DNA from: Zygotorulaspora mrakii
Lineage: Eukaryota > Ascomycota > Saccharomycetes > Saccharomycetales > Saccharomycetaceae
Direction: 5' to 3'
Length of the DNA: 64,000 nucleotides
NCBI RefSeq assembly: GCF_013402915.1
Contig: NC_050719.1
Location: 744,001 to 808,000 of the forward strand
The position numbers and the translations under genes were made by a program. Below the pieces are notes generated by a model. That model was not told the DNA's origin. It did no database searches and saw only the letters and a program-made list of their open reading frames with translations. Below, in pieces: positions 1 to 64,000 of the stretch. The stretch's first letter is position 1, and each line of letters starts with the position of its first letter.

Positions 1-1089
<1,089 letters not shown>

Positions 1090-1260
1090 TCATCCCACAA
1101 TGTTGCAACACAAATCAACGAGACAACAGCAGAACAGTATATTACACAGTGTTCCACAGCAGCCATTGCATCCACAGCAACTGTTCGATTGAGCAACCGG
1201 CTGTTGTTGAACGTATACTGGTTGCGGTTGCTGTATATAAACGGGTTGATGATGGCGCAT
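1090..1260 (-). CDS. Small cysteine-rich CYSTM-type membrane protein (YDR034W-B/YBR056W-A like)
   Basis: A 56-residue protein. The N-terminal half is rich in Q, P, V and Y (VYIQQPQPVYVQQQP, residues 7-21). The C-terminal half is a cysteine-rich hydrophobic module with 10 cysteines: CCGCNGCC at residues 28-35, then CNILFCCCLVDLCC at 39-52. This is the architecture of the eukaryotic CYSTM family, short tail-anchored proteins linked to stress and metal tolerance. In S. cerevisiae the paralogues YDR034W-B (beside ARO3) and YBR056W-A (beside YBR056W) belong to this family. Here the gene lies next to ARO3, with a YBR056W orthologue 2.7 kb further on, so position supports the call. A TATATAAAAAA element on the same strand lies around 1335-1346. 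An overlapping 60-codon frame on the same strand is a shadow. Confidence 0.85.
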   Translation of the reverse strand: MRHHQPVYIQQPQPVYVQQQPVAQSNSCCGCNGCCGTLCNILFCCCLVDLCCNIVG

Positions 1261-1511
1261 TTCACTCAGCTGTAACGATACTATCGTGTTGGATCCGCAA
1301 CGCTAGGAAGTTGCAATCACTTGCTAGTTTATCGTTTTTTATATATACCATTCCCAAGCCGATCAAAGCGCAACTAGACGCCCTACGTTAGATATCTGTT
1401 GACGCACATATTATTTATTTTTAGGCATAGCGAATATACTCTTTCTCCGCCTCCCATTACCTCCTCTGACAAGCTACTCGAGGCTTAGTACAACAGTCAA
1501 ACACAACAGCC

Positions 1512-1542
1512 CTACGTGCAGTAGACACTCTCCTGCACGTAG
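1512..1542. repeat. Perfect 10-bp inverted repeat (hairpin)
   Basis: CTACGTGCAG (1512-1521) and its exact complement CTGCACGTAG (1533-1542) flank an 11-base loop. A second, overlapping pair, GTAGACA (1521-1527) and TGTCTAC (1544-1550), could form an alternative stem. The element lies between the CYSTM promoter and tRNA-Gln, outside any gene. Its function is unknown; a dyad binding site or an RNA hairpin are both possible. Confidence 0.6.
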
Positions 1543-1714
1543 ATGTCTACTGGTTGTTATGTGAGATTCTGCAACTTCTATGCGACGTTCTGTGCTGTCA
1601 CTACCACAGCTTCAAACAGCCAAATTTCAGTCGCAATAAGACGACATTCTCATCACTTGCGCCTCGCTGTAAATTGCTTTCGAAAACTGGCAGATATAAA
1701 AAAGATATAAAAAG

Positions 1715-1786
1715 AGGTCCTACCCGGATTCGAACCGGGGTTGTTCGGATCAAAACCGAAAGTGATAACCACTACACTATAGAACC
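1715..1786 (-). tRNA. tRNA-Gln (anticodon UUG)
   Basis: The reverse strand reads as a 72-base cloverleaf. The acceptor stem is GGTTCTA paired with TAGGACC (one G-T pair) and the discriminator is T. The D-arm contains TAGTGTAGTGG, the anticodon stem is TTCGG/CCGAA with loop TTTTGAT, and the T-arm is CCCGG TTCGAAT CCGGG. The anticodon TTG is at 1751-1753. It is nearly identical to S. cerevisiae tRNA-Gln(UUG). There is no intron. A run of five T on the tRNA strand (1709-1713) directly downstream serves as the polymerase III terminator. Confidence 0.97.
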
Positions 1787-1983
1787 ATATTAAGTTCTTG
1801 CGGAATCTGAGTTATTTTACATAGCAGTTTAAGATGAAGTGTCAGGCATTTCACCAACTGGATTTTCGTCAGCTGGGCTGTTACATTGGCTTGGCTAAGA
1901 GATTTCGACCTTTTTTCGATATAAGTATTATTCGATCGTTTAATCACATATTTAATAAGCTGCCTCGTACAAAGTCACTTCAT

Positions 1984-3561
1984 CTATGTACTTTCTGTAA
2001 AGTTCCTGACCACGCTTTCAAACTCTCTGCAGAAGACAAGCCACTCGTCTTTCCCCGATATTGCTGACTTCGCAATGTTCAAGTCAATGTTCAATCCATT
2101 GCCATTCGTAGCAATTGCGTTCATGCCGAAGGTGAACTTTAGCGCTCCAGCCGTTTGAGAAAATACCAAATCCCTGATATGCGGTGAACTGTCTGTATTT
2201 TGTGGATGGTAACCAACGTTACTTAACAGCAGGCCTCCTCTTTTCTGGTTCAGATAATCATTGCACAGCATGTTATCTATATTTTGACTTTGGCAAACTT
2301 GGTCCGACATGAGTATTCCGAGTCCGACTAAAGCATCATGGTGATTTGAGAGTAATCCGAAATAATATTCGACTAGTTTCCAAAATTTTTCTTTTTCATT
2401 GTATTCGATATCAAATGAAGATATTAAATGCGTGTAATGGAATCCACCGATACTGGATCCATATTTATAGATGTCTTTCAGTTCATCGTCTTCGGGTAGG
2501 AACTTTCTTGTATTTATTGCGACGGCTACATCGAACCCCCATTCGGTCCAATTTTTTCTGAATATTTTACCATACCTGTGAAGAGCCACAAGGAAACAAG
2601 CTTCCAGAAAAGGTGTAATAGTACAAGTTCTGTGAACGTTCCTCTTGACCACTTCTTTTAAAGAGGAAATTTGGGCTGGATTGAAATTCAACAGAATATG
2701 ATACCTTTGTGGATTAAGCGGTAATAACCTTGCAGTAATTTCAGCATCTGACTTATAGGTTAGATGGTTCTTGACGAAATTAGACATTACTAATTTGAGG
2801 AGATCAACAAGGCTAGACCTATGTTCGACATATTTTGTGATAGGAGGAGGCAGTTTGGCCATGTCTTTGTAATCTTGAGAGTAGTCGATGATTGTAAGTG
2901 GTGTGTCGTTGGTATCTTTTGAAGGCCTCGCATTTGCCATAGCCTTCGCGAGATCTTGTAAAAAATTGACGGCGCTTATACCATCAGACAAACAATGATT
3001 GCTGATAAACACCAGCTGAGAATATTTGCCAGTATCCTTTTCTCCCGGCAAAGGTAAGCATAAGATCCTCCAATTGGGCGTGCTGCCGTCAAATTCAGGG
3101 AAAAAAAAAGACCCAATCAACTCAACTACTTCACCAGTGTATTGATAGTCATATTCTATGAATTTGGTCAGAATAGTGTCGACGGTGTCCTTATGTTCGA
3201 CCTGTTCGTTCAGCAAAATGTCCTGTAAAGTGACTTTCTGTGCAGGTTTGATATAATCACAAATGGGATATGGCCTGTCATAGTATTTTTTACTTGTATA
3301 GAAAGGTTCGTAATCAGGAAATTGCTTTGGGATAATAGCTGTGGCAAGAATGGGATATTTCAATAAGATTGGTCTCAATGCTGTTGCCAATTGTGTCTTC
3401 GTGAATGGTTGGTTGAATTGGCCGTATAGATTAAAGTTTTTATAAAGTCTCTGCCTTTCCATCACCGCAAAATAATCTTCTAGAATACTCATGCGTCTAG
3501 CATGTCCCCTATCGATTAACTCCTGTGTGATATGTGGCACATAGTCGGAAAACTCTGTCAT
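1984..3561 (-). CDS. ATF2: Alcohol O-acetyltransferase (Atf1/Atf2 family)
   Basis: A 525-residue enzyme expected to transfer acetyl from acetyl-CoA to alcohols, making acetate esters, and to acetylate sterols for export. It has the acyltransferase catalytic HxxxD motif at residues 189-193 (HCLSD, within LVFISNHCLSDGISAVNFL). The N-terminus (SDYVPHITQELIDRGHARRM) and the overall length match the Atf1/Atf2 proteins, which are 525-535 residues. The start is the first ATG. S. cerevisiae has two paralogues from the genome duplication, so this single gene is co-orthologous to both and the ATF2 symbol is the closest guess. It sits between tRNA-Gln and the YBR056W-like gene, which is not its S. cerevisiae position. 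Confidence 0.85.
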   Translation of the reverse strand: MTEFSDYVPHITQELIDRGHARRMSILEDYFAVMERQRLYKNFNLYGQFNQPFTKTQLATALRPILLKYPILATAIIPKQFPDYEPFYTSKKYYDRPYPICDYIKPAQKVTLQDILLNEQVEHKDTVDTILTKFIEYDYQYTGEVVELIGSFFFPEFDGSTPNWRILCLPLPGEKDTGKYSQLVFISNHCLSDGISAVNFLQDLAKAMANARPSKDTNDTPLTIIDYSQDYKDMAKLPPPITKYVEHRSSLVDLLKLVMSNFVKNHLTYKSDAEITARLLPLNPQRYHILLNFNPAQISSLKEVVKRNVHRTCTITPFLEACFLVALHRYGKIFRKNWTEWGFDVAVAINTRKFLPEDDELKDIYKYGSSIGGFHYTHLISSFDIEYNEKEKFWKLVEYYFGLLSNHHDALVGLGILMSDQVCQSQNIDNMLCNDYLNQKRGGLLLSNVGYHPQNTDSSPHIRDLVFSQTAGALKFTFGMNAIATNGNGLNIDLNIAKSAISGKDEWLVFCREFESVVRNFTEST

Positions 3562-3965
3562 TGCGAGCTTTCAAGCTTTTCACTCCTTGACCAAAAATAC
3601 GACGATTCAGGAGCAAGTAACAAATCAACTCGATGTAGAAAGTGCTGAATTGTGCCTAACACCTGTTCTTTATATCACCACCTTTAGAGCTCGAGTTGCT
3701 TCATATTTATGTCGTTTAAGTGTTTTTCAAGCGCCCAGAATGGTCTATCATATCACGCTTTTATCGAGCGGAAAAAAAAGACTTCGATACTTCGACTTGC
3801 GCACTGTCACTGCCAGACTGACAAACAACGTGGATTGACACTGCAATAGAATTTTGAGACAAGATTTCTCCGATAAACTGACAACGAGAGTATTGCGGGT
3901 TAGAATGAAGTCTAATTTAGAAAAAAAAAAGAACGTACAAAAAAGAGCGCAAGCCGACTCTCCAT
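3562..3965. promoter_or_regulatory. ATF2 promoter region
   Basis: About 400 bases hold the ATF2 promoter and the 3' end of the YBR056W-like gene. A TCGTTTA element near 3712, resembling the sterol-response core bound by Upc2, and purine tracts (A8 near 3770 and A9 near 3920) are visible. No gene is apparent; the reading frames across it lack any recognisable feature. Confidence 0.4.
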
Positions 3966-5462
3966 TCAGTAGTGGTATCCATTGAACTCATCAAGAGCAC
4001 GTTGATAGCCTTGCTTCCATTCCCATATGTAGTCACTTTCACCCTTTTCCTGAATGTGTTGCAATTTGCGTTGCTCTGACCATGCGTGCCATCTTCCAAG
4101 ACGAGAGCCATCAAATTTGTGGAACGCCTCAATATCAGCAATAGCGCAACGAATGGCATCTTCAAATCTCCAGTGTTCCATCTTATCTCCACCTTTATCT
4201 TTCCAATAATCGTTATGCTCTTTAATAATATCTTTTATCTTATTTTCGTCAGGTGGAATTGATGCGTCTTTCGGTCTCTTTGGAATCGCACCTTTTTCGG
4301 TCATTGGCTTTAGCCCCCATTCACCACCGTCACCATATTTGAACTGTAAGGTCCAGAAGAACCACCCCCAACTTGCGACCTGAGAAAATTGCTTGATTTC
4401 ACTATTGCCGAACTTTTTGACACATTCATCACGGGTTTCCTTTGTTTTAGACCACGTTTCGCCATCAAGTACGCATGAAAACTCTCCAACTACATAGTCC
4501 GCCTTGTCTCTCGGAAAGTTTATACTGTTGGGAATATCTTTACATATACTGTCCGCATTCTTGGACTTGTCATCGTCTGAAAAGCATCTGTAAACATGCG
4601 AGTCAATAACAACAGATGTATCTAATTTTTCTTTTTCTAGCCAGTCGGACCACTGCTGAGGCCACCATCCATCGGAAATTACAACTGGCAAGCTCTCATC
4701 AATGCTCTTAACACTCTTCACCGCCCTTGAGTAGTATTTCTTTTGTTTCTTGGCGTCATTGTCGAAGGCCGCTTCATTAACGATTTGCAACCCTATGATA
4801 TTTTCATTACCTTGGCATACGTCGGTCACAATAAATGGTATTACCTCATTTACCATTATATCAACATATGAGCGACTACCAAAAAAGGAAGCCGTTTTGA
4901 CGCTTTCACCGCTATGAGAATCCGTATTGGCTCCTCCAGGCAGTCCATGAATGTCAACTAGAATACCAATGTCATTTTCTTCTGCTTTTTTTATCAGATC
5001 CTTGAACGCGTCCCACGGTTTAGCCTTGGCGTACACATTTTGCAACGATTCGAATGCCAATGATTTAACAAACTTACCATTTCCCACATGCCAGTACCCG
5101 ACGGGCACTCTCAAAGCAGTGATTCCCGCTTCTTCCTTCAGCCACTTCCAATCAATTTTACTAATGTACTCTTTGTAATGCCTGCTGAGGTTTTCAGCAG
5201 CTTCATCAACTGACGTTTCTTTAACCTGTCTGCTAACTGCATCATATTCATTATCCCCGCCTTTCTCAAATATAGTATCGTAAATCCATGACTCGTTAAC
5301 AAAGCAAGACCCCAGATTCACTCCATGGTTGTAGCGATTTCTGTATATCTCCCTCTTTGATATATCACCGGCTGTTGGAATTGAGATTCCAAAATTGGTC
5401 TGGGAGTTTCCACCGTGATGCTCTTTAGCGCTCTCGAATTTTTGTTTGATTTTGTGAAACAT
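3966..5462 (-). CDS. Intracellular glucan 1,3-beta-glucosidase-like protein (GH5; YBR056W orthologue)
   Basis: A 498-residue glycoside hydrolase family 5 protein. The likely acid/base is Glu230 in LQIVNEAAFDN and the likely nucleophile is Glu327 in YVVGEFSCVLDG. WGWFFWTLQFKYGDGGEWGL and the C-terminal WEWKQGYQRALDEF are almost the same as in S. cerevisiae YBR056W (501 residues). There is no signal peptide, unlike the secreted exoglucanases Exg1 and Spr1, so a cytoplasmic location is expected; the natural substrate is not established. The start is the first ATG (MFHKIKQKFESAKEHHGG). Upstream lies a long divergent region shared with SPC29. Confidence 0.92.
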   Translation of the reverse strand: MFHKIKQKFESAKEHHGGNSQTNFGISIPTAGDISKREIYRNRYNHGVNLGSCFVNESWIYDTIFEKGGDNEYDAVSRQVKETSVDEAAENLSRHYKEYISKIDWKWLKEEAGITALRVPVGYWHVGNGKFVKSLAFESLQNVYAKAKPWDAFKDLIKKAEENDIGILVDIHGLPGGANTDSHSGESVKTASFFGSRSYVDIMVNEVIPFIVTDVCQGNENIIGLQIVNEAAFDNDAKKQKKYYSRAVKSVKSIDESLPVVISDGWWPQQWSDWLEKEKLDTSVVIDSHVYRCFSDDDKSKNADSICKDIPNSINFPRDKADYVVGEFSCVLDGETWSKTKETRDECVKKFGNSEIKQFSQVASWGWFFWTLQFKYGDGGEWGLKPMTEKGAIPKRPKDASIPPDENKIKDIIKEHNDYWKDKGGDKMEHWRFEDAIRCAIADIEAFHKFDGSRLGRWHAWSEQRKLQHIQEKGESDYIWEWKQGYQRALDEFNGYHY

Positions 5463-5658
5463 GATGGCTGATAAGACTTATTTTCACTGTGAATCGATGT
5501 TAACAGATAGAAGGGAGGACTATTATGTAAATGGTTTTCCATGGTTGTTCATCACGTATGAATTGTGGATGTAGTCCATAAATGCCCTTAAAAGGCTCCC
5601 CTAACAGGCAATCCTCGTCAAAAGCGACCTGTATTTTTGAGATATACAAACGGATCTG

Positions 5659-5698
5659 CGGGTAACCTTTGGGTTTATATGGATGATCGGGTAACCCG
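5659..5698. promoter_or_regulatory. Two Reb1-type sites, one palindromic
   Basis: CGGGTAA at 5659-5665 and the palindrome CGGGTAACCCG at 5688-5698 (TTACCCG core readable on both strands). Reb1 is a general regulatory factor that clears nucleosomes and blocks read-through. The match is to the known consensus; binding is inferred. Confidence 0.6.
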
Positions 5699-5733
5699 TA
5701 ATTTAATGCAATGCTGCAACAGCTGAGAAAATA

Positions 5734-5776
5734 TCACATGTGACATCACTGATCACGAAATTACCACCTACACGTG
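5734..5776. promoter_or_regulatory. E-box pair
   Basis: The 10-base palindrome TCACATGTGA (5734-5743) and CACGTG (5771-5776) are bHLH-type sites of the Cbf1/Pho4/Tye7 kind. They are much closer to the YBR056W-like gene than to SPC29. Confidence 0.45.
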
Positions 5777-5995
5777 AAGCGCCAGTTATCTTTAAAGATG
5801 TCCTTTTAAACACATAATAATCAAGAATTCAACCGGTTGACCTGGCGCATGAAATCTTGGTCAATAGGTCTTGGTCAGTAAATTTTGGAATGCCTTGTAA
5901 AGACTGTCAGTTCATTTCTCTCTATGATCGTAGATAAAGGACCCGAGTTGAGTGAAGCATCTTACAGGGCTCAGAGCTGTTGGCCTGAGGATTAC

Positions 5996-6047
5996 TCGAT
6001 ACGTTTCCTCGACACGTTTCCTCGATACGTTTCCTCGAAACGTTTCC
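5996..6047. repeat. 13-base tandem repeat, four copies
   Basis: Four consecutive units: TCGATACGTTTCC (5996-6008), TCGACACGTTTCC (6009-6021), TCGATACGTTTCC (6022-6034) and TCGAAACGTTTCC (6035-6047). Only base 5 of the unit varies. Either slippage or repeated protein sites could explain it. Confidence 0.9.
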
Positions 6048-6442
6048 ATGCTAGTTTAGTGCGTTGAAATTTCTTGAATACTTCATTGTAGTGGGCTCTA
6101 GTACGAATTGTTACCCCGCAAAATTGACAAGATGTCGAATCTGAGTTTTAACTCCAGCACAAACATCAGGGAACTGAATTATGAAGGAAATATCTACGAG
6201 TCTCCGCCTTTTTGTATGATATGGCCAAACGTAAAGCACGGCTACCTCTTGGTTAGTATAAGGCGTACGAATGAATTTCAGAGGGTGCAGGTGATGCATG
6301 GTTTAGCTGTATGTATACTTGAATTACTACATTAAATGGCATCGCTCGTACGCGTTAGTTGACGCGCTCACGATTAACACAAATAAAGAAATTGAATTCA
6401 TCGGATACATACATCTACACAGATAGCAGTACACAGAGAAGT

Positions 6443-7075
6443 ATGACGGAGGGTCTCACAAAGGAGTTCTTCGACAAAACTGAAACCGATGATACTCTGC
6501 AGAATATCAGGAAACAGTATTTGGCTTCCAAGCAAAATCTGCGTGAGTTGATGTTGAAGCAGTCCACAAATAACGGTTCACAAAATGCATCTCCTGTACG
6601 AATAAAACCATCCCTGCTCCATCCAACTCAAGCTCCTTCTGTTCAAAAGCAGCACAAATTGCAACAACAGCAACAACAGCAACAACAGCACCAGCACCAG
6701 CACCAACCGTCGTTCGCCCACTTCCATGCTCCAGTTCCCGCCGATGACATTATTGTGTTGAACGAACTGCGATCATTGAAAGCAATCGTCAGTAATCAAC
6801 AGTGTCAGATCACTAGGCTGAGTAATGATCTCCAATTGACCCAAAGACTGAACTTTCAACTGCAGGATAAAGTTTCGAAATTGCAGACTCATATCTCGTA
6901 TATAGAAAACGATATGATCAATCACATCGGTGAATCAAGGATCCCTGCACCATCTACATCAGGAATGAACACCACGAACATCACCACTCCCGATTACGCA
7001 GAATTAACTCCCTATTTAACTGCATCGGTTGAGGATAATACAACAAGATTAATTCAAATGACGAAACCTAGATAA
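6443..7075 (+). CDS. SPC29: Spindle pole body component Spc29-like
   Basis: A 210-residue protein assigned chiefly by position and weak similarity. In S. cerevisiae SPC29 (YPL124W) directly precedes RNY1 and TFB2 in this same orientation. The N-terminus (KEFFDKTETDDTLQNIRKQY) resembles the Spc29 stretch with DDTLNRVRKEH, and the C-terminal half has a coiled-coil-like region (ITRLSNDLQLTQRLNFQLQD) ahead of a segment like that of Spc29. A Q/H-rich tract encoded by CAA/CAG/CAC repeats lies around residues 73-90. The open frame extends 28 codons further upstream, but the ATG at 6443 gives the Spc29-like N-terminus. Spc29 is a core linker in the central plaque, binding Spc42 and Spc110. The family evolves fast, so low identity is expected. 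Confidence 0.75.
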   Translation: MTEGLTKEFFDKTETDDTLQNIRKQYLASKQNLRELMLKQSTNNGSQNASPVRIKPSLLHPTQAPSVQKQHKLQQQQQQQQQHQHQHQPSFAHFHAPVPADDIIVLNELRSLKAIVSNQQCQITRLSNDLQLTQRLNFQLQDKVSKLQTHISYIENDMINHIGESRIPAPSTSGMNTTNITTPDYAELTPYLTASVEDNTTRLIQMTKPR

Positions 7076-7101
7076 GTGAGAAACTATATAATAATACTAG
7101 T

Positions 7102-8355
7102 TTATTTTTTAATGAATTTTAGTTTGAAATTGTAGTCAGCGGTCCTCTCAGGATCGTGATAAACAACACTCTGCGAAGAGTGTTGTGGGTACTCATACGC
7201 ACCCCATTGGAATGCTCCAGAATATCCAATATAACCGTCTTCGTACTCAAACTGCGCAGCTTGTTGCAAACTCTTTTGACAAGATAATTGTTGATCCGCT
7301 TGGAACCCACAGTAACCTGCATTTGACCTCAATAAATACCCACCATACTCACTTTCTATTAAAGAAAACTGAGCTGCTGTTTTGCCAATCATCCAATGTC
7401 CATTACGAATTAATTCTCCCGGCATCCCCCCCATCCTAATAATACCACGGAATTTTGGTGCTCTATTATTTGGCGGCATATATCCTTTGGGCAAAAACTT
7501 AATTCCAGTCTCTGGGCATCTCGATCTACCATGGTAGAGAGAATCCAATTTCACAAATTCTTCTCCCAATAATGACCCTTTAAGAATATGGTAATACCAT
7601 ATTTCATTAATTGCATTAAATCCATCGCATGCAAAAAAGACGCGCTTTCCGTCAAATCCATCTGATAAAGCCCTTTCAATTTCATCTCTGGTATATGTAT
7701 CTGTCGTTGTTGGAACAATTCCACGTTCTTTCAACACTGCGCTAGTGTTTACACTTTTGTAGAGATTGTACGCGATCCTGAAGTAATCGTACACAGATTG
7801 CTTCTTTAGATCCTGTTCACTCTTTGGATTCCAGCGTTTATAACATTCAGGTTTTATGGTCTTAATACAAGTTCCATGCTTATTATACTCATGGATCCAT
7901 AATGACTCATCATCACCTGTGTTGCTTTTCCATAGTCTCTTCAATTTCGCCAAAAGATCTTTACCGCTTATTTCTAAACTGCTGTGATCATCGTTGAATT
8001 GCTTTGAGTTCAGTAAATAATAAACGTCATCAATGGCAGCTGAATTATCACAGAATTGTTGGTATCCACCATCACAATTGTCTGGCCACAACCCATGAAT
8101 AGTAAAATCGTTTAGGGGGCCGAGACGTCTTTCCAGTTCATCCTTATCTGAAATTGGATGAGATACTTTGTAATCCCAGAACTGTGTCTGAAGGAATACC
8201 CCTCCTGGATACTCAAAGCAACATGTATCAGGGATAACTGTTTCATTTCTGCAACTTAAGGGTAAATCCATCGGGCAGTTTGGTGATAAAGGATAATTTC
8301 GGGCAAAATAGTCAGCCATAAACGCAAACGGAGCAGCAATATTATTGATGATCAT
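7102..8355 (-). CDS. RNY1: Ribonuclease T2 family RNase (Rny1)
   Basis: A 417-residue endoribonuclease of the T2 family; in S. cerevisiae it is vacuolar or secreted and cleaves tRNA and rRNA under stress. Both catalytic segments are present: FTIHGLWPDNC with His87, and SLWIHEYNKHGTC with His155, Glu156 and His160. Paired cysteines (CCFEYPGG and others) follow the family pattern. A C-terminal extension beyond the RNase domain matches Rny1 (434 residues). The N-terminus is short and only weakly hydrophobic (MIINNIAAPFAFMADYF), as in the S. cerevisiae protein. A 19-codon upstream reading frame (8383-8442) lies in the presumed leader. It sits tail to tail with SPC29. Confidence 0.93.
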   Translation of the reverse strand: MIINNIAAPFAFMADYFARNYPLSPNCPMDLPLSCRNETVIPDTCCFEYPGGVFLQTQFWDYKVSHPISDKDELERRLGPLNDFTIHGLWPDNCDGGYQQFCDNSAAIDDVYYLLNSKQFNDDHSSLEISGKDLLAKLKRLWKSNTGDDESLWIHEYNKHGTCIKTIKPECYKRWNPKSEQDLKKQSVYDYFRIAYNLYKSVNTSAVLKERGIVPTTTDTYTRDEIERALSDGFDGKRVFFACDGFNAINEIWYYHILKGSLLGEEFVKLDSLYHGRSRCPETGIKFLPKGYMPPNNRAPKFRGIIRMGGMPGELIRNGHWMIGKTAAQFSLIESEYGGYLLRSNAGYCGFQADQQLSCQKSLQQAAQFEYEDGYIGYSGAFQWGAYEYPQHSSQSVVYHDPERTADYNFKLKFIKK

Positions 8356-8717
8356 TTTGAAAGGTAAGCAATTATTTGATGTTCAATTGAGCTTGCTTTG
8401 GAGTTTATTTGTGTATTGCAGAGTTGTTCCTTTATTAAACATTTTGTTTGTCTGTCGCCTTTCGCTCAAAACTACTGCCACTCTATCACTCCGGAATTCT
8501 CAGACAAATGTAAACAAGGGGACTACCTTTCATGAATACGTTTCCTCGGTAGATCCCAGGTCAAGATGATGATTTAATGTTCCCGAATCAATGTTGTCGT
8601 ACGCCAAGAGCGCTTGTGATGACTTAAGGAAATTGAGGACGCTCTGCACAGCCTACGGACGGACCTCAAGTGAAAAGAGAAGTTATTGCTAGATAACTAT
8701 TCATATGCTAAAAATAA
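8356..8717. promoter_or_regulatory. RNY1 upstream region with a short upstream ORF
   Basis: This gap holds the RNY1 promoter. A 19-codon upstream ORF on the reverse strand (8442 down to 8383, ATG TTT AAT AAA ... TGA) ends 27 bases before the RNY1 ATG. Whether it is within the transcript is unknown. No other gene is seen. Confidence 0.4.
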
Positions 8718-10256
8718 TCATGGAGTTTGCTTCTTCTTCAATTTTCTTTTTGCGTAATCAAGAACCTGTGAATTACCTTCCTTTGAAACAAAGAATTTTT
8801 TCTTTTTATCATCTTTCCATATTAATACACCAATATCTTGAGCGTATGAACTCAGCAGATGGTATTCTTGATGGCTTTCAAAATCTGAATATAATGATCC
8901 ATCATAACTAATGATACGATCAAGCTCCAGTTGCCACAGTTTTATTTGATCCACGACTGTAGGAGGTAGGATTAATAGCGGATCTTTGCAATTTGCATCC
9001 AGCTCCAGTTTCTTTTCCAATCTTTCTTCCGCAAGCCTCCTCATTTGAGGATGAGCATGAGTTTCCAGATAAGCAATAATCTGATCAGCCGTGATACCGT
9101 TTGTCAAAGCTCTCCTGATAGACTCTCTTGTCAGTTGACCCGTAACCATATTTGAAAATCTTGATTTCAAATGAACAAATAAACTCAAGATTGCTATTTG
9201 CAGTGGCGAGTTTGAGTAGGAGTAAAGTTTGAAGTTCGTCTCCACGATCAATGCACCATCGTGAATAACTTGGGTTTTTAGACCAATTTGATCGCCACTG
9301 CTGTCCTCATCAGTGATGGCTGCCGAGGTTCCATTAACACTATCCTCTTTGTTTTGCTTAAGAACACTATCCATCGCACCGGATGCGCTTCTTATAGCCT
9401 TCGAATCAGATGTTAACATGGTAGCTAGCCTCGTAGGATAAAAAACATTTGCATTTGAATTTTTTTGAAACACTAAACCATAATCTCGCATATCTTTCAG
9501 CATTATCTTTTGAGTTCCGCTCAAGCCATCTATGCTATAGGATTTACCAAATTCCAGGGCACCCAACATGAAAATGAAATTGAGTACTTCAACTGGGTCC
9601 ATCTGTATAGTTTCTGTCATTTTTAAGTATTGAAGCAATAAGGCCCAAATTTGAGAGTTCACATCCTGTAATAAAAATTGAAATCCCTCGTTGGTGATCT
9701 TAACACCTCTATTACTGTTGGATTCTTCCATCAATCTACTGTGCTTTAACAGATTTAAAACGTTTTCAGAAGGTATGTTACTAAGTGAAGTACCAACCAT
9801 AAAATGCAGAATTGTTTCCCATTTATCTGCAGAGTATGTATCCAGTATTTCTGTGGTGACAATATCATTGGCCTGCTCAATAACAATACCAAAGGAGTTA
9901 TTAACCTTGCCTCCCGTTAACGCATTCTTAAAGCTTTCTTTGAAAGTTTTATTGAGGTTAATCATCATCGGACCATTGCCCCTTACAGGAATCAATAAAT
10001 GCAGGGATTTCATAGATTTGATAGCTTCTTGAAACTGCGTCTTACCTCCGGATTTCACCCATCTATCGAGGTCTCGCAACGATATTTCGCTCTCATTGAA
10101 GACCATAGACATAATGAAGAATTTCGCCAATTGCGGCAGAAGTCTGTATATGGCCAAGCATGTTGCTGGTGACTCGTAAAGCCTGCTCTGTATCACTTGC
10201 GGGAGCTCTTCCAAGTATTGGTTCACCGAACTTTTCAATAAACTGTCGTTGCTCAT
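8718..10256 (-). CDS. TFB2: TFIIH subunit Tfb2 (p52)
   Basis: A 512-residue core TFIIH subunit that anchors and stimulates the Ssl2/XPB translocase in transcription initiation and nucleotide excision repair. Blocks such as SPATCLAIYRLLPQLAKFFI, KWETILHFMVGTSL and ITADQIIAYLETHAHPQMRR are close to identical to S. cerevisiae Tfb2 (513 residues), as is the end, KKFFVSKEGNSQVLDYAKRK. The open frame extends 27 codons upstream without an ATG. The ATG at 10254-10256 gives MSNDSLLKSSVNQYLEEL, which aligns with the known N-terminus. A branch-point and splice-acceptor-like sequence lies just upstream of this ATG (see findings). It is divergent from RET1. Confidence 0.95.
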   Translation of the reverse strand: MSNDSLLKSSVNQYLEELPQVIQSRLYESPATCLAIYRLLPQLAKFFIMSMVFNESEISLRDLDRWVKSGGKTQFQEAIKSMKSLHLLIPVRGNGPMMINLNKTFKESFKNALTGGKVNNSFGIVIEQANDIVTTEILDTYSADKWETILHFMVGTSLSNIPSENVLNLLKHSRLMEESNSNRGVKITNEGFQFLLQDVNSQIWALLLQYLKMTETIQMDPVEVLNFIFMLGALEFGKSYSIDGLSGTQKIMLKDMRDYGLVFQKNSNANVFYPTRLATMLTSDSKAIRSASGAMDSVLKQNKEDSVNGTSAAITDEDSSGDQIGLKTQVIHDGALIVETNFKLYSYSNSPLQIAILSLFVHLKSRFSNMVTGQLTRESIRRALTNGITADQIIAYLETHAHPQMRRLAEERLEKKLELDANCKDPLLILPPTVVDQIKLWQLELDRIISYDGSLYSDFESHQEYHLLSSYAQDIGVLIWKDDKKKKFFVSKEGNSQVLDYAKRKLKKKQTP

Positions 10257-10585
10257 ATTCGAAGCAAATGTGACCTGTAAAAATGAATGTAAAGCGAGTG
10301 TTAGTACTTGGATAGAGTGTGGGACTACTAATAGCACCGCGGCTTTCGCTGGAGTATCAATACAGTTTGCAACCCGAACAATGAAAGCTCTTAAGGATCT
10401 TGATCGATGCCTTTAAATTTCAAATCGTTCGCTACGTGGTATAATAGAAAATTTTCATTTATACTCGTTCCGATGAGCTGCTGAAGATCAGTAATACTGG
10501 GGCTCATTGTTATACTTAAACAGTTTCCTTCGAATAAATTCTTTTGATAGCTGGATTTTGTTTCAGACAGAGTGCCAGTAGAATT
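10257..10585. promoter_or_regulatory. TFB2/RET1 divergent promoter with PAC-type element
   Basis: A 329-base divergent region. It holds CCGATGAGCT (10470-10479), a PAC-type element; PAC was first described in promoters of RNA polymerase I and III subunit genes, and RET1 is one. On the TFB2 strand there is a TACTAAC (10300-10306) followed by CAG (10275-10277). A 38-codon frame beginning MSPSITDLQQLIG (10506 down to 10391) is probably chance. Confidence 0.6.
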
Positions 10586-13500
10586 ATGGTTGCTAAGAAG
10601 GTGAACAAACACACCCATTACAAAAAAGATGACACTTTTGAGGATCTACTCAAGCCTGTTTACAAGGGCAAGAAGTTGACCGATGAGGTCAATACTACAG
10701 AGGATAAATGGAACCTTTTGCCTGCTTTTTTGAAGGTCAAGGGTTTGGTGAAACAGCATTTGGACTCCTTTAACTATTTTGTGGACGTTGACCTTAAAAA
10801 GATCATTCGTGCTAATCAATTAATCTTAAGTGATGTTGATCCTGAGTTCTACTTAAAATACGTTGACATCAGGGTTGGCCAAAAATCCAATTCCTCTGTC
10901 AGATACAACATGACCCCTCCTCAAGAATGTAGACTAAGGGACATGTCATATTCTGCTCCCATATATGTGGATATCGAGTATACGAGAGGTAGAAACATTA
11001 TTATGCATAAGGATGTTGAAATTGGTAGAATGCCCATCATGTTGAGGTCCAACAAGTGCATTTTATATGGAGCTGATGAAAGCTTAATGGCAAAGCTCAA
11101 TGAATGTCCCTTGGATCCAGGCGGATATTTTATTGTCAATGGTACGGAAAAAGTTATATTAGTTCAAGAGCAACTGTCAAAAAATCGTATAATTGTAGAA
11201 GCAGACGAAAAGAAAGGAATTGTTCAGGCTTCAGTAACTTCTTCCACTCATGAAAGAAAATCCAAGACATATGTAGTTACGAAAAATGAAAAGATTTATT
11301 TGAAACACAATTCTATTGCTGAGGAGATCCCAATTGTGGTAGTTTTGAAGGCATGTGGTATTGTATCAGATTTAGAGGTGATGCAATTGGTATGTGGTAA
11401 TGATAGCAGTTATCAGGATATATTTGCGATCAACTTGGAAGAAGCTTCAAAACTGGGACTCTACACACAACAACAAGCATTGGAATATATAGGTTCTAAA
11501 GTTAAAACAGTTAGAAGGCAAAAGTTGACAACACTACAAGAAGGTATAGAAGCCATCGCAACAACCGTTATCGCGCATTTGACTGTGGAGGCACTGGATT
11601 TCAGAGAAAAAGCACTGTATATAGCAATGATGACAAGAAGGGTCGTTATGGCTACTCATAATCCAAAAATGGTTGATGATAGAGATTACGTCGGTAATAA
11701 ACGTTTGGAACTAGCTGGTCAATTACTTTCCTTGTTATTTGAGGATTTGTTTAAGAAATTCAACAATGATTTTAAAGCTAGCATAGACAAGGTCTTGAAA
11801 AAACCTAACCGAGCAATGGAATACGATGCACTGTTATCAATTAACTTACATTCTAATAATATCACAAGTGGCTTGAACAGAGCTATTTCTACTGGTAACT
11901 GGTCATTGAAAAGATTTAAGATGGAAAGGGCTGGTGTGACACACGTCCTTTCAAGACTTTCCTATATTTCGGCTCTCGGTATGATGACAAGAATTTCATC
12001 CCAGTTCGAAAAGTCGAGGAAAGTTTCAGGGCCACGAGCATTGCAACCATCTCAATTCGGTATGTTATGTACTGCGGATACGCCTGAAGGTGAGGCGTGT
12101 GGTCTAGTGAAGAATCTGGCACTCATGACACATATCACAACAGATGACGAAGAGGCACCTATCAAAAAGCTCTGCTACTTACTTGGAGTTGAAGACATAA
12201 ATCTAATAGATAGTGCATCATTACATCTGAACTATGGTGTGTATCTGAATGGTACCTTGGTCGGTGCGACGAAGTTCCCTATCAAGTTTGTTTCACAATT
12301 TAGAAATCTAAGAAGGGATAGTAAGATTTCCGCATTCATATCTATTTACACAAATTCACATCAAAAAGCTGTTCATATTGCGACAGATGGTGGAAGAATT
12401 TGTCGCCCACTAATCATCGTTTCAAATGGTAAATCAAAGGTCCAAGCAGGACATTTAAAAAGACTTATGGATGGTGAACTTGTATTCGATGACTTCCTAA
12501 AGCTGGGTCTAGTTGAATACCTTGATGTTAACGAGGAGAACGATTCATACATTGCATTATACGAAAAAAATATTGATGAGAACTTCACACATCTGGAAAT
12601 TGAACCGTTCACTGTCTTAGGCGCCGTTGCAGGTCTTATTCCGTACCCACACCATAACCAATCACCACGTAATACTTACCAATGTGCGATGGGTAAACAA
12701 GCAATTGGAGCAATTGCATACAACCAGTTCAAAAGGATAGATACACTGCTATATCTGATGATATATCCTCAGCAGCCAATGGTGAAAACAAAAACGATAG
12801 AATTGATTGACTACGATAAATTGCCAGCCGGTCAAAATGCGACAGTTGCGGTTATGTCTTACTCTGGTTATGATATTGAAGATGCCTTAGTTCTAAATAA
12901 GGCGTCTATCGACAAAGGTTTTGGACGTTGTGAAACGCGTCGGAAAACAACTGCTATATTGAAGAGGTATCCAAATCATACACAGGACATTATTGGCGGT
13001 ATGCGTGTCGACGAAAATGATGAGCCAATCTGGCAGCATAAATCATTAGGGGCCGATGGATTAGGCGAAGTGGGAATGAAAGTTGAAAATGGACAAGTAT
13101 ACATCAATAAATCTATTCCTACCAACGCCTCTGAGGGTGTACTAAATACAGCGCAAGCCCAATACAAAGAAACGCCAGTCACATATAGGGGACCCGAGCC
13201 TTCACGTATTGACCAGGTCATGATGTCTGTTTCTGATAATGATCAAGCATTAATTAAGGTTCTTTTGCGACAGAATCGTAGGCCAGAGTTAGGGGATAAA
13301 TTTTCGTCTAGACACGGTCAAAAGGGTGTCTGTGGTATCATTGTTAAACAGGAAGATATGCCGTTCAGTGATCAAGGAGTCGTGCCAGACATCATTATGA
13401 ATCCTCATGGGTTTCCTTCTCGTATGACGGTTGGCAAAATGATAGAATTGGTATCTGGTAAAGCAGGTGTTTTCAATGGAACTCTTGAATATGGTACGTG

Positions 13501-14017
13501 TTTCGGTGGCTCCAAATTAGAAGACATGTCAAAAATTTTAGTGGACCAAGGGTTTAACTACTCAGGCAAGGATATGCTTTACTCAGGTATAACAGGAGAA
13601 TGTTTACAAGCCTACATCTTTTTTGGTCCCATCTATTATCAGAAGTTGAAGCATATGGTTTTGGATAAGATGCATGCCAGAGCAAGAGGTCCAAGAGCTG
13701 TCTTAACCCGCCAACCTACAGAAGGTAGATCTAGGGATGGTGGTTTGAGATTAGGAGAAATGGAAAGAGATTGTGTGATTGCTTACGGTGCTTCGCAACT
13801 ATTATTGGAAAGATTAATGATAAGTTCAGATGCTTTCGAAGTCGATGTCTGTGAAAAATGTGGATTAATGGGATACAGCGGTTGGTGTAAAACATGTAGA
13901 ACAGCCGAATACATAACCAAGATGACTATACCTTATGCTGCAAAATTACTTTTCCAGGAATTGTTATCAATGAACATAGCCCCAAGATTGAGACTAGAGG
14001 ATATTTTCCAAGAGTAA
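10586..14017 (+). CDS. RET1: RNA polymerase III second-largest subunit (Rpc2/C128)
   Basis: A 1143-residue subunit forming half of the polymerase III active centre, which makes tRNAs, 5S rRNA and U6. It is near-identical over long stretches to S. cerevisiae Ret1 (1149 residues). Visible landmarks are [20 protein letters not shown], the [18 protein letters not shown] block, [18 protein letters not shown], the hybrid-binding [15 protein letters not shown], and a C-terminal zinc-binding [16 protein letters not shown]. An in-frame extension upstream carries no family similarity; the ATG at 10586 gives [16 protein letters not shown] followed by the conserved [17 protein letters not shown]. The first residues are basic, as in the orthologue. 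Confidence 0.98.
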
Positions 14018-14140
14018 GCATATTTTCAGCGACATTCAAATCACAAGCAAAATTTATAGCAGTCTTTTGGAGCACCGATTTTGCTTTGCATAAAGGTTAC
14101 TTCTAAGATATTTATAGACGTTATAGATGTTTTAAAGGAA

Positions 14141-14833
14141 TCATTCAGGAAAAACAAGCTCGAATTCAACCTTCAACCTGTTTGAAAGTTCCTTCATAGT
14201 CATTTCTTGACTTTGTTTATCTTTGAGCGCATTCTCAAGTTTAGCAAATTCTTTCTCTTTCCAAACCTCTGCTTCTCTTATTTTTTCCTCTGCTTTGTCC
14301 TTATATTCCTGCTGTACTTCCTCGGGTAGCCTTTGAAACTCTTCCGATTCCAAAAGCTCGTCCATCTCGTTCTGGAATGAATCATCTACCTGATACTCTA
14401 GCTTTCTCTTCGCAGCTTCAAACTCTTTCCTCAGCAGTTCTTCATATCCTCCAGTTCTAGCTATCTTAATCAAGGTTGAATTCATAATGAATGACATTCC
14501 CGCTTGACATATGGTTCTCCATTTTTCGATCAGAAGCAGCACCTTTTCCTCTTCATCGTAATATTTTAGGATCTTTATTGCCTGCTTCAACTGATAATTA
14601 TCTTTCTTATAGAATCCTATCTGCTTGTTTAATTCCTCACAAAGTAATCTGTTTTCCGCCACTAGTTTTCGATCTTCATTGGAAACTGTGGACTTTTTAA
14701 AGACAGATTTTCGAACTTGTACTTGGGGAGTTCTCTCTGAGCTTAATGGTGATTTTAGAAAGATTTTGATCTTATTTTGATCTATTTTGAAGGGCCTGGG
14801 AGGCGAACTGCCAACGATTGTTGTGTCATCCAT
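14141..14833 (-). CDS. MEI5: Meiosis protein Mei5-like (Dmc1 accessory factor)
   Basis: A 230-residue, charged, largely helical protein with a coiled-coil-like C-terminal half (EEVQQEYKDKAEEKIREAE). The call rests mainly on position: between TFB2 (YPL122C) and VPS30 (YPL120W), in the orientation of MEI5 (YPL121C, 222 residues), with RET1 and NOC2 interleaved from the sister region. Mei5 with Sae3 loads Dmc1 during meiotic recombination and belongs to the Sfr1 family; the conserved C-terminal helical part would fit. The first ATG is at 14831-14833 (MDDTTIVGSSPP). The frame stays open for 43 more codons upstream but with no ATG. It converges on RET1 with about 120 bases between. Confidence 0.75.
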   Translation of the reverse strand: MDDTTIVGSSPPRPFKIDQNKIKIFLKSPLSSERTPQVQVRKSVFKKSTVSNEDRKLVAENRLLCEELNKQIGFYKKDNYQLKQAIKILKYYDEEEKVLLLIEKWRTICQAGMSFIMNSTLIKIARTGGYEELLRKEFEAAKRKLEYQVDDSFQNEMDELLESEEFQRLPEEVQQEYKDKAEEKIREAEVWKEKEFAKLENALKDKQSQEMTMKELSNRLKVEFELVFPE

Positions 14834-15111
14834 TAGCCGCCCAAAGGGAAAATGTATCTTTACAGAAGATGAGGAAGGAGCAGAAGCCTTTTCTTGAAGT
14901 AAGACTGAAGCTAGTGCCTTGAAGATTTTGTAAACTATTCCTGTTGCCAGAAATGTTACCAATGCGCTCTTTTCTTTACGCTACATGCAAATATCTTTCA
15001 TTCAAAACGATCCAGAGAGAAGCTTTTAAACAGCGCGCTTTGACTTGTAATTTACATTTATATAATATATACAAAAGAATTGAACAAATTTTCAACAAAA
15101 ACAGACTTAAA

Positions 15112-17289
15112 TCAATCGGACATTTCTACATCTTCATTAGCGCTTTCTTCATTGCTATTTTCGTCTGATGTATCGTCTTCATCAACGTCTAAAGCTTTAT
15201 TCTCGTCCGATTCCTTTTCTTTGTCTTCTTCTTCGAGACTCTCTCTCAAAATTCTTGCACTTTCTTCTTTCACTTCACGTTGAATGACAATATATGACCC
15301 TAAAGGAGTTTTCTCCCAAGGAACATCATGCAAGAAACGGGCGACTTCCGTTTTATTGGTGGGGCTAAAGTCTACATCGTCTCTCTTTGACTGAATATAA
15401 GAACTATTTTGTTTCAATTTCTCCACAACGTTCGATAATTGCTTACTTTGCTTGATACTCTTTGAAGTTTTCATGTAACGACGAAGTGAGATGATGACTG
15501 GAGCAACCAGTTCTGGGAATGCAACATTTTTACAGTACAGCACGAAATATTCACCTAATAAGTCGACGAACTGCTCTGATAAGCCTTCGTGATACACTCT
15601 TGTACCTAAATAAGCCTTATTACACTTGATGTTGTGATCAAAATCAAACGCTGCCAACGATTCTTTCTTATTTGGAATTTTTGTAAAGGCCTTTGAAACT
15701 AAAATTTCTGACAGAAGTGGGAAGATTGGGATGAATACAGCTGTGTTTTGACTTAATCTAATCAAAGATCTGATTAAATAGAACCTTAACGGGAAGAATT
15801 GGGGAGTTGGAATTAACCGGATGACACCAATGGTGACTTGCACTAATGGGTAGATCAATTGTCTTAACTGAGATTCATGACCATTCTCCTTCTCTGGGTT
15901 GCATGAAAAAGATAATACACGGGACCAGAAATCTAATGAATGACAGAATTGCCAATTGTAAACAACCTTATAAGCATTAGCAGAGTTCGATTTGTTCGTT
16001 TTCTTTGTTGTTGCATTCATTGTGTTTCTTAAATGAATTGCTAGCTGTCTTATGTATTCAAATCCAATTTGATAGCCAGCTGTTTCATCGATAGAGAATA
16101 GCTCGGCAGCTGAATTTTTTTGGAAGTTTATCAAAGGCATGGTACGCATATTTGTCGAACGGCATTTCTTAATAAAAGTTGAATAGGTCGATTTCAGGAT
16201 TAGTTCCAAAGAAGACTTTTTGAACTCTTTTGCTGCATTATGTAGAAATGCAAAGGCAGCGATTTGTGTCTCGATGTCCCTTGTCGAAGCCCATACATCA
16301 ACAATGCTCTTGATTATTTCTTTCAGAATCCTTCTGTAGGATAAGAAATATGGCAAGAGCTGATCAACCGAGTGTAGCACTAAAGCAGCAGTTTCAGTAT
16401 TAGTGATATCATTTATTAGTGTAATCAATGCGCTCGCGTGAGATTTAACAATGGACGCCATCTTAGATGCATTTGAACCAGTTGGGAGAGTTCTTGAGCC
16501 TTTGTTATTCTTGTAAGGTACTAGTTGCTGAATGATCTTAGGTAGATCCTTTAGAGCTAAGAACAACAACTCTTGAAATGCTTTAGCATCCGTGATTGAG
16601 TATTTGTAATCTTCGATTTTGTCATCTCTGTTGAGATTAACAGCGACCTTGAAAGCAGAAACGATATTTCTAATCAACTTCAGATTTGGTTTTTCATTTG
16701 CCTGCGATTTCCACTTCTTGACAAGTTTCAAAGTTAAATCAATTTTAGCCGAGCCTTTGCTTCCTTGTTCTTCTCCGTGTTCTTCTCTGTTTTTCATGAC
16801 TTCTTCCCCTTCATCTTCTGCATAGTCTTCATTTTCGATTCCATCTAAAGGATTAGAACCGTTGAAATCAAGGAGCTCTTTATCATTTTCTAGAAGATAC
16901 TTATAGAATTCTGGATCCTTCTTAGAAATATCTGCCATGTTCTCAGTCATATCTTCCTCCTCAGATGAGGATTCTCCGTCATTTTCTTTCGACTTTTCAG
17001 CTTGTGCCTTGGATCTAGCCTGGCTATTCTTTTTGCTCTCCTTAGGTACTTCAAATCCCGCATCAAAAAACTTCTCAGCCGACATATCTTTGAAAACCTC
17101 TTCTTTCGCTGACTTCTTCAGCATCTGCTCACTTTTAGTAAGAGCTGCATTTGCCTTCTCCTGTTCAGTTTTATTGCCGCGACGACCTTGCACTCTCTGC
17201 TTTTGATTCTTTTCCTGCTTACGATTGTCAAGCGTACGCTTCAAGTGTTTGGACTGAAACTTTCTAGTAGCTTTGGACACCTTTCCCAT
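15112..17289 (-). CDS. NOC2: Ribosome biogenesis factor Noc2
   Basis: A 725-residue nucleolar/nucleoplasmic factor that escorts pre-60S particles in complexes with Noc1 and Noc3. It begins [20 protein letters not shown], followed by [20 protein letters not shown], as in S. cerevisiae Noc2 (710 residues). [19 protein letters not shown] and the central NOC domain ([20 protein letters not shown] and [20 protein letters not shown]) are clear. Both ends are rich in acidic and basic residues. The frame extends 30 codons further upstream, but the ATG at 17287-17289 gives the conserved start. It is transcribed divergently from GEP3 across 258 bases. Confidence 0.96.
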
Positions 17290-17372
17290 GATGCACGAGT
17301 CGACTACAAACGGGCTACAGCGACTGTCTGGATTGTTCTCAGTTCGACCTCTCGGGAAGTCATCACTTTGTA

Positions 17373-17426
17373 AGCTCATCTCATCACATTTTCATTTTAT
17401 CTATCTAGTATTGAAAAAATTTTTTC
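17373..17426. promoter_or_regulatory. PAC-like and RRPE elements of NOC2
   Basis: AGCTCATCTC (17373-17382; reverse strand GAGATGAGCT, matching PAC GMGATGAGMT) and the palindromic GAAAAAATTTTTTC (17413-17426, RRPE type) occur together, as is usual for ribosome-biogenesis genes. They lie 84-137 bases upstream of the NOC2 ATG. Confidence 0.7.
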
Positions 17427-17547
17427 AGTAAGCGATGCCCCGTTCAATATGATAGATTCCGGCCTAAATCAGTGAAATCAACAACGAGTTGAAGATACCA
17501 TAACATCTCCTAGGCACTGGGCTTGTCCGTCTCGAAAGCATGCTGTG

Positions 17548-19212
17548 ATGTTGAGTCCTCATGTCAGTAGAAACATTTTGGGTAGATTCTCTCATGTATG
17601 GAAGAGGCTGCTCGCATGCAATGCTTGTGGCATAAAACTCCAGAACACCGAGAACACCAAAGAGGGATACTTTATTGTACCTAAAGAAGCAAAAGGTAAA
17701 AAATTGCAATCACTAGAAGATGTCAAGTATTTACTCTTCAGTCAGGATCTTCAGAAGGCAAAAGGTTTGGTAGAAGCAGGGACGTTTGAAGGTCTGAGAC
17801 GCACCAGATCTCCCGAATCACTAATTTGCAAGCGATGTAGCGATGCGATCCATAAAAATGAATATAAGTTAGAGGATTTCAGAGGGTTCGCATACGGTGA
17901 GATTTCAAGGTATATACCTAGTGGCAGCAATGTGTTGCATCTCGTTTCTTTACCAGAGTTTCCACTGGGCTTGTCGAGGGATATCTTGGAAGAGCCCAGA
18001 TTTGATACTTCTGTACTACTTACAAAAGCGGATCAGTTGATAAAAGACAGATCAACACTGCAGAAGAAATCTGCTGTTTTTTTCAGAGATTTCATGAAGA
18101 ACCAACTGGGAATTTCGACAAACAAGACTATTGCAACGTCTACGGTAAAAAAATGGAATGTTAAAAGTGTTTACTCTATGTTGAGAGCCCATAACTTTTT
18201 GCTGGGAAGCGCTAATGTGGGAAAGTCCACTTTGATTAATGCATTGATAAAGGAGTATATGGGCTATAAAGTCAAACGAGGTCAAGCAGGTGATATACTC
18301 ATCCCAAAAATACCGGAAAAAGACATGTCTAATATGCAGGAGATTCTTAGAGCACAATTCGCTGGTGTATCCCATATACCGAACATGACGAGGAGGCGCC
18401 AAGAATACAAAATAGGTGATAAGATCGTTAACGACTTGCCCGGATTTACGGAAGAAACAGCGGTAATTCAATATGAAGACATCATTCGAAGAGAGTGGCT
18501 GGATAGAATCAGGAAGACCAATTTGTTCAAGGCAAGGAAGCTCAAGAAAAAGACATTCTATTCGATTCTTGGTTCTGAAAATGGAGCTTGTTACACGCTT
18601 GGTGGTCTCTTTTTCATTAAGCCACCGGCGGAAACAATAAACCAAATTATAAATTTTATTCCGGGTGAGGAATATGAGTTTAAAAGCATTGAAAAGGGTT
18701 TGGAAGTATTCAAGACTTGCAATGTGATGCAGCACCCCCTCGAGAAGTATTGTGGAGTAAAATCTGCTATTTGCAGCCTCGATCATTATTCGCGGCATGT
18801 AATCCCACCGTTCCAGGGAAGTGTGGAAATTGTGCTTAAAGATATTGGATATTTCGTTTTGCGAACGACTGGGAAATACAAGTTCACAGGCCTTCACGAG
18901 ATTTGGGTTCCACATGGGATTACTGTCTGTGTAAGAGAGCCATTGGAGAAACTTATCGATGTAGGGTTTAAAGAGCACTCTGAATCGCACGGTAATCTCC
19001 CGGCTTGCCCGAAAAAGAGACCTATAATCAGCTCAACTTATGTTATGAGTCACAATGAGGAGAATACATTTGGTAGAATGCGTGAAATGTATCTTGAGCG
19101 TACGATGAACGATCTTTCAGTAAGGAGGCACACTCACGAGGAACCACTTCATATTGTCAGGGAGCTACACGATGAACGGCCTAATCTTTACTGGCATTAT
19201 CAATGGTACTAG
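17548..19212 (+). CDS. GEP3: Mitochondrial circularly permuted GTPase Gep3 (Mtg3)
   Basis: A 554-residue mitochondrial GTPase needed for 15S rRNA maturation and small-subunit assembly. It has the YqeH-like layout: a zinc finger (Cys24/Cys27 in LACNACG and Cys94/Cys97 in ICKRCS), then the G4 motif TKAD in VLLTKADQLI, which precedes the P-loop G1 in GSANVGKSTLINALI, and then DLPGF. That G4-G1-G3 order marks the circular permutation. The N-terminus is rich in basic and hydroxylated residues, consistent with mitochondrial import. The first ATG is at 17548 (MLSPHVSRNILGRF). Length matches S. cerevisiae Gep3 (556). Confidence 0.95.
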   Translation: MLSPHVSRNILGRFSHVWKRLLACNACGIKLQNTENTKEGYFIVPKEAKGKKLQSLEDVKYLLFSQDLQKAKGLVEAGTFEGLRRTRSPESLICKRCSDAIHKNEYKLEDFRGFAYGEISRYIPSGSNVLHLVSLPEFPLGLSRDILEEPRFDTSVLLTKADQLIKDRSTLQKKSAVFFRDFMKNQLGISTNKTIATSTVKKWNVKSVYSMLRAHNFLLGSANVGKSTLINALIKEYMGYKVKRGQAGDILIPKIPEKDMSNMQEILRAQFAGVSHIPNMTRRRQEYKIGDKIVNDLPGFTEETAVIQYEDIIRREWLDRIRKTNLFKARKLKKKTFYSILGSENGACYTLGGLFFIKPPAETINQIINFIPGEEYEFKSIEKGLEVFKTCNVMQHPLEKYCGVKSAICSLDHYSRHVIPPFQGSVEIVLKDIGYFVLRTTGKYKFTGLHEIWVPHGITVCVREPLEKLIDVGFKEHSESHGNLPACPKKRPIISSTYVMSHNEENTFGRMREMYLERTMNDLSVRRHTHEEPLHIVRELHDERPNLYWHYQWY

Positions 19213-19407
19213 CCGCTACGCATAAATTTACATGTATATAAATATTCGCATGCTCCTCGAGTTTTTCTATATCTTTGTTTTCTTGATCTTGACAAAAAGC
19301 TTTGGTTATTTGCGGGCCAAAAAATTAAGGTCAAAATATCAGATTGGTGAGAAACAGAATATGATTACAAGACCACCTTTGACAGTTAAGCTTCATTGAG
19401 TAGTATT

Positions 19408-20874
19408 ATGAACGGTATAGAAGATAATTTGATTAAATGCCAAAATTGTCAGTTGCCGCTCAAAATAGACAGTTCACTGCTTGATTTAAGCCTGGCTCAA
19501 ACTGATATGCTAGTAAGTTCAGTCAACGAATATAAACAAGAGAATTATAAAATTCCACAAGAAAGGTTACAACGTCTGAATAAGGTGGTATATCCAAATG
19601 AGGTAAACTTACAGAAACTTGGGTTAGGATCTTACATCTTTCTCCAGGATGATATTAAAGTTGAAGACCCGAGTACTGTTGCATCGACGAATACATCACT
19701 TTCTACTTCCACAGCTCAGCGAGAAGATGATTCGGGTGATGAGCAAACGGAAGAGGATCGACAACACAGATATTCCGGATCTACTGTCAGAACGCTCTCT
19801 ACGCAAGTGAGCGCATTAGCTAATGTTTTCAACATCCTGTCTTCAAAGAGTAACATAGATTACCCAGTTTGTCAAGATTGTTGCAACATCTTGATACGAA
19901 GAATCCAGAGTGAATATGATGATGCTATAAAGGAAAGAGATCTTTATTCTCAGTTTTTGTCGAGGATTGAGAAACAGAAATCTTTGACATCTCATGATTC
20001 CTCAGATGATTCACACGATGAAGCTGAAAAGCTATTGAACGAGAAGGCATCCCTGCTACAAGAGTTAAAAACCCTAGAATTAGAGGATGAAGAACTGGAT
20101 AAACAAATAGCAGACTTGGAACAACAGCTGAAAGAGAAGAAGCGGTTGGAGGAAGAAGATACTAGAAGGAACAATTTCTATGAGTTGGAACAAGTTGACT
20201 TGGCCCGAGAAGTGCAATCCTTGAAAAACCAATACGATTTTTCTCTGAATTATCTTGACAAACTCCGAAAGATCAATATCTATAATGAAACTTTCAAAAT
20301 ATCACACGATGGACTTTTTGGGATAATCAATGGGCTTAGAATAGGTGGGTTTCAAGATGTCAATGTTCCGTGGCAGGAAATAAACGCAGGTATTGGTCAA
20401 GTAGTGTTACTTTTAGCCACCATTACCACTCGCCTTGAAATAAAATTGCAGGGTTATAAGTTGATTCCCATGGGGTCATATTCTAAAGTATCAAAATTCC
20501 AAGATGACACTCAAGAATGGGTGGCATATGAAGCATTCAATAATGATAACTTTAAAATAGGGAAATTATTCCGAAAAGAGACCAGTTTCGATAAAGCCAT
20601 GGAAAGCTTGTTGATTATTATAAGGCAAATGGCTGTTTGGCTTTCACATGCTAGATCTCAAAGGCATGGAAGCGTATACACAGCTGCAAGTGAAAATGAC
20701 GAGTTAAACGATGAAGAGATCGAGTTGCCTTACGTTATGCACAAGGATAAAATTAACGGAATATCAGTTAAGCTGTTCGGTGGCAGACCCGGCATGGATT
20801 GGACGACAGCAATGAAGTTCTTGTTAACTAACACAAAGTGGCTCTTTGCGTTTTCATCCAGTCAATTGGGTTAG
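19408..20874 (+). CDS. VPS30: Beclin 1 orthologue Vps30/Atg6
   Basis: A 488-residue subunit of both PI3-kinase complexes (with Vps34, Vps15 and Atg14 or Vps38), needed for autophagy and vacuolar sorting. CxxC pairs in LIKCQNCQLPLK and YPVCQDCCNILI frame the N-terminal region. A coiled coil covers roughly residues 190-280 (LLQELKTLELEDEELDKQIA and onward). The BARA domain fills the C-terminus (ISHDGLFGIINGLRIGGFQD and TAMKFLLTNTKWLFAFSSSQ). S. cerevisiae Vps30 is somewhat longer. The first ATG is at 19408. The next gene begins 208 bases downstream. Confidence 0.95.
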   Translation: MNGIEDNLIKCQNCQLPLKIDSSLLDLSLAQTDMLVSSVNEYKQENYKIPQERLQRLNKVVYPNEVNLQKLGLGSYIFLQDDIKVEDPSTVASTNTSLSTSTAQREDDSGDEQTEEDRQHRYSGSTVRTLSTQVSALANVFNILSSKSNIDYPVCQDCCNILIRRIQSEYDDAIKERDLYSQFLSRIEKQKSLTSHDSSDDSHDEAEKLLNEKASLLQELKTLELEDEELDKQIADLEQQLKEKKRLEEEDTRRNNFYELEQVDLAREVQSLKNQYDFSLNYLDKLRKINIYNETFKISHDGLFGIINGLRIGGFQDVNVPWQEINAGIGQVVLLLATITTRLEIKLQGYKLIPMGSYSKVSKFQDDTQEWVAYEAFNNDNFKIGKLFRKETSFDKAMESLLIIIRQMAVWLSHARSQRHGSVYTAASENDELNDEEIELPYVMHKDKINGISVKLFGGRPGMDWTTAMKFLLTNTKWLFAFSSSQLG

Positions 20875-21082
20875 AACAGGACGACTTTCAAGTGTCACAG
20901 AGGACGACCTAACAGTATTTTTATTAACAAAGATAAACACTTCAAGTTATTGTATGAATGCGCATTCCACCGTACCATATGTAGACTATATACGCTATCT
21001 TCTATTCAATATTATTGGCAGCGAGTGAGGTAGAGAAGTTGTTAGTGTGCGGCAAACCCTCACAACTCAAAAAGCAATAGTG

Positions 21083-23683
21083 ATGAGCAATGCCTTCGAC
21101 CCCGATGCACTGTCAAAAATGCTAAAAAAGCTGTCTTATGGTCTTAATAAAGATCATATTGATATTGATTATGCTATGGAGAGAGTTACCAAGGGGATAT
21201 CGAGTGCTGCGTCAAAACAGGAAATCATAGCATTTGTTGCGGAAACATTGGCTACGTTGGCCAGCATTCATCCCGATCATTCCATTTTAGCAGCAAGGCT
21301 GGAGATTCATGAGTTGCATAGATCATTAAACAACGTAACATTTACAGAGAACTTATCAGCTCTGTTATCAGTGTCTCGAACAGATGCAGAAGCAGCCTCG
21401 ATTGATGATGATCCGTTACGCAAGCGCCAGAAACTGAGTAGAGTGCCTAAGAAGGGAGTAATTTCACCACAGTTTTTTGCCTTAGCAAAGAAATACCAAG
21501 AACGTTTGAATAATGCTATCGTGTCGGAACGAGATTATGAGTTCACTTATTTTGGGTGGAAAACCCTATGCCAGTCCTATTTAATCAAAAAAGCGAATAA
21601 AGTGCATGAAACACCGCAGTTCATGTTCATGAGAGTTGCTCTCGCGATACATGGGCCGTACGATGATATCGATCTTGTTTTGTCTACCTACGAACTGATG
21701 TCCCAGAGATATTTTATACATGCTTCCCCTACATTGTTTAACGCAGGTACCGTCAATCAATACTTGTCTTCTTGTTTCCTGGTAGGAATGCAAGAAGACT
21801 CTATTGATGGAATTTATAAAACTCTGCACAAGACAGCATTGATTTCAAAGGCTTCTGGAGGCATAGGAATTCATGTTTCGAACATAAGGGCAAGCGGATC
21901 CTTCGTATCTGGGTCAAACGGGATTTCGAATGGACTGGTGCCCATGCTCCGTGTGTTCAACAATACTGCTAGGTATGTAGATCAAGGTGGTAATAAACGG
22001 CCTGGTGCGTACTGCATATACTTAGAGCCGTGGCATTCTGATATTTTCGACTTTTTGCAACTAAGAAAGAACCACGGTAAAGAGGAGATGAGAGCCCGTG
22101 ATTTGTTTTTGGCATTGTGGATACCTGATCTATTCATGGAACGTGTAGAGTCCAATGGTGATTGGTCTTTATTCAGTCCTGACGAGGCTCCTGGTTTAAA
22201 TGACGTCTATGGTGAGGAGTTCAACAAGTTATATGGGTATTACGAAGAAACACGGGCTCCGATGAGAGTTGTTAAAGCACAAAAACTGTGGGCAGAAATT
22301 TTGCAAAGTCAAACAGAAACTGGAGGTCCTTTTATGCTCTATAAAGATGCTTGCAATAAAAAATCAAACCAAAAAAACCTGGGAACTATAAAATCTTCTA
22401 ATTTGTGCTGTGAAATCGTAGAATATAGCTCAAAAGATGAGATTGCAGTTTGTAATTTAGCCTCGGTTGCTCTCCCATCTTTTGTCAGGACATCGAACAG
22501 TGAAACCAAATTGTTTGATTTTGATAAACTTCATAGTGTTGTGAAGGTTGTCACTAAAAATCTTGACAGAGTGATAGATATTGGAGATTATCCGGTCGAA
22601 GAGGCTAGAAATAGTAACCTGAAGCATCGTCCTGAGGCTATTGGGGTACAGGGTTTGGCAGATCTATTCTTTATTTTAAAAATTCCATTTGAGTCAGAAG
22701 AGGCCAGTACTTTGAACAAACAAATCTTCGAAACAATATATCATGCAGCTATAGAAGCATCTATTGAACTAGCAGAGGAGTATGGGCCATACAGCAGTTT
22801 TGAATCATCTCCCTCGAGCGAAGGTATACTTCAGTTTGATTTCTGGAAGAAACCAAACCAGAAATATGACTTTCTGTACAAAGACTGGGATGATATCAAA
22901 GAGAGGATAAAAAATCGCGGTCTTCGAAATTCGCTGTTAGTAGGCCCCATGCCTACTGCGTCTACCTCACAAATACTGGGCTACAATGAATCATTCGAGC
23001 CAATGACGTCAAATGTTTATACTAGAAGGGTTTTAAGTGGGGAATTTATCGTCATAAATCAACACATGGTTAATCATTTTTGTGATCTAGGTATATGGGA
23101 TGAGAAATTGAAAAACAAGATAATTATGCATGATGGATCTGTCAAGGACATAGAGGGACTTCCGGAATGGATCAAAGACATTTATAAAACAGTGTGGGAA
23201 ATACCACAAAGACGGTTGATTGATCTGGCGAGAGAACGCTCTCCCTTCATCGACCAGTCTCAAAGCTTGAATTTATTCATGAAAACACCTACAATGGGCA
23301 AGCTAACAGGAATGCATTTTTATGCGTGGAGACAAGGACTAAAGACTGGGATGTATTATTTGAGAACACAAGCAGCTGCAGCTGCAATTCAATTCACTAT
23401 CAACAGCGAAAATACTTTAGCGAGTGGTGTCAGCCTACCAAAATCTAAAAGGCAAGAGAAAAAGGATATAGTTTCTGGAATATATCCGCTTAGTGCAGAT
23501 AAAGAGCTTTTTATTCACTTCTTTAGTGAAGCAGGTGAATCCCTGGCAAATTTAAAAAAAGATGATTATAACAATAAAGGTAACGTAGACTCGTGTGATG
23601 ACGTCTTTGGAATACATGATTCGACACCATTAGCGTGTAATTTAGGTGACAATGGTGAGGTTTGTGAGGGTTGCTCGGGTTGA
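21083..23683 (+). CDS. Divergent ribonucleotide reductase large subunit (Rnr1/Rnr3 paralogue)
   Basis: An 866-residue class Ia ribonucleotide reductase alpha subunit, which would reduce NDPs to dNDPs. Catalytic features are intact: Cys231 in LSSCFLVG, specificity loop 2 (ARYVDQGGNKRPGAY), the radical-site block SNLCCEIVEYS followed by AVCNLASVALP, the tyrosine pair in TGMYYLRTQAAA, and the C-terminal CEGCSG swinging-arm cysteines. It differs from Rnr1 in two ways. The N-terminal ATP-cone lacks the first dozen or so residues that carry the KRDGR-type motif; the first ATG is at 21083 and no in-frame upstream sequence supplies them. There is also a basic insert, RKRQKLSRVPKK (113-124), resembling a nuclear localisation signal. 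S. cerevisiae has no RNR gene here. The upstream gap of 208 bases shows no MluI box or Crt1 X-box. Confidence 0.9.
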   Translation: MSNAFDPDALSKMLKKLSYGLNKDHIDIDYAMERVTKGISSAASKQEIIAFVAETLATLASIHPDHSILAARLEIHELHRSLNNVTFTENLSALLSVSRTDAEAASIDDDPLRKRQKLSRVPKKGVISPQFFALAKKYQERLNNAIVSERDYEFTYFGWKTLCQSYLIKKANKVHETPQFMFMRVALAIHGPYDDIDLVLSTYELMSQRYFIHASPTLFNAGTVNQYLSSCFLVGMQEDSIDGIYKTLHKTALISKASGGIGIHVSNIRASGSFVSGSNGISNGLVPMLRVFNNTARYVDQGGNKRPGAYCIYLEPWHSDIFDFLQLRKNHGKEEMRARDLFLALWIPDLFMERVESNGDWSLFSPDEAPGLNDVYGEEFNKLYGYYEETRAPMRVVKAQKLWAEILQSQTETGGPFMLYKDACNKKSNQKNLGTIKSSNLCCEIVEYSSKDEIAVCNLASVALPSFVRTSNSETKLFDFDKLHSVVKVVTKNLDRVIDIGDYPVEEARNSNLKHRPEAIGVQGLADLFFILKIPFESEEASTLNKQIFETIYHAAIEASIELAEEYGPYSSFESSPSSEGILQFDFWKKPNQKYDFLYKDWDDIKERIKNRGLRNSLLVGPMPTASTSQILGYNESFEPMTSNVYTRRVLSGEFIVINQHMVNHFCDLGIWDEKLKNKIIMHDGSVKDIEGLPEWIKDIYKTVWEIPQRRLIDLARERSPFIDQSQSLNLFMKTPTMGKLTGMHFYAWRQGLKTGMYYLRTQAAAAAIQFTINSENTLASGVSLPKSKRQEKKDIVSGIYPLSADKELFIHFFSEAGESLANLKKDDYNNKGNVDSCDDVFGIHDSTPLACNLGDNGEVCEGCSG

Positions 23684-24367
23684 ACTCAACTTGGATAGTT
23701 TAGAGTTTAAAAGCTGTAGCAATTATTTTGTAAATAAGTAATCGAGTATAAGTCTTACATTTTTTTAACAATTTGTTTTTGTTTTTGATAGCGCTGCTAT
23801 ATATTTGTAAACTTAAAAATACTATTATACAACTGTACCATGAGTTATTGATGATGACTTTCAAATCAAGAAAGCCGCTCTCATGAGCAGAAAAATAATT
23901 ATATATCCTTCTTTTAACTGTACAATGAGGAAAGGACATTCTATCACTGAGAAAAATTTGTCTAGAGAGTTGAAATTCTATTCTCGAAAAAAATGAAAAA
24001 CGAAAAAAACAAAATGTAGAATATAAGTGAATGTGAATAACCTTATTTCCATGCTAATACTTTATTTGTCATGGTCAATGTATTTGAATAATTTTAATAC
24101 TATCCCACACTTAATTTTAGTGCTTCATTGCTCGTGAGAAGTAGGAGAATATTCTAATGTACAATCGTATAATATCGAAACCACGGGAAATAACCAATAA
24201 TGGTAGAAAAAAAGGATAGCGATATATTAATGCGAGTTCAAACACAATTTTTTAAGAAGCAATCATAAAATAAAATTCTTAAATTGTCTCAAACCGATGT
24301 GGAGAAAATAAGAAAACGTGAACTTTGGATATAAAAAAGGAGTCGTCTGGGTATACAGAGGAAGTAA
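23684..24367. other. AT-rich convergent intergenic region
   Basis: About 680 bases between the 3' ends of the ribonucleotide reductase gene and DED1. It is AT-rich with A- and T-runs (near 23761 and 23985-24015), as expected for 3' untranslated and termination sequences. A 79-codon reverse frame (23700-23939) looks like AT-rich noise. I see no RNA gene. Confidence 0.5.
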
Positions 24368-26584
<2,217 letters not shown>

Positions 26585-27646
26585 ATGTCGTCATCACAAC
26601 TGGCGCAGCTCCTGAGAGGCTCGCGGCTTTCGCATGTGCCTCGGAGCTCTAAACCATTTGTTTCTTCTGAACCGAAGTACTATCCAACACATCAAGTTGT
26701 GGAGACTAAGCCGTCGACACTGAATCGGCAAGAGTGGGGGCTTAAGGCTCCCATCCCTCGTAAAGTCAAATCACGGTATCTGATTTACAACGACCTAGAT
26801 ACTCTGGAACGGATTACCACTTTTGAGACTAACGCAGGCTCACAATGGAACAGACTGAGATTTCAAGAGATGCGACTGGCCCCCTCGTACAACCCTGGGA
26901 AGGCCAATCCCCTGTTTGAGGGCACATCGTCTCCTGCCGACAAGCAGGCTCCATTGTCGTCACTGATGGGTGTTAGCGAAGAAAAGGTAGACTCTTCTAC
27001 CAAGAAGTTGAGTCAAAAAAGTTCAGCTCTTCAGGCTTTGCGTAAGGACTTCAAACTGTGGATGTTGAACAGAGATCCTGAAGCTTTAAAGAATAAGACC
27101 TTCACTGCCAAAGATATGAATGAGAACGCTATGCAGTTCTTGAACGAGCGTTTTGGATCTCATTCGCAATTAGAAATTAGAAAAGATGCCTTCAAAGGGG
27201 TAATTGGTAGCGGTGGCTTGACCTATACTCTTGGTGGCAAGTTACTGAACTCGCCCAATGGTGTTATACAAAAGACTATTGTTCCTGGCAGGTTCTTGAA
27301 CTTAGATGGTAATGATAGATTGGCAGCTATCGGTGGATTCGTTGCTAATGCTTCCTCTTCTACTCCTATGACCTCTCAAGTTGCGTATAACATGGGTGAC
27401 TTTGTCAGGGAGTTGACTTTCCCATTTGATGTTCAAAAAGTTTCAGTGGATGAGAATGGCAAAATTATGATGAAGGCTCAAGTTATCAGCGGATTAAGTC
27501 AAAGAATGAGAGGTAAGATTCAAGGAAGAAGTTACCAACAACGTCCAATAAAGACAAATAAATCGTCTTCACCAGCTGTAAGTCCGATCGATCCAAAAAT
27601 GCAAGCGGACGAATTGTTAAATATCCTTTTATCGAATTTCAACTAA
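26585..27646 (+). CDS. MRP51: Mitochondrial small ribosomal subunit protein Mrp51 (bS1m)
   Basis: A 353-residue mitochondrial ribosomal protein that also contacts 5' leaders of mitochondrial mRNAs. The N-terminus is basic and serine-rich with no acidic residue for about 25 positions (SSSQLAQLLRGSRLSHVPRS), like an import signal. The segment NRQEWGLKAPIPRK followed by RYLIYNDLDTLERITTFET is typical of the fungal family, and the length fits S. cerevisiae Mrp51 (344). Its position between DED1/DBP1 and HIS3 matches YPL118W in the ancestral order. Confidence 0.93.
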   Translation: MSSSQLAQLLRGSRLSHVPRSSKPFVSSEPKYYPTHQVVETKPSTLNRQEWGLKAPIPRKVKSRYLIYNDLDTLERITTFETNAGSQWNRLRFQEMRLAPSYNPGKANPLFEGTSSPADKQAPLSSLMGVSEEKVDSSTKKLSQKSSALQALRKDFKLWMLNRDPEALKNKTFTAKDMNENAMQFLNERFGSHSQLEIRKDAFKGVIGSGGLTYTLGGKLLNSPNGVIQKTIVPGRFLNLDGNDRLAAIGGFVANASSSTPMTSQVAYNMGDFVRELTFPFDVQKVSVDENGKIMMKAQVISGLSQRMRGKIQGRSYQQRPIKTNKSSSPAVSPIDPKMQADELLNILLSNFN

Positions 27647-27717
27647 TCTGCTTTAAGTACCTGTATATAGATGTGCACATAAAAAACAAAGAAAAAGGAC
27701 TGTAATAAATAATATAT

Positions 27718-28398
27718 TCACATCAAGACACCTTTGGTAGATGGAACATCATTTGTACCATTTGGCGCCAGTGCTTCTCTTAGAGCTACAGCTAATGCTT
27801 TGAATGCACTTTCACTTCTGTGGTGATCGTTGAATCCTCTCAAACAGTCAATATGAACGGTTAATCTTGCAGCTTCGATAAAGCTTTCAAGGAAATGTGG
27901 AATCATCTCGCATGAAAGATCACCAATTTTCTCTCTCTTCAGTCCAAGGCTTACAACGGCGTATGGTCTATTTGACAGATCAACGACAGCTCTCGACAAT
28001 GCTTCATCTAGAGGGGCAAAGCCTGTTCCAAATCTCTTGACACCACGTACTTGACCTAAGGCTTGCTTGAATGCTTCGCCAAGTGCGATACCACAATCCT
28101 CTGTTGTATGATGATCATCTATATGCAAATCACCGACACATTCGACTAGCAACGACCAACCAGAATGCTTTGCCAACGCGTGAATCATATGGTCCAAAAA
28201 TCCAACGCCTGTTTGAATATTTATCACTTGGCTGTTAGTGTTTTGAGCAGCCACATCTTTTGCGTTGGTTTTGGCCTGATTGGATTCGTTGTTTAAAATC
28301 GAGTTCTCTAGGGCAATGTGTCCACCATCAATGGAGATTAATACTTGTATCTTGGTTTCGTTTGTTATACGGTTAACTAACGCCTTGCGTGAACCCAT
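27718..28398 (-). CDS. HIS3: Imidazoleglycerol-phosphate dehydratase
   Basis: A 226-residue enzyme of histidine synthesis that dehydrates imidazoleglycerol phosphate to imidazole-acetol phosphate. The two metal-binding histidine motifs are clear: [20 protein letters not shown] and [38 protein letters not shown] and the end [11 protein letters not shown] are as in S. cerevisiae His3 (220 residues). The frame is open 17 codons further upstream and another ATG lies in it, but [18 protein letters not shown] from 28398 aligns best. An insertion of Asn/Ser/Gln-rich residues around 36-55 differs from the yeast protein. It is divergent from MRM1 and converges on MRP51. Confidence 0.97.
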
Positions 28399-28628
28399 TG
28401 TAACTAGATGAATGTTGCAGAAGAAGGCAAAAGTTTCAATTTCTTTCAAAATCGATACTTGCGACCTTCGAATGATATTGTCATATTCTTCCCATTTTCA
28501 AGATTCTCCAAAAAAAAAAAAAAAGAAAATATAGGAACGAAAGCTCGATGAGGTCTGGTTCAAAATTGGGATATATTCACAACTTGGGCAAAGACTGCTA
28601 ACTACATAGTGAATAGCGATTCTATAAC
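28399..28628. promoter_or_regulatory. HIS3/MRM1 divergent promoter with poly(dA:dT) tract
   Basis: A 230-base shared promoter containing a 15-base A run (28510-28524). In S. cerevisiae the same pair (HIS3-PET56; PET56 is MRM1) shares a poly(dA:dT) element. No TGACTC/GAGTCA core, the Gcn4 site, is visible within this stretch. Confidence 0.75.
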
Positions 28629-29843
28629 ATGCTTCATCAGAAATGTGGGTCCGCAATAAGTTTCAAACGGCTGTTAGCTGTCCGCTCTACAAGCAGAAGG
28701 CCAAATAACCAGACCAGTTTTGACAAGAAAATGCCTGTAATGGGCAGAGAGAAAGCTTGGGAAAAGGCTGGCGAGGACAAGGAGGCATGGTTTAAGAGAA
28801 AATACGCTCATGTTCATGCAAAAGAAAAAGTATTGGAGAAACAAGATCCATTTGGCAAGAAAAAGGCTCATATGGAGAAGTTGAACAGGATTCAGAACGA
28901 CATGAAAAGTGATCAAAAAGAGCACAAAAGTCGATTTGTAAAACGTAGTGCTACACAGGGACTACAAGTAAATCCTCTGCTGGAGTACGTTTGCGGAACG
29001 AATGCTGTGTTAGCTGCATTGCTCGGCAACAAAAGAGAATACTTCACAAGACTTTTATATTTTGGGACATTACCGCCAGAAATACAAAAATTGGCAAAAG
29101 AGAAAACCATTCGGACAGAACCTACAGACAAGCATAGACTGAATCTTTTAACCAATTATTCTGTGCATAACAATGTTGCTCTTGAAACAAAACCTTTACA
29201 ACCAACAGAGATATCACATTTGCAACTTTGTAATCCAGAAAGTGCCGAATTTCACTTTAGCGAGCTTCTGTTTGAAGGTGAACTCAAAGCTCGACAGTCG
29301 TCATATATTAGCAATGCACAAAAAAAGTTCCCGTTGGGTGTCTATTTGGATGAGGTTATGGATCCCCATAATATTGGTGCCATCATTAGAAGTGCATATT
29401 TTTTGGGTGCCGACTTTATAGTCATGTCGAGAAAAAATTGTGCACCATTGTCTCCTACAGTTTCAAAAACCAGCAGTGGTGCGCTAGAGTTGATGCCAAT
29501 ATACTATGTTGACAGGCCTCTGAGTTTTTTTTCTAAATCCCAAGAAGAGGGCGGATGGATGTTTGTTACAAGTTGTTTGACAAGCGCAAATGCCAAAGAC
29601 CAAAAATACATGGGAGGTAAAACTTTATCGTTGGACGATTTACGTGGTATGTGTAATAAACTGCCCGTTGTATTGGTAGTGGGAAATGAATGCAACGGAG
29701 TAAGAACTAATCTTAGAATGAGAAGTGATTTTTTTGTAGAGATACCCTATGGCAGAGCAACAGACGAAATAACCTCGCCAGTTGATTCCTTGAATGTAAG
29801 CGTTGCAACAGCTTTACTTCTGAATAGTTTGCTCACCAACTAG
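28629..29843 (+). CDS. MRM1: Mitochondrial 21S rRNA 2'-O-ribose methyltransferase Mrm1 (Pet56)
   Basis: A 404-residue SpoU-family (SPOUT) methyltransferase that modifies a universally conserved guanosine in the peptidyl-transferase centre of the mitochondrial large rRNA. The three SPOUT motifs are present: LDEVMDPHNIGAIIRSAYFL, VVLVVGNECNGVRTNL and SLNVSVATALLLN. The first 35 residues are basic and lack acids up to Asp32, consistent with mitochondrial import. The start is the first ATG. S. cerevisiae Mrm1 is 412 residues. It converges on IDI1. Confidence 0.95.
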   Translation: MLHQKCGSAISFKRLLAVRSTSRRPNNQTSFDKKMPVMGREKAWEKAGEDKEAWFKRKYAHVHAKEKVLEKQDPFGKKKAHMEKLNRIQNDMKSDQKEHKSRFVKRSATQGLQVNPLLEYVCGTNAVLAALLGNKREYFTRLLYFGTLPPEIQKLAKEKTIRTEPTDKHRLNLLTNYSVHNNVALETKPLQPTEISHLQLCNPESAEFHFSELLFEGELKARQSSYISNAQKKFPLGVYLDEVMDPHNIGAIIRSAYFLGADFIVMSRKNCAPLSPTVSKTSSGALELMPIYYVDRPLSFFSKSQEEGGWMFVTSCLTSANAKDQKYMGGKTLSLDDLRGMCNKLPVVLVVGNECNGVRTNLRMRSDFFVEIPYGRATDEITSPVDSLNVSVATALLLNSLLTN

Positions 29844-29972
29844 TTTTTTCATGTAAATAGCTATAAATAAAAATAAATCTATATTTCCCGACACAAAACT
29901 TAAAAAAAATGTCAAATAGTTTTTTTTGTTCTTCTATCGCTATTACATATATATACACAGTACAAACGACTT

Positions 29973-30803
29973 TTAAAGCATTCTGTGAATTTTGGTATCG
30001 TTTTCCACTGAAGTTAAGTTATCAAGTTGATCCCACCATTTAAATAAATAGCTTTCGCAGATCAGTTTGAACCATGGTGTAAATTTCAAGCTTGGATCCT
30101 TGAACATTGCCTTTAAAGTTTCAGCATCGACCCATTCAAAATCACGCACCTCATTCAAGTTGGGGTCCACGGTTAGTTGCTGCGCATCATTCAGCTTATA
30201 GAACAGAATGTAATCAATTTCGTGCTCACCCCATGGATCGTTACTGGGTGCCATATAGTGGATTCGGTTCAAGAAATGAAATTTACCATTTTTCAGAGTT
30301 TCTTCTTGCGGAATACCCAATTCGTGGTCCAATTTTCTGACAGCCGCAGTAATAGCACCTTCAACTTTCACCTCCAGACTTCCCTCCAAACCTATCTCGT
30401 CATCAACACACAGCGGATGGGAACAACAAGTGTTTGTCCACAGATCTGGAAACGTAATCTTCTCGGAGGCCCGCTGTTGCAACAGCAATTTTTTCTCATT
30501 GTTGAATACGAATGCAGAGAACGCACGATGCAACAGTCCCTTTTCAATATTGCTCATTAAATGGCACAATTTCTTTGTGCCAGCGCCAATTGCCTCGTCG
30601 TTCCAGTCCAAAACAATGCAATTTTCATTCATGAGCCTTATCTGCTCCTCGTCATGGCCTGAGAACACCTTATCGCTAACGTCATCCGAACTCGACTCAC
30701 TTGATTTAGTGTTAGGCCTTTTTTGCAGAGGTATCACGTCTGGAAACTTTTCCAAAATCTCTGTTCCAGTCAAGCCTTCTACTAGCTTAGCATATTTTGA
30801 CAT
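29973..30803 (-). CDS. IDI1: Isopentenyl-diphosphate delta-isomerase
   Basis: A 276-residue enzyme that interconverts isopentenyl and dimethylallyl diphosphate in the sterol/isoprenoid pathway. It belongs to the Nudix fold. The active-site cysteine is in [11 protein letters not shown] (Cys127 by alignment) and the catalytic glutamate is in [36 protein letters not shown] is the family N-terminal block. Length is close to S. cerevisiae Idi1 (288). Two residues into the protein there is no targeting signal. The divergent upstream gap carries a Tbf1-type cluster. Confidence 0.96.
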
Positions 30804-30934
30804 CTCAGCCCTGAAGTTCGAAACTAAAACCGTAGCCCTGTCTAACTACAGTGGCCTATTTTCAATAAATTTCACATTTTGGTTAAAATAAACTTTTACA
30901 GCGAAACTTGGCTTTTTTCTCTCAAATGAAAAAA

Positions 30935-30973
30935 AACCCTAACGCAAAAGAAGCCCTAACATGGGAACCCTAA
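30935..30973. promoter_or_regulatory. Cluster of three Tbf1-type sites
   Basis: AACCCTAA (30935-30942), AGCCCTAA (30952-30959) and AACCCTAA (30966-30973), all in the same orientation, match the ARCCCTAA consensus of the telomere-repeat factor Tbf1. They sit in the 451-base divergent gap between IDI1 and BFR1 (30804-31254). No snoRNA could be recognised beside them. Confidence 0.65.
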
Positions 30974-31254
30974 TCTTGAGAGGTGTGCCCTTCTTTCGTA
31001 CAAAATGATCAAAACTTTGAAAAATGACATTTCCAGTCACCAGAATGTGGTTGGCTGTCCTAACGTCGATCGTTTGACTAATGGCCACTTCAGCAATTGA
31101 AGCGAATTGGACGGTGAGATTTTGGCAATCTGCGATAGAGTTTGGTTTGATTTGATTATTGGCAAATTGTTAGACTTGGAACTGAATATCTCGAATTGCA
31201 GCGCCAATTGGTATTGTTACTGTGAATAGGTGAGTATATAAGTTTATTGAAACC

Positions 31255-32658
31255 ATGTCTTCTCAACAGCAGCATCATAAGTACAAGAGACCAGATGTCT
31301 CTGTCAGAGACAAAAAACTAGAGGTGTTGAACGCTCAATTGAAGAAGGTCGACACCGAGATTTCCTCTTTGAGAAAGCAGATCGATCAGAATCAAGTCAA
31401 TGATGCCACGCAACAAGAAAGGAAAAAGTTGCAAGATCAGACGAAGGAGATTATCAAGACACAGGCTGAATTGAAGACTCGCAGAAATGCTATTCACGAT
31501 AGTATCAAGCAATTGGATTCTCAAATGAAGAGAAAGACCAATGAGATCAATGAAAAACTGGGTAGAAAGGCAAAATTTTCTACTCCACAGGAGGTAAAAC
31601 AGAGACTAGCTGAGATTGAGGACTCTATTTCATCTGGCAATCTGTCTTTGGTGGATGAGAAAATGCTCGTTAAGGAGATGCAATCCTTGAATAAGCTTAA
31701 CAAGGATCTCGTGGCTATTGAACCCATTAAGAAATCCGTGGATCAAGACAAGGCCAAGATTGTTGCTTTGAAGGAAGAATTGAATCAATTGAACCCAAGA
31801 GAAGTTGCTGCTAAATTCGAAACTACCCAAGAGAAGTTGAATACGCTGGTCTCCAAGTCGCAAACCGTTTACGATAAGAGACAGACTTTGTATAACAAGC
31901 GTTCTGCTTTATACAACAAACGTGATGAAATCTACTCTCAAATAAAACAAATTAGAGCTGATTTCGATAACGAGTTCCAAGCTTTCAAGCAAAAATTGGA
32001 GAAAGAACGTTTGAAGCGTGAAGAGGATCAAAAGTTGTCCAAATTGCTTGAGGAGAAAGATGGCCAATTAGGTAAATTGCAAGAAAAATTGAGTCATGCC
32101 AAGCAACCAGCATTCACGTTTGAAATTGAAGCAATTGAGAATGCATTGTTGTCCTTAGATCCAACCTATGAAAAACCAAAGAAAAACGTTTTTGGTGAAC
32201 TTGAAGAAACCAAGAAACCTGAATCCCAACCTGTTAAAGCTGTTGTGGCTGATGACTTGGTCCTTGTCTCAAACGAAAAGGAGCAATCAAACTACTCCAA
32301 TACCGCTCCATCAAAGTCTAAGAAACATAAGAAGAAGCAAAAGTCCGCTGCTTCCGCCACTTCTATTACTGACAATGGAAGGTTCAGCTTAGAGCCAACT
32401 TTGATTGCCATGCTTGCTGAACTAGATGTTATTGTTCCAATCTCTAAAGAAGAAGTTCCAAAAGCAATCGAACAATTAAAGCACAAGCACGAAAATTTTT
32501 TGGCTAAGCAAGATGAACAAACCGATAAGAACATTTCTGAAGTAGAGAAAGAAATTGAAAAATTGGAACTTGGTTATTCTAAAAAGGAGGAGCAAATCAA
32601 GAAAGAACTGGAAGCCAAGAGAGTCCAGGAAAAACAGGATGACAAAGAAAATAATTAA
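31255..32658 (+). CDS. BFR1: mRNP-associated coiled-coil protein Bfr1
   Basis: A 467-residue, highly charged coiled-coil protein. Bfr1 associates with polysomal mRNP complexes at the ER together with Scp160 and influences P-body formation and ploidy. Long heptad-rich helices run through most of the length (EVLNAQLKKVDTEISSLRKQ and later segments), with YDKRQTLYNKRSALYNKRDE a distinctive family segment near residue 205, and a lysine-rich break (SKSKKHKKKQKS) near 352-363. Length matches S. cerevisiae Bfr1 (470). Codon usage looks biased toward preferred codons, in keeping with high expression. It converges on MCA1. Confidence 0.95.
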   Translation: MSSQQQHHKYKRPDVSVRDKKLEVLNAQLKKVDTEISSLRKQIDQNQVNDATQQERKKLQDQTKEIIKTQAELKTRRNAIHDSIKQLDSQMKRKTNEINEKLGRKAKFSTPQEVKQRLAEIEDSISSGNLSLVDEKMLVKEMQSLNKLNKDLVAIEPIKKSVDQDKAKIVALKEELNQLNPREVAAKFETTQEKLNTLVSKSQTVYDKRQTLYNKRSALYNKRDEIYSQIKQIRADFDNEFQAFKQKLEKERLKREEDQKLSKLLEEKDGQLGKLQEKLSHAKQPAFTFEIEAIENALLSLDPTYEKPKKNVFGELEETKKPESQPVKAVVADDLVLVSNEKEQSNYSNTAPSKSKKHKKKQKSAASATSITDNGRFSLEPTLIAMLAELDVIVPISKEEVPKAIEQLKHKHENFLAKQDEQTDKNISEVEKEIEKLELGYSKKEEQIKKELEAKRVQEKQDDKENN

Positions 32659-32744
32659 GAAAGAGTATGATCTTAGTCGAATGAAGCTTTGGTGATCTTC
32701 CTACTACGTATACATAGATATGAAAGTACTTAAGAGCGATCTTA

Positions 32745-34031
32745 CTACAAGATAAATTTCAAATTTACATCTATTGGATGTGAAGAGGACAACTGTGGTT
32801 TCTGTGAATATTTTGAAGCCATTTCTTGTCTCATATTTTGTAATAAAGATAAGTATGATTGTTCAGATTGTAGGCCTAACACTTTAACGAACGCATATGA
32901 CATCGCACCAGTTGCTTGACCGTTTTCAACAGCATCTGCTGAGGTTTGATTATCTTTAGACCCTGAAAACATTATTATATCAGCTGGCGAGAATTTTGTC
33001 TGCACGATACGTTCACGATCAACGTTTGTACCAACCTTGTTTTTCACTGTGCTTGCAAGGGATCCAAGAGAGCTGAAAAGTGCGGATCGGTTACCGGTGG
33101 CATAAGCCATCGCAGCTTGTAATCCACCCGAGCCTAAATCTTTCCACACATTTGGTTCTTTTACAACCCCTTTAGTAGAATACGTGTATGGCAAGTCTAA
33201 TACGGTACCCGAATGGCAAGAATCAAATAATGCCGTAAGCCTGACGCCCGGTTGCAAAGGTTTGACCATTATATCATGCATAATATCGTCAACAAGATCT
33301 CCCGCTCTCTCAAAATCGACTGGATAGATAACGTCATCCATACCATCTTCTTCATCACCATCCAGATCCTTTGTTTGGCCACCATGTCCCGAATAATGGA
33401 AAAATAACGAGTCATTAGGCTGTGCATTTTTAACTAGCCACTGCATAGCCCTGATTATATTATCTCTCGTTGGAATGCGAATGGGATCTTGTTGATCGTC
33501 AGTAAGCATCACAATATCCTCTCGACGATAACCATATCTGGTCGTCAAGAAATTGAACATATTATGAGCATCATTGATACAACCACGCAATTGATTCTGG
33601 GAATTGAAGTAATTTATACCAATTAACAACGCTTTACGTCTACCATTACACTGAGAGTACTGATAAGTCACCGGAGCTCCTTGGATACTCTGTGTGCTTT
33701 GAGGTGGTAGCGACATATTGGCAGATGGTTGTTGATATTTATCAGGGCCATCCACGAATCCATTATTTCTCGAATTTGCCATTTGTGGAGGTGGAGCACT
33801 TGGTCGAGTATATTCACCCTGTTGCGACGAAAAAGATGGGGGTGCCACATTTGGACGCTCATATCCGTCTTCAGGAGAAGGCGGTGGGTATGATGGCCTC
33901 GAGTATCGTGGATGATCTAAATTTCCGAAATTCCCGGGTGGAGCGCCCTGTGGCCTTTCATACCCACTATTTTCAGGCCTGAAGTCAGATTGGCCGTTGT
34001 TGTACGTGTAGCTACCTTTTCCGGGAAACAT
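32745..34031 (-). CDS. MCA1: Metacaspase Mca1 (Yca1)
   Basis: A 428-residue type I metacaspase, a cysteine protease with Arg/Lys specificity that acts in protein quality control and in some cell death. The catalytic dyad is His216 ([11 protein letters not shown]) and Cys272 ([20 protein letters not shown]). The N-terminal prodomain has four repeats of the type Y-x-R-P-x-x-x-P-P starting at Tyr24, Tyr43, Tyr57 and Tyr74, in place of the Q-rich repeats of the S. cerevisiae protein. The frame extends 39 codons upstream; the ATG at 34029-34031 gives [12 protein letters not shown], matching the known start. The C-terminal [14 protein letters not shown] agrees with the family. Confidence 0.95.
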
Positions 34032-35251
34032 ATCGATATCCTGAAAGACAATTGCAAACTTATTAATATAAGTCTTCGTTAAAAAGATCAGCGAGATCAA
34101 GTCTAAGCCTTTTTTTGAAGCAACAATAGTCGCCTTGATTTGGAACACTGGTGAAAATCTATGGTAATTCAGTCACGTGGAAAGGAACCGATAACAAATT
34201 GCATTCAGTGTTAGCAGTCAATGGTGCTGTCCGACTGTTATAAGTGTTGTCCAATGTTAACTTCTCTTTGAATGTGCACTAGCAGATATTTATGGGATTG
34301 CTAACTCTCGTCAACAGTTTGTTCTGTTTGCCGTGAGATAGTTGAGAATTATCCTGGTTATCCCGGGTGTGATTTACATTCCTGATGAGATAGCTGCTAT
34401 CGATGAATAACGACAGAAGATAGAATCATCACTGCAGTTTTATATTCAAAGTTGTAAGCAATTGCAAGTCCACCACAACCCGAGCGCGGGTCGACTCAGC
34501 GGCTAAAGCACTTATGATGGAACACAACACTTTTGAAGACAACTATTAACGCCTGTTTGAGAAACACAAACTCACAGTCGGGCGATTGGATCGATTAGTG
34601 CAAAAGGATCGTTTGGTTAGTTTAGCTTCGATTTGAAGATAGAAAGCACTTAATCGCAGAGACAGTGAGTACGCCAAGACCGCAGGGCTCTCACGTGTGC
34701 CAATAGAAGCAAGCAAGGATTCTGCTCATCTTATAAAGACGGAAGCTCCAGAAATGGAATAGTGTGAGATATCTTATGCTGAAATATCGATTGATATTGT
34801 ACCAGACCTCGGAGTGCACATTTTGCTCATTTGATCATCTGATGTGACTCACTAAAGTGAATATAGAAGGGCCTTTGGCGTGCAGTGACTTAGTAAGGTT
34901 TCCAAAGAGATCCGGTTAGAGCAGCAAACCTGAGATATTAGCCGCCGTTGCCTTAGGACCGATACGCCTTAATACAAAGTTGAGTAACTGATGGCTCTTG
35001 AAATGCAATATTATCCTCTACTACGATACCCGTAAAAGGAAAAGGATCGAAAGAAATAATGAATATTTACAAAAAAAGGTCAACACAAGATGAAACCGTT
35101 AAGGTTACAGTTGAGGGGTGGTAACAGGCATTTTTGGCTCGATTATTTTTCTGTGAATTTGGTTGTGGTTATAGCATTCCAACAGGTGATTGTTTGAAAT
35201 TTTGAACTTGAAGGCACTCTTTATCTATTGCATCATTCTGGAAAAAAAAAA
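34032..35251. promoter_or_regulatory. MCA1/HOS3 divergent region
   Basis: About 1.2 kb without a recognisable gene. It has E-boxes GTCACGTG (34172-34179) and TCACGTG (34691-34697), and one exact Gcn4-type TGACTCA (34845-34851). No tRNA or snoRNA could be made out, and no reading frame of interest. Confidence 0.45.
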
Positions 35252-37396
35252 ATGCCAGAGAAAGATCCATTAGAAAGTTTTTACAGACAATTCCAAGTAT
35301 TTGTACAAAATAACCCAAATGTCATCTCTGCAGCCAGAGCAGCTTCACAAATTCCGGAATCCGCAAAAGCGGTTGTTGTTCTTTCTCCCTACTCGCTGAG
35401 ACATACGTTTCCTCGAGATTGGGTCAGCAAGTCCTATCGAAAGACTATCGTTGAGCGACCAGAAAGGTTGCTTGCAGGCTCAATGGGTATATCGGCCGCC
35501 GTGACGATGTATCCTGCCTTGTTCACTCTGAAATCATCCCACGAAAGAAAGGGGTCTTTGTTGTCTGCTCATGTATTGAAAATTCATGGTAAAGATTGGC
35601 CACCAACACTTTTGCATCTTTGTAAGGAAGCGGATCGTAAACTGGCAAAGCAAGCGATAGAAGTTCCTGATAGTTGGAATTCTGGCGATAATTATTTAAG
35701 CTCAAAAACAATTGAAGCTCTGGAGGGATCAATTGGTGCGTTAGAAACAGGTGTTGATTCTATTTTTAGCGGCCCATCACCAGAACATATAAGTAACAGA
35801 GCTTTTGTTGCTATAAGGCCACCCGGGCATCATTGCCATGTTGCTACACCGTCTGGTTTCTGTCTTTTGAATAATGCCCACGTTTCGATTGAGTATGCCG
35901 CCGATAGATACGGAGTTACCCATGCTGTTATTTTGGACTTCGATTTACATCATGGTGATGGTACTCAGGACATTTGTTGGAAACGTGCCGGGTTCAGACC
36001 TGAAGAAGAAGAAAAAGATTCTGATGGTTATGATGAATTTGGTAAGAAATTTTCAGAATTTCCACAGGTTGGTTATTTCTCAATGCATGATATAAATTCC
36101 TTTCCAACAGAGTCTGGTTACGCAACCAAAGATAATATTAAAAATGCATCAACTTGTATAATGAATGCTCATGACGTCAACATTTGGAATATACATCTTT
36201 CGGAATGGAAAACAGAAGAAGAATTTAATAAGCTGTATCAGTCAAAGTATCGAACTTTATTTGCTAAGGCTGACGATTTTTTCAGATCAGCAAAACTACA
36301 AATGGAGGAGCTAGGCAAGCCCTATAAGGCACTTGTGGTTATAAGCGCAGGATTTGATGCCTCAGAATTTGAACAAACAACTATGCAAAGACATGGAGTT
36401 AACGTTCCTACAAACTTTTACACAATGTTTACAAAAGACGCTTTGAAACTAGCGCAAATGCATTCGGATGGTAAAGTACTCTCTGTGCTAGAAGGCGGAT
36501 ATTCTGATAAGGCGATAACCTCAGGAACATTTGCGCACTTGATAGGCTTGCAAAATCAGAATTGGATTAAAGAGTGGGGTTCGGAGCAGGTCGTAAAAGA
36601 AATCGTTAGAGGTTGTAAATCAAATTGGAAGCCATACAAGAGTAAAAAATCGAAAGATGTTATAAGAATATGGGCTGAAGAGGTCATCAAACTGGGGCGA
36701 GCAATGATACCTGAATTTGAAGAGTATTTATTCAACGCCTCTTTAACAAACATGAACAGTGTAGAGGAATCCAAAACCACTTCACTGGTTACCCAGAGGT
36801 TGACAAGAGCTCAAGCACAACAACTGGAGGAGCAGGAACGAAAGCACCAGCAGAAGCAGGAGGCGTCGCAAGAAACTAAAACAGAAAGACGCACCGCAAC
36901 TACTGAAAAACCTTCTGAACAAGTTCCATTTGCCAAGCAAGAGCTACTTAGCGAGGACGAGAACGAGAACGAGGATGAGGACTACGTTTACGACGAAGAG
37001 CTCAATAAAACTTTCAATCGAACCGTTGAAGACATCACCATCGATGATATTTCTCGACATCTTGAAACCCTCGAGATCATTGAAGCGAGGGAACCTGGTA
37101 CTCGTGGCCAGTCGGCGAATGTGCTAACGTCAACCAATTCAAAGCAGTCTCGTGATAAAGCAAGTGCTCAATACAAGGTCCCGACGGGCACTACCACCAA
37201 ACATTTAAGAAATTCTTACCGCAACTCTAATATACTAGAACAGAATGAAGTCAACAATCAAAAACATGGGTACGGCAGCGCTCGCGACCAACCGCACGAT
37301 TCGGCGGCAGATCAAGAGCATGATGAAACAGACATATCAATGGTGTCCCATGTATCCACCAGAAAACATACTACGAGAAGCGGATCAAGGTGGTAA
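35252..37396 (+). CDS. HOS3: Histone deacetylase Hos3
   Basis: A 714-residue zinc-dependent histone deacetylase; Hos3 localises at the bud neck and spindle poles and takes part in daughter-cell control. The HDAC core spans about residues 40-460: AIRPPGHHCHVATPSGFCLL with the paired His193/His194, zinc ligands Asp231 and His233 in ILDFDLHHGDGTQD, and ISAGFDASEFE and LEGGYSDKAI further on. The C-terminal 200 residues are low-complexity and charged, as in S. cerevisiae Hos3 (697). The frame opens 8 codons earlier with no ATG, so the start is 35252. Position next to IDI1, BFR1, MCA1 and BEM3 agrees with YPL116W. Confidence 0.95.
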   Translation: MPEKDPLESFYRQFQVFVQNNPNVISAARAASQIPESAKAVVVLSPYSLRHTFPRDWVSKSYRKTIVERPERLLAGSMGISAAVTMYPALFTLKSSHERKGSLLSAHVLKIHGKDWPPTLLHLCKEADRKLAKQAIEVPDSWNSGDNYLSSKTIEALEGSIGALETGVDSIFSGPSPEHISNRAFVAIRPPGHHCHVATPSGFCLLNNAHVSIEYAADRYGVTHAVILDFDLHHGDGTQDICWKRAGFRPEEEEKDSDGYDEFGKKFSEFPQVGYFSMHDINSFPTESGYATKDNIKNASTCIMNAHDVNIWNIHLSEWKTEEEFNKLYQSKYRTLFAKADDFFRSAKLQMEELGKPYKALVVISAGFDASEFEQTTMQRHGVNVPTNFYTMFTKDALKLAQMHSDGKVLSVLEGGYSDKAITSGTFAHLIGLQNQNWIKEWGSEQVVKEIVRGCKSNWKPYKSKKSKDVIRIWAEEVIKLGRAMIPEFEEYLFNASLTNMNSVEESKTTSLVTQRLTRAQAQQLEEQERKHQQKQEASQETKTERRTATTEKPSEQVPFAKQELLSEDENENEDEDYVYDEELNKTFNRTVEDITIDDISRHLETLEIIEAREPGTRGQSANVLTSTNSKQSRDKASAQYKVPTGTTTKHLRNSYRNSNILEQNEVNNQKHGYGSARDQPHDSAADQEHDETDISMVSHVSTRKHTTRSGSRW

Positions 37397-37496
37397 ACCT
37401 TCTCTTTCTTCACAATCTTCTTTTATTGTGCATTACGTAAATGCGTGCTTTTCCTTTTTCAGTCAAATCTGTCTTGTTGGCTGTGCCGCTCCAATT

Positions 37497-37525
37497 ACAG
37501 CGGAATCCACGCAACAAATATAAAA
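37497..37525. promoter_or_regulatory. Ace1-type copper-response site and TATA box of the metallothionein gene
   Basis: ATTCCGCTGT on the reverse strand (37497-37506) matches the HTHNNGCTGD consensus of the copper-sensing activator Ace1/Amt1. TATAAAA (37519-37525) lies 115 bases upstream of the metallothionein ATG. The pairing suggests copper induction; this is an inference from motif match. Confidence 0.5.
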
Positions 37526-37639
37526 GGAGCGAGGGCTACCGTTTTACCAGATTATTTCCAGGCGAATCGTAGACATAGATTTCAGGTTTGAATAAACAGG
37601 GAAACAATATCAAATACCAAATTACAAGTCAGATTTAAA

Positions 37640-37759
37640 ATGTTTTGCGAAATTGTTAATTACTCCAGTGAAGGTTGTGGTGGCAAATGCGGCGGATCCG
37701 GGTGTACATGTAGCAGCACTACAGGTGCTTGTTCCAGCTGTCCAGGATGCAAGAAATAG
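37640..37759 (+). CDS. Small cysteine-rich metallothionein-like protein (Cup1-type)
   Basis: A 39-residue protein with 8 cysteines (positions 3, 13, 17, 22, 24, 31, 34, 37), only one aromatic residue after the first two, and Gly/Ser/Lys filling the rest. It contains CxC (22-24) and a CSSCPGC double CxxC (31-37). The N-terminus MFCEIVNYSSEG resembles the start of S. cerevisiae Cup1 (MFSELINF...EG), so it is probably a copper metallothionein that chelates Cu(I) in the cytosol. The ATG at 37640 is preceded by A-rich leader (ttaaaATG). The gene is alone between HOS3 and LIP5, with its own TATA box and Ace1-type site. S. cerevisiae has no gene at this position. Confidence 0.82.
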   Translation: MFCEIVNYSSEGCGGKCGGSGCTCSSTTGACSSCPGCKK

Positions 37760-38169
37760 AGCCATCCATGAGTGTGGTATAAGCGTAGCCTATCGATTCC
37801 AGTACGCTATTTCAGACAGCCGCAGTAGATCGAGGTCACTGCTTTGGGCACCTGTTTACCCTTTATATATGTAGTTAAGTAATGAATTTCTTTATGTGAC
37901 TCCAAGAAATATTTCAGTACGGGCCTTTCGTCTTCTTCAGGATGATGGGTCTGAGGAAATTGAATTTGACGTCTTTCTGTTATATATGTGTTCGTGTTTT
38001 TGAAAAAATTCGGAAATTCTTTAAAAAGAACAAGTACATCAATTGACTTCTTTGAGCATAAGAGTATCACATATACAAGCGGGTCGCGCTGGTAGCACAA
38101 GCAGCGTTATAGTACCTGGACCATTAAAACTTTTAGTTGTCAACTTTCTTGGTGAGTACAGGTGCCGTT
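37760..38169. other. Intergenic region, metallothionein 3' end and LIP5 promoter
   Basis: About 410 bases. A 97-codon reverse frame (37807-38100) has no internal ATG and no recognisable features. I see nothing else. Confidence 0.5.
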
Positions 38170-39297
38170 ATGCTGATTTCAAGAAGTGCGTGTGCCAAAA
38201 GACTGGGTTCCAATGGCGCTAAGCTGATTTCTACGACAAGGGCAAATCCGAGCAGACCTACAGAACCGAAAAAGAGGAAAATAACAGAATTCAAGGATAG
38301 TTTGAATAAGGGACCCGCCTTTGAAGATTTTTTGGCAGGCCGTGCCGCTCAATTTAGCATGGATCCCCTGGAGAAAGCGAGACAAAATGCAGAGGAGGCA
38401 AGGAGACTGCCAAAATGGTTGAAGGTACCGATCCCGAAGGGTACTAGTTTTCACAAAGTCAAGAAGGATGTTAATGAATTGAAGCTAAGCACTGTGTGTG
38501 AAGAAGCTCGCTGTCCAAATATTGGTGAATGTTGGGGAGGTGGTGATAAATCTAAAGCTACAGCTACAATCATGCTGCTCGGTGATACTTGTACTCGTGG
38601 ATGTAGATTCTGCTCAGTAAAGACGAATAGAACACCAAGTAAACCAGATCCGATGGAACCTGAAAATACTGCAGAAGCAATTAAACGTTGGGGTTTAGGA
38701 TATGTTGTTTTAACTACGGTTGATAGAGATGATCTGCTGGATGGTGGCTCGCATCATCTCGCTGAAACTGTGAGAAAGATAAAGGAGAAAGCTCCCAAGA
38801 CATTGGTAGAAACCTTATCGGGTGATTTTAGAGGTGACTTGAATATGGTAGATGTCATGGCGCGCAGTGGATTGGATGTTTATGCACATAATATTGAAAC
38901 AGTGGAAGACTTAACTCCTCATGTCAGAGATAGAAGGGCAACTTATAAGCAATCCTTACGCGTCTTGAAAAGAGCAAAAGAAACTGTACCAACGCTTATA
39001 ACAAAAACTTCAATGATGTTGGGATTAGGGGAAACAGACGAACAGGTTCTTCAAGCTATGAAAGATTTGCGTGAAATCAAGTGCGATGTGATAACCTTTG
39101 GACAGTACATGAGACCGACAAAGAGACACATGAAGGTGGTTGATTATGTGCTACCGGAAAAGTTTGAGCATTGGAAAAAGGTTGCAGAGGATTTGGGATT
39201 TCTTTATTGTGCATCAGGTCCGCTAGTGAGATCCTCTTATAAAGCCGGTGAATCTTTCATCGAAAACGTATTAAAAAAACGTGTAGCTGCAACCTGA
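38170..39297 (+). CDS. LIP5: Lipoyl synthase (mitochondrial)
   Basis: A 375-residue radical-SAM enzyme that inserts two sulphurs into octanoyl groups on lipoyl proteins such as pyruvate dehydrogenase E2. The auxiliary cluster ligands are Cys110, Cys115 and Cys121 ([13 protein letters not shown]); the radical-SAM cluster ligands are Cys141, Cys145 and Cys148 ([12 protein letters not shown]). A C-terminal RSSYKAGE segment also fits the family, in which the Arg-Ser-Ser-Tyr motif contacts the auxiliary cluster. The first 30 residues are basic and free of acids, an import signal. The ATG is at 38170. S. cerevisiae Lip5 is 414 residues. Confidence 0.96.
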
Positions 39298-39434
39298 ATC
39301 TCTGGAGCGAGGATATTTATTATTTATTTCGTCTTTATTACTACATGTGAAGCTGTTAGTTTGGCGTCAGTTTATTTTTTATATAGGTATATATAACCTT
39401 TCATGAAGCATAGAACAGAACTTTGAAATCTATT

Positions 39435-42400
39435 TTAGATTTGGGGGATATGGACATCCACATCTTGGTTTATCTCTTGCTCTACAGGACTACCATCTTG
39501 AAAAATGCAAGCGAAATCTATAATAAGCGGCCGTAGGATTGTTACCGGAACATTCAAAGTAGGAGAAAACACAATGCACAGATTTTTCGCACTCATTTTA
39601 TTGTAACGCTGATTTTCTTGTATTCTAAGCAGTAATTCGAACAGACAATACATGAGGGAAACATTTGCCTCCGGAATGCCACCACTTCGTATCAGATCAC
39701 GGAATTTATATGCAATTTGTGAGGTATCATTGTTGTACTGATCTGTTATATATTTGAAAGACGCGTATTCTTCGTCCCCAAATATCGAATGCGGTAATCT
39801 ACGTAAATACAGTTTCAAAAGGCCGCTCACTGTATTTACATCAATGAAGGTACCACTTGATGAAACGTTCGTTTCAGGAATATGTTTATTATAATTGAAC
39901 AAATCCACATCATAGCGTGTGTCAAATTGCTCCTGTAATGATTTGATTAGAGCACTCGAGCCGCTTAATCTAAAAAGACCCTCTTCTTGAATTCCCCGAT
40001 TTTTGTAAAGAAACTCCAAACAACGGTATACCACACTGGGTATTTCGTATTTTCCCAGATAAGTATGTGAACTAAGTTTTAAACAGTCCTCCAACGGTGA
40101 ACCGAACACTTTGCTCTGATGCTTTTCGGGGCTCAGATTCATGTTTTCCAGTGATTTAGCTATTGAGTTATCCGAAAATTTAGGATCAGAATCTTGAGAG
40201 GCGATTGTGTCCGCATCATCATACATCATGTTCAGAGCATTACTTGTGATTTTTTTGAATGGGAAAAAACTTCTCATTTTTAGTCGTTTGATTTCTTTAC
40301 TTTCTTTACTGTCTTCATATTCTTCCATGTTATCAACCTCATGAGATACCGAACTAGCATTATCTTCATTACTTTGACTACCAGAATCCACAGTTAAATC
40401 AGTAACATATATTTGATCAACTGAACCATTATCAATCTTGGTCCGTACTGCATTACCTTCTGCATTTGTACTTGTAATAGTTGATGTAGGTGGAATTGAT
40501 GCACTGAAAATGAATTCGCTAATTGCTGACACCCAAATTTCCCGTTCTTTAGATGTTTCGGCACACAAAAAATATTTCGTTGTATTCGAAAGACCGCTCT
40601 TTCTATGTTCGTTGATCACAAACCCGTTTTTTGTGCCGTGTTTATCTTCTGGTAAGTTTGGTAACAACTCAATGGTCGACTGCTTTAGTCTTATTCTCTC
40701 AGACACTTGCCCCTTATCGAAGAGTGTAAGAACATCTCCTCCCAATATACCGTATCGGGCACGCCAATTACCAGCACTCCCAAGAGTTTTCGGTCTTCTC
40801 ATAAGTAGTGATCCTTCCTTTACTGTATCTCCTAACAAAACAGGATTCATTACTGTATCAGTGCTCATGAATTGCGCAATCCTCAAGGCAGCGTTCGGAG
40901 GATAATTAGGAATGCTGAATATGCTGAAGAAATACTGCGCTAACACTTCCCTTCTTTCATCAACTTTAGATGGTGCTAATGACTCCAGTAACTGTTTATC
41001 GGGTAGTGCTGGTAACGATAAAGATGATAATCTTGGCTTCAAGTAGACGTCCAACTCGTAAATCTTTCGAATAGTTTTTGAGAATTTGAACATTTCCTTT
41101 TGAGATTTTCGATCGATGACGCTAAACAAGACCTGGGGCTCGTCAAAATTTGACTCAGTTTCATGGTAGAGAGTACTCAATACCCTCATTTTGATGGTAC
41201 CAAAGTCCTCTGGTTGGACAAACAACGGTATGGTAGATTTTTCATTCGGTGACCTTGTGGAGTTAAAGCTTCCAGCATGTGGCCATGCAGCATTAGAGTT
41301 TGAGGGAGGAAGAGATCCTGTAAAAAGCGCAGCCGTTTCGGTAGACCTATTTTGTGGACTTTCTGAAGGTAGGGTTTGTTTGGGAGAAGTAGCAACAGCA
41401 TTCGCCAACTGCACTTTACTGAGAGATGTATTCAAAGAAGACTTTCTAGTGCTAGAGTTTGTGACATGATCCTGCTCCTTCCTGTTCAATATGACAGGTG
41501 ACCCAAGCTTCATAGATGTTGGTATTTCTCGTTCTCGAGTGATTGAGGGGAAAGGGAGGGAAGGAGGCACTGGGGTAGGTGTTGGGGATGATATATATGA
41601 AGCTTGTTGGCCCTTTAAGTTTTCGGTTAAGTCCGATTCACTTTTTTTAAATGTATCTTCCAGAAAGTCAGCAAAGCTATTTAAATTTTGTTTTGAGGAA
41701 GGTGAGAACTCGACTGCTTTATCCTCCAATTTCAAAGCATTGATATGGGCGAGTGGACTCTTCAAGTTTATTTCATCTCCCAAAGGCGACAAATCCACCG
41801 TGTCATTACTGTCTTTATCTGTTGAAAAAATTTCACTCTCATTATTCGACCTTAATGGGGAATGAACATGGTTGTTAATGACAGCCGTAACTCTATTAGC
41901 ACTTTGCGGTGACCTCACTCTGCTCGAAGCCACTGAACGGCCGGGGCTGTTAGGGGATGCGATGGTGATTCTTGATGTTTTATATGTAACAGAAGCTGCT
42001 GGACTAACATCACTTTTAGAAGCATGCATATTACCCTTTACCTTCATGGGAGATTTTATATTTCTTTCCACGGACTTCTCTAGACTCTCTTGGGGTGTTA
42101 GTGTATGCCCACTGCTGCTTTCTGTGGAGGAAAGTATGACTCTTCCAACGGCGTTGCTACTATCCACTCCTGGTATGGGAATTGACAGGTTCTTCGAATT
42201 TTTCTCTCGGTCGGCAGATCTTGGTGGTAACAAAAGCTCTTTCTTAGCAGTTACATATTGTGCTGATTCTCCAGATCGATCCCCAACGGTTACAACATTC
42301 GCGTTCAGTTTTGAAGACCTCATCCCCTGAACTAAACTCTTCAGAGCTTCAATCTCCGTTTCTTGCTCTTTCAATTGGAGTTTCAGTTTAACATTCTCTT

Positions 42401-42536
42401 TGAAAAGATCATCATACGTTGGCATATCCTCATTGACAACTCTACGCTCAATATGCTCAATGGCCTTATCCCTCTCCGATGTGTGATTATCATATTGAGC
42501 CAGTAGCTCTAATGTCTTTTGAGAGGCATTTTCCAT
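39435..42536 (-). CDS. BEM3: Rho GTPase-activating protein Bem3
   Basis: A 1033-residue RhoGAP for Cdc42, acting in polarity and septin assembly. A PX domain (phosphoinositide binding) lies around residues 445-565 (KMRVLSTLYHETESNFDEPQ onwards), a PH domain around 575-685 (VKEGSLLMRRPKTLGSAGNW), and the RhoGAP domain in the last 230 residues, with the arginine finger in EEGLFRLSGSSALIKSLQEQ and the conserved KLYLRRLPHSIFGDEEY. The N-terminal 440 residues are serine-rich and disordered, with many SP sites. A short coiled coil is at the start (LKLQLKEQETEIEALKSLVQ). S. cerevisiae Bem3 is 1128 residues. It converges on LIP5. Confidence 0.95.
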   Translation of the reverse strand: MENASQKTLELLAQYDNHTSERDKAIEHIERRVVNEDMPTYDDLFKENVKLKLQLKEQETEIEALKSLVQGMRSSKLNANVVTVGDRSGESAQYVTAKKELLLPPRSADREKNSKNLSIPIPGVDSSNAVGRVILSSTESSSGHTLTPQESLEKSVERNIKSPMKVKGNMHASKSDVSPAASVTYKTSRITIASPNSPGRSVASSRVRSPQSANRVTAVINNHVHSPLRSNNESEIFSTDKDSNDTVDLSPLGDEINLKSPLAHINALKLEDKAVEFSPSSKQNLNSFADFLEDTFKKSESDLTENLKGQQASYISSPTPTPVPPSLPFPSITREREIPTSMKLGSPVILNRKEQDHVTNSSTRKSSLNTSLSKVQLANAVATSPKQTLPSESPQNRSTETAALFTGSLPPSNSNAAWPHAGSFNSTRSPNEKSTIPLFVQPEDFGTIKMRVLSTLYHETESNFDEPQVLFSVIDRKSQKEMFKFSKTIRKIYELDVYLKPRLSSLSLPALPDKQLLESLAPSKVDERREVLAQYFFSIFSIPNYPPNAALRIAQFMSTDTVMNPVLLGDTVKEGSLLMRRPKTLGSAGNWRARYGILGGDVLTLFDKGQVSERIRLKQSTIELLPNLPEDKHGTKNGFVINEHRKSGLSNTTKYFLCAETSKEREIWVSAISEFIFSASIPPTSTITSTNAEGNAVRTKIDNGSVDQIYVTDLTVDSGSQSNEDNASSVSHEVDNMEEYEDSKESKEIKRLKMRSFFPFKKITSNALNMMYDDADTIASQDSDPKFSDNSIAKSLENMNLSPEKHQSKVFGSPLEDCLKLSSHTYLGKYEIPSVVYRCLEFLYKNRGIQEEGLFRLSGSSALIKSLQEQFDTRYDVDLFNYNKHIPETNVSSSGTFIDVNTVSGLLKLYLRRLPHSIFGDEEYASFKYITDQYNNDTSQIAYKFRDLIRSGGIPEANVSLMYCLFELLLRIQENQRYNKMSAKNLCIVFSPTLNVPVTILRPLIIDFACIFQDGSPVEQEINQDVDVHIPQI

Positions 42537-42976
42537 GATTTCCTGGGGCTATGTGAGCTGCTGAACGAGATTGTAAAAAAGAGGACTTGCGCTTTTGAGC
42601 AACTTATCTTTCCAGATTACTATGAAAGAAGAATATGCTGAATTTCTTCCAGGAAAATATAATTGCCCACAATGAGCACCAACTGATACCTACAGCAAGT
42701 TCCTTGTGTCCGCTGTAGACTCTTTTTTTCAAGTTCTTTATCTGATGCTAGGCCGAAATCCTTAAGTGTTGGAACAATGTGTGCAATGTGTAGCGCGCTA
42801 CGTGTTTCGTGAACATTGAATATCATGTTGTAAAGCATGAAAAGCAAAACAAATACAGCAAGCACAATTTTTTTAACTGAGATAAAATAAAAAGTTTGAG
42901 CTTGTATGATCTTATTCTTTACATATGCTTAATCGAATTGCTATATATATATATATATCGACTATCAAAGATTTTG
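42537..42976. other. BEM3 upstream region with a TA microsatellite
   Basis: About 440 bases between BEM3 and SLK19, holding the BEM3 promoter and the SLK19 3' end. A run of alternating TA is at 42942-42958. The 81-codon reverse frame at 42620-42865 shows no protein features. Confidence 0.5.
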
Positions 42977-45430
42977 CTAGTCTTCAAGATTTTTATGCCG
43001 CCTATTTTCGTCGATTAAAGATAATAGTTTCTGCTTTTCTTTTCTTTCGGACGCTAATTGATTTCTCAAATGCTGTAACTCTTCCGCCAAACCTTCGTTT
43101 TTTAAGTTAAGTTTGTCCAGTTTACTTTGATATTTTGTCTCGTATCCTCTCTTCAGTAGCTTCACTTTTTGCTCGTGTTTGGAGGAATATTGGATATAAA
43201 GGTCTTCAGCAAGCAACTTGAGTGACTTGTTTGATTCCTGCTCCTTGCTGCTATATTTTTCTTTCCAATCTTCAACTTCTTTACGCAAATTAGATATTAA
43301 AGCTTCCTTGGGCTCTTTTTCGTGCTCGATATGTCCAGTTTGCTGGTTATTTTTTAAGGATTCATTTTCAATCCTTAATCGAGAAATTGTATCCGAATTT
43401 TTCTTCAAGCATTCCTGTAAGGTACTCATATTGGCATGGAGATCTTCCAATTCGGCCAGATGTTCTGCCTCAATATTCATATTTTTTAAATACTCTGTCT
43501 CTCTTTCTGGAGAACCTCTTTCCCTATCTAGATTCTCTCTCAGTTCCTTCAGCTTTCCTTCCAACTGAGAAACTGAGTTTTCAAGTGTCAGGTTGAGCTC
43601 CTTTAGTTCTTCGTTTTTCTCATTTAATTCGACTATCTCTGCCTTGCGAATTTCACTTTCATCATCGAGAGATTCATGCTTTGTTTGCATAGATTTTAGC
43701 TGCTGATTCTTTTCAGTTAATTCATTTTGTAGAGTTTGGAGGCTGTTTTGGACATTGTTAAAGTTTTTTGTGGCCGACTCGAGCAACGATTTTTTTTCAA
43801 CAACACTTTCATTTAATAAGGCAATCTTTTCTTTCGAATCGTCTTGCAAAACCTTAAGCTGCAGCTCCAGAGCATGTTTTGCAGCTACCAAATCATTCAA
43901 TTGATTCGAAATCTCATCACTGGCACCTTTTTGAGCCGCAAGAGATTCATTGTGTTGTGCTTTCAATCTTTTCAATTCGTCATCATTCTTAGATAGAAGT
44001 TCCTCTAAAGCATTATATTTTTCCTTTATCTCATTATTAAGGGCTTCTAATTCAGTGTTTTCAGTTTCGTATGAGGCAATTTTCTCGGTAAGGGCATTTA
44101 CCTTATCTTCCATTTCCTTTGATTTATCGTTTCTCTCCATCGCTACACTTCTCATTTCCAGAAAATTCCCTTCAATTTCGTTGGATAGCTTTTTCCACCT
44201 ATCTGCCTCCTTTGTTGCTGTCTCGTACTTCTTTTGCAATATTGATTGATTCTGATTTAGCATTTTAATCTCGTCTCTCGATTCATTCAACATTTGCTTT
44301 AGTTTATTCAACCTTTCTTGATATTTATCTCTGTCCGAAGATATACTATTGACAGCAGTATTTAGCTTTTTAATTTCTGCTTCATACGTTGATGAAGAAT
44401 TTTCCAACTTCATTTTGATGTTTTTATACTCATGAAAAGCCAAGTCATTGTCTGCAGTGAGATCATTTACTCTTTCGTTCATACTGTGAATTTCTTCGAT
44501 GAGCTCTTGATTCCTTTTACTCAATCCCTGAAATTCGTAACTGTTTTTCAAATCGGTATTATCTACCAAGTAAAATGATTTCTGTAATCTATTGTTTAAT
44601 GAAGATTCCGTATCATTATGGTTGAATACAGGTATTAATTGTGGAAGACTCAGTATATTCTCCGATCTATTTTTTGGTGGTGTTTCTATTGGGTCACGCT
44701 CATTGGACTTCTGAAACTCTGATCCTTTGACGTCTTGATGCGGGCTGTGTTGTCCTGGTCCCTGCTGTTGCTCTTGTTCTTCATTGATCTCAGAAAAATC
44801 TTTTATGGGACTGCTTTTCGTCTCAATCATTTCAATTGCCTCAGGAGAGCTTAGATTTATATCATTGAACTGCTCATTAGCAACACCTTGCGTAAGATTT
44901 GGGACACTTTCCAACTCAAGTTTCACTTTTTTTGAAACAGGCTCGTTTTCACCATCTTCGACCCCTGCATCATCATCGTCTCTCTGCTTAACGGGTGAGC
45001 TCATATCTATATGTATTGGTGATTGGTTCATCAGCATCAATCTGCTCTCTTGCTTGGGTTCATCGTTTCCACAATGGCCTGCATGGGGAAACATTTTGTT
45101 TATATCTATTTGATCCAACGCATTAGAGTGATCATCCGATTGAACTTCAGCATTCTGCTCCGTCTTCCCATATCTACCTCTCCTAATATTATCGAGCGAC
45201 ACATTGGGATCGAAGCTATTTGCAAATAAGGACCCTTCGTGTGATACTGTCTCTTCAGCATGTTTCTTGGCGGATATTCCATGTGGATGCACTTTTAGCT
45301 GAGTAGAAGGACAATGTAGTACGACAGAACTCGCACTACAAGGTAGCTTTTTCGGAGGACTTCTTCCTTCCGGTGTAGTTGGGATCTGATCCATGGTCAA
45401 TAGAGGTGATGGGCGGTGATAATCCCTCAT
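42977..45430 (-). CDS. SLK19: Kinetochore and spindle midzone protein Slk19
   Basis: An 817-residue protein; Slk19 is part of the FEAR network with separase and stabilises the anaphase spindle. The N-terminal 270 residues are disordered and rich in S/P/E/Q. From about residue 300 to the end it is almost continuous coiled coil (IKKLNTAVNSISSDRDKYQE and similar). Length is essentially the same as S. cerevisiae Slk19 (821). The call rests on length, architecture and its place beside TOA1 and LIP5 (YOR194-196). The first ATG gives MRDYHRPSPLLTMDQIPTTP; a second in-frame ATG 12 codons on is possible. Confidence 0.88.
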   Translation of the reverse strand: MRDYHRPSPLLTMDQIPTTPEGRSPPKKLPCSASSVVLHCPSTQLKVHPHGISAKKHAEETVSHEGSLFANSFDPNVSLDNIRRGRYGKTEQNAEVQSDDHSNALDQIDINKMFPHAGHCGNDEPKQESRLMLMNQSPIHIDMSSPVKQRDDDDAGVEDGENEPVSKKVKLELESVPNLTQGVANEQFNDINLSSPEAIEMIETKSSPIKDFSEINEEQEQQQGPGQHSPHQDVKGSEFQKSNERDPIETPPKNRSENILSLPQLIPVFNHNDTESSLNNRLQKSFYLVDNTDLKNSYEFQGLSKRNQELIEEIHSMNERVNDLTADNDLAFHEYKNIKMKLENSSSTYEAEIKKLNTAVNSISSDRDKYQERLNKLKQMLNESRDEIKMLNQNQSILQKKYETATKEADRWKKLSNEIEGNFLEMRSVAMERNDKSKEMEDKVNALTEKIASYETENTELEALNNEIKEKYNALEELLSKNDDELKRLKAQHNESLAAQKGASDEISNQLNDLVAAKHALELQLKVLQDDSKEKIALLNESVVEKKSLLESATKNFNNVQNSLQTLQNELTEKNQQLKSMQTKHESLDDESEIRKAEIVELNEKNEELKELNLTLENSVSQLEGKLKELRENLDRERGSPERETEYLKNMNIEAEHLAELEDLHANMSTLQECLKKNSDTISRLRIENESLKNNQQTGHIEHEKEPKEALISNLRKEVEDWKEKYSSKEQESNKSLKLLAEDLYIQYSSKHEQKVKLLKRGYETKYQSKLDKLNLKNEGLAEELQHLRNQLASERKEKQKLLSLIDENRRHKNLED

Positions 45431-45969
45431 ACCTCAACTTTTGCTCATCTCATCAGGTCAACAAGAATTGTGTTATTGTTTTGATACTTCGCGTCTGAGA
45501 CGCCAAAAACAAAAAATATCATATAAAATCACAGGCGAGTTGCTGAAAGTTTTTGAAATTTGAATCTTCAAAGGCCCTATATTTAGTGGCATCAAAGTTG
45601 TTGATTTTGGATACTTTTAGAAGGCACTCATAGCTGATCTGTCCTGTCATTCATTTATTTGGGGTTGATGTCAGTATTATTTTGCACATCGGAAATCATT
45701 ACCCGCCTTAGTATAAAAAATACATTTTGAGAAGCAAAGAAGGATATTGAATGTAAGTAATACTGTAAGGAAAGGGCCCTGTGTGAGCAAGGAACGCTTT
45801 TACAACAGAGGGGTATTGTGAATAAGTTCGAGAAGTTTCTTGCGTTTTAATTGTTGCTTGGTCAGTACTTCTTGTTTTAAGCAGATAGCGTTAGGAATTT
45901 TAATTTGTCTGTTCTTCGGTTTAATTCCAATATCGTTATTCTGGGATATAAGTGAATCATTGCATTGCT
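45431..45969. promoter_or_regulatory. SLK19/TOA1 divergent promoter with Reb1 site
   Basis: A 539-base divergent region with TTACCCG (45699-45705), the Reb1 core. No gene is seen. Confidence 0.55.
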
Positions 45970-46827
45970 ATGTCCAATACTGAGGCTAGCCGAGTCTATG
46001 AACTAATTGTTGAATCTGTTGTTAATGAAGTGCGGGAAGATTTTGAAAACGCGGGCATTGACGAACAGACTCTACAAGATTTAAAACAAGTGTGGCAGAC
46101 CAAACTTTCAGAAACCAAGGTGACGAAGTTTAGTTGGGATCCTCAGGAAAATGAGGGGCAATTAGGGACCGATGGCATGGACAACGATGGAACCAATGCT
46201 TTCAATGGTTTGAATGAAAGTAGTAATACAGGCTCTAAAACTAATGCAGTACCTTCAGAGTATTCGCTCAACGAGTCCCAGGGTCTAGTGCTTCCGGGAT
46301 TTCCTAACGAAGAAGCTAATAAGACAGAGTCATCAGCTACAATAAACGAGACGCCTAATGGACAAGAGAACAAAGTAGAAGAACCCGTAGCAAATCAACA
46401 ACAGGAGCAAGCGCAGGAGGCAAGAAATGAAGGGAATGAAGAAGATATCAGGGACAGAGAAGATCAAAAGGTCAAGACAGAGCAAGATAGAGATAACAAT
46501 TTAGATGATTCACAGCAGATAGAACTAACCATTTCGTATGGGGATAGTGAAAAAGCAGATGCATTAAAACAAGAGTCCAAAAAAGCAAAACGGAGTGCTC
46601 TTCTGGATGCCGATGAGGTTGGATCTGAGCTGGATGATTCAGATGATGATTACTTGATTTCGGAAGGTGAAGAGGACGGTCCTGATGAAAATTTAATGTT
46701 GTGTCTGTATGACAAAGTTACAAGAGCGAAGGCAAGATGGAAATGTAGTTTAAAAGATGGCATAGTTACGATCAATCGAAAAGATTTTACCTTTCAGAAA
46801 TCTCAAGTAGAAGCCGAATGGGTGTGA
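45970..46827 (+). CDS. TOA1: TFIIA large subunit Toa1
   Basis: A 285-residue general transcription factor subunit that, with Toa2, stabilises TBP on promoters. The N-terminal helical segment (VYELIVESVVNEVREDFENA) forms the four-helix bundle in the known structure. The C-terminal beta-barrel part (NLMLCLYDKVTRAKARWKCS through FTFQKSQVEAEWV) is the second conserved domain. Between them is a long acidic, Q/N/E-rich linker, which is variable in the family. The ATG at 45970 gives MSNTEASRVYELI; the six codons before it have no ATG. Length matches S. cerevisiae Toa1 (286). Confidence 0.97.
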   Translation: MSNTEASRVYELIVESVVNEVREDFENAGIDEQTLQDLKQVWQTKLSETKVTKFSWDPQENEGQLGTDGMDNDGTNAFNGLNESSNTGSKTNAVPSEYSLNESQGLVLPGFPNEEANKTESSATINETPNGQENKVEEPVANQQQEQAQEARNEGNEEDIRDREDQKVKTEQDRDNNLDDSQQIELTISYGDSEKADALKQESKKAKRSALLDADEVGSELDDSDDDYLISEGEEDGPDENLMLCLYDKVTRAKARWKCSLKDGIVTINRKDFTFQKSQVEAEWV

Positions 46828-46933
46828 AGTGTGGTTATATGTAAGCGAATATGTACTTTTTGAGATGAAAATAAATGTAAAAATAATCCGTAGTAATAAA
46901 TTCAATCATTCATTCTCTTCCTTCTTGTGAAGG

Positions 46934-48145
46934 TTAGTTTATGGGGTAAACACCTTCTTTTCCATTTAGAAGTATACTTTTTATATTTTCTAACGTTATC
47001 AGGGTTTGCGAAATCATCATGTCGGAAACGGTACTTCCTATGTGTGGTAGTAAAGTGACATCCCATCTACTTAGCAAGTCCTGTCGAATAGCAGTACTTT
47101 CATTCTTGAAAACGTCTAAACCGCAGCTTGTTACTTTTCCAGAATCGAGTGCTTTAATCAATGCATCTTCATCAATACATGAACCTCTGCCAACATTAAC
47201 AATTCTAACGCCATCTTTACACATTTTCAAAGTTTTTTCGTTAATTATGTTATCAGTTGATGGATCTTTTGGTAGTGATATGATAATAATATCGGCGATC
47301 GCCCAGGTTTCTGGTGCATTTATATCGTGCCAGAATTTAGCATTGTATCCTAGATTGCATTCTGGGATTGGCCCTGATCTTTTGAAATAATGTATGTTCA
47401 TTCCCAGTCCCGCACTCAATCTTTTGCCTATAGTTCGACCGATTGAACCGAAACCAAGAATTAAGGCATTCTTATCAGCTGGAGAATCGACGGACTTACC
47501 GCCGATTGAAAAGTTCTTGCTTAGATTTAGGGTCGCGATCTCATCGGGATGTGCTGCTTTAGGAAGTTCGTAACTGGAATGTAACGCACTTGATATCGAA
47601 CCATCAGAGGGTAGTGCTTTTATCCCGAACGTTGTTTTTCCTTCACCGCCGATATAACGTCTTGTGTCAGGAACACTACCATTTGTGAAGAATCTAAAGC
47701 AATGCTCCCAAAAAGATGTTAGTCTGAAGCAGCTTATAACTAAAAACATGGCCATATCTGCGACACAATTTGATGCATTAGGACCAATATTACAGAGAAT
47801 GATATTCTTTTCTTTCCTTAGCCGCCTTCCATCGATAAAATCGCAACCAACCCAGGGCACAACCACGGCTTTCAAAGAGCTGGGGTAAAAATCCCAGAAT
47901 GCAGCGGGACCGCCCAGATGTTCAACGAAATCATCTGTTACCCAAAGACAGTCAATTTCTGAACCCTGCAAAAACTGCTCAAAAACTCTTACATCTTCAA
48001 TTTTGTATTTGATTAAAGAAACCTCCTTTGAAAGCTTCTGCCATTCTTGAGTATGGTCAGCAACATCCCATTGATTTAGGTAGGGTATTAATACTCTTGG
48101 TTTTTTTGTGATTTCCGTGTTCGTCATTGGAATGTTACTTGTCAT
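46934..48145 (-). CDS. D-isomer 2-hydroxyacid dehydrogenase family protein (YPL113C orthologue)
   Basis: A 403-residue NAD(P)-dependent oxidoreductase related to glyoxylate/hydroxypyruvate and formate dehydrogenases. The Rossmann motif is ALILGFGSIGRTIGKRL at about residue 225. The catalytic arginine is in RIVNVGRGSCIDEDALIKAL and the catalytic histidine in LLPHIGSTVSDMM. The in vivo substrate is not known. The start is the first ATG (MTSNIPMTNTEI); a second ATG six codons on is equally likely. It lies between TOA1 and PEX25, the place of YPL113C (396 residues) in the ancestral order. It converges on TOA1. Confidence 0.9.
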   Translation of the reverse strand: MTSNIPMTNTEITKKPRVLIPYLNQWDVADHTQEWQKLSKEVSLIKYKIEDVRVFEQFLQGSEIDCLWVTDDFVEHLGGPAAFWDFYPSSLKAVVVPWVGCDFIDGRRLRKEKNIILCNIGPNASNCVADMAMFLVISCFRLTSFWEHCFRFFTNGSVPDTRRYIGGEGKTTFGIKALPSDGSISSALHSSYELPKAAHPDEIATLNLSKNFSIGGKSVDSPADKNALILGFGSIGRTIGKRLSAGLGMNIHYFKRSGPIPECNLGYNAKFWHDINAPETWAIADIIIISLPKDPSTDNIINEKTLKMCKDGVRIVNVGRGSCIDEDALIKALDSGKVTSCGLDVFKNESTAIRQDLLSRWDVTLLPHIGSTVSDMMISQTLITLENIKSILLNGKEGVYPIN

Positions 48146-48442
48146 CTAGAAGATTATGGAAACCATCATATCGCCAGTAAAAAAGGCAGACACACACAGA
48201 TATATATATCAGTTTACCCCACACATTTCTGTCTATAAACAAGATTAAGCTCATAACCCTTAATAGCTTTTCAAAATAGCATTTAGAGTTTCCTTTAAAA
48301 GAATGCCTTGCCTGTTGAAACATTATATGTATTTTTTTCAATATTGGTAACAAAATTAATCTTATAGCCAAAGGTAAGATACAGCGAATAATACAAAATA
48401 AAGTACAGTACATCAGCATATAGAATTGATATAGGCATGTGC

Positions 48443-49567
48443 TCAGTTCTTTTGAGCGAGTTGCTTCTTCGCATTAATCCACAATTTAACGAAACCCGTC
48501 AAGCCTGAACTCAATGACAGTACGGCATAGGTACCTTGCGGAGTTTTCATGTTGAACACGGTGGTTGAATTTGCGAGTAGATCAAACGAGAGTCTTGTTA
48601 AATCCAGATAGGTCGTAAACTTGTCAAGTTTCAAAGAATCTATTTTTTGAAAGACGTCTGAATCATCATCATTACCGTTGTTCAGATCACTCAACAGCTG
48701 CCTCCTGATAGGAGAAGTCAACCCTGAGGTGCCTTTCAAATTCGTTGAGAGCTCCAAAGCTCTTTCACGCACTTTCAGTTGAATCTCGAGATCCATTTGT
48801 TTCTTCGAAATAGATTGTAATTTTTGCCAATTCTGCTTCAAGCCTAACAAAATATCGTATTGCCAGGATATACATTCGTGTCTTGAAAACCAGTCGTAGG
48901 CTCTTGAATTAGACCAAACATTTAGCTTATGGAGTAGAACCATCTCATCACAGATTCCGTAGTAAAGGTTGATCAAGTCGCCCAGAGTTTCTTCATTATA
49001 CCATTTTTTTTCAAAATCTGTCACATTCAGCTCAGTTTTCTTGATCTTGGCCAACATCTTGACCAGCCTGAAGGGCGTACCACCAAACCGCAGAATGTAT
49101 CTGTAGGTGCTCAACTGCTGCGAGACGTAGTTTGCTTTGCTTTCAAAATTTTGAAATATGGCCACCAGCAGAACTTTCGTGATCGTCACTGGATGTCCTA
49201 GGATCATTTTCATGTTCAAACTGGTTATCACTTTCTTGTAATGAACCAGAACGCTTGGATCCCACTTCGTCAAGCTATTTTTTGAGCTTATTACCAGTAT
49301 TCGTAGAATATCCAGCACATACTTGACAATTTTGGCCAATTTATCCTTCCCAGCCAGAGAGTCGGTGAGATACTGCAGGATATCGATGCTTCTGACCATT
49401 TTCACGCGCGAAACCCCAGTATCTGGAGGCGTTACGGACTCGTTTCGCTCAGCTGTGCCGTCATCCGAGCCATCTAGCTCCTGCTTCGTGTCCATTGTGA
49501 TGGGCTTGAAATCGGTGTAGTACTGGTCCTGCTTATATGCAAAAATATTTGCATCAAGCATCATCAT
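48443..49567 (-). CDS. PEX25: Peroxisome biogenesis protein Pex25/Pex27 (Pex11 family)
   Basis: A 374-residue peripheral peroxisomal membrane protein that controls peroxisome size, number and formation. Conserved blocks are DILQYLTDSLAGKDKLAKIV, FISQQLSTYRYILRFGGTPF-type (here YVSQQLSTYRYILRFGGTPF), SWQYDILLGLKQNWQKLQSI, SPIRRQLLSDLNN and GTYAVLSLSSGLTGFVKLWI. S. cerevisiae Pex25 (394) and Pex27 (376) are its two duplicates. The start is uncertain. The frame is open far upstream through tRNA-iMet, which cannot be coding. Three ATGs in a row (49561-49567) are used here, but a TATATATAG lies only about 6-14 bases before them, so MDTKQELDGSDDG from 49495 may be the true start. Confidence 0.9.
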   Translation of the reverse strand: MMMLDANIFAYKQDQYYTDFKPITMDTKQELDGSDDGTAERNESVTPPDTGVSRVKMVRSIDILQYLTDSLAGKDKLAKIVKYVLDILRILVISSKNSLTKWDPSVLVHYKKVITSLNMKMILGHPVTITKVLLVAIFQNFESKANYVSQQLSTYRYILRFGGTPFRLVKMLAKIKKTELNVTDFEKKWYNEETLGDLINLYYGICDEMVLLHKLNVWSNSRAYDWFSRHECISWQYDILLGLKQNWQKLQSISKKQMDLEIQLKVRERALELSTNLKGTSGLTSPIRRQLLSDLNNGNDDDSDVFQKIDSLKLDKFTTYLDLTRLSFDLLANSTTVFNMKTPQGTYAVLSLSSGLTGFVKLWINAKKQLAQKN

Positions 49568-49783
49568 TGCCACTATATATACCGTGCTGCTACGAGTGCC
49601 TCTCAAACAACCACAGCTACATCCTATGAAATCGATGATCCATCGGCTATTAGAACAAACCGGTGCATCGTCATCCACGCCCTCTCGCGCTCCACCACCT
49701 TGACAGAAACAAAACAGAAAAATAAAACTGGTCCGTCGATGAGACACAGAGATCAGGAAACCAGAAGATTGAGCAAAAAATAA

Positions 49784-49855
49784 TAGCGCCGCTTGGTTTC
49801 GATCCAAGGACATCAGGGTTATGAGCCCTGCGCGCTTCCACTGCGCCACGGCGCT
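49784..49855 (-). tRNA. Initiator tRNA-Met (anticodon CAU)
   Basis: A 72-base tRNA on the reverse strand. It begins AGCGCCG, pairing with CGGCGCT, and ends in A. The A-U first pair, the GTGGCGCAGTGG D-region, the anticodon stem with three G-C pairs (GGG CTCATAA CCC) and the T-loop with ATCGAAA in place of TTCGAAT are marks of yeast initiator tRNA. The anticodon lies at 49821-49823. A T6 run on the tRNA strand (49775-49780) is the terminator. Confidence 0.97.
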
Positions 49856-51098
49856 ATAGAAACTTGATTGAAGGAATAAGACTCGCTGTACCACTAGTGC
49901 CACTGCTACAATCATTCGCCTCCCACTATCGCGGCAGCAAAACCCAACTTCGTACACCTAACACCCAGACCCACGTCTCGCTCTACCTTGCACTTAACGA
50001 ATTCCCGCCTTGCGTCTGCACACCTGCAAGGAAGATCTCTAACTGCACCCCGACTGATTACGCCTCCAGAGCCCTCTGCATTCTCTCTCTTAGCTGCCGC
50101 ATCGTGTTGTACGCAACTGGCCCCGTTGCGCTCTCACGGTGCGTCCTGCCACTTAGCCCCGAAGCCCTGGTCCCGTAGTGGGCTCTCCTAATGGCAACAA
50201 AGACTCATTCTACACGTTACTTGACAGTCATCTCGCACGTCATCGCTGCGTCATTCGCGTTGCTATGCCCTTTGGACTCATGTCTGAATAAGGAATAAAA
50301 GCGGGGACTCGGGTTTTTCACGGCACGCATTTTGATCTGCGTTCTTTTGTAGTTTATCCGAGAATAAACCAACTGTGCGTTAGCCAACGCTTATGGGCTT
50401 TTGTCACGAGCAGGAGAAGCGGCCGGCTTGCGATGCCTGGTCATGACACGCAATGGTACCTGTCCACACAAGGGACAGTCGCACAGAATCTACGATACCA
50501 GTGCCCACATTCCGCTACAACACACTCGCAGTTAAGACGAACGCGTAACCGCTTGCAGTAAAGCCTCATCCTAGGCAAGCCAGCATCGATTCTCTGAAGG
50601 CAAGTCCTGGGTTACGGCAGGTCATCATGAATCGCATCCCAACAGGCGGTGCGAAAGTAGAAAGTCGACAGCACGGGCAAGACGGCTAAGATGGGCTTGC
50701 TGGACTATAGCCCCAAAAAGAAACATGTATCTTGCAGTTTTAGAGTTGGTTCTTTATAGAACGCGCTTACCTGCACTTAACGGCAGGTTTGTTGATCATC
50801 AGTGACGATCACTGAAGACGAAACTCGTTTTCCTGTTTTTTCCCGATAATGGTCGACGACGACTCGATGTTTCTTTTATATCTCTTTCTATCTATCAGAT
50901 CCGTATACCTGTCGATAAGTGTAAAGTGCAGGAATAAGCGGTGGAAGTTTCATATATAAGGAAGCAAGGATTGGGGAAGTTGGGAGGCTCTAGGTTGTAA
51001 TTTACCACTGCCAATAAAAGGAGCAACTCAAAACGTCAACGTTTTCTCTTTTAATATTCTGATATAAGACCAATACCAACACCGATACAAATACTATC
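49856..51098. other. GC-rich intergenic block and CAR1 promoter
   Basis: About 1.24 kb. From roughly 49921 to 50700 the G+C content is about 53-55% by hand count, well above the surrounding genes and other gaps. No tRNA, known ncRNA or protein could be recognised. The CAR1-proximal part is AT-richer, with GATAA elements (near 50846 and 50914) and a TATATAAG at 50953-50960, 139 bases before the CAR1 ATG. A reading frame at 49864-50178 is most likely an artefact of GC content. Confidence 0.6.
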
Positions 51099-52067
51099 AT
51101 GACTTGCGATCCCGTATTCGACTATTTGCCAGAAAAGAAGCTGTCGCTAGTGCTAGCACCATTCTCTGGTGGCCAACCAAGAGGCGGAGTCGAGAACGGC
51201 CCACAATTCTTGCTCAAACATGGGCTGGAAAATGATTTGCAGGAACTAGGCTGGAAGACAAAAGTCGAGAGGCCTTTGGATGAAGAAGACATTTCCAAGC
51301 GGATGAAGGAGTCCACGGTGACGGACTCGTTTGGAATTATCAAGAGACCAAATTTGGTGGGGGAAGTTGCTGAAAAAATCTACAAAAAAGTGTCTCAGTG
51401 TCTTGGCGAAACCAGTTTTCCAGTTACTTTGGGAGGCGACCACTCAATCGCGATGGGTACAGTGTCTGCGGTGGTGGACAAGTACCCGGATGTCGGTGTG
51501 TTATGGATCGATGCGCACGCAGACATCAACACTGTGAAGTCGACTGAATCCGGTAATTTGCATGGATGCCCAGTTTCTTTCCTGATGGGTCTGAACGAAG
51601 AATCCGAGATGCCAGAGTCTCTAAAATGGATTCCTGGTAATCTAAGACCGGAAAAAATCGTGTACATTGGTTTAAGAGATGTCGATTCCGGTGAGAAAAA
51701 AATACTAAGAGATCTAGGTATCAAGGCCTTCTCTATGTATCATGTTGACCGTTACGGAATTAACAGCGTCATTGACATGGCCTTGAAGGCTATAGACCCG
51801 GAAGGCAATTGCCCCATCATGTGTTCTTATGATGTCGATGCTTTGGATCCATTGTATGTCCCAGCTACTGGTACTCCAGTAAGGGGTGGTTTGACTTTGA
51901 GAGAAGGTTTGTTCATAGTCGAAAGATTGGCAGAAACCGGTAAGCTAGTAGCATTAGATGTCGTTGAATGTAATCCAGATTTGGGTTTATCTGACGGTCA
52001 CATCGTAGATACGGTGTCTGCAGGTTGTGCTATTGCCAGATGTGCTCTTGGTGAGACTTTACTGTAG
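51099..52067 (+). CDS. CAR1: Arginase
   Basis: A 322-residue cytosolic enzyme that splits arginine to ornithine and urea. All manganese-binding motifs are present: GGDHSIAMG (His115), DAHADINT (Asp138, His140, Asp142) and [18 protein letters not shown]. The N-terminal [20 protein letters not shown] and the C-terminal [19 protein letters not shown] fit the family. S. cerevisiae Car1 is 333 residues. In S. cerevisiae it is induced by arginine (ArgR/Mcm1) and repressed through a URS1 element bound by Ume6; I see no exact URS1 (TAGCCGCCGA) here. Neighbours agree with YPL111W. Confidence 0.97.
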
Positions 52068-52380
52068 TTGACTAGCCATTTAAATAAATTTGCATGTATT
52101 ATATACCAATCAACTCCACATGATTTACCTTATTGTTATCATTTATCGTGATGTTGGTTCTTTTTTTTTTAAAAAGCCTTAAGGAGTATGGGCAACCTTT
52201 TAAGCTCATCGCGTTTCAAAGGAAAGTGGCGATAAAAGATAATGGATCACTTACAATAGATAACTGAAACAAACTTTTCCAATATATATATACACTACAT
52301 AGAGGTATTCCGCCAAATATTTTTGGTTTATTAAGGGTCTGAAGAGCCCTAGTGGTAAAATATATGCTGCTATCACAGAA
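52068..52380. other. CAR1-PIB1 intergenic region
   Basis: 313 bases between two genes in the same direction; AT-rich with a T10 run (52158-52169) and (TA)n near 52282. No gene is seen. It is the breakpoint between the YPL/YOR block and the YDR/YHR block. Confidence 0.5.
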
Positions 52381-53253
52381 ATGACGAGTGGCACAGATTA
52401 TGTGAACAGTTTTGCCCAATGGCAACCTGATGACGAAATGCACCACTGTCTTAATTGTCAGGCGCCTTTTTCCTTCCTCGTCAGAAAACATCACTGTCGA
52501 TGCTGTGGTGGTATCTTTTGTGCCTCGTGTGCTGATAAGTTTGCGAGGTACGATAAAACAAGAGTTAAAGTAGTCAAAAGGAGTGAGGACGAAGAGGAAT
52601 TCCCCCCCTTTAGAACATGTCAGTCATGCTACGATAACTTGTTGCATTTAAAACTGCTACTGACAGCATGGGGGAGACGTATGGAACCACAAGTAAGAGT
52701 CGGTCGTTCCGACGACAGTCGACCAGAAAGCAGTTCAAGATGTGATTCACTGGTTACAGTCCTTGGGATGAATGAAGTATCCAAAGATAATAATGAAACT
52801 GAGCACACACATGAAATAAGTGGGAGTGATAGAGGAAGTGTACGGCGTGGCCGAAATGAAGATGAGAGGTGTTGTCCCATCTGTAATGTTGATCTAACCA
52901 AATTTGAAGCTGAAGAAGATGCACAAACGCACGTACAAGATTGCATTAATAGAGCAGTATCGATACAGCAACATAAATATGGTGACGATGATGAAACGCT
53001 AAGTCCAAGTTTCCAGAATAGAATGCTTGTTTATAAGATTGCAGAAGGTGATGGGGATAATCACTACCAAGAATGCCCAATATGTTTCGAAGAAATGCTT
53101 CCAGGTGAAAAAGTTGGGAGGTTGGAATGCTTGTGTGTATTCCATTACAAATGTATAAAAGGATGGTTCAATAAAAAACTTCAAAAAATGAAGACAAAAG
53201 ACGTAAAGTATGTGGGCAAAAATTTTTGTCCCTTACATGATGCTGTATTTTGA
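52381..53253 (+). CDS. PIB1: FYVE-RING ubiquitin ligase Pib1
   Basis: A 290-residue E3 ligase of endosomal and vacuolar membranes that takes part in sorting of membrane proteins. The FYVE domain (about residues 18-85) binds PtdIns3P: it has the signature WQPDDEMHHC, RKHHCRCCGGIFCASCADKF and a later FRTCQSCYDNL. The C-terminal RING begins ECPICFEEMLPGEKVGRLEC and continues with CVFHYKCIKGWFNKK and the final CPLHDAVF. A CCPICNVD motif around residue 162 may be another zinc site. Length matches S. cerevisiae Pib1 (286). It starts at the first ATG. Confidence 0.95.
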   Translation: MTSGTDYVNSFAQWQPDDEMHHCLNCQAPFSFLVRKHHCRCCGGIFCASCADKFARYDKTRVKVVKRSEDEEEFPPFRTCQSCYDNLLHLKLLLTAWGRRMEPQVRVGRSDDSRPESSSRCDSLVTVLGMNEVSKDNNETEHTHEISGSDRGSVRRGRNEDERCCPICNVDLTKFEAEEDAQTHVQDCINRAVSIQQHKYGDDDETLSPSFQNRMLVYKIAEGDGDNHYQECPICFEEMLPGEKVGRLECLCVFHYKCIKGWFNKKLQKMKTKDVKYVGKNFCPLHDAVF

Positions 53254-53400
53254 TACTATTGTACATATTGAGGGGGGAAAGTGCTGAAATAAATCACACG
53301 TCCATGGCATTATAACGTTATATAGCGCCGTTGATTGTTAATTAGGAAATTTTTTTGTTTTATAACTAAAAAATCGCTATCCAATGTGCGAAGAGCGATT

Positions 53401-54747
53401 TTAGTCAATGTCACTGTACAGGTCACTATCTAAATCTTCTGGAATATCAGAGTAGTGTTGATCTTCGTCCTCGCTTGCGCTTTCATCGCTAGCAGCAGAG
53501 TTATCTGATTGCGCAGCATTCTCGTTCGTATTACCATCTTCCAGTTGCCTTTGCTTTCTTCTTTCAAGTTTGCGTTGTTTCTTTGCTTCTTTAGTGGCTT
53601 TTTTCCTGCTAATATTCTCTTCCTGCTCTTTCCTTCTTTGCTCCTTCACCCTCATCTTTTCTGCATGTCTCTTTTCTAGTGCTTTGATCTCTGCACTTGT
53701 TTTCTTGACGTATTCGTGATGCAAGACTCTTCCGGAGCAAATTCCTTCTTCAATTTTTACTAATTTTAATTTCAGTCTTGGGCCCAACTCTGTTAGTTTG
53801 ATGGCCTTCTTACGAGGCATTGTTTGATTATCTTGTGACTCATCTAATGCAATGTTACCTTCTTTATCACCGTCTGGAGTCGATGGTCTTTGTGATTTTT
53901 TGGAAGTTGTTTTGACATCTTTTCTGTCAAGAATTTGTACGACAGCTTCATCATCAATCTCTGATTCTGAAGTATATGCTCCAATATCATGATCTAAAAC
54001 CAAAGAAGAGATATCCTCCTTTCTGTGTAAATTCGGTACCGGTTTACTTAAATTTTGCTTTGCTTTGTAAAGTTTCTTCAAGTTTTTTGAAATCTCAACT
54101 TCTCTGATATCTATGAAATAATGACGCATTGTTATTTCACCGGTTTCCGCATCTTTGTTGATCATAAAGACTCTTTTGATAGAATTTAGCTGAGTTCTTG
54201 CTGGATTCAAAGGGGGGAAAACATTTTGAAACATCGAAACGACAACCTTCTCAACATTTGCTTCCTCACCAATATTTTGATCATCTTGAGATTTGCTGCC
54301 CATAGTATTGAATCCATTTAATACAAGCAGAGGTGGACTCATGACATCTTCTTTACCCAATGATTTTGGTCTCTTCAAATATTTCTTCACATCTTTGTCC
54401 AGTGAGTAATCAGCAACCTGAAAAGTAATAGTAGGGCCATGTGGGGTTCTGGCAATTTTCAAAGCGACATTGCCAGTCTTTTCAGACTGTGTAAAAATAA
54501 ACAGATGTGATACACCTAAAGGACCACACATCACTACAAAATCTTTCAACTTGTTGGATTTCCTTTCCTTTAGTCTCACAGCAGTATGCGGCTGCATGAT
54601 TTGACGGAAGTCTTTCACCAACTGGTTAAGTGAATGGTTTGATAGCGACGTTTGTCCGACTCTTATCACCATGGACTTAGGAATACTCTTCTCTTCCTCA
54701 ACAGTAGCTTGTACATGCGTTCTCTTCTTTACTCTTCTTTTGGCCAT
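53401..54747 (-). CDS. SSF1: Ribosome biogenesis Brix-domain protein Ssf1/Ssf2
   Basis: A 448-residue nucleolar protein that works with Rrp15 and Rrp14 in pre-60S assembly and 27S pre-rRNA processing. The Brix domain covers about residues 25-330 (SMVIRVGQTSLSNHSLNQLV; DFVVMCGPLGVSHLFIFTQS; GPTITFQVADYSL). The C-terminal tail is lysine/arginine-rich and ends in an acidic stretch. The start is the first ATG (MAKRRVKKRTHVQ). S. cerevisiae has two near-identical copies, SSF1 (YHR066W, 453 residues) and SSF2 (YDR312W); one gene here is expected for an unduplicated genome. Confidence 0.96.
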   Translation of the reverse strand: MAKRRVKKRTHVQATVEEEKSIPKSMVIRVGQTSLSNHSLNQLVKDFRQIMQPHTAVRLKERKSNKLKDFVVMCGPLGVSHLFIFTQSEKTGNVALKIARTPHGPTITFQVADYSLDKDVKKYLKRPKSLGKEDVMSPPLLVLNGFNTMGSKSQDDQNIGEEANVEKVVVSMFQNVFPPLNPARTQLNSIKRVFMINKDAETGEITMRHYFIDIREVEISKNLKKLYKAKQNLSKPVPNLHRKEDISSLVLDHDIGAYTSESEIDDEAVVQILDRKDVKTTSKKSQRPSTPDGDKEGNIALDESQDNQTMPRKKAIKLTELGPRLKLKLVKIEEGICSGRVLHHEYVKKTSAEIKALEKRHAEKMRVKEQRRKEQEENISRKKATKEAKKQRKLERRKQRQLEDGNTNENAAQSDNSAASDESASEDEDQHYSDIPEDLDSDLYSDID

Positions 54748-55072
54748 TGTGATCTTTAGGTTGAAATGCTTTCAACACTCCTCATTAAACACTATGAAAA
54801 GAGTGCTAATAACTATAAGTGCTTCAACCCGTAGTATAATTTATAGCTGTAAGCTCTAAGATGAATCTGCTTCTGAGGGCGATGCCCATTGAAAGCTCTG
54901 CGCTATCGAAAATTTTTCAAAGTAGTGAACTCGTTTCTTGCGATATGAAAAATTTTGGAATTAAGAACCGATGAGCGGCGATGAGCTACATAACTAAAAC
55001 AATGTTTTATTGCTAATTTATTCACATTCATTAGTTAATTGGGGGTTATAAACAGTGTGTAGGGTATTAGAA
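54748..55072. promoter_or_regulatory. SSF1/RRP3 divergent promoter with PAC and RRPE elements
   Basis: Two PAC-like sites in tandem, CCGATGAGCG (54968-54977) and GCGATGAGCT (54978-54987), and two RRPE elements, GAAAATTTTTC (54908-54918) and TGAAAAATTTTGG (54946-54958). This combination marks ribosome-biogenesis genes and fits both flanking genes. Confidence 0.85.
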
Positions 55073-56599
55073 ATGAGTGCTAAAACTGGTAACAAAACTA
55101 AAGGTATCACAAAGAAGGCGAGCTCAACTGATGCCAGTAAAGAGCTGACATCTTTAGCGGCCAAGATCAAAGCGAAAGCATTAGAGAATCAGAGGAAGAT
55201 GAAGGAGGTCGACAGCTCAAGCGAAGAAGGTGATGAGAAGAGGAAGCCTGTGACAGAAAAGAAGTCGGGCAAAAATGCTAGGCCCTTAGACCTAGACTCA
55301 CAGGTAGACGAAGAAACAACCGAGGAAGTTTTGGAATCGTTTGACGATTTGGATCTGGTTCCCGAAATAACTCAGGCCTGTAAAAACTTAAACTTCACTA
55401 AAATGACACCTATTCAAGCAAAGTCAATTCCTCCAGCTTTAGCAGGGAGTGATATAATTGGACTGGCCCAGACTGGTTCTGGTAAGACAGCAGCATTTGC
55501 CATTCCAATTCTAAATAGTCTATGGCACGACCAGCAGCCCTACTATGCCTGTATATTGGCACCTACTAGAGAACTTGCTCAACAGATTAAGGAAACGTTT
55601 GATTCTTTAGGTTCGTTAATGGGTTTACGTACGACGTGTATTGTCGGTGGTATGAATATGATGGATCAAGCAAGAGACCTGATGCGTAAACCGCATGTTA
55701 TTATTGCGACTCCTGGAAGATTAATGGATCATCTGGAAAATACAAAGGGTTTCTCATTAAGAAAATTAAAATTTCTAGTTATGGATGAAGCCGATAGATT
55801 GCTCGACATGGAATTTGGACCAGTTCTCGACAGAATTTTAAAAATAATCCCTACTCAAGGAAGAACAACTTACCTTTTCTCAGCTACAATGACCTCGAAA
55901 ATTGATAAATTACAGAGAGCCAGTTTAACGAACCCAGTGAAATGTGCAGTCTCAAATAAATACCAAACAGTTGACACATTGGTTCAATCTTTGATGGTGG
56001 TTCCAAGCGGTCTTAAGAATGCTTTTCTGATATACTTATTAAATGAATATTATGGTAAGAGTACCATTATTTTCACAAGAACCAAGGCAAATGCGGAGAG
56101 AATATCTGCCTTATGTAATCTGCTAGAATTCAATGCGACTGCACTACATGGTGACTTGAACCAAAATCAAAGAACTGGTGCTTTGGATTTGTTCAAAGCA
56201 GGTAAGAAATCAATCCTGGTGGCAACAGATGTCGCTGCAAGAGGTCTTGATATTCCATCAGTTGACATTGTGGTAAATTACGATATTCCCGTGGATTCAA
56301 AATCGTATATTCACCGTGTTGGTAGAACGGCCAGAGCTGGTAGATCCGGTAAATCAGTCTCATTAGTCTCACAGTATGACTTGGAGCTGATACTAAGAAT
56401 TGAAGAAGTTTTAGGCAAAAAACTGCCAAAAGAAGATGCAGATAAGAATTCCATAATGGCGCTGAGGGACACCGTCGACAAAGCTAATGGTGAAGTAATC
56501 ATGGAGCTGAATAGAAGAAATAAAGAAAAAATCGCCAAAGGTAAAGGAAGAAGGGGTAGAATGGCAGCAAAAATGGATATGGATAGAGAGGAGCGCTAA
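55073..56599 (+). CDS. RRP3: DEAD-box RNA helicase Rrp3
   Basis: A 508-residue nucleolar ATP-dependent helicase needed for 35S pre-rRNA cleavage and 18S rRNA production. Motifs in order: FTKMTPIQAKSIPPALAG (Q motif), Walker A AQTGSGKT (132-139), APTRELAQQ, VMDEADRLLDMEFGPVLDRI, FSATMTSKIDKLQRASLTNP, and HRVGRTARAGRSG. A charged N-terminal region precedes the core. The ATG at 55073 (MSAKTGNKTKG) is chosen; the six preceding codons have no ATG. S. cerevisiae Rrp3 is 501 residues. The promoter is shared with SSF1. It converges on TFB1. Confidence 0.96.
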   Translation: MSAKTGNKTKGITKKASSTDASKELTSLAAKIKAKALENQRKMKEVDSSSEEGDEKRKPVTEKKSGKNARPLDLDSQVDEETTEEVLESFDDLDLVPEITQACKNLNFTKMTPIQAKSIPPALAGSDIIGLAQTGSGKTAAFAIPILNSLWHDQQPYYACILAPTRELAQQIKETFDSLGSLMGLRTTCIVGGMNMMDQARDLMRKPHVIIATPGRLMDHLENTKGFSLRKLKFLVMDEADRLLDMEFGPVLDRILKIIPTQGRTTYLFSATMTSKIDKLQRASLTNPVKCAVSNKYQTVDTLVQSLMVVPSGLKNAFLIYLLNEYYGKSTIIFTRTKANAERISALCNLLEFNATALHGDLNQNQRTGALDLFKAGKKSILVATDVAARGLDIPSVDIVVNYDIPVDSKSYIHRVGRTARAGRSGKSVSLVSQYDLELILRIEEVLGKKLPKEDADKNSIMALRDTVDKANGEVIMELNRRNKEKIAKGKGRRGRMAAKMDMDREER

Positions 56600-56687
56600 C
56601 TTATAAATCGCGAGAAACTGGAAAAAAAAAGATGCAATAATTATAGGTACATGTAAGAACTAAATAATGACAAAAGTGATATAGTAT

Positions 56688-58502
56688 TCATTCTTTTTTT
56701 CTGCTCTCATTGAATTTATGGATGGCAAGTGTGATGGAATCCATGACAGGATGTAAATATGTCTTGCATAAGCCTGCCATTATTTCACCGTCACCTTTTT
56801 GAACATCATCCAACAATTCGGTGATTTTTTCAGAACATTCTTTTAGGTTTTTTTGCAATTTCTTTGCCATTACCTGCTTTTTTGATTCAGTGCTATGGAA
56901 ATGAAGATAAAAATGTTTCAAGAATTCACAGCAGGTACTATGTAACATTCGACAACTTTCGAGTAGATCCGGTGGTAACTTAGATTCCGCCTCGGATTCG
57001 CCTGCGTTAACACCTACGAAAGAGCCAAGGATCGAATCGACATTATTGTGCTTGGCTTGTTTGGCGTTGATTTTCACAGCTGCTATCACGCGCTGATTGA
57101 TATCATTATTATTTTTGTTAGATTGAGCAACCTGTGACAGATCTAATTTATTTGATAAACTGTCCAGTACAAGTGAAATTTGTTGTGTAACTCTTGCCTT
57201 ATCAATTGATTGCTCCTTGCTCTTAGTCTTTTTGATAAAGTCCTTTGCTTCAGACGAACCTTCTGCAGATTTATTCTTCAAATTGAAAACCGCATAATCC
57301 TCATGAAAAGCCTCTTTGAGATCTGAAAACTGCAATTCGTCTCTCTCTTCAAGATCATTATCTTCCTGCTGCAGTTGCGATCGTGAATACTCATTTTCAA
57401 GTGACATAATCATTTTTTCACTCAGTCTGTTCATTCCTCTTAGTATACCTATCGTTCCATCACTATTGCCATTGAAATCAACACCAGGTTGCATTGTAAA
57501 ATCTGGCTTGTTTCCTTTGAGAACTGGATCATCCTGTGTGTTACCTTCCAAATCAATAAGCTTTTTAACTGGATGTAAAAGAGCAATATCATCTTTCCTA
57601 TCATATTCTTGATCTAATGTCAAATACCTATCTATAATGACATCACCTCTGTCGTTTTGCATTATACGTTCTCCTCTAAGTTTACGGAACAGCTTCGATG
57701 AGAAGAATCTAGCCCAAAACTCTGGTTCTTTGAAATTTTTAGGAACATTATCGGTATATGCCTTCTTGACAATGGGATAGTTTTGAAAAATGCTCAATAT
57801 TTTTTCTCTGGAAATGTTCACATTCACTTTATTATCCGAGGACGCTACAGGCTTGATCGTAGAAAGAACATTATACGGACCCACTTTTTGTGATATCGAT
57901 AAGGCATATGCCCTCAATGTAGGAATTCTTGTTGACCAGAATTCATCTGCCGGCAGACCAGCATTTATAACGGTCTCTTTGAAAGTTGCCATCAGCTCTT
58001 TGCTTTCCTTCAACAACGACTGCTGTAATTTCAAATTTGACAGCAGTTTTATTTTTGACAATGAATCATCTAATGTGTTTGTGTTGATTAGCTGTGTAGG
58101 GATCTGCGTGTGTCCAACATCCCTATCACCCTCCTTCCTTCTCTTTTCTTCATATACTTCATCATCCTTATACCGAGAGATGATATGCTGCAAAGTGACC
58201 TTAATGTTATCCATGACTGTCCTGTTGTTGAATATAAATGTAAATGTAATAGGATCTGCAGGTTTCTCATTGCCTTCATTATCTTTGACTTTTTTTGATT
58301 CATCGACTTTTCCTATCAAACGAAGCTTCATTTTATCACTCGTTGCATGCGTAGCTTGAAGTCTATCGATTGTGTTCAGTGTTATGACCTGACTTTTTGA
58401 CCCATCGGTAGCTCTCCATGACAGTTTCGCAGGCGATATTTCTTCTTCAATTGTAATGATACCAGACACCTTCTTGAATGTAGCTGCACCAGAGTGGGAC
58501 AT
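56688..58502 (-). CDS. TFB1: TFIIH subunit Tfb1 (p62)
   Basis: A 604-residue TFIIH core subunit used in transcription initiation and nucleotide excision repair. The N-terminal PH/PTB-like domain (about residues 1-115) begins MSHSGAATFKKVSGIITIEE, nearly as in S. cerevisiae, and is the surface that binds acidic activators and Rad2/Rad4. Two BSD-type segments follow (ADEFWSTRIPTLRAYAL and EPEFWARFFSSKLFRKLRGE). The C-terminus is helical and binds other core subunits. S. cerevisiae Tfb1 is 642 residues, so this one is slightly shorter. With TFB2 it is the second TFIIH gene in the window, 48 kb away. Confidence 0.96.
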   Translation of the reverse strand: MSHSGAATFKKVSGIITIEEEISPAKLSWRATDGSKSQVITLNTIDRLQATHATSDKMKLRLIGKVDESKKVKDNEGNEKPADPITFTFIFNNRTVMDNIKVTLQHIISRYKDDEVYEEKRRKEGDRDVGHTQIPTQLINTNTLDDSLSKIKLLSNLKLQQSLLKESKELMATFKETVINAGLPADEFWSTRIPTLRAYALSISQKVGPYNVLSTIKPVASSDNKVNVNISREKILSIFQNYPIVKKAYTDNVPKNFKEPEFWARFFSSKLFRKLRGERIMQNDRGDVIIDRYLTLDQEYDRKDDIALLHPVKKLIDLEGNTQDDPVLKGNKPDFTMQPGVDFNGNSDGTIGILRGMNRLSEKMIMSLENEYSRSQLQQEDNDLEERDELQFSDLKEAFHEDYAVFNLKNKSAEGSSEAKDFIKKTKSKEQSIDKARVTQQISLVLDSLSNKLDLSQVAQSNKNNNDINQRVIAAVKINAKQAKHNNVDSILGSFVGVNAGESEAESKLPPDLLESCRMLHSTCCEFLKHFYLHFHSTESKKQVMAKKLQKNLKECSEKITELLDDVQKGDGEIMAGLCKTYLHPVMDSITLAIHKFNESRKKE

Positions 58503-59752
58503 TATCGCCAGTTATTAAGAAGCTCTGGGTCAGACGCACGAACGTTTAAGATCTCAAGTACAATTTTTTTTGGATTATAAGTAGCATTTACTTTCGAGTC
58601 CATCAAAGAAAGATCATATTTTTCACTCCGCCTAAGCGCGAGTTGAAGGCTTTGAAGGCTTCCCCGTCTGCATTAATATAATATTCAGATACACTTCAAA
58701 ATGCAAGCTCTGTACACATAGAGCTCATTCCGGATTCAAATGACATCAGAAACGTGATAACAGAAAATTTCTTCTCATGGATGGTAAATTAGTCAGTTGG
58801 ACCAATCCCGCTTGGCTTTTCGCTGTTGTGGACCTGAGCGTGTGTTCAGAGTAGCATTTCTAGCAGTTACAAATCACGCAGGTCTAGTTGTAAGGCAAAC
58901 GATTTAAATCCTAGGCAAGGCTCGAACGCTTAACTTTCTTTACTTTAAACCTGTGACAATGTTTTAGTACTAACACATGCGTAAAGCAGAGGGACGACTA
59001 AAGGGACTACCGAACGGCTTTCACTGTTCTTTTGTGAAACAAAGCTATGAAAACTTCCAAGCTCTTGAACAGTTACCATGAAGGATCTGAATGAATTTAC
59101 GATATTTGCTCATTTTAGCCGCTGATGTATTGCAACTATTTTTGAAAACCTGAAGAACAAACCTTCTCGTGAGCGAGGAAACAGGAAAATGTTGCAAATG
59201 AGAAGCGTTTCAACTTCCAGTGCCTCGTTATTTGCTGTGAAGGATTCCATTTTACGGAGGATACTATCTGTAAGACCAAGGTAGACAGGCATTTGAACAG
59301 CTACTACGAGAAAGCATTACGCAACAAACAAAAAGGCGAATCGTGTGTTCTTTCAGCCTATCCTAAATTTTGTATCTACTAAATGCAGATGGTCGAGATC
59401 GCAGCATTCTATTTTAAAGCTTACCGTCTCTACAGTCGCAAGACTGAAGTTGCGAGAATAATCCGCAAATTTCACTACTTGAAGACGGCTGAGAGCAGTT
59501 TATATTATTCCACAATAACGTAGACAAACCCTTATTACATTGAGTGATATTATCGAGCCACAATCAGAGGTTCGACTACGCATTTACATGGTCCATTTCG
59601 ATACCTTCTTGTGTATCATGTCCAACGTTTCGAGCTGAAATTTTTTTTATTCTCAGAGAGTACTAGAATGTGTGAAAAAAAAATGTACGAACGAGATGAT
59701 TATACACTAGATTTGATCAGCGCTACTTGCAAAGTCAGTAACCCTTTTCAAA
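58503..59752. promoter_or_regulatory. TFB1/SSZ1 divergent intergenic region, unusually long
   Basis: 1.25 kb with no recognisable protein or RNA gene. There is a TACTAAC (58969-58975) followed by CAG 17 bases on, but no convincing 5' splice site or downstream exon. T-runs near 59640-59650 and 59688 lie in the SSZ1-proximal promoter. Short frames such as 59110-59292 (reverse) look like chance. Confidence 0.45.
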
Positions 59753-61384
59753 ATGTCTTCTCCAATTATAGGTATCACATTTGGTAATACTTCCTCCTCC
59801 ATTGCTTACATCAATCCCAAGAACGATGTGGATGTGATTGCTAACCCAGATGGTGAGCGTTCCATTCCATCTGTTCTGTCCTATGTTGGTGCCGACGAGT
59901 ACCATGGAGGTCAAGCTCTGCAACAGTTGGTTAGAAACTCAGCCAATACTATTATCAATTTCCGTGACTTGATCGGTTTGCCTTTTGCGCAAGCTGATGT
60001 TTCCAAATGTGCCGCAGGTGCACCTGCCATTGAGATCGATGGAAAGGTTGGATTTGCCATTAAAAGAGGTGAAGACAAAGAGGAAAAAATCACTGTTGAT
60101 GAAGTTATTTCGAGACATCTCAACAAATTGAAGCTCGCTGCTGAAGATTACATTGGTAGTAAAGTTCGCCAGGTTGTCTTAACTGTTCCAACCAATTTCA
60201 ATGATAACCAAAAGGAAGCCCTAAAAAATGCTGCTTCAAAAGCTGGTTTAGAGGTCGTTCAATTCATTAACGAGCCATCAGCAGCTTTATTGGCTCATGT
60301 TGAACAATACCCATTCGAGAAAGATGTCAACGTTGTCGTTGCTGATTTCGGTGGAGTTAGATCAGATGCTGCTGTCATTGCTATCCGCAACGGTATCTAC
60401 ACTATCCTAGCCACAAAACACGATACTAGTCTCGGTGGTGATAATTTAGATACTGAACTTATCGAGTATTTTGCTAAGGATTTCCAGAAGAAGACTTCCA
60501 CAAATCCAACCAAAAATGTTAGATCTTTGGCTAAATTAAGAGCAAATGCCATCATAACCAAGAAGACATTATCTAATGCTACTACTGCTACAATTTCTAT
60601 TGATTCTTTAGCTGATGGTTATGATTACCACACATCTATCAACAGAATGAGATTTGAACTAGTTACAAATAAGGTTTTCTCTCAATTTTCAGCATTCGTT
60701 GAAGATGTCATTGCCAAGGCTGAACTTGATCCATTGGATATTCATGCTGTAATATTATCTGGTGGTGTTGCATTCACTCCAAAATTGGCAAACAATTTTG
60801 AATTCTTATTCCCTGAATCAGTCAAAATCCTAGGTCCAAATGCTAAAGAATCTTCAAATCAACCAAATGAGTTAACTGCTTCAGGTGCTGCTTTACAAGC
60901 TAGATTAGTTAGCAGTTATGATGCTGATGAATTGTCTGAAGCTTTGAAACCCGTTATCATCAACACTCCTCACATACCTAAGGCAATTGGTTTGATAGGT
61001 TCTCAAGGTGAATTTTGTCCAGTATTTCTGGCAGAGACCTCTTTCCCAGCACAAAAGAAATTGACTCTGAAGAATGCCAAGGGTGATTTGTTAGTTGGTG
61101 TTTACGAAGGAGATCATCACATTGAAGAGAAAACCTTGGAACCAACTCCAAAGGAGGAAAAAAAGGATGACGATGAAGAGGAAGAGGAGTGGTCAGACAG
61201 CGAAGATGATGAACCAGAAATCATCAGAGAGAAGCTTTATACCTTTAGTACCAAATTAATGGAACTGGGTATCAAAGGAGTCACTAAAGGTGTGGAAATT
61301 GTCTTCAATTTAAATAAAGAAGGTGTGCTAAAAGTTAGTGCTAGAGACCTGAAATCGGGTAATGTTGTCAAAGGAGAGTTGTGA
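59753..61384 (+). CDS. SSZ1: Ribosome-associated Hsp70-like protein Ssz1
   Basis: A 543-residue atypical Hsp70 that forms the ribosome-associated complex with Zuo1 and stimulates Ssb at the exit tunnel. The nucleotide-binding fold begins SPIIGITFGNTSSSIAYINP. The first phosphate loop is GITFGNTSSS, and VVADFGGVRSDAAVIAIRNG replaces the usual DxGGGTxD, a known oddity of Ssz1. The truncated substrate-binding region after about residue 400 has a short acidic loop (DDDEEEEEWSDSEDDEPE). Length matches S. cerevisiae Ssz1 (538). The start is the ATG at 59753. Codon usage is strongly biased, as expected for an abundant protein. Confidence 0.97.
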   Translation: MSSPIIGITFGNTSSSIAYINPKNDVDVIANPDGERSIPSVLSYVGADEYHGGQALQQLVRNSANTIINFRDLIGLPFAQADVSKCAAGAPAIEIDGKVGFAIKRGEDKEEKITVDEVISRHLNKLKLAAEDYIGSKVRQVVLTVPTNFNDNQKEALKNAASKAGLEVVQFINEPSAALLAHVEQYPFEKDVNVVVADFGGVRSDAAVIAIRNGIYTILATKHDTSLGGDNLDTELIEYFAKDFQKKTSTNPTKNVRSLAKLRANAIITKKTLSNATTATISIDSLADGYDYHTSINRMRFELVTNKVFSQFSAFVEDVIAKAELDPLDIHAVILSGGVAFTPKLANNFEFLFPESVKILGPNAKESSNQPNELTASGAALQARLVSSYDADELSEALKPVIINTPHIPKAIGLIGSQGEFCPVFLAETSFPAQKKLTLKNAKGDLLVGVYEGDHHIEEKTLEPTPKEEKKDDDEEEEEWSDSEDDEPEIIREKLYTFSTKLMELGIKGVTKGVEIVFNLNKEGVLKVSARDLKSGNVVKGEL

Positions 61385-61476
61385 TCATTCCAATTACTTC
61401 AATCAGCTAAATATGGGACCTGTTTAAATTAATAGAGAGTATGTAAACCGTTATCGAACGATTTTCCAGAGCATTC

Positions 61477-61492
61477 TTTTTTTTTTTTTTTT
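61477..61492. promoter_or_regulatory. T16 tract between SSZ1 and PAN5
   Basis: A homopolymer of 16 T (61477-61492) 123 bases upstream of the PAN5 ATG, typical of nucleosome-depleted yeast promoters. It may also help 3' end formation of SSZ1. Confidence 0.6.
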
Positions 61493-61614
61493 GCTGCTCT
61501 TGGCTTACCACTCTGTCTGTTACAAAGCAGAAATAGAAATGAGTCTTTATTCGAGATAAAAGTACGGTTGAATCAACCATAAATTATCGCAATAGCCAAT
61601 TGACAATATTAGAT

Positions 61615-62736
61615 ATGACTGCGATGGCAAGGGCACCAAAGGTGCATCTGTTGGGGCTAGGATCCATGGGTACTGTGCTTGCTGTGAATCTATTGCGTTT
61701 CACAAATGCTGCCGTGATTCCATTGTTTAGATCCAAAGAGAAAGTGGACAGATTTCAAACAGAAGGTAATAGCACTATAGGAATTCGTGAAATCTATGAT
61801 AAAAAGTCTCCTCTTTTCACCTGCAAACTGGAAGAATGTGAGTGCCCGGAAACATACCAAGGGGGCCCAATTAAGAATTTGGTTGTCACAACAAAAACTT
61901 ACCAAACAAAAGACGCTTTGCAACCATATTTACCATATATCAACTCTAGCACTAACCTTATTCTAGTTCAAAATGGCCTCGGTGTCTTGGAACTGTTGAG
62001 AGATGAAATTTTTACAGGAAAGTCGTCGAGACCACAACTTTTCCAAGGTGTGATATCTCATGGTGTCTACTTGGAAAAGGGCTATATCTACAACCATGCA
62101 GGCTGGGCACCCATGAAAATAGCCAGAATACCCTGGGAAGAGACCGGAATCATTCAGAGAAAAAAAGATGCTCAAGCTGATCGGGCTGAAAACGAACTGG
62201 TAGCACTACTCATGGAGCAACCATTTGCGCAATTTTTTGGTACCCAACACATGACGTATCAGGAGTTGCTCGTAGGTCAACTATACAAGTTTTTGGTCAA
62301 CGCCTGCATCAATCCAGTCACTTCCATTATGGATTCGCTCAATGGTGAAATAGTCGACGATTGCTCGGATATATTTACACTCATCGTTGATGAGTGCCTA
62401 CAGGTTCTTGAGCTATCGTATTCAAGAATTTTCAATTACGAAGATGTATACCAGAATCAGAAAGAGTATCCTGATATGAAGGTGAAATCTGTCTTGAACA
62501 CCGAGCACATGGTTCGGCAAATCATCGAAATCGGCTGTGTAATCAACGCGAAGAACAGCAGTTCAATGAGACAGGATACCTTATACTTGAGAGACACAGA
62601 AATTGAGTATATCAATGGCTACATCGTGAAACTTGCCTCAAGATTTAAAATCGAGGCTAAAACCAACAGAGCGATTGTATCCCTGGTCAACTTAAGACTT
62701 GGTCTGAACAGAAGGAGAGCAAATGTTGGTGACTGA
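61615..62736 (+). CDS. PAN5: 2-Dehydropantoate 2-reductase (ketopantoate reductase)
   Basis: A 373-residue NADPH-dependent enzyme of pantothenate and coenzyme A synthesis that reduces ketopantoate to pantoate. The dinucleotide-binding motif is VHLLGLGSMGTVLAVNLLRF near residue 10. NLILVQNGLGVLE and FQGVISHGVYLEKGYIYNHA are family blocks, and QLYKFLVNACINPVTSIMDS carries the catalytic lysine segment. The frame starts five codons earlier without an ATG, so the start is 61615 (MTAMARAPKVHLL). S. cerevisiae Pan5 (YHR063C) is 379 residues. Confidence 0.95.
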   Translation: MTAMARAPKVHLLGLGSMGTVLAVNLLRFTNAAVIPLFRSKEKVDRFQTEGNSTIGIREIYDKKSPLFTCKLEECECPETYQGGPIKNLVVTTKTYQTKDALQPYLPYINSSTNLILVQNGLGVLELLRDEIFTGKSSRPQLFQGVISHGVYLEKGYIYNHAGWAPMKIARIPWEETGIIQRKKDAQADRAENELVALLMEQPFAQFFGTQHMTYQELLVGQLYKFLVNACINPVTSIMDSLNGEIVDDCSDIFTLIVDECLQVLELSYSRIFNYEDVYQNQKEYPDMKVKSVLNTEHMVRQIIEIGCVINAKNSSSMRQDTLYLRDTEIEYINGYIVKLASRFKIEAKTNRAIVSLVNLRLGLNRRRANVGD

Positions 62737-63393
62737 AGAACTCTGAAAGCAGTTTAATTTAGATAGACTAGTATTAGACCCCATTATAAATACTGTAGAA
62801 TTACTCGTATAGAAATACATATTGTAACCGATAAAGAAGCTTGTAAAGCAGCTTTTTCTCCAAAGTTCCAGTTGTTGGTAGAAATCATGACAGCAGATCC
62901 AGTTAGTCAATTCTGGAAGATGATTCACACTTCATGTGTGTCTGTTTTTGTGGCAGCTTTGTTTTTATTTAGTTTCTTCCCGATTGCTGTCATTTTGAGC
63001 TGACGGGCGAGACGCAAGACAGAAAAATATCAAAAAAATTTGACACTACGGAGAAAGATGAAAACAAATAGCCAAATAGTATCAAATAAATGTCATAATA
63101 AAAAGCAATCGAAAGGAGAAATACTTTTATAATCCAGCTTTTTTTGATCCCTGATTAGTAGTTCATAGGCATATTAACTATTGGACGCCTGATAGCTCAA
63201 TAATAGCTTTCGGTTTAACAGATTTTTTGACTGATTTGAAATACGACACTGATCGGTGATCATCGAAAAAAAAAATATAAGAAATATCGTTCAAGTCTTG
63301 GAGGATTGTGAAAGGTTCTCACTAGGAATTAAGAAGTAATTCGAGAGACTGGGATATCTGGAATATTTTTGTGAATATTTTTTCTCGTTGAAC
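62737..63393. promoter_or_regulatory. SUM1 upstream region
   Basis: About 650 bases between PAN5 and SUM1. It is AT-rich with an A9 run near 63266. I see no gene or RNA in it. Confidence 0.5.
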
Positions 63394-64000
63394 ATGGCGA
63401 AGAATTCGGAAGAAGCCAGCAATGGGGTAGATATGAAGAAAGAAGTCAATGACGTTGACGAATCACAAAGCAATGGTGGCTTATCACTTCCGATGATCCA
63501 ACAGGAATTGAATGCCACATCTGAGAAATTTCATGAATTGGAGGATTTGCTGCTATCCAGGGATACCACAGTGACTGCAACCATCCAGGATCTATTCAAC
63601 ACTGTAAAAACGCTATCTTACAATCAATCGATTTTAGAGAATAAGTTAGATGATGCGTTGAAGAATCAAATTAATTCAGATGTGTTGGTGAATAGTATAA
63701 ATGAAAGGTTGAATAAGCTCTCCTCCTCAATGGGGACGATAACGAAGTCATTTCAATCCTCAGAAGCAAGTAATAATTTGAGTAGTCTTGCTAGTATGGT
63801 TCCAGTGGATAATGGGGGTGATCAGCTTATGTCAAGACCTCCTACAGTACGGAGGGGTCCAGGAAGGCCACGAAAAGAGAGCAATTTGAATAGGACAAGT
63901 GAATACTCAAACCATAATATTCAACAGGTTAAGGTCATGTTGCCTACCGGCGGTGTTCAATTAGCCAAATCAAAGAGATATTTTACAGATCCTTCAGTCG
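63394..64000 (+). CDS. SUM1: Transcriptional repressor Sum1, partial
   Basis: The first 202 residues; the gene continues beyond the right edge. Sum1 represses middle-sporulation genes with Hst1 and Rfm1 and helps start replication. NQSILENKLDDALKNQINSD followed by VLVNSINERLNKLSS is nearly as in S. cerevisiae Sum1. An AT-hook, RRGPGRPRKE, is at residues 153-162, and AKSKRYFTDPS at about 191-201 matches the SKRYF segment. The N-terminal extension is shorter than in S. cerevisiae. The start is the ATG at 63394. It follows SSZ1 and PAN5, and its S. cerevisiae neighbour TFB1 (YDR311W) is nearby. Confidence 0.92.
   Translation, partial: MAKNSEEASNGVDMKKEVNDVDESQSNGGLSLPMIQQELNATSEKFHELEDLLLSRDTTVTATIQDLFNTVKTLSYNQSILENKLDDALKNQINSDVLVNSINERLNKLSSSMGTITKSFQSSEASNNLSSLASMVPVDNGGDQLMSRPPTVRRGPGRPRKESNLNRTSEYSNHNIQQVKVMLPTGGVQLAKSKRYFTDPSV

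Follow-up and report, generated by a model that had tools for sequence, protein, structure and literature searches.

Feedback inhibition by dATP through the ATP-cone of the ribonucleotide reductase (RNR) large subunit is regarded as protecting the dNTP pools of eukaryotes, and the large subunit (R1) of budding yeast is described as constitutively cytoplasmic. In the mouse enzyme, according to excerpts of PMC3267527, a D57-R21 salt bridge lies in the a-site and dATP/ATP discrimination is abolished by D57N; excerpts of PMC6545439 describe rnr1-D57N as an ATP/dATP-site mutant. PMC3267527 also notes cases, T. brucei and T4, in which a cone binds dATP yet does not inhibit, and a portion of PMC6572854 reports that in B. 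subtilis NrdE a truncated cone can carry a new inhibitory site. For S. cerevisiae, a passage of PMC11149843 states that 'R1 is constitutively cytoplasmic' and that Dif1 promotes import of R2 into the nucleus, and Rnr3 is given as the whole-genome-duplication sister of Rnr1 in part of PMC6545439. For K. lactis, an excerpt of PMC8465852, which mentions neither a cone nor an NLS, describes KLLA0F01188g as a large-subunit ORF less similar to ScRnr1/Rnr3 than KLLA0C07887g is, alongside one small-subunit gene.

The window analysed here, a stretch of 64,000 nucleotides from Zygotorulaspora mrakii, carries an RNR large-subunit gene between VPS30/ATG6 and a DED1-type DEAD-box helicase gene (Table 1). 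A search of the genome found two large-subunit genes, this one and an ordinary RNR1 with an ATP-cone, as the initial annotation had expected. Judged by its sequence, the window protein belongs to the class I RNR large subunits (NrdA type, eukaryotic) and is intact, with all catalytic motifs present, which agrees with its first description as an extra subunit with a complete catalytic set: Pfam gives 707 bits for the barrel (PF02867) and 89 bits for the all-alpha domain (PF00317), yeast Rnr1 is the best PDB match both by sequence and by fold, and the cysteines (Rnr1 residue numbers taken from the alignment of the two proteins), loop 2, Tyr758-Tyr759, the radical-transfer pair, and the CEGC tail are all found. 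It is probably a working enzyme; a pseudogene is ruled out by the open frame and by catalytic motifs kept across the family described below. The protein resembles Rnr1/RRM1 (NrdAe, class Ia) in its barrel, all-alpha domain, three active-site cysteines, loop 2, tyrosine pair and CxxC tail, but unlike them it lacks VxKRDG, D57 and the beta-cap, and the linker of its family is longer; the combination that marks overall-activity control in class Ia, an ATP-cone with VxKRDG and Asp57, is not found in it.

Table 1. Features of the RNR paralogue locus (window coordinates).
Feature	Position	Strand	Remark
VPS30/ATG6 (flank)	19408..20874	+	
Intergenic stretch between VPS30 and the RNR gene, 208 bp	20875..21082	+	TATATA at -96; MCB/SCB/X-box patterns absent
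In-frame TGA upstream of the ATG	21026..21028	+	18 codons between, none giving KRDG
CDS, RNR large-subunit paralogue, 866 aa	21083..23683	+	open reading frame as initially annotated
Remnant ATP-cone, residues 7-82	21101..21328	+	AlphaFold: helices 7-16, 28-38, 45-61, 65-82; no beta-cap
Ile49, aligned with RNR1 Asp57 (D57N feedback site)	21227..21229	+	
Low-confidence (disordered) linker, residues 102-123	21386..21451	+	AlphaFold pLDDT < 50
Basic segment RKRQKLSRVPKK, residues 113-124	21419..21454	+	Lys114 invariant in 29/29 Saccharomycetaceae paralogues
Cys231 (= Rnr1 C218)	21773..21775	+	alignment to Rnr1
Specificity loop 2, QGGNKRPG, residues 301-308	21983..22006	+	
Cys442 (= Rnr1 C428)	22406..22408	+	alignment to Rnr1
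Cys457 (= Rnr1 C443)	22451..22453	+	alignment to Rnr1
Tyr758-Tyr759	23354..23359	+	
CEGC redox tail, C-terminal	23663..23674	+	
DED1-type DEAD-box helicase (flank)	24368..26185	-	

In place of the first twelve residues of RNR1 the window protein has four, MSNA, so that VxKRDG is gone; the alignment opens gaps opposite RNR1 residues 1-2 and 6-11 and pairs Phe5 with RNR1 V13. The claim that the ATP-contact motif is missing holds, and an in-frame TGA stands 18 codons before the ATG. A mis-called start, a hidden upstream exon or a sequencing error that conceals a normal cone is therefore close to inconceivable, and no point in its favour was found: besides this TGA, KRDG was not found in any frame of 20775-21160, neither TACTAAC nor GT[AG]TGT was found in 20701-21100, and relaxed splice patterns matched the latter stretch only at 20952 (GTATG) and 20827 (ACTAAC), an order that does not fit an intron. 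KRDG is also missing from all 29 Saccharomycetaceae family members, window protein included (0/29 within the first 60 residues), and the genome has an intact RNR1 elsewhere.

No Pfam match to the ATP-cone was obtained for the window protein even at E ≤ 10, against 56 bits for the genome's own RNR1, which was the sole match when the genome was searched for the cone at that threshold. AlphaFold predicts four helices in the remnant, so the modelled cone is still there, though shorter and mutated; the model of RNR1, used as a control, has strands at residues 2-4 and 10-12. The initial annotation of a truncated cone was right about the lost start and VxKRDG, but the decay extends past the start, with Ile49 at the position of D57 and, in the alignment, Met13 at that of R21. 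Across the family the domain is eroded, not gone, as a cone match of 38 bits remains in P0002, the nearest relative, and the cone passes E ≤ 0.001 in six of 29 members. Further afield, the W. ciferrii protein P0042 has a recognisable cone (35.6 bits), and none was found at E ≤ 1 in C. orthopsilosis P0145. Identity among the 29 members is 0.42 in the cone versus 0.76 in the core, and among RNR1s 0.84 versus 0.87; R21 is kept in 88/88 RNR1s, 6/29 family members and 4/72 other paralogues.

The comparison covers 189 proteins, the genome's own RNR1 plus 188 from three homologue searches, two of which gave the best 120 of about 8000; as the searches used paralogue queries, the sampling leans to paralogues. 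A region-limited search with residues 1-150 of the window protein gave four proteins. D57 is kept in 88/189 and absent in 101/189, and this residue defines the RNR1 and paralogue sets. In a tree of all 189 proteins, built on the core with the cone left out, one branch with support 1.0 splits D57-keeping from D57-lacking proteins exactly, and IQ-TREE gave 100/100 for the same split with 58 of the 189 rows (18 family, 30 other paralogues, 10 RNR1), picked by identity cut-offs and <15% gaps with some forced in. The root depends on the sole non-yeast outgroup, P0121 (coconut), which has an oddly high search score and no GGNKRPG string; the RNR1/paralogue split does not. The 101 paralogues were divided by search rank into 29 of the Saccharomycetaceae family (the window protein, 15 species-labelled proteins and 13 from other assemblies) and 72 others, and this division matches a 29-leaf clade with support 1.0. 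The paralogue also occurs in Zygosaccharomyces, Torulaspora, Lachancea, Kluyveromyces, Eremothecium, Wickerhamomyces, Debaryomyces, Candida and others. On these trees the window gene belongs to an old, long-conserved budding-yeast paralogue clade, and the loss of D57 is older than this genome and marks the entire clade. The extra, divergent large subunit first reported here is thus confirmed but is not peculiar to the species, and a species-specific duplicate or decay is ruled out by a 29-member family with common traits. SSCF, SNLC, CNLAS, MYYLR and the CxxC tail are present in 29/29 members and the exact loop 2 in 28/29; among the 72 other paralogues CNLAS is found in 30 and loop 2 QGGNKRPG in 55, the variants being mostly CNLGS and QGGGKRPG.

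Short basic motifs occur frequently and need not be nuclear localisation signals (NLSs), whose classical monopartite consensus is K-[KR]-x-[KR]. The basic insert reported after the cone is real, and the window protein carries the consensus there as KRQK (114-117), in the predicted disordered stretch. The linker has a mean length of 34.8 aa in the family versus 19.8 in RNR1s, and K-[KR]-x-[KR] is found at one linker position in 28/29 members and 0/88 RNR1s, with P0021 (RKRQAR) as the exception; shuffled linkers gave a mean of 6.4 and a maximum of 15 of 29. By regex the pattern occurs in 7/72 other paralogues. The conserved motif most likely acts as an NLS, and a nuclear location of the family paralogue is somewhat favoured. 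That it is instead a docking, nucleic-acid-binding or phospho-regulated site in an enzyme as cytoplasmic as Rnr1 seems distinctly less likely: such motifs have many uses and a CDK-like S/T-P site lies beside this one in 9/29 members (it is absent from the window protein), but a consensus fixed in place within a disordered, otherwise variable linker has the look of a classical monopartite NLS.

ACGCGT (MCB) occurs three times upstream of the genome's RNR1 and not upstream of the window gene, where SCB, X-box, Reb1, Rap1, STRE and Yap patterns were also not found; no X-box was found upstream of RNR1. This comparison applies S. cerevisiae motifs (MCB/SCB/X-box) to one species. The optimal-codon fraction is 0.405 for the window gene versus 0.534 for RNR1. 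The missing MCB and poorer codons lean slightly towards the suggested use outside S phase, which is a tentative reading. The genome search found one R2 and one Dif1/Aer122c-like protein.

It is proposed, at roughly even odds, that the paralogue is an active, dATP-blind, probably nuclear (in Saccharomycetaceae) second alpha subunit that shares R2 and makes feedback-blind dNTPs for repair outside S phase. In this proposal RNR1 was duplicated long ago among budding yeasts, giving a second catalytically competent alpha subunit whose cone has lost the VxKRDG beta-cap, the feedback residue D57 and, in the window protein, R21, the pairing partner of D57. With these lost, dATP should no longer turn the enzyme off, and the absence of dATP inhibition from the window enzyme is, on sequence grounds, quite probable; as the specificity loop is kept, dNTP balance should stay controlled. 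The paralogue presumably shares the one R2 found with RNR1, and in Saccharomycetaceae may have gained its disordered linker with the conserved K-[KR]-x-[KR], most likely an NLS. RNR1 (MCB boxes, feedback-controlled, cytoplasmic) would provide the bulk S-phase dNTP supply, and the paralogue, at low expression and paired with R2 that is kept nuclear outside S phase, a small feedback-blind supply for repair.

The paralogue might also be a helper subunit that acts mainly in mixed oligomers with RNR1, a mixture only partly feedback-resistant because the cone of RNR1 still senses ATP/dATP. The single RNR1 and R2 found in the genome fit this, its low codon adaptation points to a protein less abundant than RNR1, and S. 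cerevisiae Rnr3 behaves similarly, having low activity alone and being stimulated by Rnr1; however, catalytic motifs kept across all 29 members go beyond the needs of a purely structural helper, and mixed dimers are not assured because the barrel is 65% identical to that of RNR1 (344/526), and we consider this role rather improbable. Less likely again is a reduced cone with a new nucleotide-dependent inhibitory interface, like the truncated NrdE cone that serves as precedent (excerpts of PMC6572854). The four helices predicted with high confidence and the invariance of H63, R72, E74 and H79 (29/29) speak for it; the cone is nevertheless far less conserved than the core (see above), and the conservation of H63, R72 and H79 may be plain packing since they correspond to RNR1 H71, R80 and H87. 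A dNTP-independent function, as proposed for mitochondrial S. cerevisiae Rnr3, where the respiratory growth defect is still rescued by rnr3-C428A (part of PMC6545439), is very unlikely here, given that all 29 members keep the catalytic cysteines, the tyrosine pair and the redox tail.

Extending the proposed repair role of a feedback-blind subunit, many budding yeasts might combine a nuclear, NLS-bearing R1 of this kind with R2 held by Dif1/Aer122c-type import outside S phase, for repair dNTPs made on site, and S. cerevisiae, the model for RNR control, might be exceptional in having lost the system after its whole-genome duplication and made Rnr3/Rnr4 instead; this is speculative and, on balance, unlikely. 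If true, holding R2 in the nucleus would not serve only as an off-switch but would pass R2 on to a second enzyme. If confirmed, a long-conserved paralogue without key feedback residues and with an NLS-like motif would qualify the views both of dATP feedback as a safeguard and of a cytoplasmic R1, nuclear dNTP synthesis would become a testable question in non-pathogenic laboratory yeasts, and RNR control in S. cerevisiae would not be representative of many budding yeasts. In open-licence PMC literature, searched by title and abstract start, no cone-degenerate or NLS-bearing yeast large subunit was found, which is no proof of absence.

Both S. cerevisiae Rnr3 and the window protein are second large subunits of budding yeasts; Rnr3, whose sequence lies outside our set, is the whole-genome-duplication sister of Rnr1, whereas the window protein and the 88 RNR1s sampled fall on opposite sides of a supported branch. 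An RNR3 orthologue was rejected on its position outside these 88 (own RNR1 and T. phaffii included) and on the origin of Rnr3 given in part of PMC6545439. The Candida 'Rnr3' (C. orthopsilosis P0145) and the second large subunits of Debaryomyces, Scheffersomyces, Wickerhamomyces and Cyberlindnera stand on the same side of the tree as the window protein, with D57 lost and a short linker. Large subunits with a reduced or lost cone are also known from bacteria (class Ib NrdE) and viruses (cone-less NrdAe), through separate losses. Judged by its published description, KLLA0F01188g of K. lactis is likely the orthologue of the window gene.

The 866 codons open in the window encode a large subunit of class I ribonucleotide reductase (RNR) in which Pfam recognises both the barrel and the all-alpha domains, and yeast Rnr1 (1002 bits, residues 8-775) is its closest solved relative in sequence. 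Its N-terminal ATP-cone is left unmatched by Pfam, even at E<=10. The initial annotation had described an enzyme with intact active-site cysteines, loop 2, tyrosine pair and CxxC tail, and all of these were found. It had also claimed that the start of the cone is lost with no room for it in frame; in the alignment four residues, MSNA, indeed replace the first twelve of RNR1, the nearest upstream in-frame stop lies 18 codons before the start, and KRDG is coded in no upstream frame. An upstream exon restoring the cone, which it had named as a possible refutation, finds no usable splice signal, as TACTAAC and GT[AG]TGT are absent upstream of the gene and only a GTATG and an ACTAAC occur there. 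The ordinary RNR1 that it expected elsewhere is encoded on contig C6 (881 aa, N-terminus MFVYKRDGHKEPV), so that the source genome holds at least two large-subunit genes by six-frame search; such counts are lower bounds because these searches score only the best candidates. Among those candidates, the cone of this RNR1 is the sole one in the genome at E<=10.

Features of the window and related loci on other contigs of the source genome
Feature	Location	Strand	Remark
RNR large-subunit paralogue	window 21083-23683	+	
VPS30			flanks the paralogue on one side
DED1-type helicase			flanks the paralogue on the other side
GTATG	window 20952		
ACTAAC	window 20827		
Mei5-family double-strand-break repair protein	window 14141-14833		recombination gene ~6 kb upstream of the paralogue
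467-aa open frame	window 31255-32658	+	no Pfam match at E<=0.001
Small-subunit (R2) gene	contig C3, L003:1354-2580		Rnr2-like
191-aa open frame	contig C5, L005:1300-1875		RNR-inhibitor motif, Aer122c/Dif1-like

The window protein served as query twice and an alignment of 23 other paralogues once; together these searches listed 188 proteins, the window's own among them, to which the RNR1 of this genome was added; among these 189 listed proteins, 88 have Asp at the position of the RNR1 feedback residue D57 and 101 do not. The sorting was done on D57 itself, so its recovery was tested in a tree built without the cone: in a FastTree of the core, one branch with support 1.0 divides exactly the 88 from the 101, and in an IQ-TREE of 58 chosen rows both the RNR1/paralogue split and the Saccharomycetaceae paralogues received 100/100. 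The latter number 29 (15 with a species name, 13 without, and the window's), the named genera among the matches listed being Zygosaccharomyces, Torulaspora, Lachancea, Kluyveromyces and Eremothecium/Ashbya, which we take to predate the whole-genome duplication. The other 72, again among the matches listed, include Wickerhamomyces, Cyberlindnera, Debaryomyces, Scheffersomyces, Candida, Spathaspora, Babjeviella and Pachysolen. Proteins of Lipomyces and Limtongia fall on the RNR1 side; the root depends on a single plant protein of doubtful quality and does not fix the order of the duplication and the Lipomyces split. We judge the family to be genuine, ancient and conserved, a variation on a known enzyme and not a new kind. 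Against the yeast paralogue profile, the 968-aa coconut RNR1 P0121 (Cocos nucifera) reaches 1522 bits and exceeds the listed yeast RNR1s, with an identity of just 62% over 73% and no GGNKRPG, and is perhaps a faulty gene model. Two Pichia kudriavzevii RNR1s, P0177 and P0178 (1078 and 1019 aa), are listed with extra Pfam accessions, presumably EF-hand, and are either gene-model fusions with a neighbour or real fusions.

KRDG within the first 60 residues is found in 80/88 RNR1s, 0/29 Saccharomycetaceae paralogues and 1/72 other paralogues. Arg at R21, reported as the salt-bridge partner of D57 (PMC3267527), is present in all 88 RNR1s, 6/29 and 4/72, respectively. Mean pairwise identity among the 29 is 0.42 in the cone versus 0.76 in the core, but 0.84 versus 0.87 among the RNR1s, which suggests that constraint on the cone is relaxed in the Saccharomycetaceae paralogues. 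Pfam still recognises a cone at E<=0.001 in 6 of the 29 and, among 23 other paralogues, in 13, indicating uneven decay; P0002, the nearest relative of the window protein among the matches listed, retains one of 38 bits. The AlphaFold model of the window protein (62-row alignment) contains four cone helices (block means 86-95 over residues 11-90) and no beta-cap strands, whereas the RNR1 control P0110 (39 rows) has strands at 2-4 and 10-12 followed by four matching helices. On these models, the helix bundle seems to survive as a packing domain from which the nucleotide-holding lid is gone.

The basic segment said to follow the cone was located at residues 113-124 (RKRQKLSRVPKK), in the linker between cone and core. 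This linker averages 34.8 aa in the 29, versus 19.8 in the RNR1s and 19.9 in the other paralogues, and carries K-[KR]-x-[KR] in 28/29, 0/88 and 7/72, respectively; with shuffled linkers, the motif appeared in 6.4 of the 29 on average and in 15 at most over 2000 trials. Per 1000 aa, the 29 proteins have 30.7 motifs in the linker and 1.1 in the core. The sole exception, P0021, has RKRQAR. Amid variable columns, Lys114, R/K at 115 and K/R at 124 are conserved in 29/29 and K/R at 117 in 28/29. AlphaFold predicts disorder in the window protein's linker (pLDDT < 50, 102-123), and the simplest reading of the motif is a putative nuclear localisation signal. A CDK-like S/T-P site adjoins it in 9/29, the window protein not included.

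In S. cerevisiae, R1 is described as always cytoplasmic, nuclear import of R2 promoted by Dif1 inhibits dNTP synthesis, and small RNR subpopulations are reported on MCM (PMC11149843). A large subunit of the present type, with its own putative signal, would meet R2 inside the nucleus; with D57 and the beta-cap lost, dATP should not shut it off, and the intact loop 2 should let it keep the four dNTPs balanced. The P. aeruginosa enzyme is reported to lose overall regulation but keep specificity regulation once its N-terminal cone is removed (PMC3267527). Caution is needed, however: cones in T. brucei and T4 bind dATP without inhibition (PMC3267527), and the truncated cone of B. subtilis NrdE provides a new inhibitory site (PMC6572854). 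Feedback loss in the window protein is likely and a nuclear location plausible; its physiological role is a guess.

At least one small subunit was found in the genome, most like yeast small chain 1, which we take to be Rnr2; a separate Rnr4 was not found among the best candidates scored. K. lactis is likewise reported to be without one (PMC8465852). The RNR-inhibitor family profile finds at least one match in the genome (E 9.5e-4, over positions 2-26 of the profile's 105), a protein whose C-terminal stretch looks, to our eye, Sml1-like. This protein has GMRIRQS followed by GY, a pattern described for Aer122c/Dif1 proteins (PMC4245953), and may serve both in R2 import and in R1 inhibition.

Three ACGCGT boxes lie within 320 bp upstream of RNR1 and none in the 208-bp intergenic region of the window gene, where SCB and X-box patterns are also absent (X-box being absent at RNR1 too). 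Optimal codons make up a fraction of 0.405 in the window gene and 0.534 in RNR1; among the neighbours, the DED1-type gene has 0.584, VPS30 0.444 and the GTPase gene past VPS30 0.435. The codon set and promoter motifs are those of S. cerevisiae, and the comparison covers one species. This pattern fits a low, non-S-phase expression of the window gene. We take the S. cerevisiae duplicate tracks of this region to be VPS30-DBP1 and YOR205C-DED1; to our knowledge neither carries an RNR gene, and this gene order would be consistent with loss of the paralogue after duplication. A second large-subunit ORF had already been noticed in K. lactis (PMC8465852). The database name Rnr3 on one Candida paralogue is misleading, because S. 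cerevisiae Rnr3 is the whole-genome-duplication sister of Rnr1 (PMC6545439). The eukaryotic RNR clade is described as mostly single-cone, with the cone retained (PMC9669993), and searches of the open-licence literature listed no publication whose title or abstract beginning concerns this cone loss or basic motif.

The catalytic motifs SSCF, SNLC, CNLAS and MYYLR and the CxxC tail are each present in 29/29 Saccharomycetaceae paralogues, and exact QGGNKRPG in 28/29. The corresponding counts in the 72 others are SSCF 71, SNLC 72, CNLAS 30, MYYLR 72, tail 70 and QGGNKRPG 55; because the departures are for the most part CNLGS and QGGGKRPG, the cysteine is read as mostly retained and loop 2 as altered in some. 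Right before the redox cysteines, [FY]GIHDxTP occurs in 22/29, 0/72 other paralogues and 0/88 RNR1s, and a looser C-terminal I-x-[DN]-x-T-P in 27, 44 and 0, respectively.
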